Source: Paramecium tetraurelia (taxonomy: Eukaryota > Ciliophora > Oligohymenophorea > Peniculida > Parameciidae). Taken from it: DNA of 64,000 bases. Numbering within the stretch: position 1 is the stretch's first letter; each line of letters opens with the position of its first letter. The stretch is taken from positions 1 to 64,000 of the forward strand of contig NW_001799455.1 in NCBI RefSeq assembly GCF_000165425.1. The letters run 5' to 3'. This document shows, one piece after another, positions 1 to 64,000 of this stretch. The notes under the pieces are model-generated. The model did not search any database and was not told the origin of the DNA. It saw nothing but the letters and a program-made list of their open reading frames with translations. A program made the translations under genes and the position numbers.

Positions 1-1
1 C

Positions 2-3000
2 AGCATGGGCAGATCTAAACCAGTTAATTAATATTAATTAAATAATTAGTAACAATTAAAGACTTCTTAAAAGTAGAACAATTAAGATGAATAATCAATA
101 AATACTAATTTGTAATTGTAAAATCAAGAAGGAGGTTAAATATAGTAGAATATAATATAATCTTAATCAACAAATAATAATAGAGAAGTAATAAGAAAAG
201 AACCATTATTAAATAATTTATAAAAATAAGTATCAACTAGCACTAATAATTAATAACCTCTAAATTAATCAATAAATAATAAAAATGATTAACCTATATA
301 AATATCAACTAACACTAATAACGAATAACCAATTAACTAACAAATAAATAATAAGAATGTTTAACCTATATAAATATCAAGTAACACTAATAATAAATAA
401 CCACTAAACTAACCTATAAATAATAATAATGTTTAATTAAAATAGATACCAACTAAAACTAATAATGAATAACCAATAAACTAATAAATGAATAATAAAA
501 ATGTTTAATTTACATAAGCAATAACTAATACAAATACTGGTTTATTATTTGGATAACTCCCTAAATTTAATAATTTGTTATTCTAATAAGCATCCACTAG
601 CACTAATAATGAATAACCACTAAACTAACCAATAAATAATAAGAATTTATAATTTACATAAATATCAACTAATAATAATAATGAACAACCATTAAACTAA
701 TAAATGAATAATTAAAATGTTTAATTTACATAAATATCAACTAACACTAATAATGAATAACCATTAAACTAATAAATGAATATATAAAAATGTTTAATTT
801 ACATAAGCAATAACTAATACTAATACTGGTTTATTATTTGGATAACTCCCTAAATTTAATAACTTGTTATTCTAATAAGCATCCACTCGCACTAATAATG
901 AATAACCACTAAACTAACCAATAAATAATAAAAATGTTTAATTTACATAAATATCAACTAACACCAATAATGAACAACCATTAAACTAATAAATGAATAA
1001 TTAAAATGTTTAATTTACATAAATATCAACTAACACTAATAATGAATAACCATTAAACTAATAAATGAATAATTAAAATGTTTAATTTACATAAATATCA
1101 ACTAACACTAATAATGAATAACCATTAAACTAATAAATGAATAATTAAAATGTTTAATTTACATAAATATCAACTAAACACTAATAATGAACAACCATTA
1201 AACTAATAAATGAATAATAAAAATGTTTAATTTACATAAGCAATAACTAATACTAATACTGGTTTATTATTTGGATAACTCCCTAAATTTAATAACTTGT
1301 TATTCTAATAAGCATCCACTCGCACTAATAATGAATAACCACTAAACTAACCAATAAATAATAAAAATGTTTAATTTACATAAATATCAACTAACACTAA
1401 TAATGAATAACCATTAAACTAATAAATGAATAATTAAAATGTTTAATTTACATAAATATCAACTAACACTAATAATGAACAACCATTAAACTAATAAATG
1501 AATAATAAAAATGTTTAATTTACATAAATATCAACTAACACCAATAATGAACAACCATTAAACTAATAAATGAATAATTAAAATGTATAATTTACATAAA
1601 TATCAACTAACACCAATAATGAACAACCATTAAACTAATAAATGAATAATTAAAATGTTTAATTTACATAAATATCAACTAACACTAATAATGAATAACC
1701 ACTAAACTAACCAATAAATAATAAGAATTTATAATTTACATAAATATCAACTAACAATAATAATGAATAACCATTAAACTAATAAATGAATAATTAAAAT
1801 GTTTAATTTACATAAATATCAACTAACACTAATAATGAATAACCATTAAACTAATAAATGAATAATAAAAATGTTTAATTCACATAACCAATAACTAATA
1901 CTAATACTGGTTTATTATTTGGATAACTCCCTAAATTTAATAATTTGTTATTCTAATAAGCATCCACTCGCACTAATAATGAATAACCACTAAACTAACC
2001 AATAAATAATAAAAATGTTTAATTTACATAAATATCAACTAACACTAATAATGAACAACCATTAAACTAATAAATGAATAATTAAAATGTTTAATTTACA
2101 TAAATATCAACTAACACCAATAATGAATAACCACTAAACTAACCAATAAATAATAAGAATTTATAATTTACATAAATATCAACTAATACTAATAATGAAT
2201 AACCACTAAACTAACCAATAAATAATAAGAATTTATAATTTACATAAATATCAACTAACACTAATAATGAACAACCACTAAATTAATCAATAAATATTAC
2301 AAATGTTTAATTTACATCAGTATCAACTAACACTAATAATGAATAAAAACCAAGTTAATAATCTTAAGCATCAACTCATACTTAATGTTTTTAACAATAA
2401 TAGCAATCTTCCATTTATATCTATAATTGCTTTCATTAAAAAAATTCATACTAATAAAATAGTTAAAATTAAAACTAACCATTAAATCAATCAGCCTCTT
2501 TTAAAAGTCAATAAATTTAACCTTATGACAATTGCAACTAATCAAATTTATCTTTTTAATAATCTTAATAAATTCCCATTATTAATCGTCCTTAAATTTA
2601 AGTTTTACACTTAAATGAAAATAATATGTCATAACAACCAAATACAAATACTAGTTAAAAATCACGGTTATTATTTCCAATTTTTATTCCTACTTCAAAT
2701 TCAGCATACAATCAATAAGAACTTAATAATTAAGACGATTTACTATTTGATGATAATTTCTTTTTTAACCTATCTTTTTTAACGCCAATATCGCACCTTA
2801 TTAATACTAGTCGCTTTACTCATTTAAATCGATCATACAATAGTACAAAAGAATCGAATACAAAACTAACATCAACATAGTATAATTAATTAATATCTAT
2901 TGCTGAAAAACAACTTTATCAACAATGGAAGGAATATAAAAAACCCTTTAAATCGATCAATAAATTGTAATTTAGAATAATAGTAATAAATTAGAATGCA

Positions 3001-5553
3001 AAACAATAGTTCCTTGAAAATTTTGGATAACTATTATTGCAATTATCTTTTCTAAATTAGAATTATGATGTTATCTTATCTGGATAACATTAACCAGTAT
3101 TTTTGAAGCGAAAAGAAGAGGCTTTAACAATTTCTCTTCTTGATGAAATTTTACATACTTTGATTGGGAAAAGTAATAAGGAATTTAGTATTGTAAACGA
3201 GAATAGCATGAATAATAATGATTTTATTTTATTATTTACTGAATAATTATTAGAAATGTCAGCTACTTGTAAAACAGAATTATAAAATGAAGGAATCAAT
3301 ACGATAATTCAAATTTAAAATTACAATCAATTTAATACTATTAATATTAAAAATGGATAAATTATCAGTAGTTCAAATAATTTATTAGAATTTTTAAATT
3401 AAATAGATAAAAAATAGCCATTAATGAAAACATAAAGGTTATAAGGCAATCAAGAAAAGGAAGAATTAAAATAAAAAATGAATGAATATGGTTTCTAGAT
3501 AGACTCAAAAGAAGCAAATAGCTTAAAAGGACTGTTAGAGATAAATACATTTACAAAATATTCTTTATCATCAAAAGGAACCACTATAGATATAAAAGGC
3601 ATCATCAAATTTTTTTGTACTAACGGAACTGCTAGAGACATTATGAGGAGAAAAAATAGAGGGGGAAAGTCACTTTATGTTTTTTATGTAATTTTAGATT
3701 TAAGTTCAATTTAGAAGGAAACATTGTTAGAAATTGTATTACCGTTTTTATCTTAATTAATTGAACTATGTAGATAATATTAGATAATTTGTAATTTGAT
3801 GATTTTGAATAATCCGTTAATAATTATAAAGTCAAATTACGCTACTTTATGGACCGATTAGGAATATACTCTATTAATTGAAAAATTAATTGATTACCAA
3901 GATGAAGCTTCAAAAGATTATTCTGATCCATAATTATAATAAATATTTGATTAGTTTGAAAGATTTTGCCATTACAAAAAATATTTGATATTTATCAATC
4001 ACTCTTTTTATGACTATTAATTCAAGGAACTTTAATAATTGATAAATATGGCCTAATAAAAGCAAATTAAAATTATCTCTTTAGGGGCAGATATAAAGAA
4101 ATATATCAATCGTTCAATTGAGGGAATTATTTAGTATTCATTAAATCACTCAAAGGAATCATATAAAATTATAAAAAATATGTTCAGCAAAGTTTTGGAA
4201 GCAGAAACATTTAATGGGGACTTCTAGTTTTAGCAAAATAATCAATAATATCCAAGAAAATTATAACTTGAGAAGTATTGCTCAAAATAAGGTTAAGTTA
4301 ATTGTTACATGAATAAATATTTTAACTATCAAAAAGAAGGGGAATAAAATAAGGATAGGAAAATTGCTCTTATTGATCCCAAACTATTTCTTTTAATTAA
4401 GTTGATAGAATTGGAAAGATTGTTTCTTGAAATGGAATAATTAATGTAGAAACGAGGAAAATGATATAAGATTTATATATAAAACTTTATTAAAATTGTT
4501 CCAAAAAAATATAGAATTAATAGGTTGTTCATTAATACAAATCCTGTTTATGTTTACCTATCCAAAATGTATAAATTTATATTTTAAAATCCTTTCCTTA
4601 CTGCAAATTTAAATTAAAATTACTATTTTTACATATATTAGTCAAAATATCCAAAATGTAATGTTACTGGGAACAATGTGAACCATGAAATAAAAAAAAA
4701 GTGAACTTAATTCTTCTTAGATATGCTCTCAAATATTGTTCTATTAACATTAAATCCAATTACTATAAGAATTTATTCTTAGTATAATGTTCATTTAATT
4801 TAAGGTTACTAGATATAACAATTAATTTTACTATAGAATAATGGCAATCAAGATTTATCTTCAAAATAATTTTCTGCTTCATTTAGGATAGATTAACAAT
4901 CTAACATAAAATAGTTTAATAAATTATAAATACAAAGAAAATGCCTGAGAGATACTATTATTGATAATTCTTCAGGTTTAATATTCCTTCCATCTAAATG
5001 TATTTTTAACCACGACCATCACCAAAATAATTGTCCCTTTTTGTAAATAACCTCTTTTTACCATATTCCAAAGAATGTGATAAAATTTAGTCATGCAATC
5101 AAGCAATTTATTGAATTCCTATCAGATTTCTAATTATTTTTTTATTAGTTATCAATCATCTTTGTTCCTTTATCTTTATTTGATAAGAATAAAATTATTA
5201 AAATACTAAAATATATTTATTTAATTCTGAATATTCCATTAACAATAATTTAACCTCGTTTTAAAAGATATCTGAATTTATCGATCCTTTTTCATAATGC
5301 TGGCTTTCTTCATCATATACATTTAGTATATCTGTCAAGTATTTTTGTTGATGTCATGTCATCTAAAATGTAACTACTTCCTCTATAAATTTTAAGATTG
5401 AATTCACTCGTGTTCAAATAAGTTATCCAAACTTTTTTCTGTATAGAAATTGATGTTTTTCCATTTTATTCAAATAAATTAATAAAATATGGGTTGCACT
5501 ACTGCAAAAATTCACGAGCCTCTAAGTTAAAGACTTAGGGAGAAAGCAAGTGA
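2..5553 (+). pseudogene. Large Gln/Asn-rich repeat protein gene, partial at 5' end, frame broken
   Basis: From the window edge an open frame passes through the 72-bp array and continues to a TGA at 4462-4464, about 1480 codons. After the array (2346-2620) comes a Gln/Ser/Asn-rich stretch. A less biased region of about 600 residues follows (2626-4464), with a hydrophobic strand LYVFYVILDLSSI at about 3679 and YLIFINHSFYDYQ at about 3982, spaced like the first strand and a later strand of a von Willebrand A-like fold; the resemblance is weak. Frame 1 stays protein-like after the first TGA, crosses a second TGA at 4702, and remains open to 5551-5553. With two +1 shifts in the repeats and two internal TGA codons, the gene is probably decaying, or it ends at 4464. 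Its true start lies upstream of the window. The product is not recognised; the GLLFG motifs recall FG-nucleoporins, but that is only a resemblance. Confidence 0.55.
222..2345 (+). repeat. 72-bp (24-codon) tandem repeat array, coding
   Basis: About two kilobases of direct repeats with a 72-base period, about 29 units. Read in the ciliate code each unit begins NVQFTQIS and ends EQPLNQQMNNQ, so the period is exactly 24 codons. Four copies of a longer module (near 517-599, 807-889, 1238-1320 and 1888-1970) insert a further 24 codons containing TGLLFGQLPKFNNLLFQ, keeping the same register. The array is open in frame 2 up to about 783, frame 3 to about 1187, and frame 1 beyond, so two single-base insertions have occurred inside it. 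Units are 90-100 percent alike by eye, with variants (PINNK against QMNNQ ends) distributed as expected from unequal crossing-over. Repeats closer to the start (222-510) are more diverged. Confidence 0.9.
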
Positions 5554-5996
5554 GATTTTTAAAAAGCTTGATATCAAAGGGACCGGAACTATCGACAAGG
5601 AAGGAACTGAATAGTTTTGGTAACCATTTAAATAACTTATTAAGGAAGTCCAATTTTGCAAAGTTAAACACAGAAGCACTATTTGAAAGCAGTTGATTTT
5701 GACAAGAGTGGAGACATTACAGAGGACGAGTGGATGGCATTTTGGGAGATTGTAAAAGAAAATGGGTACTCAGAGGAAGAAATAAATATAGAAGTAAAAA
5801 TTAGATTATTAAAGGAAGTTAGACGAATTGATGGATGGCAAAGCTTGGGTATAATTCAAAAGAGTGGACAGATTCTTAAAGATAGATGAAAAGAGAAGAG
5901 GTTCAAGGGTAAAGTCGATTGTGTAGGAAGAAAAGAGGAGACTCTCTATCATCTAGCCAGCACGATTATAAAAGAGCAAGACTATGTAAAGTGAGG
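5489..5996 (+). pseudogene. EF-hand protein gene with N-terminal MGC lipidation motif, frame-disrupted
   Basis: Starts MGCTTAKIHEPL; Gly2 and Cys3 are a typical N-myristoylation/palmitoylation context. Residues about 20-45 (FKKLDIKGTGTIDKEG) resemble a first EF-hand loop. A second, canonical loop DFDKSGDITEDE follows in another frame at about 5695-5740. The intervening LNTEALFE (about 5660-5685) lies in the third frame, and the likely C-terminus (RVDRFLKIDEKRRGS, about 5863-5905) needs a further shift. No GT-AG intron of usual size explains the first two shifts; single extra bases near 5657 and 5685 would. I therefore read this as a recently broken calcium-sensor gene, with sequence error as the alternative. 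It starts 64 bases before the end of the preceding open frame. Confidence 0.6.
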
Positions 5997-6055
5997 GACA
6001 TGACATGCAGTAAGAAATTTAACAATAATCTTGATTATATTTTTAATTACATATA

Positions 6056-7087
6056 TCATAGTTAAATAAAATTGAAGTCTTCAACTACAACTGGCTCATC
6101 TTCATCCTCCGCCTAAACGACATCTTGTACAAATTTGACTTTGATTAACTCTTTCAATTTATTACATCTTTGGATTAACTAATATTAGTTTTGGAAGATT
6201 ACCTTCTATCTAATCAAATTTGGATTGTCATTCTATGATAATTCGATCAAGTTTTTAATGCATGATTAGATGAAATTGCTTGAACTAATGGGATCAACAA
6301 AGAAATCGTTTGGCATTTGTTGTAGCTAATGGTAAAATACAGGGATGAAGTCAATAAAAAAACTAGTTTATTCTTCTATCAATCTTTCACAGGATGTAAT
6401 TAGAATTAATAGTTATTTCCATTGTTCGAATGACTCAAAATGTTCTCCCAATAAAAACTTAACGAATGCATATTAGATTTCTCCCAAAAGCAGAGAATAT
6501 TCATTTTGATATTCTGATTTCAATAATTCTTCTACTATTGTGGACTTATCAAAATTTAAGGCTGTCAATTATTATCCATGAGATTTGCTTGGGTTCTTTA
6601 ATTTAGGTATATCGGTATAATAGATTGTAGAATGCAAAGGGTTGTTGCTTCCAATGTCTTTGTCATTGTATTCTTCAACACATACATTTTTGATTGGATC
6701 CAATTTGTCTAAGACTTTTCTATTGATCAGATTCACACATTATTTCCATACTTCATACTTATCCATTGGATAAATACCCAAATACAAATCGAAGTCATGC
6801 ATTTCTAAAGTGTGTATGTATGGTGCACAATCCTTGAAAGTAAGGAATTCTTATAATTCACTATTCCATTGCTTTACCAGATATTTGTTTTCTGGTGAAA
6901 CTATGAAGAAGAATCCTTACTTGAATTGATAGCCTTCTTCCTTTAGCGAATAATGAACATAGTGGGTACCAAAGGGTATGCCTTGTACTCCTTTGAACTT
7001 CTTTCCAACTATCCATTGGGAATTATCAATTCCGAATTAGAGATTCTCAGGTGAGTCAAGTAGAAGAAGAATGCCTAATTAATTCAT
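6056..7087 (-). CDS. AAR2: AAR2 family protein (U5 snRNP assembly factor)
   Basis: Single-exon gene of 343 residues. AAR2 binds Prp8 in the cytoplasm and holds it in an immature U5 snRNP before Brr2 replaces it. Family hallmarks are clear: [15 protein letters not shown] followed by [20 protein letters not shown] at residues 8-45 (the family's GIDxxSW...GPKFKGVKMIPPGIH signature), and in the helical C-terminal half [20 protein letters not shown] and [15 protein letters not shown] (vertebrate proteins have DVLGELQFAFVCFLLGN and IPADFFVDIVS). It ends in an acidic tail (EDEDEP). The start ATG overlaps the stop of the upstream same-strand gene as ATGA. The hallmark starts only eight residues in, so the N-terminus is shorter than in animals. 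Intact, with no frame problem. Confidence 0.93.
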
Positions 7088-7488
7088 TATTAATATTTTT
7101 ATTAATAGGCCTAAATTTGGCGTTGTAATCTATTCACATTCGATTTCATTCTATTCATTTGAGTCTATTCAGCATTCTAAACGATTTCGTAATCAATCAG
7201 CGGTTGGGAATAGCGGGGATCGAATTCTTCTTCCTTGATCACTTAGAATTTATTCAATTCAAACTATCTGATGTTCACGCGAACTTGATCTAAGTTTTTG
7301 TCGATTCTGCTCATCAACTCTAATAAGTCTTATAAGCCATCTCCAGAATCAGGGAATAGTAATACAGGTTTCTCCTTGGACCAATTGTCAACTGGTATTT
7401 CAAATGATTTATGTAACACATCTTCTAATGTTTCAGCAGAGTTCTTAAGTAAGGCGTATACCTTCAGGATTTCTTCGTCAATATTCAT
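7084..7488 (-). CDS. Small coiled-coil protein, unknown function
   Basis: A 134-residue open frame beginning MNIDEEILKVYALLKN and ending in a Gln-rich helix (RLQRQIQAYQQKYQQ). Most of it looks alpha-helical and charged, with heptad-like spacing at residues 55-85 and 105-134. No catalytic motif or membrane segment is visible. Size and helix content resemble small subunits of Mediator or kinetochore complexes, but I see no signature that decides this. Its TGA stop overlaps the ATG of AAR2 by four bases on the same strand, unusual for a nuclear gene. No acceptable intron fuses the two frames. Codon use and purine loading match neighbouring genes, supporting a real CDS. Confidence 0.65.
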
Positions 7489-7873
7489 AATAATCAACTT
7501 GGTGACATTTGTAAAAACTATATAAATTTATCAAATTCCTTAAAATAATTAGATAAAAATATTCTTGATTTTTGTATTAGCAAATTTATTAGCAAAGTGA
7601 GATAGTTTACAAGTTAAAATTAAGGTCTGTTTAGTCAGAAGAAGAAATTTGTTATATCTAATATTATTAGTAGCAATAATTTATATTAATTTAATCTATG
7701 AATTTATAATTATAATAAGGACAAATAGTCACTGATAATTTAAGCTAAATATCCTAATTGAGCACGAGAGCACCCACAGTAATAAATCAGCAGCAGGAAT
7801 CATTGCCATTTATATCCTATACAACAGAGAATGTTGACAGATAATAAAAACTATAGAAAGAAAATAGAAACTA
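7489..7873. other. Intergenic, about 385 bp
   Basis: AT-rich spacer between the divergent small coiled-coil gene (minus strand) and the PRP4-like locus (plus strand). It should hold both promoters. No further open frame or repeat stands out. Confidence 0.6.
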
Positions 7874-9111
7874 ATGGCAGAAGCACGTAAATTGATGGTG
7901 CCTACTCAGGAAAATGAGATCAAGTCATAGTTAAGATAATTAGGGTAGCTAGTAACTTATTTTGGTGAAGGTGCTGCTGATAGGGGATAGCGACTACACT
8001 CATTGTTAACAGAACACTTGATGTAATACGGGAGATTGCCTTAGTTTTTTAACAATAGAACAATCATAATATGGGTAATTTAGAGAATGAATACTTCTTA
8101 TATGAGTGTGTTGAATAATTGAGGGCTGCCAAGTTATCTTTTCACAATGCAGCACTAAGAGTTGGGAAACAGAGATTAAGAAGATTGACTGTTGAGGCTT
8201 TATAAGAAGGTTAAGGGGTGTTGGAGGAAATGTAGAAAGTAAACCAGTGGATCTGGAGAATGTAAATTGTGGGACATTCAAACTGCCTCACTAAAGTCAA
8301 GTTTTTCGTACATTTAACTAAGTGTCATTCTGTTGCTTTTCATCCTTAATCTTTATTAACAATATCTCCGTAATCCTTTGCCAATGTTGCCACTGCATCA
8401 GCTGATCTGTCAATTAGATTATGGACATTGGATTTGGATTAGTAAGAGGTAGAGAATTTGGCAATGCTGTAAAAGTCGATTGGATTGAAAGGCCATGAAG
8501 ACAGGATAAACAAAGTAATATTTCATTAGGATGGTGAAGGATTGATAAGTATGGGTTTTGATAAGACATGGAGATTATGAGATATAGAAACTTAAACTGA
8601 ATCAATGGTCTAGACTGGACATTCCAGGGAAATCTACTCAGGAGCCTTGCATCCAGATGGTTCCTTATTGTTTACAGGGGATTTAGGAGGATTTGGATAG
8701 ATTTGAGAATAGGCAAAGGCATTTTGCCATTTGTTGGTCATGTCAAAGGAATATTAGCTAGGGATTTCAATACGAACGGTTATCATCTAGCAACTGGTGG
8801 AGATGATAACTTCATAAGGGTTTGGATATAAGAAGAAGAAATGTGATAGAAAAGATACCTGCGCATAATAAATTGGTGAGTGATCTAAAATTTAGCCAAT
8901 TTATAGTAAATTTTTATTAGTGCTTCTTATGATGGAAACATAAAATTTTTGAATTCTTAGGGATTGGAGTTTGCATTCTGTATACAAGACATCTGATACA
9001 AAAGTAAGAAATGATTAGTATGTATTTTAGCACACATCTATTTGTATAACAAATGATATAAAGACGATGGTATCCACAGGGTTGGACAGGAAATTCGTAA
9101 TTTGGTAATGA
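7874..9111 (+). pseudogene. PRP4: Decayed U4/U6 snRNP protein PRP4 (WD40) gene
   Basis: The N-terminus carries the splicing-factor Prp4 signature ARKLMVPTQENEIKSQLRQL...YFGEGAADRGQR (human PRPF4 has ARRLQVCTDDNEVKACLRAL...LFGEGPAERRER). WD40 repeats follow: LKGHEDRINKVIFHQDG, TGHSREIYSGALHPDG, FVGHVKGILARDFNTNG, and a final GLDRKFVIWQ before TGA at 9109-9111. The frame is broken repeatedly: a shift near 8070; a TGA at 8578-8580 where the family has the Trp of a WD dipeptide; a short deletion near 8700 and a one-base loss near 8828, both also in WD dipeptides. None has intron borders. Prp4 is essential in the U4/U6.U5 tri-snRNP, so an intact copy must exist elsewhere. This one looks like a dying duplicate. 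Confidence 0.85.
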
Positions 9112-9219
9112 TTTTTATAATTAATTAATTATGATAATAGAATATTATGATAAACAATAATTGGTTGTCTATTGTAATATTCAGCAATCTTACCAAAGCA
9201 TTTTTATATAAAATAATAA

Positions 9220-11990
9220 ATGGAATATCCATAATTTTTGGGCAACACCATAAAATTTGATTTGTTCAAAAAGCCACCCCTGAAGGAATACGCATTGAAA
9301 CACAAGGTTACAACATATAAGATTTTAGTTAGCCACCAGTTGCGGTTATAGTTTCGAGAATTCTGAGTATTGTCCATGTTGTGGACTCAGCGTTTCCAAA
9401 ATTTCCCTGCCCTTATCAATTAAGATCTTAGACTTGGCCTTCTTGGGTTAAGGGGTTCCCTTATTCTTTAATCAAATGATTTTGGTAATTGTGATATACT
9501 CTTTGATGTTGGCATGTTTTATGGTTCCAAACATAGTCTTCAACGTTTTGGGGAACGACTGCATTTCAAAGGATAACTACGCGTATGTGTTGTGGCAATA
9601 ACAGGGTTGTGAATAGAACTGCCCATTGGAACACGAGGATTTCAATTATTTCACTAAGATCTTTTCGGATTGTTCATAGATTTGCCATCATTACACAAAG
9701 GTTTGTCTTCGTTCTCAGATGTCCCAATTGTCATTCATCAATAAGCAAGCCGAAAGTTAATAGAAAGTAATTCAATCCTCTATTTTGCTGTGTTCAGTTA
9801 TCATAATGAAAATATCAATGGTGTTGATAAGGGAAAAGTAGAAACGAGTTGAGTTTGCAATAGATAAGGAACTGTTGTCGCCTTCTGATTTTACAGCCAT
9901 TTTGAATCACCTGCCAAAAAATAACTATGATGAGAAGGAGTTGAAACATGCACTGGAGGAGTATTGCAAGTAATTCGATCCCGATAACAATTACGAAGTA
10001 GTTAAAGTTAACATAGCTTATGATATATCTTAATTTATTGATAAGGGCAGGGAAAAGCTCAAGTTGGAGAAGCAATTGTAACAGAGTAAGACAAAAAACA
10101 GAGAAAAATTAATTAATTAAATTAAGGAGATTTCTCAACTTTAATAGATAATTGAATACGAAATTGAAAATGGATGTTACAGATAAACTACACCCATAGC
10201 ATTCATTACATTTTAAACGAAGAAGTGTAAGTTAAAGATCTAATAAAAATAGAGCTAAAAAGTCTATTGGAGTAGACTAAATTATCATATTGGGAAGCCT
10301 TTATGATTGCTGTCAAATCTTTGATCAAGAAAAAGGATAGCAAGGGGTTCTATTTCAAAGGAGAACTAATCTATATAAATAGAGCACCTGAGCCAGATGA
10401 TGTGTTTTGGGAGAATTGTGGTGTCGATTAGAATACACAGCTAAAGAGGAAGATACTCAGTTGGTTCGTGATTCTGTTTTTACTTGGGTTTTCTCTTGGC
10501 ATATTATATGGTTTAAATGCATTTTAAGTAATCGTCATCAATAAACATAGAATAGTTTCTTACAGTCTGATAATAACTAATTTTTGGTCACGACCATGGT
10601 GTCATTCTCTAAATCATTAATAATCGCACTAGTAGAGGGTCTCATATATTACTTTATCACACTCTTGGCGAATTAGGAGAGACACGTAACCAAAACTCAT
10701 CAAGACACATCCATAGCATAGAAATTAAGTTATGTGCAATTTGTGAATTCCTGTTTGCTTTTGATGATAATTAACATCATAGGTGCATACAACCCATAGC
10801 TGAAATATCAACCGAATCAACTGAGCAATCTAGCAGTTCAATAATAGGGAGGCATTGCTGATGACTTCTTGTATGTTTCAGGGACAAATGCCATTCTCAT
10901 CCCTTTGTCTTTGTACTTCAACCCTCTTTATTTGCTTAAGAAAATTAGACAATTACGAATTGAGAAAAACAAGGATCTGGATTAATATTAAGCAAATAAA
11001 CTATTTGAGGGTCCTTAAGTCGAATTTTATGATCAGTACTCGTACCTCTGTAAAACAACTTGGCTTACTTTTTTTTTCGCTCCTCTGATCCCAATATCTA
11101 TATTATTTGGGTAAGTGGGATTGGTGAGTTATTATTGGATTGAGAAGTATCTTTTATTGAGAAGAAACTCGAAGCCTCCTTTCTAAAGTAGTCATCTCGA
11201 CTCAGAAATGCTATACTTAATAGATTTGAGTCCAATTCTATTTGCTACTATGCAATTTTGGGTAGATTTCGTATTCAATTCAAGTAAGCTTTGTCAATCC
11301 TTGAATTTGGCTTCAATTGTGCTGGCAGGATTAGAAATCATAGTTCCAACTTACAGAATTCATAGAATGCTGTTTAAGGATCTTAATGAGGAGGAAGATT
11401 CAGTTAGGTACGAGGATGTCTATTTGAAATTACCGACTGATTATGATAGAACGAATCCATTGACTTAGCAAAATGCCATTTCTGAATTTGTGAGAAACAA
11501 AGTGAAGAGACAGACATCTCCATTGAGGATGTAATTGTCTCAGAATTTGGGAAATTCTCGTTAAAGGAAGAATTAAGCTTTGCAAGATTTGATTTATAAG
11601 GGAGTTTGCGAACCGAAGAAGATAAGGATGAAGATATTGAAGTAAAAGTTATAGTTGGTTTTGAAGATGAGGAGATTTATCAGACCATCTATGTTACAGG
11701 AGGGACAGAAGGAAATGAATTTGGATGGTCTTGAAAAAGTAGATTCTTTGAGATCGAGTTATTAGAACTCACCAACATATTTGAAAACTCCTGAATATAA
11801 CTTTTATTCATTCGTGCACACTAAACCAAGATTGAGAACCATCTTGAGAAAAAATGAAACTATGGATATCAATTCAATCTCCTCTTAAAATCAGAGTGCT
11901 TATTTGAATACTCCACAATATTATTTTGGTTCTAAAAAGAATTCGAGTTGCGCATAAAGATAGAACAACAAGAGACTAACATAATCATGA
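9220..11990 (+). CDS. OSCA/CSC1-TMEM63-type osmosensitive cation channel
   Basis: Four exons give 899 residues (introns 9307-9328, 10227-10252, 10528-10550; the first starts GTT, the others GTA...TAG). The family forms mechanically or osmotically gated calcium-permeable channels of TMEM16 fold. Supporting motifs: a Cys pair block CPCC at residue about 43; a first membrane helix at about 73-95; a long cytosolic domain with AFITFQ (end of the RNA-recognition-like fold); and the hallmark RAPEPDDVFWENCGVD just before the next helix (plants have APEPRDVYWNNL). Then come repeated hydrophobic helices, with NPLYLLKKIRQL and TTWLTFFFAPLIPISILFG late in the pore region. The C-terminal 230 residues are a basic, Ser-rich cytosolic tail. 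All frames close once the three introns are removed. Confidence 0.9.
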
Positions 11991-12045
11991 ATAAATATTT
12001 ATAAATTTCTTGTATTTTATTTATCCATATTACTATTTATATAGA

Positions 12046-12051
<6 letters not shown>

Positions 12052-12099
<48 letters not shown>
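12052..12099. repeat. (TTA)n microsatellite
   Basis: About sixteen uninterrupted TTA triplets between the channel gene stop and the next start codon, in a purely AT-rich spacer. Likely length-polymorphic by replication slippage. Confidence 0.95.
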
Positions 12100-12101
<2 letters not shown>

Positions 12102-12195
12102 AGAAGGAAATTGAAATGATTATATAATTACTAAGAGACAGATAAATTATTAACAGAATTTTCAAGAAATTTTTATAATATTATTATTAATTATT

Positions 12196-13863
12196 ATGTC
12201 TAAGTTAAATTAGGTTATAAAGAAGTTCCTTAGAGACCTTGATCAATTTGGAGTTGTATTCAAACCCAGTATTACATAAGATAGTGAGTATAAAACAGTT
12301 TTAGGTGGAATATTATCTATATTACTTTATGGAATAAGTTTAGGATATTTCATTTACTAATTTGCTATTTGGAAGGAGGGAGGGATGTTACCCAAAATCA
12401 CAGTATCAAGTGAAGTGATAGAAAACTAATAAATCTAATTTGATGAACCTCTCTTTTCAATTCGAATGCGAAAGATGAATGACACAAACATAGACCCCTT
12501 CAATCCTTAGAATATAGTAATGCTTCCATTGATATTCTAATATGTGAATGGCCAATTGATTACTCCTCCTAGTCTCCCCTTAATAAACAACACTGCTGAT
12601 GATGAGTTCGTTACAATATACTTCGATAACATCACTTTGGCCATCAGTAAAGATAGGACAGTAGAATACCCAGAGTTGGAGTACATGATCATATTGATTG
12701 ACTGTGTTCCTCAACTTTTAGTAAATAACACAGACTTGAAGTGTGCCAATTCAACGACAAGGAAAGGCTTTTTCAATTAATAAGTTAATACACTTTTATT
12801 TACAACTTTCATCAAATAATTTAATGCTCAGTAAGAAAAGATCAACACATTCGGATCCGAAGTTATTGTGGCCTTGGATCCAAGTTCTGTCTATTTTTCA
12901 ACGAGCACTTTGAAGATGTAGGAGACTGTAATCGATAATGGATTGCTATTTGAGAACACGTATTAGAGAGACTTTATCTTAGATATCTCAACAGCTGGTT
13001 AGCAGGTGAATAGCAAGTTCTTTGCAGGAGTGATAAACTCTACCACCTATTTTATCAACAACTATTAACTGAATGGAATAAAATCTATCTAATATATCCA
13101 ATATCCAAAGGTTAATGAGGTATTGGCTGATACAGGCTCAATAGTGTCTATTCTATTATTGACCTCAGCATTTGTCATAATGACTAATTAGTACTTTCTG
13201 GAGAGCGAGGCTATATCGCAGGTGATTAATATGTTCTATCCAAATCTTAAGTATTTAAAGTACAGAAAGAATTGGTATGGCAAGATCACCAGGATTTAGT
13301 TATTGGGTAGAAATCTAAATATTGAGAAATTTAATTCGCATTATGGGAAATTGAAAGAAGTGGCTCAAGTGAAATTGACAATAACGAATTAAATCTACGA
13401 AATTTCAAGGCTCTAATTTATATTACAGTCTATCATAACCAGATCTCATTTCATATCTTCACATTAGATTGGGATCAAAGAAAACAACTTCATAGAAAAC
13501 ACCAAGGAGGACAATGAAATGGATAATCAAGAAATAGAGATTTCTAAGGATTCCAGAGTGGTAAGGATTTCATATGTGATCTAGGCTCCCTCCAATGATA
13601 GCAAAATTGAGATGACTTAGCAACAGCATCATTCCGGGTAATAGACTATGCTCCAAGATAATTCCCATAATTCTATATTACCTAGTTTAAACAATAAGCC
13701 TGAGGTGTTCTAACAACTCAAATCGCAATTTCACAGTTCAATTGGCAAATTTAATTGTACGCAAGAGCTCAGTGATCAAGATTTCGAGTTGCTGATTAGC
13801 AAGAAGGAGAGAACTGAGACATAATTGATGGGCTAGTTTTTTGAAATCAATAAAATCAAATGA
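12196..13863 (+). CDS. Ciliate two-transmembrane protein, copy A
   Basis: Single-exon gene of 555 residues. A short N-terminal cytosolic part (RDLDQFGVVFKPSI) leads into a first membrane helix at about 37-60 (GGILSILLYGISLGYFIYQF). A large presumably non-cytosolic domain of about 250 residues with NxT/NxS sites follows, then a second helix at about 315-333 (SIVSILLLTSAFVIMTN) and a cytosolic tail with YEISRLQFILQS. The next gene has the same architecture and blocks, so this is a tandem duplication. I know no named family beyond ciliate proteins of this type, and infer a membrane or cortical role only from topology. Intact. Confidence 0.85.
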
Positions 13864-13878
13864 TATTTATTATACTAT

Positions 13879-15501
13879 ATGATAAAATTACTCAAAAGCA
13901 TAGATCAATTTGGAGTTGCATTCCAACCAAGTATCAAATATTCTACCTCTCAATATAAAACATGTTGGGGAGGTATCATGTCTATCTTATTGTATGGATT
14001 GAGCTTCGCTTACTTACTTTATATAATCATTCAATGGAGAACAGGATAAATACTACCTAAGATCACTACATCCTCAAAAGTAGAGAACAATCAGTATTTT
14101 GAAATCAACGAGCAATTCTTAGACGTTCATTTAAGAAAATTCGGTTATTCTATCTATGATCCATTCAACCCTGACGCCCTTATCCTCTAACCTCTTGTGT
14201 ACATTTTCAAGAATAGACTTCCCTTTGGCAAACCAATAGTTCCTGACTATGAAATTATCACAAATTAGGATACCTTTCACACCGTCAGCTTTACCAATAT
14301 GACCATATCAATAAGTGACGCAAGAGACGAAGCCAATCCAGAATTTGAAGTCTTGCTCACCTTGGGAGCTTGTCTTGAGGTCTTTCTAAAAGAAGGGTAG
14401 GCCTGTGCAAACGATACTGTTATCCAACAATTTAAAGATTAAGCCACCAATGCTCTTGTAGTTAAGCATTATGCCAAAGAGTACAATACTTAAACCGAAA
14501 GTCTCGAAAAAATAGGGAGAGAATAAATCATCCCCTTCCAAATTAATAAAGTGTACCAAACACAAACATATATTCAAATTACCTAGACGGAAGTCGATGT
14601 TGGCTTTTTGTTTGAATCCATCAATGATTACAAATACATTAATGAATACCGTGTAGTTAGTGCCTCTCTAGATTTAGAATACTACAACAAATTATTTGGA
14701 TATAATGTATATATGGCATTCCTATATAAAATCGATAACATTTAAATTGAAATCTCAGTTTCCTATACTAAAATCAGTGAAGTGCTAGCAGAAGCAGGAT
14801 CCATTGCATCTACACTACTGTTACTATCCTATTTGGTCATTGTCATGAATCAAAGCCAATTGGAATTCGAAGCCATCAACAATGTCATTTAAATGTACTA
14901 TCCTGATTTTAAGAACATTAAAATCACTAAGAATATCTTTGGGAGCATCAATAAGGTTGAAAAGAATGGAAGACAATTGGATCTGCAATCTTTTAAACAA
15001 CAATACCAAAAATTATCTCATATTAGTGAAATCAAATTAACCATCTCTAATTAAATTTATGAGATATCAAGGCTGCAATTCCTAATCTAGAATCTGCTGC
15101 CTTCCAAGACGATCCAATAAATTCATAATTAGGGAATACCATTACAAATGCAGTATGCTGACAGTGCTAAAGAAGAATAGTAAAATATCAATAAATTGGA
15201 ATGCAGTATCAACCAAGATTATTAGTATAAATTAAATGCAATTGTACTGTATATTTTTACTTAGCTTCCAAACAATGGCAGTCCTCCAATGATGAAAAGC
15301 AACGATGTCTAAACTATTTCATAAACTGAGTCCAAATTGTTGCAAGTTCAATAGAAAGTAGTAGAAAATACTAATATCATACCTTCATCATAATAATATT
15401 TTAGGGACTAAGATTTTGAATTATTGATATATCCAGATAGCGAACTTGAAGGAAATGGAATTTCCAATTAACAGGAAACTAAAATTTAAGTAGACACGTG
15501 A
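13879..15501 (+). CDS. Ciliate two-transmembrane protein, copy B (tandem paralogue)
   Basis: A 540-residue single-exon paralogue of the preceding gene. It shares KSIDQFGVAFQPSI, GGIMSILLYGLSFAYLLY (first helix), SEVLAEAGSIASTLLLLSYL (second helix, about 308-328), MYYPDFKNIK and TISNQIYEISRLQFLIQ. The large loop is more diverged, so the duplication is not recent. Only 15 bases separate the stop of copy A from this ATG, too short for a normal terminator plus promoter; the pair may share a transcript, or transcription may start inside copy A. The tail ends in a Gln/Glu-rich stretch. No frame defects. Confidence 0.85.
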
Positions 15502-15743
15502 GTTATAACATTTAAATCAAAATATGTGGTATATTAATACATACAAGTAGGTAAACAATAAATAATGAAGATATAAGTATTTTATTCTTTCCTTATTTCA
15601 AACTTCATCTATAAACAATAGGTAAACAAGTAAAGAAGTATGGTCTATTTTTAGTAATATCTGGTATATTTAAATTAATAAGCAATTGTACTTTCTAATA
15701 ATATATTTTGATTTAAATAATTAATTTTTCATTTTAAATAATT

Positions 15744-17281
<1,538 letters not shown>

Positions 17282-17499
17282 TCTTAATAATAATTATATG
17301 TATGGTATTTGTAATTCAATTGCTAAGTACTCACTAAATCTTTTGGGAACTTCAAGCTCTCAATCTTACTCTTGACTTTTCTTAAAATTTCCCAACATGA
17401 AAGATATTTGATAATGTTTTTTCATTTAAAAATATAAATGAGTTATGTATTAGAATTACATAACTTGATTGAATAATACATGTTAAAATCCATATAGGG

Positions 17500-17860
17500 A
17501 ATGGATGAACTTATGATTTGCTTGTCTCTCATTGATAATAAACATTAGGAACTATGAATTAGGAGACTTTGTAGATTACTAATTAGAAGGATTGGTTGTT
17601 TTCAATTCTCTATAGGTGCTTAAAGAATTACATTTCAATGATAGAGATGGTTTCACAATGAATATTTTGGTTAATCCAAGGATTTCATACGGTAAATTTC
17701 CATTTCTCAAATTGATTATAAAACTTAAATTTGCATCTACTAAATTAACAGAGTGCTAATAAACTTCAAGAGAATGCTCCTTTTCGGAGAAGATAAGAAT
17801 ACGAAGGGCATTACTTTACTTGTGAATCTAATTTTAGAAGTTAATAATTTCTCATTATTA
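17500..17860 (+). pseudogene. Ankyrin-like gene remnant
   Basis: Short frames in different registers each look like pieces of ankyrin repeats: KELHFNDRDGFTM near 17616-17655 and LLFGEDKNTKGITLL near 17782-17825. A start ATG at about 17502 (MDELMICLSLIDNKH) could be the original N-terminus. No set of short GT-AG introns I tried restores one frame. I read this as a degraded ankyrin gene; chance similarity is possible. Confidence 0.3.
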
Positions 17861-17865
17861 ATTTT

Positions 17866-18821
17866 ATGAAACATATATTAGGTTTATTTTATTGTGTATT
17901 ATATGGTGGATGCTCGTTTTGTTTTTCTCTAAGTGTGAAATACTTATGGATTAAGTTTCAATTCAGGATGACATTCATGGTAACAGTGCTTTATTTATTT
18001 AGAGTTATTGTTGTACGAGAATATTCTTACAGCTTTAATTTGTCTGTTTATGGGAAAGAGGAATCACTCATCGAAAGATACTCTATTGTATTCGTTCATT
18101 TATTCCTTGCAAACATTCTCAGGGATGAAGGGATTGCAAATAATGAATATCTCAATGTACATGACTTTGCGAAGGACGCTGATTTTATTTGTGTTCATGA
18201 TGCAGAAGACGTGGAAGATTTCCAATTTTATGTCTGTGATCTTCATTACTCTGGGAGCCATCATTGCTGGTACATTATAGAATGTGATATGTTTAAGGCT
18301 AGGAGCATTTGGATGAGAACTATTTTGGTTACGGACTCATTCTCATGAATAATCTATTCAATGCTCTTGCATTACACAAATCGAAACAACTGAATTATGA
18401 AAAATAAATAGATCCTCTGGAATTGCTCTTCTAGAATTCTTGTAATCAAATTCCCTTTCTATTTATCGGCGCTTATGCAAGTTAGGAATTACATGACTTC
18501 ATGACTACAACCTACATGAGTGAGCAATTCCTCATAGCCTTCACTTTGGTTGCATTGATGGGGTTCATGTTGTGCTATTCCACCAACTTGTGCAATATGT
18601 ACAACTCCCCAATTGCCATTGCGATCACTCACAACATCAAGGACATTTTGATCACTTCCTACTCCTTCTTCTTCTTGAAGGAAGAGTACGACTTTTAAAT
18701 TCTTGCAGGCATTATCATTAGTTATCTGGGATCAATTTTGTATTCTATTTAAAAAGTAAAAGAAATAAAATCATTATATTTACCACTCTCTTCAAACGAT
18801 AAAGACCAAAAACAAGATTGA
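17866..18821 (+). pseudogene. Broken nucleotide-sugar transporter (SLC35-type) gene
   Basis: The translation has the ten-helix DMT/nucleotide-sugar-transporter pattern. It begins FYCVLYGGCSFCFSLSVK (first helix). Then, in another frame (from about 18005), come LYENILTALICLFMG and the family hallmark MYMTLRRTLILFVFM (animal proteins: MFTALRRFSILFTM) with GAIIAGTL. In a third frame (from about 18305) follow ENYFGYGLILMNNLF, the helices SEQFLIAFTLVALMGFML and YNSPIAIAITHNIKDI, and a short charged tail ending at TGA 18819-18821. The shift near 17985 and the double shift near 18275-18310 lack intron borders of the right length. Probably a decaying copy of a Golgi/ER sugar-nucleotide carrier; the last 170 codons are still intact. 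Confidence 0.7.
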
Positions 18822-18916
18822 TTGGGCTCCAAAAGCCTATTTTGTTTTTCAAATATAAAATCAAACTATCATTTAAACTTTTTAATTCTATAAGCAATAA
18901 ATTTATTATAATACAA

Positions 18917-21685
18917 ATGTCATAAGAAGTCCAACTTTTCTTCATATGTACTACCACGGAAGAAGATAGGCTCAAAGATCCATCCCTGAAAGATTACAAG
19001 TACTTGCAATACATGGGAAGAAACAAGAATGCAGCTATTCTATATTCCTTGATGCATTATGCTTTGAATAGAAAATAACCTAAAATCTTACAAGAATTTA
19101 CGGAACTTATGAACCTTTCAAGGAACATATCAAAATATTGGGAAATTAGAAATGTGATTCAAAAATCGAAAGATCTAATAAATCCTGTTGAGATGTTCTT
19201 TTAAAATCTATTTTAAGTAGACCAGAAGAGTGAAATTGCTCAAAAATTATTATATGAATTTTGTTGTGAAAAGGGATTGCTCAAAGGATAGGATATATCC
19301 TTTCCTCATCTGGCTTAATTTTTTAAAATGAGGATTTCGATTAACAACTATGAAAATTATTGCGAATAGTTTAAAGATTCAATCGATCTCATATGTACAA
19401 ATAGTGAAAAATATTTTTATTTGATCCCTGAACCAATAATCTATAAGATACCCTCTAATTACTGTAATAATTGCAAAAGTATGACTGAATAAATTAAAGT
19501 CGTTTGTTAACACTAATTTTGTTATAAATGTATTGAAAAGTCTGTTCCATTTATTTGTTGTGGGAAATATTACTTCAAAAATAATTTATAAAGTGAAATC
19601 GAAAAACTGCTTAGATTCAAAGAATATAATGAAAGAAGTAAGGAATTGTAAAAATATTATGAAAGCACAAGGCAATGTGTTCAATAACAACTGCAAGACG
19701 ATAAAAAACAACAAATAGTGTCCATAACTGATGATCCCTTATAGGAATGTAATTTGTGTTTCAGGAAGTTTTAATATTAATTATTTATTTTACGTGATTG
19801 CAAACATCAATATTGTTACGATTGTATGTTTGAAAGGAAACACTAAAAGTATTGTATGGTTAATAAATGCTTCAATAAAATTGATTATTTGGAATTTAAT
19901 AATTATTTAATCTAAGCAAAAAGTGATCATAATGAATAGGTAGATAAAAAGTAAAATCAAATATAGTAATTATAATCTCCAGTATAAGAATCAAGAATAA
20001 TGGAGTATTGTTCAAAATGTAATACACTCTAATGCTATAAATTATTTTAAATCAAAAACTGCAAACATAAATTCTGCAATTAATGTTTATAAAATACAAA
20101 TATGAGATATGTTACCCTGAACTGTTTGGTAAATTTATGCGTTGAGCAATTTAAATCACAAGATTACTAAAATTATATTAAGTAATTATAAGAGGAGTCA
20201 AAGTCAGAGGAATTTGGCAGTCAAAGAAAAAATATCTAAATAAAACTTTTATAGTTTGAGTGTGATGAATGTTTTATATATAGAGATGAAGATTAAAAGT
20301 ATATTTTAAATTGTGGTCATTCTGTCTGCTAAATATGTATCATTAAAGATGATTTTTATAAAAAATGCTGCTAATCATCATCTAGAGATTCAGAATATGT
20401 TAGTTTTCGTAAAAATATTACTGTGAATTGTAAAGGTTGTTAAAACAATTTTCCTTTGAAAAACCTTCACAGATTGGCATGTAAACATGAATTTTGTTGT
20501 AGTTGTTGTTAGAAGATAATATAAAGAAAACCTTATAAATGTTTGGAACAACTATGTGAGAAAGATATAGCTTTTTCTACTTCCTTGATTAAATTCATTT
20601 CTGATCAAATTGCAGGGTAGAAAAAAGAAAGTGAATAAATTGTCAAATCATATAAAATTTCAAATTAGAAGGAAGAAGAACCTAAAATTGATAAGAAGCT
20701 AGAGAATCAAAGCAAAAGCAAAAGCCATCATATTGTTATTCATGAAGAAGAAAAACTGATTGAATAAAATCCACCTTAAAGTTTTACCCTTTAAGAATAT
20801 AACAAAACGGAAGAAGAAAAATCACTTTCAGTTCAAAGTTCAGTAAAAAATATATAGGATGTTAAACAACCTAAATAAGATAATCCAAAGTAATAAGAAG
20901 AATTTATTTAAGTATAGAAGGATATTTCTTTATCAAATGGACAGAATCTAATTTTAAATTAAAATTAAAAAAGATAAAATAAGTCTCCTTTTTTTGAAGT
21001 TGATAAAGTTTCTTAGGTGGATGAGGAGGAGATACTTTTTAATAAATAATTAGATGAAATTAAATTAGCTGAAGAAAAGGAGTCTGAATTTTATACTGGA
21101 TTTTGTACAAATTGTTATCAACAATTTTCTTCTTATAACAGGAAGTAGGTGATAAATTGTAAATCTCATGAAATAGGAGTTTGCTGCACTTTAACAAAAT
21201 TTAGAAATTGTCCACAATGCGAATAAGCAACAACAAAAAGTAAATTGAAAATAAAATAAAGCTTAATTTTACCAACCAATCCTGTAGAATTTGAGTAGAT
21301 TCTTTCAACTACTCTACCAAAAACAGCCTTATCGAATTATTGGCATCAACCATATGAATAAACATATTAAAGTCCGAGTGAGAAATTTCAAAATATTGAT
21401 AGACTCAGATATACTGAAGGTTCAGCAGCAAAAAGAAATAATACTACGGATACGATAAATAAAAGAGTCTTGGAAAGTCAAAAGTAGTTAGATGATAAAT
21501 ATAAATTAAGAAATGATTTAACTTTACAACGCTACCAACCTTAACCTTCATCTTCCTATTATCCTGTGAGATTAGAAAGAAATAATTATGGAAAGCTAGA
21601 TCATGATTACAAATTAGTAGTGCATAGTAATAACTTTACTTAGATTCACAGAAATCCTACCTATTTTTAAAGAAGTTTGATTTGA
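18917..21685 (+). CDS. Large multi zinc-finger (RING-like) protein
   Basis: Single exon, 922 residues. After about 185 helical residues come five or six spaced Cys/His clusters of RING-like form: CNNCKSM..CQHQFCYKCIE; CNLCFRKF..CKHQYCYDCM; CSKCNTL..CKHKFCNQCL; CDECFIY..CGHSVCQICI; CKGCQNNF..CKHEFCCSCC; and a last CTNCYQQF..CPQC. The CxxC-(n)-CxHxxCxxC spacing is that of RING/IBR zinc modules, which suggests ubiquitin-ligase or zinc-scaffold activity, though no single module is a textbook RING. Between modules four and six lies a Glu/Lys/Gln-rich linker of about 130 residues. The C-terminus is basic and Tyr-rich. Intact; 40 bases upstream of the next gene. Confidence 0.75.
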
Positions 21686-21725
21686 TTTAATAATAATTTT
21701 TCATTTTTGAAATTAATAAAAAAGT

Positions 21726-22514
21726 ATGAATAATAATGAGATGAGAGAATCTTACCTTGGTGTATTTCATATACCAAATGTTACGTTATCATAATCATAA
21801 TTAGATGATATTTTGAGACTCCTAGATAACCTCAAAAAAATTCCGCATCAATTTTTTACGAGCTTAGACATTGTAGAGAAGGGTTCTTTTCTAATGAGAA
21901 TCAAATTAAAAAAGAACAACAAAGCCAAAGCTATGATAAATTTCGTTATTATATTATAGAAAAAATAAGCGAAAGAGGAATTAGAATAGGATATTGTTGA
22001 GAATGGATTTGTTTTGAGCTTCTATGAATATAATTTTTAATCCAACACCTTGGGATCCTTTGAAAATAAGGAGGAATGGTACATATTAAAGTGTGACAAT
22101 TTTTACTACAATTTATCAGACTAATTCAAAGAGACTAACAAATAATAAACAGTTGTAGGTTGCTTAAATTGCGAGAACTAAAGACCTCGATTTTTGGAAT
22201 AATAAACAATTAACTTTTGCCAAATTTGCATTACTCGTTAATTTGATTTTAAAAATATCAATGAAATGAAGATTTAACTTGAAAATGGCATATTGATAAT
22301 CACAAGATTAGATTAAGAGAAATATTTATAATAATAGGGCCTCTAAATTTAGTGCAGGGGCTATTCCAAATCCTCTTATTTAAATTCAGAATGTAATACT
22401 AATTAATAATCAAAAAACAGTGATAATAATGATGCATATAGTGGAGAATAAGAGTACTCTTAAAATGATGCATATAGTGGAGAATAAGAGTACTCTTAAA
22501 ATGATGCATCATGA
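21726..22514 (+). CDS. Unknown protein with CxxC pairs and a C-terminal direct repeat
   Basis: A 262-residue single-exon frame. Visible features are CLNCENQ near residue 150 and FCQICITRQ near 170, giving one CxxC...CxxC pair that could bind zinc. The tail has two perfect copies of a 12-residue unit (NDAYSGEQEYSQ) encoded by an exact 36-bp tandem repeat at 22428-22499, then a fragment of a third copy and the stop. No signal peptide or membrane helix. Function unknown. It follows the multi-zinc-finger gene at 40 bases in the same orientation, and the calpain downstream also starts with zinc-finger modules, so the three could share ancestry of the zinc domain. Confidence 0.65.
22428..22499 (+). 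repeat. Perfect 36-bp tandem duplication inside a coding region
   Basis: Two identical adjacent 36-bp copies plus the first ten bases of a third. The repeat is in frame (12 codons), so the duplication lengthened the protein tail without a frame change. The absence of any difference suggests a recent event. Confidence 0.95.
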
Positions 22515-23161
22515 ATCTATATCTTTTTTAATTAAATAAAAACATCATTTCTTCTCTGCTTTAAAAAGTATAGATCATACAGTTTTTCTAACAAAAGAAC
22601 TCAATGATATTTACTAAAAAATTAATCCTGAAAAAAATAATTAAAACTCAATTGATTATTTTACTCAATAGGATAAATAATTTTTGTTCTTTAAGGAATT
22701 CATAAGTATCTAAGGAATTCATAAGCATCTAAAATGTGTAAACTGTTTTTCATAAATTGTATGAAGAAAGAAAACGCATAAATTTAGAGATTAAAAAATA
22801 TTATAAAATGATTGAATCAATATCTTTCAAGCCATTCAATGATAAAAATAACACTTTAAATTCTGACCCAACCTTGATCTTTTCAAAATAGACAGTGTAA
22901 TAGCGAGGGTCTAGTTATATAAGATTCTTGAATTACACTGTTATTAGACGTTTTTGAGTCTTTTTTAAGCTTTTATAATTTTAAATTCGAACAGCAAGGG
23001 GTTGTAAAGAGATATTGAAATTGGTAAAAAGGATGGAACTTAGAATGCTTGTAGTATGGGTTTTTCAAAATCTGATGGATTCTGTAGCCTAATGAATTCT
23101 AATTGAAGATTGTCATATATATCTTAGCGCTTTAATTAAAATTAAATATATAATAATTAAT
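22515..23161 (+). other. Spacer with weak open frame and an inverted repeat
   Basis: About 650 bases without a convincing gene. A plus-strand frame from an ATG at 22510 stays open for about 147 codons but has low-complexity AT-driven composition. A ten-base inverted repeat (22892-22901 with 22932-22941, ACAGTGTAAT against ATTACACTGT, about 30-base loop) could form a hairpin. Two near-identical copies of AAGGAATTCATAAG lie at about 22692 and 22711. Confidence 0.4.
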
Positions 23162-25763
23162 ATGATAAAGGCATCAATTAAGTGTGTCAAATGTTTATAG
23201 GAAACGAAAGAAAGTGCGTCTTATAAAGCAAAATGTGGACACTTGTATTGTATCAAGTGTATAGATCAAATTACTGCTGAAGGGGGTGCAAATTGCTCAG
23301 AGATGTCATGCTCTAATTTTCTAAACATAGCAGATCTAATGAACAGACAATTCCAAAAACTATCGAATAGCAATCAAATGGTTTTTGGGAAATAGGTTAC
23401 CATGTTTGCAGGAGATCCCAAAAAATTAGGTAAAAATTGGAAGTTATCTTATAGCATCACCATCTCAATAAAACAAAGCAACAGCTGTAAAACAGAACAA
23501 CTAAAACTTAAATACTCCACGAAATTAATAGAAAAATACTCTGCCTCGAAGATCAATTTAAGAACGTTCTCCTGTGGCAATTTAAACGAAATCCAAATCT
23601 TAAATGCAGAAAGTAACAGATCGTGTTTTGCAGCAATAAAATAGTGCCAAGATGATTAACCCAAAGCAACAATAAACCTAATAAAGATAATAAGCATAGG
23701 TAATTCCATAACAGCAAGTGTAATAACCTAAATAATAACAATAAAAATTGACACAACAAAATGTTTATATCTAACCACAAAAACAAGAGATCAAAGTGGA
23801 TATCGACAATAGAATGACGGAATCATTTTCCTATAAATGTGACTATTGTCATTCCAATAACTCAGGGTTATTTCATAATGAAATCTGTGATCATCGCTTA
23901 TGTTATGATTGCATTTAAAAATATTATGATGACTATTGTGTCTGCTTTGTCAAGGATTGCGGTTGGTAAATCAACTAGGAATAATTAAACTAATTTATGT
24001 TAACCTATGTCACCTTTTAATTGGGTGAAGTTGAAGAAGTCAAACTCAAAAGACAACAATCCTCGAATGATCAGCAAGACATCTTAATTAGCAAATTTCA
24101 ATTTGAAGAAGTCACCTTACAACACATGTAAATATCCAACATGAATGAATTCATCAAGACCTTTGACGAGCTCAAAATCAAGGAAAAAAATTACATCGAT
24201 CTCAGATTTGGACCAAATGACAAAAGTGTTGGATCCAATTACTCAGTTACCTGGTAAAGATTGAATGTGATATTCAATGGGGATTATCAGTTTTTTGCAA
24301 AAGCAAACGATGACAAAAGGTTTGGACTTGGTAAATACATTGGGCCTTAAGATATCATATAAGGTTAATTAGGAAACTGCTATTTACTGGCCTCAATTTC
24401 AGCTTTGGGGAATAGAAGACCAGATTTGTTATTAGATGTTTTTATTACTAGAGCAATCAATGAATAGGGCATTTATTGCATTAGATTGTGTATAGATGGG
24501 ATATGGAAGGCCATCTATGTGGATGATTACTTCCCAGTTTATCCAAATTTAACACCCATATTTACCAAAGCAAAGAATAATGCAATTTGGGTTATGGTTC
24601 TAGAGAAAGCATGGGCCAAATTGTTTGGCTCTTATCAAAATAGTGCTGCTGGCTCAATGCAAGAAGTACTCAGAGCATTAACTGGAGCACCAACAGAAGT
24701 TATCTGGACTCAATCTCCAGATTTCATTGCTCAACTAAGGAGATGTCTTGCCAATAAGGTTATCATGGTGGCAGCAACCCAAAGTAGTGATATCCAACCC
24801 ATTACACAAGGATTGGTTCCTAATCATGCCTATTCAGTTCTGAAGATCAGATAAATCAATCATCCAAAAAGAGGATAAGTGGAATTGTTGAAATTGAGAA
24901 ACCCTTGGGGGAAGAAAGAATGGACTGGAGATTGGGGATAAGATAGTCCATTGTGGACTCCACAATTGAGATAAGAGTTAAAATTGGATAAAGAAGATTC
25001 TGGTGTATTCTATATGGATGTAGGATCATTCATGCAATAGTTTAGAGACATTCATATTTGTCATATCAAACAAGATTATTAATATTCAGCTACTCAAATC
25101 AAGTCAAGCAAGAAAAAGGCTGTCTATTATTCATTTAAAATTACTAAGGAAGGAGACTATTACATTACTATCAATTAACGAAATCAAAGATGGGCAGGAA
25201 ACCCTAAGTATAGCAATGCTAAACTGCTTATTTGTAAAAAGGAAGAAAACCATACATACACATATATTGCTGGTAAATTAAGTTAATTTGGAGAAGTATG
25301 GTGTAAATGCACTTTAACAAAGGGTGAATATGTTGTGTTTGCAAAGGTGATTTGGGAACATCATCAAGAATTTTTCTTTGTTCTCTCATCATATGGAATT
25401 GATAAACTTGAATTCAAATAAATAAAAAAGATTCCTGAAATGCTCCCAAGTGTCTTGATCAAAAAAGGACTGGTTTAATAACCAAAACGAAGTTATGACA
25501 CTATGGGATAACCCAAAATCCAAAGTTGCTATAATCTAGATAGATTAGATGGTTGGGGTTATTACTTCATTGACAATCAATCAAATGTTAAATTAATTAG
25601 CAAAATATCCTTTCATAAATTCTATGGCCTCAAATTTTGTAAACCTCATAGAGGAGTTACACTCAACATTGAACTGGCTCCTGGCAAATAGTTTATTGCA
25701 GTTATCAAAGTGCTTTCTGGATATGAAATAGAATTTACTCAAAAGGTTCAATTTCAACAATGA
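23162..25763 (+). CDS. Zinc-finger calpain-type cysteine protease
   Basis: Two exons (intron 23430-23454, 25 nt), 858 residues. A zinc module CVKCLQETK..CGHLYCIKC..CSEMSCSNF (residues 8-65) is followed by a Gln-rich linker of about 120 residues, then a second zinc module CDYCHSNN..CDHRLCYDC..CFVKDCGW. The calpain catalytic core follows: QGQLGNCYLLASISALG with the active Cys at about 415, VPNHAYSVLKI with the active His at about 555, and LRNPWGKKEWTGDW with the active Asn. Two beta-sandwich C-terminal domains follow (AVYYSFKITKEGDYYITI and a second block), as in calpain-7/PalB-type enzymes. There is no EF-hand domain. All three catalytic residues are present, so it should be an active cytosolic protease. 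The zinc modules fused in front are a ciliate-style arrangement. Confidence 0.92.
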
Positions 25764-25851
25764 TTGATTCCTATGTTTAATTTATGTAATTTAGTATTAA
25801 AATCAAGAAAAAATATTACAATCAGATAATAAATAATATAAACTAAAAAAG

Positions 25852-26797
25852 TCATTATTATTCCACAACTCCTTCCATTTCTGTAGTAATCCCAGTACTC
25901 AAGAGATAGACCTCTTGTTTCGCATCTTCCCCATTCTCTACATACATAGCCTAACCATTTCATACATAAAAAGTTCAAGAATTGTTGATATCTCAATTGA
26001 AACAACTCAGGAATTTTCAATTCGTCTAATTATTTCATCAATTCATAAGCAAAGTATTTCAGTGTCAATTAATCCAAACTCACGAACTTTATCAACTCAA
26101 ACTCTACGTCTCCTTCTTAAATTGCTCTAAGTTTATCAACTAATTTTACGAAAGGATGGCTCTTATCAATACTTCTGCATGAAACTATTTTGGTATTTGA
26201 AAATTCGGAGTGTTCTATTCAGTAAAAGAAATGGATTTATGCCCTTTCTGTTTTAGACACTCTTTATAAACATTAAATATTTGCAACAAATCCTTTGCAT
26301 CCTTCTATTTACATAATTATTACTTAGTAAAATGGCAATCGAGTATGAAAGATTTGGACTGAATTGACATTTTCTGCATTCGTTATCACTAACTCTCCAA
26401 TTCTCACTATTTTTATAGAGCTGCATTAATACTTTGTTGAAGGAGGTCATGTGTTTTATTATTATCTCTAATCAATATATAACCATATATTAAATACCGT
26501 TTTGATATGTAAGACCAGGCTGGCTCATGAGAGGAATTCACTAACACATTTATTCACAACATTACCTACTACATCCACCAATTCCTCTACAATATCTGCT
26601 TATACGATTTAAATGGTAATTTAATTTACAGTTCGCGTAGTTATCACTTTCGACTCTGACTATAAGTTTTACTTCTTTTCCTCGTCAATCCCACAAATAT
26701 CTAATTAATATTCTAATAATACTGTTTCCCATTCTAAAATTTTATTTTTATTAATGATTATAGAACATTATTCTAAAATTCCTTCCTCCTCATTCAT
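25852..26797 (-). pseudogene. Broken gene of unknown function
   Basis: Minus-strand frames that each read like authentic protein but do not join: MNEEEGILEQCSIIINKNKI...VQADIVEELVDVVGN (26797 to about 26530, one frame); KQKDAKDLLQIFNVYKECLK...FHAEVLIRAILSQNQ (about 26300-26130, second frame); FELIKFVSLDQLTLKYFAYEL..ELKIPELFQLRYQQF (about 26100-25960, third frame); and a likely end ENGEDAKQEVYLLSTGITTE before TGA at 25852. One short intron near 26470 is possible, but at least three joins lack GT-AG borders, and a TGA interrupts the second segment. The acidic, helical composition gives no family. A decayed single gene of about 300 codons is the simplest reading. Confidence 0.5.
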
Positions 26798-28999
26798 TTA
26801 TATTATTGATTTACAATGTCATTCATCTCTTTACTCATTAAAATATATATCACTTTTTATTGGATTCGAAAGGTTTTTCGAACTGTTCTTAACCATTTCA
26901 ATAATATAGATTGATATATTACGTTATAAAGTATTACATAGTATAGAATACTTAACAATACAGGTTACTTATAATAATTATAACCAGCTTCTTCAGTAAA
27001 AATGGTCAAAATTTATATATATCTATTTGATATATTCCATAAAACAATTTATAAATAATTAATAAAAATATAGATCATACAATAACTTAATTCTTAAATA
27101 AATTAGTTCGATTGATAATTTGAGCTAAAATAAGGATGTTAGGTAACAAATATGAAATGTTTCTGAAAATTTGGTCTTATTTAATAAAAAATATTAGAAA
27201 ACTTACAGATTTGTAATTTCTTTCTAATCATTTAAGTTATAGGCTTTTCTGGTCAATTTAGAATGTACCTAATCAATAAATTTAGATTCAGCTCCTTCAA
27301 TATTAAAATGATAATATATATTAAGTTGATTATATAGGATGTTGAATAATCAGAACTCTATCTTAGTTTGTTTTTTAAACAAATTAATTAAATTCTTACA
27401 ATAATCTGCTAATTAGATAAGGAATTAAGAAATAAATCAAAAATATAATTTTAAATAATACAAAATTTTCCTATTATTTTATCTCATCCTCAGATTGATT
27501 TTCAGCGGTTTAGATCCATCAAAGTCATGAGATAATTATTTGTGAGAAATATAGCATTTAGATAATTACTTTCACCAATTTTAGAAAATAAATGAAAAAT
27601 TGTCCTCCGAAAATATGTGAATTCTTATAATAATAATAATTCTTTAATTAAATGATTATTTGCACTATTCCCCAATAAATAAATAGGAACCAAAGAGTAA
27701 CAAAATCATAATTCAATCAATATGTTTTTATAATAAATACTCAATCAAATAGATTAATTCTAATTACAATTATTAGTTTTTACCAAAAATCGCTAAATAC
27801 TTTTAACAATACGATATTAAATTCAACTTTTATTGATTAATATTTCCAAAAATATTGTGCTACTTATTAAATTAAATAGTTCATTTCAATATCCTCATTT
27901 AAATTCGTTAGGGTATGAAAAAACTTCTTAAAGATTTCTTTTATCAAGAACACACTTAATTTATAATTAATAAAAGTGTTTGATAGCCTTAGATTATAAT
28001 AATTCAGGATTAGAATCAAACCAGAAATGAATATTTTTAGAAATTTAAGATCTTCTGAAATAAAAATGATTATATGTACACAAAGATCAGATGAACCACC
28101 ATAGATTTTATAATATGAAATATGAATATTATCATAAATTAATATCACAACAATCATGGATAAAATCGGAATTATCATAAGGTATTTGTTCACTAATAAC
28201 AGTTGTGAGTTCATCAATATATACTTATCTCTCAAATTCTGGTTTCAATATTTGCATGCAGTGCTAAAGAATTAATATATATATTTTACAATGATTGATT
28301 AAGAGTTTTCATTTCCAAAAGTTCCAGATTTCCTTAGTGTTTATTGCAAATGGCCCAACTCAGACAATCCTATTTTAGGTTCCTATTATAATTGCTCTTT
28401 TATTCTCTTATTGTCTTTTGCCATAATCTTAAAGTATAAGATTTAAGATTAATGATGTTGTGTCTCTTTTACAAATAGTGATTCAAATTTCTCTGCAGCT
28501 CGTATAATTTATTATGGAATATGTTATTTAATAGAACTCTCAAAACTTTTCATGATCAAAGATAGTTAAATTAAATAATTAAAAATATCACTATAAATAT
28601 CTAAATTTACAATAGTGATTTATTAGTGATTCGTAAGAGGATTGAACCCGCCTTAATTCATTCTAATTCATTTAAAAATTACTCAAATGATTAGAAAATG
28701 TTAAAATTTCAATTATATAAATTAAATTTCAGGTTTTTCCATAATATGAGGAAATATTGGTATTGATTCTAATAGGTTAATTTAATTTATAATAATTACA
28801 AAGACTTAAAAGTAATAGTACCATTTAATGCTGTCAAACTGAAGGAGAATTTCATTGAATGTGGATATGTAATTTTGGAATATGAAAATAATTAAAAATT
28901 TAAATGTTGCCTTTTAGTGATATTTTACTGTAGATTGGATAGTTAAAATTGATTTATAATAATATTGTTTAATTAAAGCATTTATAAAGGCAAAACTAA
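26798..28999. other. AT-rich stretch with coding-like fragments, no complete gene
   Basis: The longest gene-poor part of the window. Between about 27300 and 28960 the plus strand holds several frames that look like old coding sequence: FRSIKVMRQLFVRNIAFRQ near 27510-27565; a roughly 125-codon stretch ending YNNSGLESNQK near 28025; QRSDEPPQILQYE near 28080-28125; and PKVPDFLSVYCKW near 28315-28355. They are separated by TGA codons and frame changes without intron borders. Their order faintly recalls a ciliate sensor histidine kinase-like protein, but no H-box or nucleotide motif is convincing. I see only an eroded gene, not a functional one. Confidence 0.35.
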
Positions 29000-30177
29000 A
29001 TGTTTGAATAGGATTATTATAAGAGAATTATCGACAAGTAATCAACCCCAAATAGGTAAACAATAAATACAGCCAAGCCTTGGTTTCCACAATTGAAGCA
29101 TAGATTGGCTTTAAAAGGTAATGATGTTAGAATAATTTAGATTACGATTACAAGTTTTTTGTGTTGCCTCCAAATAAAATGGTGTCACTATTGAAGAAAT
29201 AAAAGATCAATGTGCCATCAGATGAGTAGATTAGGGAATTTTTGAGAAATCACTCCCTCAAACATATTGTGTAATATGATGCTGTGGACTTCAAAAATGT
29301 CGATAAGATCTGTGCATCAAATAGTCCTTCCCCCTTGATGATAAATAAAAAGAATCGAAAACTCTTCATGTAACAAAATCCAAATACAAATTACAAACTG
29401 ATCGAACAAAAACCGTAGACAGCCCAAAAAGCATTTGATAGATAATCTTCAGTGCAGTTTAGTAAAGTGAGAGAGTTGAAATCACAGCAATTGGAAATAA
29501 GACCGAATCGGGAAAACCTGGAAATAGACGTGAAAGGAATTAAAAGGAAGATGAGAATACATGAAATTTCAGCCAAGTCTACTCCCAACATAGATGCCTA
29601 ATCCAACTTAAAATTCTTTGCCTAAAGTAGTAGGAAGCGCAATCGAAGAAGAATAGAGCTTTTGAGACGTTCTTTGAAAAAGATCAAACTTTTGGGATTG
29701 TCGATCATAGAAGTGATACAAAAGCAAGTATTTAGTAAGAAAGCCTTTTCAAGTCAATTTTCAAAGGAATTTATATTTGCATCCAAATAAAATAGACTTG
29801 AACAGATGTAGAGTTTTTTAATAACTCATCCTTATTTGGTGTTTCAATATGATTATTACAATATGACTGCCCTTCATTGGGCATGTAAATACGGTTATTT
29901 GGATATGGTAAGGATGCTGTTGCACTACCACGCAGATTTTGATGCAATAGATTTGATGAATAGAACCCCATTGAGTATAGCAATAATGGAAAATCATTAG
30001 GAGATAGTTAAATTATTGCTTACACACGGTGCCTATCCTTGGAGCACTAGTTTAACTGATCTGAATGGTCCTCTGCAACGCAATGCAGAGATGAAGAGAA
30101 TAGTTGGGTTAGCAAGAAGAATGCAACTCTTTACTAAATGGAGCAGATTAGAATAACCTACTTTGTGTATTTATTGA
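29000..30177 (+). CDS. Ankyrin-repeat protein
   Basis: Two exons (intron 29118-29140, 23 nt), 384 residues. The first 230 residues are basic and helical with no motif I recognise. At about 255-345 there are two to three ankyrin repeats: YDYYNMTALHWACKYGYLDM, LLHYHADFDAIDLMNRTPLS and AIMENHQEIVKLLLTHGAYP, with the usual TALHWA and GA(D/Y) positions. It ends soon after the repeats. Probable scaffold or adaptor. Its stop is only 11 bases from the stop of the convergent SET-like locus, so the two 3' ends must nearly abut or overlap in RNA. Confidence 0.85.
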
Positions 30178-30188
30178 TTGATAAATAA

Positions 30189-30990
30189 TCATTTTTTGTA
30201 GTAATCATCACATAATTTATTAAAGTCAGTTAACCATTTTTTTTTAAATTTATCCCCATAATCAAAGAACAATTCTTCTCCTATTGATATGTTTTTGGTG
30301 GTGAACCTACCGATAGTTCTGTATATATATACCTATAGTTTTCATTTTCGTTTAATCAACACCATATTTGCCACATTAGGTGATATCTCTGCATCTCTGT
30401 TCCATCTCCATAGTATTATTCAATTTCTATCTACCAAAGATTTCTCTCAAAAACAAAGAATTAGGCTTGAATTCAGTCTCATTTGTTCCAGTCTCAAATA
30501 GTGTTTGCTGTCATCTATACTCTTAGCCAGTCCTTATTCTAGATTCTACACATGCTCTTCAATCTCCTCAGTTAACTAAGTTGGAATGGATAGGGGTGCT
30601 TTTATTAAATATAACAAAAATTCTACTTAAGCGTTCCAAAAATACTAGAGTTGGATGCTACAATCTGATGTTGCCTGGCATATTTTTATAGCGATTGGTC
30701 TTGATTGGCAAATTATCTCAATTTCTCTTTACTTTGATATCAATTCAATAAAATGAATAAATTATTCTAACTCAAATTTATGGTCAACTAAATACGATTA
30801 TTATATAAATAAAAAATGATTTTAGGAGAATTGTACAAATATTATCAGCCTTTTAAAAACTCTGAAAATTTATCAAATTACTTAAACATCTCATATTGTT
30901 CCTCCGACTCAAAGAGTTATGATAATGGTTTATAAAAGTCTTGTGTCTCCTTATTCAATCTTCTTAATCTGGTGTTCTAAGCAAAAGTTT
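30189..30990 (-). pseudogene. SET-domain-like gene remnant
   Basis: The end of this minus-strand locus reads SPNVANMVLI, then in another frame NENENYR, a possible 26-nt intron, and TTKNISIGEELFFDYGDKF before TGA at 30189. This order (PNxxxxxxL...YR...I..GEELFFDYG) is that of the last strands of a histone-lysine methyltransferase SET domain. Upstream frames (FANQDQSLQKYARQHQIV and TEEIEEHVQNLEQGLAKSI) are protein-like but separated by frame changes and by TGA codons near 30853 and 30741. The border with the AAA+ locus upstream is uncertain because one frame runs across it. Probably a decayed methyltransferase gene; the SET call rests on the last 60 codons. Confidence 0.45.
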
Positions 30991-32415
30991 GAACACTCAA
31001 AGCATTGATCTATGATTCATACTTAAGTATTACCTTCAAAACATGATTAATCAAGAATATGTGCCTTTTGCTGTTGATTATTCTTCTACCATAAGATTCT
31101 ATAAATAATTTCTATCTATTTTCTACTATGTCATTTATTAGATTTACACATTGCTCATCATACCATGACCATGCTTTTTGGCTTAACTAAGAGATGTTGT
31201 CAACGGTTCTAAATAATGGCAATTGGTTTTTTAGCATATAAGGCAATTAAACACTAGACAACTTTAATTCTGCTATCAATGAATGAACATTCTCATCCTC
31301 TTTATGAAATTGCAACCAATTTAGTATGTTCCTCATATTGCCTTTCATAAATAAAGTAAGTATGAAAATATCATAGTAATCTAAATTCATCTCTAAATCC
31401 TGAATCCTTAGAGAAGGTCTTTGCATTGTAAAATTCACAAAGAACCCTCCTGATTCTTTGATGTTTTCATAGATCACCTTCCTTTTTAACTCAGTATTGA
31501 TCCTATCCAATTACCCTTTGTAATTTTGCTCGATTATCGATACTAAATAAATGTATTTGACTATTTCATTATGAGAATATTGGACCAGTTCAAAGTTATC
31601 GAATAGTTCATGATTCTATTAACAGTCTGCAATTATGAAGACTCGATACCTGTAATCCATATAAAGGGCACTCGCTGAATCTATAACATTCTGGAATTGA
31701 TGAATTTTGGAAGAGTGCCTCTATGAACTATTATCTTCTTTTTGTTGCCAAATTCAGTATTTTCCTATTCCTAAGTAAATTTGATGTGTTGACTTGCAAA
31801 CATCTCTTCGAATTCTCTCTTCTCAGTGTAATTGTAAGTGAAGAGAACATCAATTTTATATGCTCTTGCTATAGCCAATAATGTGCTCATCTTTCCACTA
31901 GCCCCGTAGATGTTCAACATCTGATAATTCCAATTTTAATTGTTCATTGAATTCGATTACGAATACCATGACTCTGATTAATCTACTTAATCCTAGGCCA
32001 GTATTGAAAAGGAATTCTTGAGCCAATGTTTAAGAAATTACGCATTCTCCTGACTAATCAACTAAATTAGATATCAAATTACATCGTCAATGTGATCAGG
32101 AGTATAAATATCACTCCAAATGTCTGACATTTTAGTAACATTCAGATACAATATTGAACTTAGCATATCTCCAATTTAATCCAAATTTTAGATTTTTCCC
32201 AACTATTACACTAATTAGCCAAAATTAAACTCCTTCATTATCTCATTTCTATATTTCTATAATACTCTTCTTAATTGAAAACCCACCGATCCTAATAAAG
32301 GACATTTAATAAATTATTTTTATTTTTCCTTTATCTCTTTCCTGTCCTTCTTATTTCCATTACCAAAGAAGGCTTAGATGTTTTAGTTATTTTTTGCATG
32401 TCTCTTGGGTGGCAT
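30991..32415 (-). pseudogene. AAA+ clamp-loader-like (ATAD5/Elg1-RAD17 type) gene, frame-broken
   Basis: The N-terminus (MPPKRHAKNNQNIQAFF) is followed by SDIWSDIYTPDHIDDV, resembling the W..KY.P....L entry motif of RFC-like proteins. Next come a degenerate P-loop MLNIYGASGKMSTLLAIARA (about 31922-31865), a Walker-B/sensor-like NVIDSASALYMDYRYRVFII (about 31685-31630), and CQQNHELFDNFELVQYSHNE with EIVKYIYLV typical of RFC lids. GNMRNILNWLQF then matches the family's G(D/N)(I/M)R..(L)N.LQF helix. A TGA at about 32093 and at least one frame change near 31760 lack clear introns. The P-loop lacks the usual GxGKT spacing. Either a decaying clamp-loader paralogue or an odd gene with unrecognised introns. 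Confidence 0.5.
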
Positions 32416-32591
32416 TTCCTGAACTCAATTATTTTTTGCGCAAATATGAAATATTTTAATTATCAATTAAAAAAAGGAATATTTTAGTTTACTCCTCAAT
32501 GATTCAACCCTGAAAATATGAATAACCTTAAATGGAACCATTCGTTTTGCGACAAAATCATCAAAATTTTAATATTTAGAACTCATAATAA

Positions 32592-33800
32592 TCAACTATT
32601 CTGATCTTCAATAAGTAATTCTCTTAAAATTTTCTTCATCTCTTGCTTACTAATATATTTCTATCCTTATTTTTCTTCTACTTACTGTTCCGTATTAAAT
32701 TACTTCTCAGTCAAATAGTTCAGTGCTATACAAGAGAAATAACCACATGAATTGTAATCTGATTGCCGAGGAAATTCTCTTATTATTTTAATCTTAAATA
32801 TCGGAATTGTTGACATCACCTCACTGAAAATTGTTTAAAATAATAGTATGAGCCTTTCATATTTTTCTGGATTTGAATAAAGAGAATCATAAATTTCGAT
32901 TATAGATTCTTCCAAATCCAATTTAGCACAAAACCAATGAAAATTTTGGTTTACCACAAAAATTATATTCTGATAAATCTTCCAAAATTAATATTAAATT
33001 GACTCAAAATTACTAAGTTATTCATAAAATAACGTTAACCATTTTTCCTTATTAAATTCAGTGTTTATTGAGCAATTTGTTATGTAATCAGAGCAAAAAA
33101 TGTATGTTCTCCTATGTTTCTTCCTAACTTCGACTTCTGAAGTAAAATATTTTTGCTCATCAGCAAGCCTTAAATAGTTGGCATAAGAATCAACAATATT
33201 ACTAGTAAGCCACATTCCTGTTGATTTTAAAATTAGAAAATCCTTTGATCTAAAAATGGCATTGTACATAATGTCTTTGGATTAATGCTTACTTGAGAAG
33301 GGGAAAGACTTCTTGATTTCCTTTAGGTTTCCATCCTTATCATAAATTTCAATTTTATCAAAACTTATTTTCATAATAAGTTTATTAGATTCTAGTATTT
33401 CATCAAAATTTGATTATATTGACTTTTCGAATTCTTCAGGGAATTTATTCAATGATATAGAAACTAATTTTGGAAATTGAAGATCCTCTTGCTCATTCAT
33501 TTTCTAATTTTATAGTTTTTACTTTTTGTGATCATAGTGTTGAATGTCATAATTAATCTCAGGGTTCTTTATGTTTTCTCGATATTTGATTAATTTTTCT
33601 GAAATCAACTTTTGGAAATCTAATTCAGGCCTACCTTGCTATCCAGGTGGATCTAAAAATTTAATCTTTTTATTCTCTTTTATAGGATGGGATGGGTATT
33701 TACATTTTTAAGTTTCAGCATATCTATTCTATGAGGGCTCACAAGTTTTGACTCTTTATGAAGGTATTTCCTAAATAAAAATGGATTCTTTCTTATTCAT
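32592..33800 (-). CDS. Ulp1/SENP-type (C48) cysteine protease
   Basis: Single exon, 402 residues. The first 200 residues are basic and Gln/Lys-rich. The protease domain begins STGMWLTSNIVDSYANYLRL (the family's WL(N/T)D..I..Y...L) at about residue 180. It carries the full catalytic set: NQNFHWFCAKLDL (His), IEIYDSLYSN (Asp), FPRQSDYNSCGYFSC (oxyanion Gln and active Cys in DYNSCG). Such enzymes remove or mature SUMO or related ubiquitin-like proteins, usually at the nuclear envelope or in the nucleus. It reads without interruption, unlike the locus just upstream on the same strand. The start at 33800 is the first ATG of the frame; a second in-frame ATG lies about 105 codons later. Confidence 0.88.
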
Positions 33801-34114
33801 TTTCTATTTATAATCAAATTAATTCACAGAAGTAAACTTACTATAAATTTAAAAATGCTTAGCTTATGGCTTCGTTAGTTGTAACAATCATATGCACCCA
33901 TTCTCGGCATTATCAATATTGATGGCATACTTGTCTATCAATTTTAAAAGATTCTTAAAGATTTTGATAGATCACTTGAATCTCAAGTGATGAAGAGTGG
34001 ATTCTTTCTATCTTTTGATGAAATACTTTCACAACTTGTACTGGTATCATTTTATGAGGGTTGTAGAACTCATAAAATAATGGTATTTTAAGAACTGCAA
34101 TAATTAGTTAATTT

Positions 34115-34921
34115 TCATAATAGTTCATTTAAATTTCCTTCATCATTCATCCATTAATGCTGCTTGACTTGTTCTATGGTGAATCTTGACTTGTGATCAG
34201 GATCCAACATATTTTAGATCAAATCCTTGAAATGTTAATCTGATCTAATGACTTTTTTGTCGAAGTAGTTCCAGAAGGCTTACCATTTTTTTTATTCTAT
34301 TGTCTGCCAAAATTTACATTCAGTAGGCTTTGCAATGGTGAAGGGCGGACAGCCATAGCAAAGTATGAAAATTAATACACCAAGTGCAAAGACATCAGAT
34401 TTCTTCAGAATCTCTCCGATAATTAGTTTGTCTTCCAAATTTAACTCAGGCGCCATGTAGGTGGGAGTTCCACAATGTCTTGGATAGAGCTTATTGGAGT
34501 CAATATAGACAGACAGACCAAAGTCAATAATTTTTAGATTAGGTTCTTTACTCAACATTACATTCTCTAACTTGATGTCTCTATGCACATAGCCGAGTTA
34601 GTGTAAGTAAGATAATCCATTACTTAGTTACAATAGAATTTATTTAATGGTGCTCTATTACAGAGTGCCACGTTTCGTGATTAATGAATAGAGATCCTAA
34701 TTCATGAGTTCTGTGATAAACCATTTATATTCACAATCTGCCTTCACAATTTTCTGAATATTTGTGTGACTGATCGATTGTAGAATCTTTATCTCCTTTT
34801 CCCTTAATTTTTTAGGGCATCCTTCCTTATAAATTTTAATGGCACAAGTGTCTCCTTCTTCTGTTAGGCATTTGTGAATTTGACCGAACAATCCTTCTCC
34901 AATTTTATTTTGTATTTACAT
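34115..34921 (-). CDS. Ser/Thr protein kinase (ULK/CAMK-like), frame change at C-terminus
   Basis: Single frame of 268 residues from ATG 34921. It has IGEGLFGQIHKC (glycine loop, first Gly close to the N-terminus), CAIKIYKEG (Lys), LGYVHRDIKLENVML, IDFGLSVYI, GTPTYMAPEL, SDVFALGVLIFIL and RFTIEQVKQHQWM: a complete catalytic core. The frame stops at TGA 34115 soon after subdomain XI. From about 34135 the next frame over continues as convincing protein (NYYENQLIIAVLKIP...PVQVVKVFHQKIERIHSSS), then after a possible 22-nt intron to TGA 33888. Either the gene ends early or one base has been lost or gained near 34135, cutting off a tail of about 80 residues. The core should still be catalytic. Confidence 0.8.
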
Positions 34922-35905
34922 AAATAATTAATTTAATATATGCAAATAACATCAATATTAACTTAATCTTGTTGCACGATAGTTTGACACATGTACAACC
35001 TTCATTTAATCACACTCCCATCTCCATTTCATATTAATATGCTCATATACTATAAAAATGAGTATTGTACCCCTACCCCCATTTCTTGATTATCTTAATC
35101 TAATATTCTAATAAAATTGATTGAGAATCTTAATTTTAATTTATTCTTTTAGAAAATTAATTGATATTTATACCTAATCATTTAGTCATACTACAAAGGT
35201 ATATCATGATTCATTTTTAGAGATATAGCCTTCTTATCACCTATGTCCTGATTTATGGATATGAAATAGATTATATGATTTATGATAGAAGTCAATTTCA
35301 GGGATTTCTATTTTCTAAATTCAAATGAACCATATCATTTAGGCTACTATTTAAAAGGATATAAAATTATATGATATATAACATTATTGTAATTGATTTC
35401 TTAATCTATTTAAGGGAATTATTGTCTTCTCTTATTGTATAATAAATACTGTTAAGTTTGATCTGTCACTTTTGATTAATTCAATTTTTTTAGTTCTTAC
35501 CTTCAGTAGAATTATACACATGGATTCTGATTACTTAATTAGTTTTCTCTTTCTATTTTATCAATTCGCTTACTCTTTGCTATTAATAATTTGTTATAGA
35601 AAATGAATTTATTAAAATATTAATAAAATAATAATAATTTAAACTAAATCTCTTATATTTGCAATTAATTATTCATTCAATTTCTTAGTCTTCTCGATTC
35701 TCTTAATCTCCACCATCCTCATGAGGCTTTTGCGTGACTTTAATATATATTTCCTCCTCTTCCTCGTATATCATATTATCTTCCTACTGATATTATTTTA
35801 ATTAGTTTTCGACTAACATCCCTTTGGCACTAGCTTATATTTTGATTATTTTCTCCAAGTCTTTGCCATCCTTATTTAGATTACTATATTTATAAATTGA
35901 GATTA
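34922..35905. other. AT-rich spacer with ambiguous coding traces
   Basis: Mostly low-complexity AT-rich DNA. On the plus strand an ATG at 35206 opens a 40-codon hydrophobic frame (RYSLLITYVLIYGYE) resembling a signal peptide, and 35690-35880 reads as hydrophobic helices. On the minus strand 35673 to about 35880 is open and ends in an acidic tail (YEEEEEIYIKVTQKPHEDG). Both cannot be coding over the same bases. I cannot decide; the plus-strand reading fits the frame that follows. Confidence 0.3.
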
Positions 35906-35910
35906 GAAGA

Positions 35911-36327
35911 ATGAATTTGAAGTTTCACTTTTACTTTATTCAAATCAATCGATATCATGTTCAACCTTTTAATGCCGCTTTATACACTTCTGGGAATTTA
36001 CCTTAAGAACCTGACGAAAGTTATCTGACTGATGAGACTTAAGGGACTGAAGAGTTTCTTTCAACTTCTTATCTTAGATTGGATATATCAACAATTCTTT
36101 TTGCTTTGTACTATGTAATCTCTTGGTTTGGTAGTTTAATGTTTATTTTCGATTACCTAGCTATTAGCAAATATCGTATTTGTTTTTAAAGTTAAATGAT
36201 TTTCTCTCTTGTATAGATTCAAAATATTCTACACGATATTTTATAATATCATCTGGTTAATATCTTAAAATCTGTGAATAATGAATTGGTTAAATACTTC
36301 TCTTGTAAAATTCATGCAACTTAGTGA
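35911..36327 (+). CDS. Possible membrane-protein gene segment
   Basis: A 138-residue frame: a polar stretch TSGNLPQEPDESYLTDETQG (about 30-50), which looks authentically coding, followed by a hydrophobic helix (ILFALYYVISWFGSLMFIF, about 66-85) and a Cys-containing tail. The hydrophobic plus-strand frames just upstream (35206-35880) may be earlier exons of one multi-helix protein, but I could not find introns that join them. Boundaries are therefore provisional; it may instead be a remnant. Confidence 0.35.
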
Positions 36328-36961
36328 AAAATGACTCAAGCACTAGATAATTTTGTAAATACTTAGATGCTATAATAAATAATTAATTATTATAGGATTT
36401 TCATAATTATTTGGTCAATATGATGATAATTAATTCTATCAGGAGATTGCTAATTATGTATGCTAATATATTACTGTTAACTTTGTCTTCTTGACTGTGT
36501 GTTTAATAGGCAATAATTAGATATATTGGCAAGAGAATAATAATATTTTATAGGTTAGAATAAAGTGAAACACGATTACTTTGTTTTCTAAATAGAAAAG
36601 ATTGAATTTATGGGTTTTATTTTATCATATGAGATTTATCGGCACATACAGGTTGTCGATTGTCTGGTTTAATAGAGTTAGGTCTCATTTTTAGAATGAT
36701 ATTTAAGCTAGAGTAGAATTATGTAGATTTTGAGTGCTTTTTAATTTGAATTGATGTGCTTTAAGGGAGGAACGCAGAGTTTTACCTGGATTGGTGATCA
36801 GGGAGGACTATTAAAAAAAGAAATTGCTTTGATGTTATATATTTTATGATTTGCAAAATGATTAATATTAAAAGAATTAAATTTAAATTGATGGGTGACT
36901 ATTAAGGGGAATATATCTAGTAATATCTTTGCAATATCAATTTAAGAAAAAAAGTAAGGAT
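36328..36961. other. AT-rich region, nothing firm
   Basis: Plus-strand frames here are hydrophobic and interrupted, and might be the eroded end of the membrane-protein locus upstream. No motif, repeat or RNA gene was recognised. Confidence 0.4.
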
Positions 36962-37264
36962 ATGTACTAAGAATTTATTTAGATCAAGGAACTTCTTAAA
37001 GAGAAAACTGAAATTCTTTAAAAACTAGAACAATTAGAAGTAGAAATACAACATACTATAATTAGAAAGATGGGAACAACTAGTCGTTTGAGGAAAGGAA
37101 AAAAAGATTGAGAAGTCTAGCCAGTGAAATTTAACGTAATTTTGAATGCCCATTGTCGAGATGTGGTAAGAAATATGGGTAATAATGACAATATGTTTAG
37201 AAGCGAAGGTTCGTTAAACCAGCATATAAAACTCAAGCATCCTGAATTAGTCAATAAAGCTTGA
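36962..37264 (+). CDS. Small C2H2 zinc-finger protein
   Basis: Three exons (introns 37040-37065 and 37179-37200) give 84 residues, too fragmented to show as a long open frame. The N-terminal half is a charged helix (ELLKEKTEILQKLEQLE). The C-terminal half is one classic finger: FECPLSRCGKKYG and SEGSLNQHIKLKHPEL, with Cys-x4-Cys, a 12-residue spacer and His-x4-His. The second intron falls inside the finger, and both introns have GTA...TAG borders; removing them restores a perfect domain, which is strong evidence for the model. A single finger with a coiled coil suggests a nucleic-acid-binding or dimerising cofactor; the exact role is unknown. Confidence 0.82.
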
Positions 37265-37371
37265 TATTTATTTTGTTCTAAATTAATTGAATTTATCATT
37301 CCTTATTATGTTAATCTTAGAATATTATCCTGATGTAATCTTGCTTAGGGATTGATATTATTTTTAATTAA

Positions 37372-39360
37372 ATGTTATAACAATACAATTCAATAGTAGT
37401 TGATGCCAGTTACATAAATAAGAATTACACCTAAGAAAGCGTGATAGGAAAAGGGCGAGACTTTTACACCGGAATATCCTCGATTAGTTACCTTATGTCT
37501 CATTCGAAGGAAGGAGAGAAATATATACTCCAAATTTATGAGAACTTGGGTTATGATACATTCAGAACCAAGGTATTGCAATTGCAGAAAGCCATGTTGG
37601 AATGCGTCAATGAATACACCACCAGAATAGTGATGATAGCAGAAAAAGAATTAAATGATAAGCAATCTGATTTGTATGTGTTATACAGATTGAACGCATT
37701 GAAGAAGAGATTGGATCAAGAGGATCAATTAGGTCCAGAATAGGCTCTAGAATTGCTGACTACATTTTGTAAGAATCTGCTAATTACAGGTAAGACAACA
37801 TCATCATTATTTTCTAGCTCGATCAACTTTTGAGTTTCTGGATCTCGCACCTCAAAATGTATTTGTAGACGGGTAAAAATTCATCATTTCCAATATGGGC
37901 ATTTCTTTCAAAGGCTCTAAATTCCATAGACCTTACATACCAAGTACCGACAGCTTTTTTAAGGATAAATCCCTTGCAAATTTAATTTATACCTATTCCT
38001 TCTAAGCAGGCTTGGTTGTCTTATGTGCCATCACCAAGATCAATTCGGCAGATTTCTTCTTCGAGGATGGACAACTCAAAGACAATATATTGCAATCAGT
38101 ATTGAAAGTCCTTAGAGAAAATCAGAAAACTGACAGATCTAAAGAAGATTAACTCAAATACGATAAATTTAAAGATTCGTTAAAAAAATAGTTGCCTTCT
38201 TTATCCAAAGTTGAAAAGCCATTTGAAGGGGATTACAAAGCAATTTTACCAATCTTATCTTAAATATTGTCTTTGGATCAGTAAAAGAGATCTATTTTCT
38301 AATTGTTGGTTTGCTATCCTGATAATCCATTGAAGGTTGAGTATCCATTCTTTCAATAAGCCATTGATGTCAACTAATAATATGTTGGATTTGGTAGATT
38401 AGAGGATAATTAGATCATACCTCATGGTTATGGCTAAGGGAAGTTTGAAGATTAATGGCATTATGGAACTTTTGAGGATGGTCAATTAAGTAAGGATGGA
38501 ACCATCGAAATGAAGACTTAGAAGGCTGTCTCGTATATTCTATTGAATTTGTTAGAAAGACACGACAAAATTATTGTAGAGTTAAATAAATACATTTACA
38601 TCGGAGAATTTGATCAATAGAAGTATATACCTAATGGAATGGGGGAAATCATTTATGTATTGACTAGTTAGAAGAGTTTATAAAGGAAGAGACAAACTAT
38701 CAATTTCGAAGGACAATTAAAATTAGGTGAAAAGGTTGAGGGCAGGGAATATTATAGAAACAAATCTAATTTCGATGGCACATTTGCCAAAAATACTCCA
38801 TTGAAAGGGGTTTTCACATATGGTCCTAATCATTTTTATGATGGTTTAATTGAGGATTTCAAAAGAATATCAGGAAAATTATACTTTGGAGATTTAACTT
38901 TTGAGGGAGTATTTGAAAATGATAAAGTAAAATCCGGAGCTTTGATTTATGAGGATGGAAGTGAATATAAGGGATAATTTTTAAATGGATAAAGATGTAT
39001 ATATTTAATAAACAATTAGCTTCATTGGATGGAACGTATACATATAGTAATGGTAAGGTATAATATACTGGAAATTTCAAAGATGATACCTTCCATGGAA
39101 GGGGAGTTCTAATTCTATTGGAAACGAATGAATAGGTGGAAGTTGAGTATGAGTATGGAAGATGTAAGACAGATTTACCAGAAAACTTTAAAGAAGTATT
39201 GAAGAAAAACAAAAAATAAGTAATTCAGAAAATGGAACAAAAGAAACCTTAGAAGAAGAATAATGATGATGATGATGACGAGTAAATTAAAGAAGATATA
39301 GATGAAGGATTGGCTGATGATGATGGAAAATATCATGATTTGGATGATGAAGACGCTTGA
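37372..39360 (+). CDS. MORN-repeat protein with acidic tail
   Basis: Three exons (introns 37790-37817 and 38997-39019), 645 residues. The N-terminal 330 residues are helical (QKAMLECVNEYTTR and similar), with no domain I recognise. From about residue 330, MORN-type units appear: GFGRLEDNQIIPHGYGQGKF, YIYIGEFDQQKYIPNGMGEI, FDGTFAKNTPLKGVFTYG, YEDGSEYKGQFLNGQR, YTYSNGKVQYTGNFKDDTFHGRGVL. It ends in an Asp/Glu-rich tail. MORN repeats bind lipids or act as membrane-cytoskeleton linkers; in ciliates many are cortical or basal-body proteins. Both introns are of normal form and all frames close. Confidence 0.85.
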
Positions 39361-39497
39361 AAGTATGAATTTATTTTAATCATATTAATAATAAGCTATT
39401 CAATATAGATAAATTTTCATTTCAATTATATTATGAAGAACTTTTATTAGTTATCTTTAATATTATATTAATTATCATTATATACTAAATATTCTAA

Positions 39498-42248
39498 ATG
39501 AGTTTAAGTTAAGTAAGATTATCATATTTACTTTAAAGGCAGGTCGTTAAGCCATAAATCCAATTACAGGGGAATCTAGATTCTAATAACCAGATTATCG
39601 CCGGTCCTAAGAAGTCAAGAATGAACCTACAAGAACAGCAGAATCAAGGAGAAACTTTGCAAATACTTCAGTGCCTGTTGAGAATTAGGAATAAAATATA
39701 TTCTAAATGGATAGGATTGCTCAATTATAAGAGTAAGTGTAAATGCTGGAAAAGTAACTTACATAAGAAGTTAAGCGGAATTCTAAAATGTTAGTTGATT
39801 TGGAAAGAGAAGTTAGGACGAGAGGTTAAATGGGAGATGTATTAATTCTGATCTGATAATAGCCTAACCAAATGTTCGAAGACTTGTAGAATAAGATGTA
39901 TTCCCTGGAAACCAAAATTATAGCTTAAGATAGGCAAAAGAGCGAATTGGGTTCAAAAGTGGCCATCTAGGAGTAAAATCTTAAGGAGTTGTTGTACTTC
40001 TTGAAGAACACTTAAAATAAAGATACTAACGAGGTTTTGTAGATGCGAGGAATGTTACAGGAAAAGATAACTGAAGAGAGTTCGCAACTCTAAAAAGAGA
40101 GAGAGAAGACAAAAGCCTTGTTTATGGAGATGGTGAGATTGGGAGAGTTGTAAGAAAAACTCTAGGAATCACTTTCGACTTCTCATCAGCATTTTGAATA
40201 GAGAATTAATGGAATGGAGAGCAAGATATACAATGGAGAGAAAGCTTTGATTTAAGTAGCATAGAGAGGAGATTCGGGCATGAATTTCATTAATTGAGAC
40301 TAACGAAAGAGTAGAGAAGAGAGTCATGGCTTTGGAGGCCAATTTATTAGCACTAGGGGTATTTTTAAATTATTAATGGATTAGAAAGATTAATTAAAAG
40401 ATCATGAACAGATCAACAGGGTTGACATGGCTAATTAGAGAATATAGGAGGAATTCAAGGGAATGTTATAACTAATTTAATAAGATTACACTTAAAGATT
40501 AGATACTAGAGTAACCGAAGTCATCAATAGAATTGTTATGGAGCATGAGCAGAGAGTCAAAACAATGGAAGAGATGAAATAAGCATGGAGTTTGAAGGAT
40601 TAGATTAATATGGAGAGATTGTAATATGAGAGGGAGGAAGTTATATAAAAATTGGGATCATTAGAACAATTTCAACGGATTGATTCATAAAAGAAGGATG
40701 AAGCTATTCGTTCATTGTAAACTATAATTGAGACATAAGTGAATTAAATTCTAGTAAATATTTAAAATGAAGAAGCCCAAAGATACTCACATGAAGTTTA
40801 ATTAAGAGGCGATTTATTAAAAATATAAGAGAATATCAAATCGGAGAATGAATTATTCAAAACACATTAAGCTAATATTACTGAGAAGATTACAGATATG
40901 ATAAGAATTGAAGTGCAAACAAGATTGTCAACTGATACTGAATTGAAGAATCTTACATCTGCCATAGCTACTGATATCGTTTCCGATTTGAATAGTTTAA
41001 AAGATTAGATAGAAATGGCTAACAGGGCATTGCAAACATAAGTTAAATAATTAGAGAAAGATTAAGCAGAAAAAGCAGAAAGACTATCGTTGTACATTGA
41101 TGATGAAATAAATAAAGTAAGAAGTTAATTTAATTATATTAATAGGCAATTAAGACATCTGCTTAGAAGTATGAAAAAGTGAAGGTGATATTTTCCAAAT
41201 TCGGGGAATCCTTTAAATAACATATAACAGCCTTTGAAGGGTTGAAATAGGATCTGAATTCTCGGTAGACCATCATTGAATAAAATATTGATATGATTAG
41301 GTAGGACTTTTAGACTGTGATAGAAGATCAATAGTCACACTTGTTAGAAAGAATATCTATTGAGAAAAATTAAATATTAGAGGCTGTGAATGCCACTGTT
41401 CAATTTCTAGAGGATAAGGTTAATAAATTAGATGAGGATTGCACAAATAAATTTAGGATATTTAGAGAAGTGATTGAAGAAAATCAATTAGTAATAGTTG
41501 AAAAAACCAAACTTATTCTTGATTAAAATGAGTCCTATTAATAAACTCAAATGAAAGGTTTAAAGTTGATGGCTGAAAGTATTCAGGACTTAAAGTAATT
41601 AATTATTCCATTTAATTTAGACAATAATAGCAATTCATTAAGGAAGATCATTAGAATCAAATCAAAGAAGTAAATTAAACTGTTGAAAACACTAGATAAG
41701 ATCTCCAATAAATAAGTATTAATATTAAAGATCTGGATGAAATCCAGACTTAGCACAAAGGTCTATTGGAGGAAATTCAAACTGATATTGATATACTCAA
41801 AAAGGAGAATGAGACTATTATGATCAAATAGTAAGACATAGATAAGAATGTCGAATTATTAAATGATTAACAAAAAAAGATCCAAAATACTTTTTAGATA
41901 CTCACCTAAAGTGTGGAATCTGTGAATGATAAGACAATAACTATTGGAGAACGAGTAGATGCTATCAATACTAATTTTCAATAATTATAAGAGGAACTCA
42001 AGATGGTCGATTAAAAAAATTCGAAATTAGAAGGAGACTTAGAGGATTCAAATCTTAAGATTAACAATGAAATCAAGAATATTGAAATTAGATTGGAAGA
42101 GTCGTAGAAAACGGCTGCTTCTATGTAGGATTCTATGAGACAAAATGATGATCTAGACAAAAAGTAAAGTCTAGAGATTGATGAATTATAGAGATCAGTC
42201 AACAATTTACAAGAGAGACTTAAATAATTGGCTCAATTACCTGTCTGA
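39498..42248 (+). CDS. Long coiled-coil protein (cytoskeletal type), one frame irregularity
   Basis: Five introns (39513-39538, 39839-39862, 40359-40384, 41117-41145, 41595-41620) join frames of heptad-patterned sequence, about 870 residues in all. A basic head (AGRQAINPITGESRFQQPDY) is followed by almost uninterrupted coiled coil, for example QMFEDLQNKMYSLETKI, IETNERVEKRVMALEANL and MRQNDDLDKKQSLEIDELQR, ending LKQLAQLPV. Summed exon length is 3n+1. The one-base excess sits near 40285, where INFIN-stop in one frame should become SLIETNERV in the next, and no short intron fits. This is either a sequencing or assembly slip or a real lesion. The protein type (rootlet or basal-body filament) is inferred only from the coiled coil. 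Confidence 0.75.
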
Positions 42249-42347
42249 CAGTATTATGAATTATATTTATATATATTTTATCTTTCATGTTGTAGGATGT
42301 CTGTAGTATAAGGAATTTTAAATTAAAAATAAATCCTTATTTTTAAA

Positions 42348-43014
42348 ATGGCAGAAGAATAAGTAGCGACTGTGAAATTTGCTAATCAACCTAAATTATT
42401 TGGCAAATGGGATTACGATGAAGTTCAAGTGACAGATTAATGTTTCAAAGACTACATTGCAGTCTAAACCTCAAAATCCAGAGTTTTTGTTCCCCACACT
42501 GCTGGAAGGTATCTCTTTCAATTCTAAAATAGATATCAACGAAAGAAGTTTAGAAAAGCATAATGCCCTATTGTAGAAAGATTGGCTGGTGCACTTATGT
42601 TCCACGGACGTAATACAGGTAAAAAAGTAAAGGCTGTGGCTATCATCAGACATGCATTTGAGATTGTTCACTTGTTGACTGGTAAAAATCCACTTTCCGT
42701 CTTGTCATTGGCCGTGCAAAGAGGTGGAGCCAGAGAAGACTTCACAAAGGTGGGCACAGGGGGTGTAGCTAAATAATAAGCTGTTGATGTTGCTCCAATT
42801 AGAAGAGTCAATGAAGTAATTATGCCAAATATGCTTCAAATAGGCAGTCCATAATCTAGCAAAGGGTGTAAGAGATTCAGTTTTCAAGAAAATGAAGACC
42901 ATTGCAGAAGCCCTTGCTGATGAGCTAATTGCAGCAGCCAATGAAGATGGATAAAAGTCATACACCATTAAGAAGAGAGATGAACTTGAAAAGGTAGCAA
43001 AAACAAATCGTTGA
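42348..43014 (+). CDS. RPS5: 40S ribosomal protein uS7 (RPS5)
   Basis: Three exons (introns 42509-42532 and 42816-42843), 204 residues, the same length as the human protein. It lies at the head of the small subunit at the mRNA exit (E site). Conserved blocks: [74 protein letters not shown] with [15 protein letters not shown], and the usual C-terminus [17 protein letters not shown] content and codon preference look slightly higher than in neighbouring genes, as expected for a highly expressed ribosomal gene. It starts 99 bases after the coiled-coil gene. Confidence 0.97.
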
Positions 43015-43259
43015 TGCTTAGTACAATAATAAATATATTATATAAAACAATATAAAAAGTCTAATGTCTATCAATTAATATCTTTATATATATATAGAAA
43101 TTACTTTAAAATTCTAGTGTATTTATTAATTTTTTTGGGTAAAAATATAATGGTTTGAAATTTATTCGATTTTAATTAATTTAAAAATAATTCACTATAA
43201 TTATTAATTTTAAATGGAAAAGAGATTATTTAAATATATATATAATAATATCGAATAAA

Positions 43260-44492
43260 ATGGCCTTAAATCCCCCTATCACTTAAAATGGAGTTCCATT
43301 AAGAGTGGATCAAGAGTTCTTTATATTGTATAGGAAAGAAATGGAAGGATAATTTAAGATTCAAACTATGGGCAAGTTTAAAGCTTCAGGAAAAGTAGGT
43401 AATTGATTAAATTTAGGTTTTCATCACAACATGTAGAATGGTTTTTGTGAATGACAACTTCTAAAGAGACTCTTTTAAGTCTTTTGATATCCCTTTGGCT
43501 TATTTGAGTGCTGAGAAGTTCCGGCAACCAATACTTGGAAGTAATTTTTTAGAAGGGGATGTGGCTCCCTTATACAATCTACTACCAGGAAGAACTCATT
43601 TTAAATTACGGTTCAAAGCAGGAGGTAGGAATAATTTAACACTTTAGGATGTGAGAAGTTTCTAAGGATACTTTTTTCTGTGTTAATATAAATCAGAACG
43701 TCGCGAAGTTCTGGATAACGAGTCCCTGATCCTCGTATGATGGAAAACTTTGCAAGAACCTAGAGTTAAGCCTTAGTTGATCCTAATGATCCAAGCGTCA
43801 TCTACATACAATAACCATAGTTGCTTTAATAATCTTATGGAAACACAACTTGGAGCATTCCGTAAAATCAAACTTAGTTTTCTCCAATAGGTTAGCCCAA
43901 TAATAGGATGCCACAATAACAATACTAGTAACCACAGATGAAATAGCAGTATCAGAAGCCTCCTTAACGCTATCAATAATATTAGTAGAATCCTTAAGGA
44001 TATCAATATTTTTAACAGGTACCGCAGCAGAATTTCTAGAATAACCCTTAAATTGGTAAAGCTGTTAGTTATCATCCTGGATATTAATAATAGACTCAAC
44101 CAAATTACACTCAACTTGGAATGCAATAACCATAATAGTATAATAATCAACCGCCCAATCCATATTATCAATAAAGTCCCCCATAGAATCAAGCAACCAG
44201 CCCTTATGTCTAACCAAATCAATAACAACAACAATAGTAACCCTAATAAACATAAGAGATTAAATAACCATAATAAGTAAATGAGGATCAAGTCCCTTCC
44301 ATATAATAAAATCAGAATTAATCAAATCAGTATTTAGAGTAAAATAATAACCAATAAGAACCTATTTAAAATGAAGAAATATTACCTTAAGATTAACCAT
44401 AAGTTGATGAGGTTAGGAACCAACCGAATACAGCCTTTTACTTTGGATTTTGGGGTCCTTAGTTGCAATCAAGTTAAAATGCAATATTGTGA
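43260..44492 (+). CDS. WBP2-like GRAM-domain protein with Pro/Gln-rich tail
   Basis: Three exons (introns 43395-43416 and 43625-43647), 395 residues. The first 135 residues form a GRAM/PH-like domain with the WBP2 signatures VFITTCRMVFVND, SFDIPLAYLSAEKFRQPILG, NFLEGDVAPLY and THFKLRFKAGGCEKFL. The rest is dominated by Gln, Pro, Asn and Tyr, many Gln encoded by TAA/TAG. Animal WBP2 has PPxY motifs that bind WW domains; here the tail has tyrosine-proline clusters such as PPNPYY but no clear PPxY. Likely a membrane- or transcription-linked adaptor. Intact. Confidence 0.85.
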
Positions 44493-44556
44493 AAAATTCA
44501 ATCTGATATATATGTTAATTTAAATTAGTATTCATATTCATAATCAAATTTATGAC

Positions 44557-46001
44557 TCATCTGTTTCTTGAATGACACTTAAAAGATATAATCAATAATT
44601 ACTTCTGAAGGTTTTCTTTAACTTGATTGACTAATAATTCATAATCTTATGGCCCAACTCCCCAAACCTTACAGAATGATTAAACTACTTCTTCAACGTC
44701 ATCGTTCTTTCTCAATGCTAACCTACCCACCTTTCTAGGACCCAATTTAATATCAATATAAAGGATAGGCAATTCTTTCTTGAATTAACTTCTCTAAAGC
44801 ATTTCTGGAGGTGAAAATGGTTGGTTCTTTACTTTCTCGTAATTCTCTCCACTGGGTTTATGACTCAATTTCAGATCTTTCAAATGTCTTCTGTCAGTAG
44901 CCCTTCTAATTCTCTCTATAGCTTCCCAATAGCCACCTACTCCATTCTATTGTGATTCAGGCATAGAGTAATTAATTTGAGGATGGAAAGAACATTTACT
45001 ATATTCTGAGTCCTCCTTCTCTTGTTCAGCCAATTTAGCTCTCTCTTCTATTTCCTATCTATTCTTCACTTAATACAACCTTTCGATCACATTAGGTAAC
45101 TCTTTCTTTGAAATAATTTATGGTTTAAATGTGCACTCTTGCATATCCTTCATAAGCTTTTCCTATTTTAGAAATTCGATCTTCTGATTGGATAATTCCT
45201 TCTTTTTATATAGTTCATTGACTCGACTTTCAGCAAGTCCTGATGAAAATTGGGATAATGATTCTTGGTTTTCCTTCTTGCCTGATTATTATTGCAAAGC
45301 TTCACTAATAGGATTGATAGCTGGTTTGAAAGTCAAAGTCTTTTCATAGGTTTCAATGAGATTTGAGGCTAAAGATGCTTTCAAGTAGCCTATTTTAGCT
45401 CCTGATAAACGAGTCTTTTGATATGCTTAGAATTCAGAGCAAAATCTGAAGATTGCTTCATAATCAAATTCTTTGTCAGAAATCTTCTCTAAATACTCTT
45501 TGATTAAAATAGCGCATTTAGATGGTTCCAATTAATTGGGATCCAAGATGATTCTAAATAGACAAAAGGCTGCTTGTATGTCAGCTTACTCTCCATCGTT
45601 AGAAATAATTGCAAATGCTTTCTCGTGCAAATCTACTTCTTATTGTCTACCTTATAGATTGGTGTTACTTTTGCATAGGATTGTTGAGACCTTGTGCCTC
45701 TAACTGATAATCTTGATTGTAAGAGATAGCTTGGAATATATCTAACAATGTAAATAATCGTCCTAGTTGTTAGAAATTAATTTGACCACTATTTTATTCA
45801 TCGACTTCTTTTAATGTCTATATTTGCAATATGAAATACTTCATTCAATTTACGTTCCAATCTAGACACTAAAATCTTGGTACTTGATTGACTGACTAAT
45901 TTTTGACTCCCCTGTTGTGGATTACTCTTCTTATTTTGCTTCACATTTTTTGCACATATTTCCTCAATCAACTCCTTCTCTCTGTCAGATAAATTTATCA
46001 T
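44557..46001 (-). CDS. EF-hand-like protein with CTFKP-type ciliary motifs
   Basis: Three exons (introns 45818-45839 and 45647-45668), 466 residues. An EF-hand-like segment TLKEVDEQNSGQINFQQLGR lies at about 60-80. Further on are spaced copies of a short motif seen in many ciliary/axonemal proteins: LTFKPAINP, ECTFKPQII and KCSFHPQIN (about residues 230, 300 and 350). The C-terminal part (LPILYIDIKLGP..GRLALRKNDD..EVVQSFCKVWGV) looks like a compact folded domain. A role in cilia or the cortex is inferred from the motifs only. It is transcribed toward the WBP2-like gene, 65 bases between the stops, and away from the upstream TOP1. Confidence 0.78.
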
Positions 46002-46108
46002 TTATTTTTATTTATTCCTATATATATCTAATATTTCATATAATGGAGTATAATTATTTAAAATTATAAACTATGTGCATAATACTAAATGGGACTGTTA
46101 TATCATAA

Positions 46109-47922
46109 TCAAAATTTCCAATTAGAATCTGTAGCCATAGCCCAAATGAATTTATTTCTTAAAGTTTTTGAAAACACTCTTTCTATAGGCACATCATGTA
46201 CTTTACAAAATGCCACACTAATTCTAGGATCATTGTAATTGGTTTTGGAAGTTCCCAAAGCTATCTCCTTATTTTCTTCTTTCTTTTCCAACCCTTTCAA
46301 CTCCTTCTAATATTTCTCCTGAGTCTTCTAAATCGTTTATTTGATCTTATCATGTTGTCCTGGGAACTTCTTGATAAAGATACTGTTCTTCTTCTGAGAT
46401 CCCTCCTCTAATTAAACTTCCTCCTCATATTCATTAGGATTCTTCTTCTTATAATGCTATTCCAATTCTTGGATGTATGTTTTCATGCATTCTAATTTCG
46501 TATTGATTTTCTTTTTAGTTAATTCAAATTATTTAGATATAGTTTTTTGATGATTACATAAAATAGCTACCTGTTTATTGGCATTATCATAGAAATCAAC
46601 CTAGAGATACATTTAAAATATACCTTTTATTAAACGGAGTGGCCATCTAATTTGCCACCTAAATCAAGTTGTTGTTGGAGTGTAAAACTTGCATTATAAG
46701 TTCTAAAGACCTTGGCTGTTAATCCTTCCATTTACTTTTTCAAGAAATCATTCAAATCATCAACACTTATATCACTAAACAAGTTGTCTTCTGGTTGTTT
46801 TCCTTTGATGAACAGTTTGAGATTCTTCCAAATCTAATGTGCTAATTTAACCTCATTATTGTATCTCATGGAGTCCTTACCCAAGAAATCAAAGGCCACT
46901 ACATCATCCTCCTTCAATTTGATATGTTCTACTCTTAAACTGCAACAACCGACTGTGTCTGCTTCATCCTCATCCTTTTCATTTCCAACTCTCAATGCCA
47001 ATTTATCTATCAAATAGGTTGCTGTTCCTAATTATCTTTCTTTAATTGAATCTGATTGTAACTTCTTAGTGTAATTCTCTCTAATTTGATCAATTTAATT
47101 CTTCAATCTCCTTGCCTTCTCATACTTCCTCTTATCATTCATCTACTTAAATCTTGAAGTGGCAGCAAATTGGACATATTTATGATTGTCTTTTCTGATA
47201 CTGGAATCCACATAAGAAAACAGCCAAGTAACATCATTTCTATGCACTATCTTGCCCCAAGAATGACCAGGCAATTTACATTATGGCACTGGAGCCTATG
47301 TACTTAGATTCACTGTTAATTCCTCTGGAAATATCCTGGCTTTTAGCAATCCTGCCTTTGGATGTTCTCCACGTCCCTTGAATAAAGTGGGCTATTCCAG
47401 TGTGTAATTGCCTACTCTTTCCAAACAACCATCCACCAAAGCATACCCATAAAACAATTCCCTTTGATCTCTTTCTAATTTCTCCTGCTTTTTTTATTCA
47501 TCAGATTTATTCAATCTCAATAATCTTTGCTATTCCAAATATTCCTTTATCTTTGTGAAATCAGCCTTATCCAATTAAAACCCTTCAAATTTTGTCTGCA
47601 TAAGCGATTCAAAATTCTTCCTGTAAATTTCCTTATTTTCATATGGAGATCCAATAGATTATGCCCAATATGTGCAAAGTTCTTCCTACTCCTCTGTGAG
47701 GGTTATCAACTTCCCATTGTAAATCAAACCCACATTGTGTCTCTTATAAAATGGAGGAAACAAAACTCCATGATGTTCCAAATACCTCCATTCTTGACCC
47801 TATTGTTCTTCCTCCTCAGATTCTTCAGGATTGGCTTCTTCCCACCAATTGTGCGATCTTGCTTGAAATCCTCCCAAACGAATCTCTTTGTACTCATCTA
47901 TTTTAATTTTCTTGTCGCCCAT
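46109..47922 (-). CDS. TOP1: DNA topoisomerase I (type IB)
   Basis: Two exons (intron 46601-46623), 596 residues. The enzyme nicks one strand via a 3'-phosphotyrosine to relax supercoils in the nucleus. Core motifs: [11 protein letters not shown] and [11 protein letters not shown] near the N-terminus (the long basic N-terminal extension of animals is missing); [19 protein letters not shown] (first catalytic Arg); FLGKDSMRY (Lys); [18 protein letters not shown] (second Arg); VAILCNHQK (His); and the C-terminal [18 protein letters not shown] with the active Tyr, then [13 protein letters not shown]. All five catalytic residues are present. The intron separates core from linker. It is divergent from DNAAF1. 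Confidence 0.97.
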
Positions 47923-47979
47923 TTATAAGAAAATAATTTAATTTCTTATTTTTCAAAATCAAATGCCTGATCTATAAAT

Positions 47980-49338
47980 ATGAACTAATTTTATTAATAA
48001 TAATCTAAATTTCAATCATAAGAGTATTCACTCAGTTTTCGTCGTTTCAGTATTTATTAATTTTGTTAAAGCCACACAATAACCGTATAAATATTATTAT
48101 TATTAAATTAATGTACAGGGAGGAAAGAAGCGCTTCTCAATCTAAACATTCCCTAAAACTTAAGAAAAGAATTCAAACTCTATTACACCACTCCAGAGCT
48201 AAATGATTGTCTTTACTTGCATTACAAAGGCTTTGAAAAGATTGAGAATCTTGAAGAGTTCACAGGGTTAAAAGTCATTTACTTGGAGGGAAATGGTCTA
48301 CAAAGCATCGAAGGTAAGTTGATTAATCTATCTTAGGACTGGATTGTTTGACTTCCCTGAAATGCTTATATTTATAGGAGAACATAATTAGAAAAATGGA
48401 AAACTTGCACATGCTAACTGAGTTAATTAATCTAAATCTAAGTGACAATATGATAAGCAAGATTGAGGGGTATGAATAGCAATTTTATATCTTTTATAGG
48501 TTGGAATAATGTTAAAAACTGTAGACTCTTCAGATAAAAAGAAATAGGATTGGGATGAATGGACTTAGTGATTTAGAAGGAGTACTTTGCTTACAGAATT
48601 TATCAGTGTTGGATGTATCAGACAATAAAATAGATGACCCAAATGTTGTAGACGAAATATTTTTAAAAATACCTCAATTAGCAGTCTTGTATTTCTAGAA
48701 CAATACAGCCGGAAAGTAAATCCAACATTATCGAAAAACCCTGATCAGTAGAATTAAGACCTTAAAGTATTTGGATGACAGACCTGTCTTTGATGATGAA
48801 AGAAGTAACATCTTCAAATATAATCAATTTAGGATTTGCTGAGGCCTTTGCAAAAGGAGGACTAGATATGGAGAGAGAGGAAAGACAAAAGTATAAGAAG
48901 GAGCAAGAGGAAGAGCATATGAGACAACATCAAAACTTTAAAGACATGATTCGTAGATATAGAGAAGAATAATAATAATAGCAAGAATAACAACAACAAT
49001 AATAATAAGAAGAATAATAATAAGTAGATAATGGTTCAGATAACGAAGAACCTTCACATCTATCAACTTATAATACTTAATCGAATGCTAGTGATGTTAG
49101 ATCATCTGCTCAATAATCTGCTCAGTAGTCAGAACACTAATCAGAGAAACACTCCGATAAGTAATCAGACAATCAATCTGAAAATACTTCAAGAATTGCT
49201 GATGGACAAAGTGAACACAGAAGTATTGATGGAGATTAGAAGAGTGTAGATGGAGCTAGTGACCATGGAAGTGAATAGGTGGAAATTAATACAATTGGAA
49301 ATTTTGGACAATCAACTCAACTTGATGAAATCGATTGA
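47980..49338 (+). CDS. DNAAF1: Dynein axonemal assembly factor 1 (LRRC50/ODA7)
   Basis: Four exons (introns 48314-48336, 48470-48499, 48805-48832), up to 425 residues. A cytoplasmic factor needed to preassemble outer and inner arm dyneins. Family signatures: [20 protein letters not shown] at the start of the leucine-rich repeats, [28 protein letters not shown], then NLEE-type caps, [40 protein letters not shown] and [14 protein letters not shown]. The tail is Gln/Ser/Glu-rich. Homology begins near 48140. Upstream the frame is open with an ATG at 47980, while the nearer ATG at 48111 is out of frame, so the true start is unsure. TOP1 is divergent from it. Confidence 0.92.
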
Positions 49339-49413
49339 TATATATGTGTAAATAAATATAAATGCTGGATTATCCAAAATGTTATTAAACAATTGAAATT
49401 GGAGGATTATTAA

Positions 49414-49770
49414 TCAAAACAATAAATTAATAATATTTCTCCTCTTAAGCTTAAACCTCGATTGCCTTTTCTGATATTATTGAAAGTAGTAAGAACTTTC
49501 TTTTTTACAAATTTCAGATGTTTTATATGTGTGGCATTTTATAGCATGATACAATCCATCATTTGCATTTTTTGCTTTTGATTTAGTTGTTATTTTGGGC
49601 TTCTGATTCTAATCTAAATTAATACCTTTTTGTTTTAATATGGATAAGATCAAAGCATATACAAAATTGATTAATTTTAATTAAGGCTTTTAATTATCAT
49701 TTTCTATATTGATATCTGCCATTGGACGGGCTGTTGTCCAATAATCATTTCTATTCTGTCTATTTTACAT
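49414..49770 (-). CDS. Small basic protein, unknown function
   Basis: A 118-residue frame beginning MQNRQNRNDYWTTARPMAD and ending in a basic stretch (KRQSRFKLKRRN). It contains a short hydrophobic segment (LINFVYALILSIL) that could be a buried or membrane helix, and three Cys. No family recognised. Its composition is less AT-skewed than the surrounding spacer, and it converges on DNAAF1 with 75 bases between stops, both of which favour a real gene. Confidence 0.55.
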
Positions 49771-50594
49771 TAGTCAATATAGAGTCAGTATGAGTGTGAT
49801 TTTGTTATTCATTAAAGAAATATAAATGATCATTAAGTGATTTAAACCAAATATCAAAATACTTTAATTTAGTTAAATATTGACTTTAGAGTTTCTTTTT
49901 ACTTTCAATTTACTTATGTTCATGTGATGCTATATAGAATTTTTTATAATTCTTCTCTATTTTCTTAAAAAAAAAATCCTCAATTATAATTTATGATATT
50001 TTTAAGACACCCTGTTATACATCAATCTATTTTAGTTGTTTTTGAATAGGAAGATAGTCAAATTGGTTGTTGATTGTAATTATCTACTAGATGTTAAAGA
50101 CTATTAACGATGACTGACTTTACTTAAAAGATGAAGTCTTTTAAAAACTGTTACTATACAATCAAGCAATAGCCGCGTAGAAGGGAGAAGTGTAGAATGG
50201 CCTTCATATCCAGAATTTCAAGATTTTGGAAGAGAGAACCCTCAGATAAATTGTGTGAATGTAACTTTCATAAAAGGTTAAAGATTCTATACTATTGACA
50301 TTGCTTTCTTTTCTAGTAAACTAGTATCATTTATAGATAATTGATCATTTAAGATAACGAAGAAAAAGTTAATTATCGAATCCTTTTGTAATTTTACTTA
50401 ATATTACAAAGATTTATTTTAGTTATTATGATACTGGTAAAATCTAATCGTTTTTCGACCTTATATGTCTTTATATTTGTGCTGACGAAAATGCTCATGA
50501 ATATCAACAAAATTTAAATTTTCGGATTAGTATGTTTTATTTTTTTGAATTATATATTTTATTGAGTTGATTACTTATTTCATGATATTTATTT
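49771..50594. other. Spacer upstream of the giant Cys-rich gene
   Basis: AT-rich, about 820 bases. A plus-strand frame around 50160-50340 (VEWPSYPEFQDFGRENPQ and NVTFIKGQRFYTID) reads like coding sequence but has no start, and ends without joining any neighbour; it could be a remnant. Otherwise it should hold promoters for both flanking genes. Confidence 0.4.
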
Positions 50595-53500
50595 ATGCTT
50601 TTTTAAATTTTTACTTTCTTATTTTCATAGTTTGTGCTTTTGAACTCACAATGGACAACCTATACTTCGATGTTATATTATGATTCGTAATTTACTCAAA
50701 ATACAGGGGATTTGGCATGGTATAATTCCGGAGGATTTTTATTGCCTTCAAGCTAAACAACAGCAAATTTTATCAGTTGTTCAACCCCTTCCACAAGTTA
50801 TATTACTTTAAATAATATATATCCATCCGCTGAAACATATAATGTTTATAGCTTTTAAGGTGAAAATTGGATATCTATGGACTTATATTTTCAGAGTACA
50901 TGGTCCTCTTAAAAAGTTGAAATTACACTTGGATCATTTTCTTTTATATATACCTATACTTCCCCGACAACTTATCCATTAACTGGAGGATTTTGTGATA
51001 ACTCTTCTTATGAAGTTAAGACTCTTAATTTTACATATGGTGTTACAGGAACGACAAGCCAAGAAAAATTAAAAATTAAATCCTATAATACAAATTCAGG
51101 ACAAGTCTCATTTAAAAACGTGTACATCTCAAATATAATATGCTATCCATCATGTAGACTGTGCGCAGGCCCAAATTATAATTAATGTACAAGTTGCTAT
51201 TATGGATCAACGACAAATAGCATTTGCCCACCTTGTTAATAAAATTAGTTCTATTGGAAGCACTCGGGATGCTATAACATTTGTAAATTCGATAATCCAT
51301 TATTGAAAAATGGGTTTTGTTAAGAATATCCAAGTATTTTTTTATAAATATATCTTAGTTTAAGTAATTGAATAAGGTTATTATGATAGCAATTCGATAC
51401 AAGCGTTGAGATGGTAGATTATATATGACCCGCAACATTTAGAGACAAATTATACTAAAAATGCCTATGCATATGGAGTATTCAGGTTTAATTCTGGTGT
51501 CAATAGATATATGAATAATTTGCCTAACTATTCTTATTCGACATATTTGGTTGGAGTAGTAATTTCAATCATGACTTATAATGATATTCCACTTAATTGT
51601 GGAATATAGTTTAAGATTAATAATACTTATTATGGATCTATTTATAGGAATGCATCTGGGATTCAAACCCATTAAGTCAAAATATCTCAAATTACTAACT
51701 ATGGATCATACCTTTCGTATGCCTAGAGTTAAATGTATTAAATTATTGCATATGTTGACATTCCTAAATATTCATTTTTATTTTCAGTTGTAGGAAATTA
51801 CACGTAAATATTAATTAATATAACTTAGAGTTGACACAGCAGGATGGGGAATTTCTGGAATCTAAGTTACTTAGGGATATTGTTCTAATTATTGCTAATT
51901 GTGTGAAGTATCATTTAAATGTAAAATTTGTCAAAGTGGATGCTTTTTTTATCGAGATGGTAGTTGTACATGTTCTTGTTCAGCTCCATACTAAAAACCA
52001 TAGGACTCTTATTGTTATGATTACGATGACGAAACACCTTGTATTACATAAATAATAATTAGACTCTTCATATTTGATTAAGGAATATATAAGTTCTGCT
52101 GGTGACCCTGAATAATATGCAAAGTATACTTTAATTTCACAAAGTGGAACAAACTTTTTGAAAGGATCAAATATCTATTTTTCATTTTATAATTAACTTA
52201 GACTCTTTGGAGGTCCTTTAGTATGGGCATAAGCTAAATTCTAAAGGGTTCATACTATATCATCTCCACATCATAGTCTCACAATAGCATTTTATATTTT
52301 ATATGGACCATCTTTCTCTGAAGATGGACAATTTATATATACAATTGAGAATAATGCACCAGTTACTAAATCAACTTAATTTTTTTTTTCAACTTATTTT
52401 GATTCAAAATATGACAAAGTATATGAAAAAATCAATCATAATACAAATACATTAACAATCACATGGGAATGCTTTGGACCAAATAATGAACCAATTCAGG
52501 CATTTTGTGGAGTCTATAATTATTATATTGCCGTTCATAATTGCTAACCTTATTGTTTAGAATGTGAGGATTAATCTAAATGTACTTAATGGAACAGCAC
52601 TTATGATTCTAATATCGTTAAATTTTCTTAAGCAGAATGTTTGATTAACCAATATCATGATAAAGAAACTGTAAGATGTTTAGAATGTCCATAATCCTGT
52701 TTAACATGTACATCTAAATTAGATTGTTAAACATGCAAATCAACTTATACCTAATCTAAATTAGGATGTACTTGCAAAATGAATCAATATGAAGAATCAA
52801 ATCAGTGTTTTGATTGTCCAATTGAATGTAATTAATGTTTAACTTCTACTTAATGTATAGAATGTTTAATTTCTAATAATAGAAAATTATCAAATGGGTA
52901 ATGCAATTGTATTGACGGGTATTATCATATAGTATCTAATCCTTAATGTAAGCTATGCCATTAATTTTGTAAAACTTGTACTGGACCAACTGCATCTGAG
53001 TGTTTAACTTGCAATAATATTGTTAATATTGAATATGTTGGATCCACATGTCGATGTCCAGCAGGATATTCTTATAAAGATGCAACAAAAACTTGTGATT
53101 CTTGTCATCCATAATGCTAAACATGCTTTAGAACAAAAATTGATGGTTGTCTAACATGCGATCCTGCTTCAAATAGAATATTAAAAGGATTAAATTGTGT
53201 TTGTAAACCTGGTTATTATGAAAATAATACTAATTGCACAAGTATATTTAATAATCATATTATAGGTTGCCCAACTATAGAAACTCCATCTCTTAGTTAA
53301 TGTTATAAAATTTGCATAAATAATTAATTGATATGGCATACTGCCACTTGTAGTTCTTGCGATACTGGGTTTTAATTAGTATCTGGATAATGTCAACCTA
53401 TTTGTGGAGATTTATAAAAGAAAGGATATGAATAATGTGAAGATAATAATGCAATCCTTAATGATTTATGCTTTAATTGCTAATTCTAATGTCCAGCTCA

Positions 53501-56500
53501 TTGTTTAACTTGTGATTAATCAATAACCTTACCTTGTCCTGATATTTGCGGAGATGAAATTATAACAGGAATCGAAGAATGTGAAGATGGAAATAATATT
53601 TAATATGATGGATGTTTTAATTGTAAATATTAATGTTAACCTTAATGTACAAATTGCATAAAAGGATAATGTTTTGAGTGTTCTACTGCTGGTTGGCGAG
53701 TAGATACTACGGTTACACCTTGGTAATGTAACCATATTTGTGGAGATACGATAACAGTTGGAAGTGAATAATGTGATGATGGAAACTCTTCTGATACAGA
53801 TGGTTGCAAAAATTGTATGTATTTCTGTCGACTTGGTTGTTCTTCTTGTGATTATTCAACCAACAAATGCTTAAGTTGTTCTACACCTGGGTTTGCTCCT
53901 TATTCTTACTATTGTTAAAATATATGCGGAGATGGCATAGTCGCAATAGATCCTACTGGGTTTTTTACAGAGTAATGCGATGATGGCAATACTACTAATT
54001 ATGATGGTTGCAGTAGTTCTTGTGAATTTTAGTGTTAAAATTCATCTATTTGCACTAATTGCGTAAGTAGTAGATGTGAAACATGTGCTGTTGGATATGT
54101 TCTCTCGAGTCAAAAAATATGCATACCAATTTGTGGGGATTCCTTAATTGTAGCATTTGAATAATGTGAGAAATCGTTTATACTACCATACAAAGGTTGC
54201 TAAAATTGCTTAGCAAAATGTCAAAATTCTTGCCTCACTTGTGATAATTCTGGGCTTGGCTGTCTAGCATGTAAAACTGGTTACAACAGAATTGATTATT
54301 TATGTTATTCAAAATGTGGGGATGGAATAATAACATAAGATGAAGAATGTGATGATGATAATTTAGTAATTGGGGATGGATGTCATTTCTGTAAATATAG
54401 TTGCTAGGATTCATGTCTTTTTTGTCTTAAAGGAATCTGTTAAGATTGCTAAGAAGGTTATCAATTAGTAAAATCTAAATGCTACTCTATATGTGGAAGT
54501 GGCTTTTAATAATATAATAAACAATGTGATGTAGTAACTTCATTGCAAACTTATCAAAATTGCTAATCTTGTAAATTTACTTGTGATTCAAATTGCTTAT
54601 CATGTTAATTTGGTATTTGTTAGCAATGCAAAGATGGATATGAATTAGTGTCGAATAAATGGCTGTGTGTTAAATCTATATAATATAATTCTATTGTTGT
54701 TGAATACTGTAAAATCTAAATTGGGGATAGTTGTGATTAGTGTGAAGATTATGCCTACTTTGAAAAAGGTGAGTAAAAGTGCAGGTTAAAAGCAGCACCA
54801 TTAAGTTTTTGCCAGTATTAACTTAGATTATCTCCAGATTTATATTGTAGTTATTGTTTTGATTACTGTGAGTCTTGTAATGAAAATAATTGTCTAATTT
54901 GTTAAAAAGGCTATTATTTGGATGAAAACTATTCCTGTGTTTCTATTTGTGGAGATGGCATAATAGTTTAGGAGGAAGAATGCGATTATGGAAGTGAATA
55001 CTAAATAGATACTTGTTTAAATTGTAGCTTCTAATGTCCTCAATATTGTATGTCTTGTGTTTACGGTGTTTGTTATCATTGCTTAGTAGGATTTTATTTG
55101 AATAATTTGAGTAATTAATGTACTTCTGTTTGTGGTGATAAAATATTGGCGATTGATGAAGCTTGTGATTATGACAATTATGAAGGATATGTTGATTGTG
55201 CTTAGTGTTAATTTAAATGTCAAGATGAGTGTTTGGATTGTTAACTGGGAAAATGTATGTTATGTGAACTTCCTTTAATACTATCAAAAAGTAAGTGTGA
55301 AGAAATAAAATAATGTGAAGGTTTAGTAGGATTGTATTATGATAATGATAGTAATGATTGTCTACCATAATGTGGAGATGAAATTGTGGCAGGTAATGAA
55401 GATTGTGAAGATTTTAATAGTCTTCCTGGTGATGGATGTTACGAATGCAAATTTTAATGCTCAAAAGATTGTCAGGTGTGTTAAGATAGAGTATGCATTT
55501 AATGCATAACAGATTATTATTTAAATAATTATCAATGCTTGTTAGATAAAGCAAATGATAATCTTAATTCTAGCATTATCGAAGAACCTAAAGACAACGA
55601 TCCTGATCCTAACATAATCATAGAAACTTAAAATAATGGTACAAGTACTGATAGTACAAAATTAGAATAGAGTTTATGGAAAGATAATAAGATATGCCGA
55701 GGAGATGAATGCGTATATTCTAAAAAAGCCATCATGTAACTGACTTACATTAAATAATTATATGCTCTATAATATGTTGATATTACATTTGACTAAGAAG
55801 TAAAAATTCAGGATAATATAATAAAAGATCAAATGCTATTTAATATTAGCATCAAAGATTTAGATTCCAAGTATTATAATATTACTATTAATCCAATTTA
55901 ATATATTTCATTCGATCTCTAATATGCTTAGTATTAGGTTTAGATTGAGATATTATAACAACTTTCAATCAATCCTGTTCTCTTAATTGAGTTGAATCAA
56001 AAATTTGTTAACTCAAACAATTAAACAATTCTTAATCCTAATGAGTCAATCGTTCTATAACTACCGAAAATAATGTCTGAATCATCAAAATAGATATCTA
56101 ATTTAGCTTCATCATCGAACAAAGCCTTTATGATTGGAGCAATAACCATATGTGGAGTTTCTTTAATTTCTAGTTAAAGTTCCTTTGTTATTGAAACACT
56201 GAATCTTCTGTAATATTAATCATTCTTACGATTTATTAATGTAGATTATCCTGAAAACCTCTAAATATATTTTTAAGCTTAAGAGATGCTATCAATAACA
56301 TCATATATATAATATTTTCAAGCTGATGACTATTTAAACATAATAACAAGAAAAGAAAAATAGGTTAATCTAAGTGGAAAATTTCAATAATATAATGTAG
56401 AGGCTGATCTTTTTACTAATTTTTTACCTCAATTTATTTAAATTTTAGCATTACTACCACTACTGTATTTTGCCAGGAGTCTTTTTCTTTTATTCTTTAA

Positions 56501-57332
56501 ATTAGGCTAGTATATGAAATGTCTTGAATACCAAACAACCTATGAATCAAAGATTTTAATGGCAATCATTAATTTATTACTTAATTTCTAAAATCATGTC
56601 AATTAATTAACCAAATTAAGATATCTTTAAAATTATAATAAAATACTACAACCTATTTATGTTAACTCATGGGATTTGATATTTAAAGTTATTTTATAAC
56701 TTAATTATAATCGGGTTGACAATTTGAGAAGTATTTTAACTACTATTTTTGCAACTTCCATATTTTTGATGTGTATTTGCTTGTTATTGAAGTCGTTTAG
56801 TATATGTAGCAAACTTAAGGATTAAAATACTAAAGTAAATCAGTAAGTAAAATTCATAGCTTTAGATATTTCCAGAACTATGTTTTTCCACATCGTATTG
56901 ATAAAATTCTAAAGTTAATAAATTTTGCAATGGCTATTAATTTCTTTTAGCAATTTAAGCTAATTTTATTTAATTTACTAATATAAAATATGTACCAAAT
57001 TCGATAGGATTATACTATTAACAATTGAAGGAGTTTTAACAGTATTTAGTTTAAGCTTATTTGTATATTTTGATTTTGGTTTGTTTTCTATCTCGTATGA
57101 AAATTAGGTGACTTTAGGCTTTATTTAAATGAATTTTTTGATAATGTGCCTTGGAATAGTATTTGCAAAGCAACTTTATCCTAAAGTAAAGTTAATTTTG
57201 AGCATGATCTGTAAACATGGAGAAGTATAAGCTGAAATAAAGGCTGATATAAATGCTGATGTATAAGCTGAAGTCAATGCTGAAATCAAAGCTAAAGTAA
57301 AGGCTGTTACAAGTAATAAGGTACCTTCTTGA
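50595..57332 (+). CDS. Giant Cys-rich surface protein with DUF4215-type repeats and C-terminal membrane helices
   Basis: Four exons (introns 51334-51358, 51804-51828, 52041-52062), 2221 residues. It begins with a signal-peptide-like segment (MLFQIFTFLFSQFVLL). About 500 residues of N-terminal lectin- or sandwich-like sequence come next. Growth-factor-receptor/furin-like Cys pairs (CxxCxxxC) fill about 650-950. Then at least eight copies of the Cys-rich repeat CGDGI...EECDDGN..DGC..C appear (for example near 53730, 53935, 54310, 54950). After about 1690 the Cys content drops, and several hydrophobic helices follow, including LALLPLLYFARSLFLLFF. It ends in a cytosolic tail of short ADINAD/AEVNAE-like units. 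The order fits a large cell-surface protein of the kind ciliates have in many copies. Ligand unknown. Confidence 0.88.
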
Positions 57333-57621
57333 ATAAAAGATATATATTATTACTCAATTTTCACTAGCAATTCTCTTCTATATATTGAGTAAAAGATTGT
57401 TTATTTTTAAACTGATATTCCATTCTTTAGTAAATTTTGATTTTATTCAGTTGATCAGTATTTTCTTAAAATTGATATCATTTACTCTTACAATAAATTT
57501 AATTTGTTTTACGCAATATTTACTTAATTACTAAATAAGTATAATTTAAAATTAATTGAATTCAATAAAAAGAAGATTATATAAATATTTCAAGATCCAT
57601 TTATTAGGGAAACTAACAATA

Positions 57622-57993
57622 ATGTCCTAATCTCTGTTGCTAGATTATATTTTATAGTTTTTCCTAAATAATATATATTTCTAGGTGAAATTGGAGAACA
57701 AAAAAAAATGGAAACCTCATCTTAAATGGGCAGATATTGAAGATGAGCAGCTCATTCCAAAATCTATCCAGCTATTTATAACAAATTAAAGTAATTATGC
57801 TGCAAACATGAAAAAAATGTTGAATACATCAGTAAGTTATGTCAGATAATTTATATTGAAGAGCTCTATTGGATATATTAAAGGCAATTAATGGATTGAG
57901 AAATAAAAAGAAGATAGAATTTGTGGATTCAGAAAAAAAATCAAATTTAATTAATTAAACTCAATTTGTAATTACTTATATAGTCTACTCTGA
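57622..57993 (+). CDS. Short open frame, unknown
   Basis: A 123-residue frame whose middle (KWKPHLKWADIEDEQLIPKS) looks protein-like and faintly recalls the start of a Myb/SANT helix, while the first 25 residues are AT-driven. It is possibly a remnant or the end of a spliced gene; a potential acceptor TAG at about 57682 precedes the better part. No function can be assigned. Confidence 0.35.
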
Positions 57994-58049
57994 GTAATTT
58001 TATGTCCTCAAAGCTATTATTTTATCCTATATGAAAAATATTTAATTAT

Positions 58050-59772
58050 TCATTCCATTCTTTATGCAGCAGTATTATATTTAACAGTATTTTATTTAAA
58101 TTTGTTTTTATATCTATCAGATTCTTTATTAATTTATGGTTATGCTTGACTATTTTAATCTAGAGCAAACAAATTAACAGGAGCTTGACTAGTCATCATT
58201 GATGTTTATGAATTCTGTGCTGGTTGAGCTGAAAATAGATCAATGGTGCGTGGTTTATTTTGATCATCAGCTGAAAACGATCCTCCTCCCAAAGAGTTAG
58301 TTTAAAATAAGAATGCATTGTTATTATTCATTGTTTTTGATTGATTCAATCCAAATAAATCGTTAGAATATGATTAACTTTATTGAAAGGGTTGATTTTA
58401 AGTAAATGGTGATTGAGTTTAGAATGAGTTGGTTTGATTGAAAACATTCTAACTCATTTAGTTATTCATAAATGGACTTGAGGATGGTTAAATTTACTAA
58501 GAGAAAAAGTTTTCATTAGTAAACACACTTGGCTATGGTTGTGTCTAATTTTGGAATGGGAAGACAGCCTATTATGGTTATTATGGAATGAAGGGAGCCT
58601 GATATTGATTTTAAATTGGTTGTGATTGAAATAGATTAAATGTCGATTAATTTTAAGGTTGAATAGGTGTTTGACTTGTTAACCAAGGAGCACTAAAAAG
58701 AGGACTTTCAATGTTAGAGGTGAAGGGATTAACTTCAATGACAGATTGTTATGGTATTGGTTGTGGTAATGGTTCTGTTTTCTATTGAAGAACGGGTTCT
58801 TGTTTGACTTCTAAAGGTGGTTCTTACTTCTATTAAATAGGTGTCTGTTGTTGTTGTATTTATTCATCAGTAGGTTTAATTACATTTTCTTGTTGTTGGA
58901 CTTGTGTTTTTTATTGTTCTTCTTTGTTTATTATTTAAATTGGTGCTTCAATTTTAGGGTTGAATTCAAATTCTTATTTTTTAATTTGACAAAATTTGGA
59001 TAATGGCTATTTTTTTATTACTATTGATTCGGAAGCACTCTGGTTGTCCTCGTCATTTGGTTTAGTAGTGTTTTCTTGTTTCTGGACAGCCTATCTTCCT
59101 TTTTCATAAATGGGTTCTTCTTGATCATCGAAGAGAAAACTCTCAGCTCTTCGAATTGAGATTTAGGATGACTTTTTTTTTTTCTCTTCGATTAGGTGAT
59201 TGTCATTAATTACACTGATAGGTTTATCTTCCAAGTAGGAGAGAAACTGTTTTTTTTGAAAATTGATTGATGCTTGTTTTTCTCTAGATTAGGAGAGCAT
59301 TTAGGGATCATAAACTTAATTTTTAGTTGGTTTGGATGAAATTTTATAAATAGTGGGATTAGGGAAATCATTTATGGAACTCCATCTGTAAGAGGAGCAG
59401 TCTTGAGATTAATCGTCTCTCTTCCATCTTGGGTTGCATATTTTGTGATTGATTGCTTGTTTCTTAAAAGTTAATAGAATGCAAAATTACTTCATCTTCA
59501 TTAATTTAATATTGGATGGTTGGACATTTAGAGAAGTCAGTCCCTTTGACGATGGTTTTGTAATATTCGTTTAAGCGGATAAGCGATTTTTTATAGGGAT
59601 TGAGGCGTTCTTGCTTTTTTTCAATTTGAACAAATTTGTTTTTGATGATGCATTATGAGTTTGATGATTTAAGTTCTTGAGGAATGGATACCTAAGATGA
59701 TTAATCAATTTATGGACTAGCATTTAAGCCCAGGAATGATTTGAAGCTCTGTCTCATTCTTTCGAAAGACAT
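58050..59772 (-). CDS. Gln-rich protein with NPF, FG and DLF short motifs
   Basis: Two exons (intron 59463-59490, AAG acceptor), 564 residues. The N-terminal 150 residues are mixed and basic (LNPYKKSLIRLNEYYKTIV; CNPRWKRDDQSQDCSSYRW). The rest is low complexity, rich in Gln, Asn, Pro and Ser, with short linear motifs: EVNPFTSN, STFNLFQ, AVFPFQNQ, SSPFMNN, SYSNDLFGLNQ and TIDLFSAQ. NPF, DLF and FG-like motifs occur both in endocytic adaptors (epsin/AP180-type, binding EH domains and adaptins) and in FG-nucleoporins; I favour an endocytic or trafficking adaptor but cannot decide. No folded ENTH or ANTH domain is evident. Intact. Confidence 0.7.
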
Positions 59773-59887
59773 TAAAATCAAATTTAAAATTATTCATTCA
59801 ATTTAATTATATTTATTTTAAGTTCAAATAAAAGTTATTTATAAATCCCAATGACAATGACTAATTAATTATTTAATTCAAATAGGA

Positions 59888-62240
59888 ATGACTAGTACAT
59901 GCGAACACATCAACGAATAACACATCACTTGGTCAGTCAAGGGATAAATGATATACAAGAATTAATGCACTCGTTGTTTTGTGGAAGCAAAGAGTGAAAA
60001 TGGCATATAAGTGTGTTTGAAATGTTTTAATGGAGGTTGCATTGAAATACACAGTCCGCAACACAGTTATTAACATAATCATTACATTGTTCTGAACATT
60101 AGATTATATGAGATTGAATAGCAAAAATAGAGTGTGGATGAAATTACTTAATAAGTTATAGAAGATATTCCATAACTGGACTTTGAAACAAGTGTGATAT
60201 GTTTGAAATGTCAGAAAATGTTGAATTCTCCTTAGTTGGATGGATTAATTTAATCAATTAAATAAACTAATGCTACTTCATTTGGATTAATAATAGATGA
60301 ATACACAATTTAACCATGTCAACATACCTTAACTATATAATAGAGACAGTTAGTTGTAAAAAATCTGTAGAAGTGCAGAAGATGTCGTTTATCTACTAAT
60401 TTATGGCTATGTTTACAGTGTGGACATGTTGGTTGTGGTAGAAAGATTTTCGATGGATCAGGAGGAAATAATCATGCAGTAGATCATTTTGTAGAACTTC
60501 AACATCATTTGGTTGTCAAATTGGGAACTATTACCTCAGATGGTTAAGCCGATGTATTTTGCTATAAATGTGATGATGCTGTGGTAGATAAACTTCTTAA
60601 AGAACATCTTGCTACTTATGGGATCGAAATAGAAAAATAAGTGAAAACTGAAAAAACCATGGCTGAATTAACTTAGGACAAAATTTTAGTATTGCAATTG
60701 AGCAAATTGATAGAAGAGGGGCAAGTATTGGATCCTATTTTTGGACCGGGATTTACAGGAATTGATAATATTGGAAATACATGTTATATGAATTCAGTGA
60801 TCTAAGTAATTTTTAGTATACATGAATTTAAATAACTATACTCTCTAGAACATTAATTCAATTGCACTAGTTTACCATACAACTGTGTATTATGTCAAAT
60901 ATGTAAGGTTAATCATGGTCTTAATAGTGGTGAATTTTCAATAAAGAAAGAATCGAAGAATGTACAAGGAACATTTAGAAATTTTTATTAGGATGGAATT
61001 AAACCATATGATTTCAAGCTGCTAGTAGCCTAAGGAAATTCAAACTTCCTCTTTAATCATTAATAAGATGCATAGGAATATTGGCAATTATTAAATTCAT
61101 TCTTTCAGAAAACTGAAAAACAATTTAAGTTACCATAATTATCTTCTATCTTCTCATATGATTAGACTACTATTTTAAAATGTGAGAATTGCGGGGGACA
61201 TAAAGTTAATGTAGTTAAAAATTAAGAGTTTAAAGTCCCTGTTGAATAACCTACTTAAGATTAAATTGATCTTTATCGTAAACAAGAGAAATAGAAATAT
61301 GAGGAGAGAATTAAAACAATGAAACCAGAGGATATTAAACCATTCTCATTAAAAGATATACCTGAGTATGTCACAACATTCGAAAGGTGTTTGCAACTAG
61401 TGAAAGAAGGAGAACGTGTAGACATAGTCTGTCCTTCATGTTAATCCCTGTAATCATTTATCAAATAAGAATACTTTAAGACTTTCCCTAAATATCTCTT
61501 TGTACCTGTTAACAGATTTGTCTAAGAGAATTGGGTTCCTAAGAAATTGAATGCATCAATAAAGATCAAGGAGATCTATGACTTTAGTGACTTCAAAGAA
61601 CCTGTGCTCTAAGACAAAGATGCAATAAAAGAGTAAACTGAATAGGAATACACAGAAGATACCTTACAAATTTTGATGGGAATGGGATTTGGTGAGAATA
61701 GATGCAAACGAGCACTCATCAAATTTAAGAATGATATTGAAGCTGCTATGATTTTTATTATGAAATCACTAGATGACCCAACTCAAGATCAACCATTGAA
61801 ATAGAAAGAACAAATAAATGAAAAATTCATTGAATAAATAGTTATAATGGGATTCAGTCATGACTAAGCCAGATTCGCTTTATCTAAGACAGTATTATAT
61901 TGTATCTAGATAAAAGGATAATGATTTGAAAAGAGCAATGGATTATATATTTAATCACGACTTAGAAGCTGAGATGAATCAGACACAAGCGAAGTAGTAA
62001 TAACAGAAGTAGGATCAATTTGATAATCAAACATCAAAATACTAATTGTTTGGTATCATCTTTCGTTTATATCCCTTAGCGTGTATAGTCCATTTAGGAA
62101 AATCTGTTCAAAGTGGACATTATGTGTCTTACATTAAAAAGAATGGAGAATGGATTCTGTACAATGATTCTAAGGTTGCCAAGATAGCTGATCCTGCTTT
62201 AAACAAGGGTTATATGTATATCTTCAAGAGACTAGATTGA
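59888..62240 (+). CDS. USP5: Ubiquitin carboxyl-terminal hydrolase 5/13 (isopeptidase T)
   Basis: Two exons (intron 61892-61916), 775 residues. It disassembles unanchored polyubiquitin. Domains in order: a degenerate variant zinc-finger region (CTRCFVE..CLKCFNGGC); the ZnF-UBP that binds the free ubiquitin C-terminus (CRRCRLSTNLWLCLQCGHVG with GGNNHAVDHF); the catalytic Cys box GIDNIGNTCYMNSVIQ at about 295-310; two UBA domains (QILMGMGFGENRCKRALI, QIVIMGFSHDQARFAL) inserted within the catalytic domain; and the His box VQSGHYVSYIKK with WILYNDSKV near the end. Domain order and insertion of UBAs match USP5 exactly. The intron interrupts the second UBA. All catalytic residues are present. Confidence 0.96.
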
Positions 62241-62287
62241 ATTAGTAATCTTGATATTTGTAATCATTTGCAATAAAATTTATTTTT

Positions 62288-63300
62288 ATGTATAATACTT
62301 CGTTCTACCTTGCATCCCCTCAACCAGCCTATATTCAGTCATCTTATTTTAGATATTATCAGCCACCAGTCAAAGTGATCATTAAGCCACCAAATTTCCA
62401 AATATAACAACCAGTATCATCATAAAATCTATGAAATAATAGCCAATTTCGACAACAAGAGTGTATCATACTTAACCAATCATCCCTCCTCGACATAGTA
62501 ATTCCATCCATCAATCCTACATAACAAGAACCATGGCACCACCAACCTAATAAATGCCTCTGAATACTTCCTATTAACAATAACCCTTTGTTAGATCATC
62601 CATTCCATATCAACCGTAGTCGTAGCAGTATTCAAAATCCTTTCATCAATAATAACCAGTTACTCCTTAGGTTTAATCGAGACAATCGAAACCAGCCCCA
62701 TAATCAAAGTCGAATTATTAAGCAGCTCCACAATATTAACACAAACCTCAATACTCTCAACCTCCGATCCTTTCCTAACAGGATGACGATCTGGAAAAGA
62801 AGTTCCAAGATGCAATCGATAGAACGAGGGATTTGGTTCAGAAGTACAATAAACCGTAACCAAAATAAGAGGAATAACAGTAACTCCAAGATTTGGCCTT
62901 GCAATACGAAGATGGGTACATTTATAGAGGTCAAGGATATGAACCAGCAACAAGAGAAGGATTTGGGGTTTTGAATGATCAAAATGACAATGAAGTATAC
63001 AGTGGCTATTGGCAAGACAACCAATACCATGGGCAAGGAAAACTGATTAACTATTCAGCAGAAGAAATCAATGGTCCTTTCGATTATAGAGATCTGAGTG
63101 TCATTGAGAATGGTTGGTTAAGTTACGAGGGAGAGTTCTATTAGGGCAAGATGCAAGGAAATGGAGCTTTGTATCTTACCAATGGAGAGCGCTATGAAGG
63201 GTAATTCAATGATGGCATGATCGAGGGCAAAGGAGTATTCATCACTCAAGACGGAGAATAAATTGAGGGAATTTGGAGAGAGGGTGTATTAGAAAATTGA
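62288..63300 (+). CDS. MORN-repeat protein with Pro/Gln-rich head
   Basis: Two exons (intron 62414-62442), 327 residues. The first 190 residues are Pro/Gln/Ser/Tyr-rich (QPPVKVIIKPPN without the first residue, SYITRTMAPPTQQM and similar). A charged helix follows (DDLEKKFQDAIDRTRDL). Then MORN units: YEDGYIYRGQGYEPATREGF, YSGYWQDNQYHGQGKLI, YEGEFYQGKMQGNGALYL, NGERYEGQFNDGMIEGKGVF. It lies 47 bases after USP5 in the same direction. Probably a membrane-cortex linker of the kind abundant in ciliates. Frames close exactly after removing the one GTA...TAG intron. Confidence 0.85.
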
Positions 63301-63363
63301 TTGATATAAAATTTAATAACTTAGTCATTGGTTAATAGTATAATTAATATTGATATTTAATTT

Positions 63364-64000
63364 ATGATTCAAGAATAAGAACACATTGTCACCTTAGTTT
63401 TAAATCAGTCTATTGAGATGGGAGAGTTTGCAATATAGGAAGCAATTCAACTATTTGAACTTTTTGGAATCCCATATTAGGAATTGCTCAAATTGTATTT
63501 CCCAATAAATTAGTTCCCAAAGAAATATGAAATTACATCTCAAACTCTCCCCAACTATCCTTTTGTAGATGTGTATCTGAAGGATCTGGATATAATACCC
63601 AAGGTTTTGAGTCGATCCCTTATGATTCATGACATCCTCTTCACAATCAGTAGAGCCAATACAATAGAGGAGTTACCTATGAATGTGTTACTATAAGCTA
63701 TGCCATACATCGAAAATTCCAATCTCTCATGTAAATGTGATATCATAACATCTTTTTTCAAAATTACTTAGGAGAAGAGAGTTGAATTGATGGAGTAAGT
63801 TTTTGGAGAGAAGGGATTTAATTGTCAAAATACTATTAATTTAACTGAACCCGACATTCTCTATTATTTAATGATCACTAAAGATCAGAAGTATATTGCT
63901 GGTTTCAACTTGGCAAAGAAGAAGAAAAGAAGAGAGAAGAACTTTGCAAGAATCTACGAATTGCCTAATCGAATTTATCTGGGTCCAGTTTCTCTGGCTC
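63364..64000 (+). CDS. TRM11-like tRNA (guanine-N2) methyltransferase, 5' part
   Basis: The frame is open from ATG 63364 to the window end (212 residues, truncated there). It has the THUMP-like N-terminal layout of Trm11: EAIQLFELFGIPYQELLKLY, then PFVDVYLKDLDIIPKVLSRS with the conserved SRS, IEELPMNVLLQ, DILYYLMITKD, and FARIYELPNRIYLGPVSLA. The last resembles the (R)KYLGPTSMD that precedes the SAM-binding domain in Trm11/TRMT11. Trm11 with Trm112 makes m2G10 in tRNA. The methyltransferase domain itself (DPFxGTGS, NPPY) would lie beyond the window, so the call rests on the N-terminal half. It starts 63 bases after the MORN gene. Confidence 0.7.

Follow-up and report, generated by a model that had tools for sequence, protein, structure and literature searches.

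The closest described counterpart of the gene examined here is midasin (Rea1/Mdn1), a very large chain that carries six AAA modules, a long linker, a low-complexity region and a C-terminal MIDAS domain. In the excerpts of PMC6286127 and PMC6920918 available for this work, the D/E-rich region of Rea1 is described as structurally unresolved and flexible, with the suggestion that remodelling of the linker stretches it. The metal motif of MIDAS domains follows the consensus DxSxS ... (S/T)DG (PMC6624252, in excerpt). Judged by titles and abstract openings, none of the papers found on midasin in Paramecium or Tetrahymena (PMC7203096 among them) deals with a protein of the present kind. A second search, for glutamine-rich prion-like proteins of ciliates, found no paper. 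Low-complexity sequence with short, FG-containing hydrophobic spots is typical of FG nucleoporins of the Nup98 type, and the Paramecium array described below is also of low complexity with such spots. Tandem units inside genes are described for the Tetrahymena 90-bp-exon LRR genes, for which unequal crossing-over has been proposed (PMC6564038, in excerpt). The Paramecium locus shares with them intragenic tandem units of a length that is a multiple of three. In that account, however, the Tetrahymena units are exons and belong to a large LRR family, whereas the Paramecium units are Q/N-rich, intron-free between units and present in two related genes.

The sequence analysed, hereafter the window, is a stretch of 64,000 nucleotides (C183:1-64000) whose first base is base 1 of its contig and lies inside a gene. 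An earlier note on these letters had proposed that the repeats near the start form an in-frame protein domain. We propose that the array, which is repetitive and probably disordered, acts as a tether in the tail of a giant AAA protein of midasin-like type; only the C-terminal part of that protein falls within the window. We give this reading a probability of about two in three.

The array and its units

Tandem Repeats Finder reported a period of 72 with a score of 2507 and 29.4 copies at 226-2346, so the array is real. Set in register from position 230, it resolves into 29 units, and the first part of the gene is laid out as follows.

2..229, forward strand: Q/N-rich lead-in in frame 2, the reading frame being already open at the contig start
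230..2319, forward strand: tandem array of 29 units, 25 of the ISTNTNNEQPLNQQMNNKNVQFTQ type and four GLLFG modules
518..589, forward strand: GLLFG module 1 (AITNTNTGLLFGQLPKFNNLLFQQ)
807..878, forward strand: GLLFG module 2
1240..1311, forward strand: GLLFG module 3
1888..1959, forward strand: GLLFG module 4
778..792, forward strand: +1 insertion that takes the reading from frame 2 into frame 3, a probable assembly error
1171..1189, forward strand: +1 insertion that takes the reading from frame 3 into frame 1, a probable assembly error
2320..2814, forward strand: incomplete unit, then Q/N/S-rich sequence without repeats

The start at 222 given in the earlier note is therefore a few bases early, although the array itself is as described. 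The strict 24-codon period claimed there holds for 27 of the 29 units, including all four GLLFG modules (72 nt each), and fails in two units of 73 nt, both of the ISTNTNNEQPLNQQMNNKNVQFTQ type. The predicted length of roughly 700 residues agrees with 29 x 24 = 696, and the Gln/Asn/Thr-rich character was borne out by the residue content of the 27 in-frame units (N 27%, Q 19%, T 12%). For the window array, Q+N amounts to 46%, S+T to 16% and D+E to 3.6%. A Pfam match of the protein encoded by 5-781 to DUF2529 fell below the cut-off and was taken as chance. Elsewhere in the window, a perfect 36-bp (12-codon) tandem repeat of 2.3 copies at 22428-22509 codes NDAYSGEQEYSQ at the C-terminal end of an ORF and is a young coding repeat. 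A 251-residue ORF at 43737-44492 contains 50 TAA/TAG codons and is rich in Q, P and N, with no strict repeat.

The gene around the array

Downstream of the array, the following features lead to the end of the reading frame.

2815..3552, forward strand: conserved stretch after the array and before the MIDAS-like core, from alignment with the paralogue on C185
3553..4317, forward strand: C-terminal domain, MIDAS/VWA-like by position and a weak profile match
3697..3711, forward strand: DLSSI where MIDAS domains have DxSxS, with Ile for the last Ser (weak alignment)
3997..4005, forward strand: NHS, probably the counterpart of (S/T)DG in MIDAS domains (uncertain alignment)
4462..4464, forward strand: TGA stop, which closes the reading frame

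In the 69 Mb assembly that was searched, the protein encoded after the array (2344-4461) has one relative, at C185:427234-428931 (E 1.1e-157, 48% identical). The order of that gene is AAA ring, linker, Q/N array and C-terminal domain. Its ring consists of six AAA_5 stretches (Pfam E 2.5e-72), and its array is built of a 36-bp (12-codon) unit in 34.9 copies coding SSNTNNGQQTSQ, with no GLLFG and with 1.2% aromatic residues among the 342 residues counted. The C185 linker is interrupted by an assembly gap. At about 433,470-433,830 of C185, Ns stand beside G-rich junk with about 70 bases repeated on both sides, which is probably a false gap between overlapping contigs. When the C185 ring half (2996 of 3021 residues) was used as query, the search gave one close relative, C99:37821-46718, at 61% identity, together with four weak matches on C190. 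Contig C99 is 47,800 bp long, carries six AAA_5 stretches (E 3.7e-74) and has its reading frame still open at 47,798.

We consider C99 most likely to be the missing first half of the window gene. The join is drawn from position, orientation and the paralogue and not from sequence common to the two pieces. One gene split at an assembly gap would explain both a C99 frame without an end and a window gene without a beginning, and the window gene thus probably appears as two unconnected half genes. If the linkers are equal in length, the piece missing between C99 and the window can be estimated from the paralogue at about 2.5 kb. By simple Nei-Gojobori counts with dS near saturation, dN/dS against C185 was 0.23 for C99 (3163 codons aligned, dS 1.01) and 0.36 for the C-terminal part of the window gene (652 codons, dS 1.10). 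The inputs for the first comparison were the first 3200 of 3353 codons of C99 and 3298 codons of C185, including poor sequence beside the gap. The similar dS values are as expected if C99 and the window belong to one gene, and the ratios argue for clear purifying constraint on the gene outside the array.

Comparison of ORFs of at least 70 codons between 39.5 kb of C185 and the window plus 20 kb of C99 did not establish a shared gene order around the copies; the sole match outside the gene was at window 32613-33266 (31% over 219 residues, E 2e-20). Because this gene-order match is insufficient, the C185 copy is called a paralogue only and not a whole-genome duplicate. Other genes in the window include an AAR2 gene at 6056-7087 on the reverse strand (Pfam E 2.4e-39), a calpain-family protease at 23604-25763 (Pfam E 4.8e-68), a 1791-residue ORF with ten DUF4215 stretches at 51957-57332 (E 3e-69) and a ubiquitin hydrolase with UBP zinc fingers and a UBA domain at 59888-61924. 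In the genome, CCCCAA/CCCAAA repeats occur at the starts of several contigs; only contig-start places were used, since the reversed control of the telomere search was itself telomere-like. Together with the size of 69 Mb and long reading frames that need TAA/TAG as Gln, these repeats suggest a macronuclear assembly of Paramecium type.

Among solved structures, the best relatives of the ring are midasins (C99 E 6.1e-74, C185 E 1.1e-74), the next being NorQ/CbbQ proteins at 7.8e-7 or worse. AAA_5 matches were also recorded on other contigs, in at least 21 places with 23 of 120 candidates scored (for example C25:54553-54963, C166:748906-749322 and C230:204215-204541). A canonical midasin stands separately, on C190. 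The open frame at C190:167167-179238, of 4024 codons from stop to stop, matches midasin over the ring and MIDAS domain at E 1.5e-241 and the MIDAS structure 6qt8 at 3.7e-40, and by these matches it is an ordinary midasin. Between its linker and its MIDAS domain lies a 482-residue stretch with 34.6% D+E, in the position of the D/E-rich region of midasin; in the window gene the array occupies the corresponding position.

The window gene resembles midasin in its long linker, low-complexity region and C-terminal domain at the MIDAS place and, provided that C99 is its first half, also in having six AAA modules in one very large chain. The Walker A motif is standard in four of the six AAA modules of the midasin-like ring. 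The differences are several. When the modules were compared with one midasin sequence, that of C190, all six matched M3 or M4 best and only A3 and A4 matched their own position, so that modules of the C99/C185-type ring are not colinear with those of midasin. The linker beyond the AAA ring, within C99:37740-47798 and C185:433670-443563, shows beta-type hydrophobic periodicity, whereas that of midasin is alpha-helical; the beta/alpha ratio, a rough measure, was 1.76, 1.40 and 1.72 in three pieces and 0.69 in C190. Identity of the linker between C99 and C185 is 47% over 857 residues, below that of the ring. A Pfam scan of the C185 linker piece alone gave no match, and BLASTP at E 0.1 detected no internal repeats in the linker. 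The tether is Q/N/T-rich with little D+E (3.6% in the window array, as against 34.6% in C190), and the array has in common with the midasin D/E tether only its place and its low complexity.

The C-terminal domain is most conserved in a block at about 3553-3645. In place of DxSxS and (S/T)DG, the window has DLSSI and NHS, and the C185 counterpart of DLSSI is DLSQI; the metal motif therefore reads as degenerate in both genes, on a weak alignment. Comparison by hhalign with four midasin sequences gave a weak match (E 0.05) that aligned at the stretch immediately before DxSxS; two of 100 column shuffles did equally well, the better of the two reaching E 0.0007. The E value was 0.72 in global mode and 0.35 with the reversed profile, and against a single midasin sequence it was 0.093, with nine of 100 shuffles as good. 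No significant BLASTP match linked the domain to the C-terminus of the C190 midasin, a search of the PDB at E 10 with a profile built from the C-terminal pair was likewise empty, and Pfam gave nothing above the cut-off over 2815-3552. Pfam matches of the C-terminal part to Sterile, DUF7718, TOR1L1_C and Ribosomal_L33 were below the cut-off and were taken as chance. An AlphaFold model of the domain from a single sequence had a mean pLDDT of 37.8 and was not used for a fold search. On the basis of the non-colinear modules, the beta-type linker, the lost MIDAS motif and the weak MIDAS match, the window gene is filed as a divergent midasin-like protein rather than placed in midasin proper, and the array would be a tether by position.

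Frame shifts, unit turnover and other readings

Read with TAA and TAG as Gln, the sequence is open in frame 2 to about 782, in frame 3 to about 1175 and in frame 1 to the TGA at 4462-4464. The earlier note had found no stop, which is correct within each of these three segments but does not hold for one continuous frame, as two +1 insertions intervene. Near 782 the extra base appears as gaatatataaaaatg compared with gaataataaaaatg in sister units, and near 1175 as ctaaacact compared with ctaacact. In the assembly as it stands, a TGA at 901 closes frame 2, and 1150-4464 is the longest ORF with an ATG start that covers array sequence. Paramecium introns have the form GTA...TAG and are about 20-34 nt long; introns were rejected as the cause of the shifts because a single extra base does not match this form.

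The strongest rival to the tether reading, although an unlikely one, is that the insertions are real and the gene is broken, with translation stopping soon after the first of them and the array a minisatellite drifting in a decaying gene. The net shift of the two 73-nt units is indeed uncompensated, and changes within units are near neutral expectation, as set out below. However, the C-terminal domain lies past both shifts and has a dN/dS of 0.36, albeit averaged over a long time, and the paralogue's array likewise has one +1 (GGG for GG in sister units). Shifts also cluster in the arrays, with three in the 3,347 bp of both arrays compared with none in 36,783 bp of other coding sequence from the same genes (Fisher P 0.0006), the latter stretches having been picked as open frames, which biases the comparison in favour of this result. 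If this genome is the 13x Sanger assembly of P. tetraurelia, spurious insertions are the error to be expected, since 10,339 insertions of 1-2 nt were taken out during its correction, compared with 929 deletions that were filled (PMC3464196, in excerpt). On that condition, spurious assembly insertions are the likeliest cause of both shifts.

Changes inside the units were counted in the 23 in-frame standard units, leaving out the two 73-nt units and the four GLLFG modules. The 40 distinct changes from the consensus fall 12/12/16 on the three codon positions (third position P = 0.21), close to the equal substitution that the earlier note had regarded as telling against a coding repeat. Synonymous changes number 13 of 40 where 10.4 are expected under the same base-change spectrum (P = 0.135), and pooled pN/pS over distinct units is 0.45 (bootstrap over codons 0.24-0.78), a value uncorrected for that spectrum. 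The case for codon-level constraint inside the units is weak. At codon 9 the same 23 units have TAA in 16 and CAA in seven, an alternation that is silent only if TAA encodes Gln, as in the ciliate code.

The units of the two genes look related, as the window unit and the C185 unit consensus agree at 27 of 36 bases in the best register and only three of 2000 codon shuffles did as well; a homologue carrying a related unit, for which the earlier note had looked to related Paramecium species, is thus at hand in the paralogue. On this likeness, the repeat was probably present before the duplication, and later remodelling gave a 24-codon unit in the window and a 12-codon unit in C185. The note's central claim of an in-frame protein repeat is supported by the ciliate-code reading, the turnover in whole codons and the different array at the same place in the paralogue.

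Slightly less probable than a broken gene is an FG-type or prion-like domain in which the hydrophobic GLLFG spots would be stickers that hold together a permeability barrier or a condensate. The Q+N content, the regularly spaced VQFT and the four GLLFG modules, which we take to resemble GLFG nucleoporin motifs, are in keeping with such a domain. FG nucleoporins, however, have many FG repeats, whereas GLLFG occurs here four times in about 700 residues (in just four of 29 units), and the host protein seems to resemble midasin. The absence of GLLFG from the paralogue's array and the low aromatic content there indicate that stickers are not kept in the family. For these reasons the pore-lining role suggested in the earlier note is not supported.

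A non-coding satellite or selfish minisatellite open by chance would suit the AT-rich (18.9% GC in window 1-2000), repetitive sequence but is very improbable, given that TGA is absent from the coding frame of all three segments and occurs 2, 3 and 8 times in one of the other frames and 5, 4 and 14 times in the other, that among the matches listed in two genome searches the unit was seen at this locus only (an exact 51-base unit pattern in at least eight places and the protein of 5-781 with at least six matches, all inside the array), and that the array runs into a conserved domain and has a coding array at the same place in the paralogue.

A proposed tether in a midasin-like protein

The tether reading draws on an array whose segments, read piece by piece, stay open and lead into the frame of a C-terminal domain that is under purifying selection, and on a paralogue with the same order and its own Q/N-rich array. 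The full gene would consist of an N-terminal region, six AAA modules and most of the linker on C99, a gap of the estimated size, and then the array and C-terminal domain in the window. By analogy with the flexible D/E-rich region of Rea1/midasin, the array may serve as a leash by which the C-terminal domain reaches, or is pulled by, the ring and linker. This working analogy may fail, given the degenerate MIDAS motif and a linker unlike that of midasin. The length, flexibility and low charge of such a tether would matter more than its exact sequence, and unequal exchange would replace its units in steps of a multiple of 3 nt.

As a coding Q/N-rich minisatellite, the repeat itself belongs to a known type. 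The unusual part is its host, a divergent six-AAA giant beside an ordinary midasin, in which the tether is fast-changing and the ring and end domain are conserved. Paramecium may thus possess, beside the ribosomal midasin, a second giant midasin-like motor with a six-AAA ring (four standard Walker A motifs), a linker of beta-structure, a metal-free MIDAS-like end domain and a fast-changing Q/N-rich leash between conserved ring and end domain, a tentative proposal that we rate at somewhat less than even odds. If true, such a motor would amount to a natural experiment on the requirements of a force-transmitting tether.

DNA that looks like a satellite is thus likely to be a functional piece of a protein motor, and giant genes can be missed because of contig ends and of frame shifts in arrays of this kind. 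The comparison also suggests that the tether of a midasin-like motor may be replaceable by quite different low-complexity sequence. With two paralogues and an ordinary midasin in one genome, it would be possible to test which of charge, length and sequence such a tether requires.
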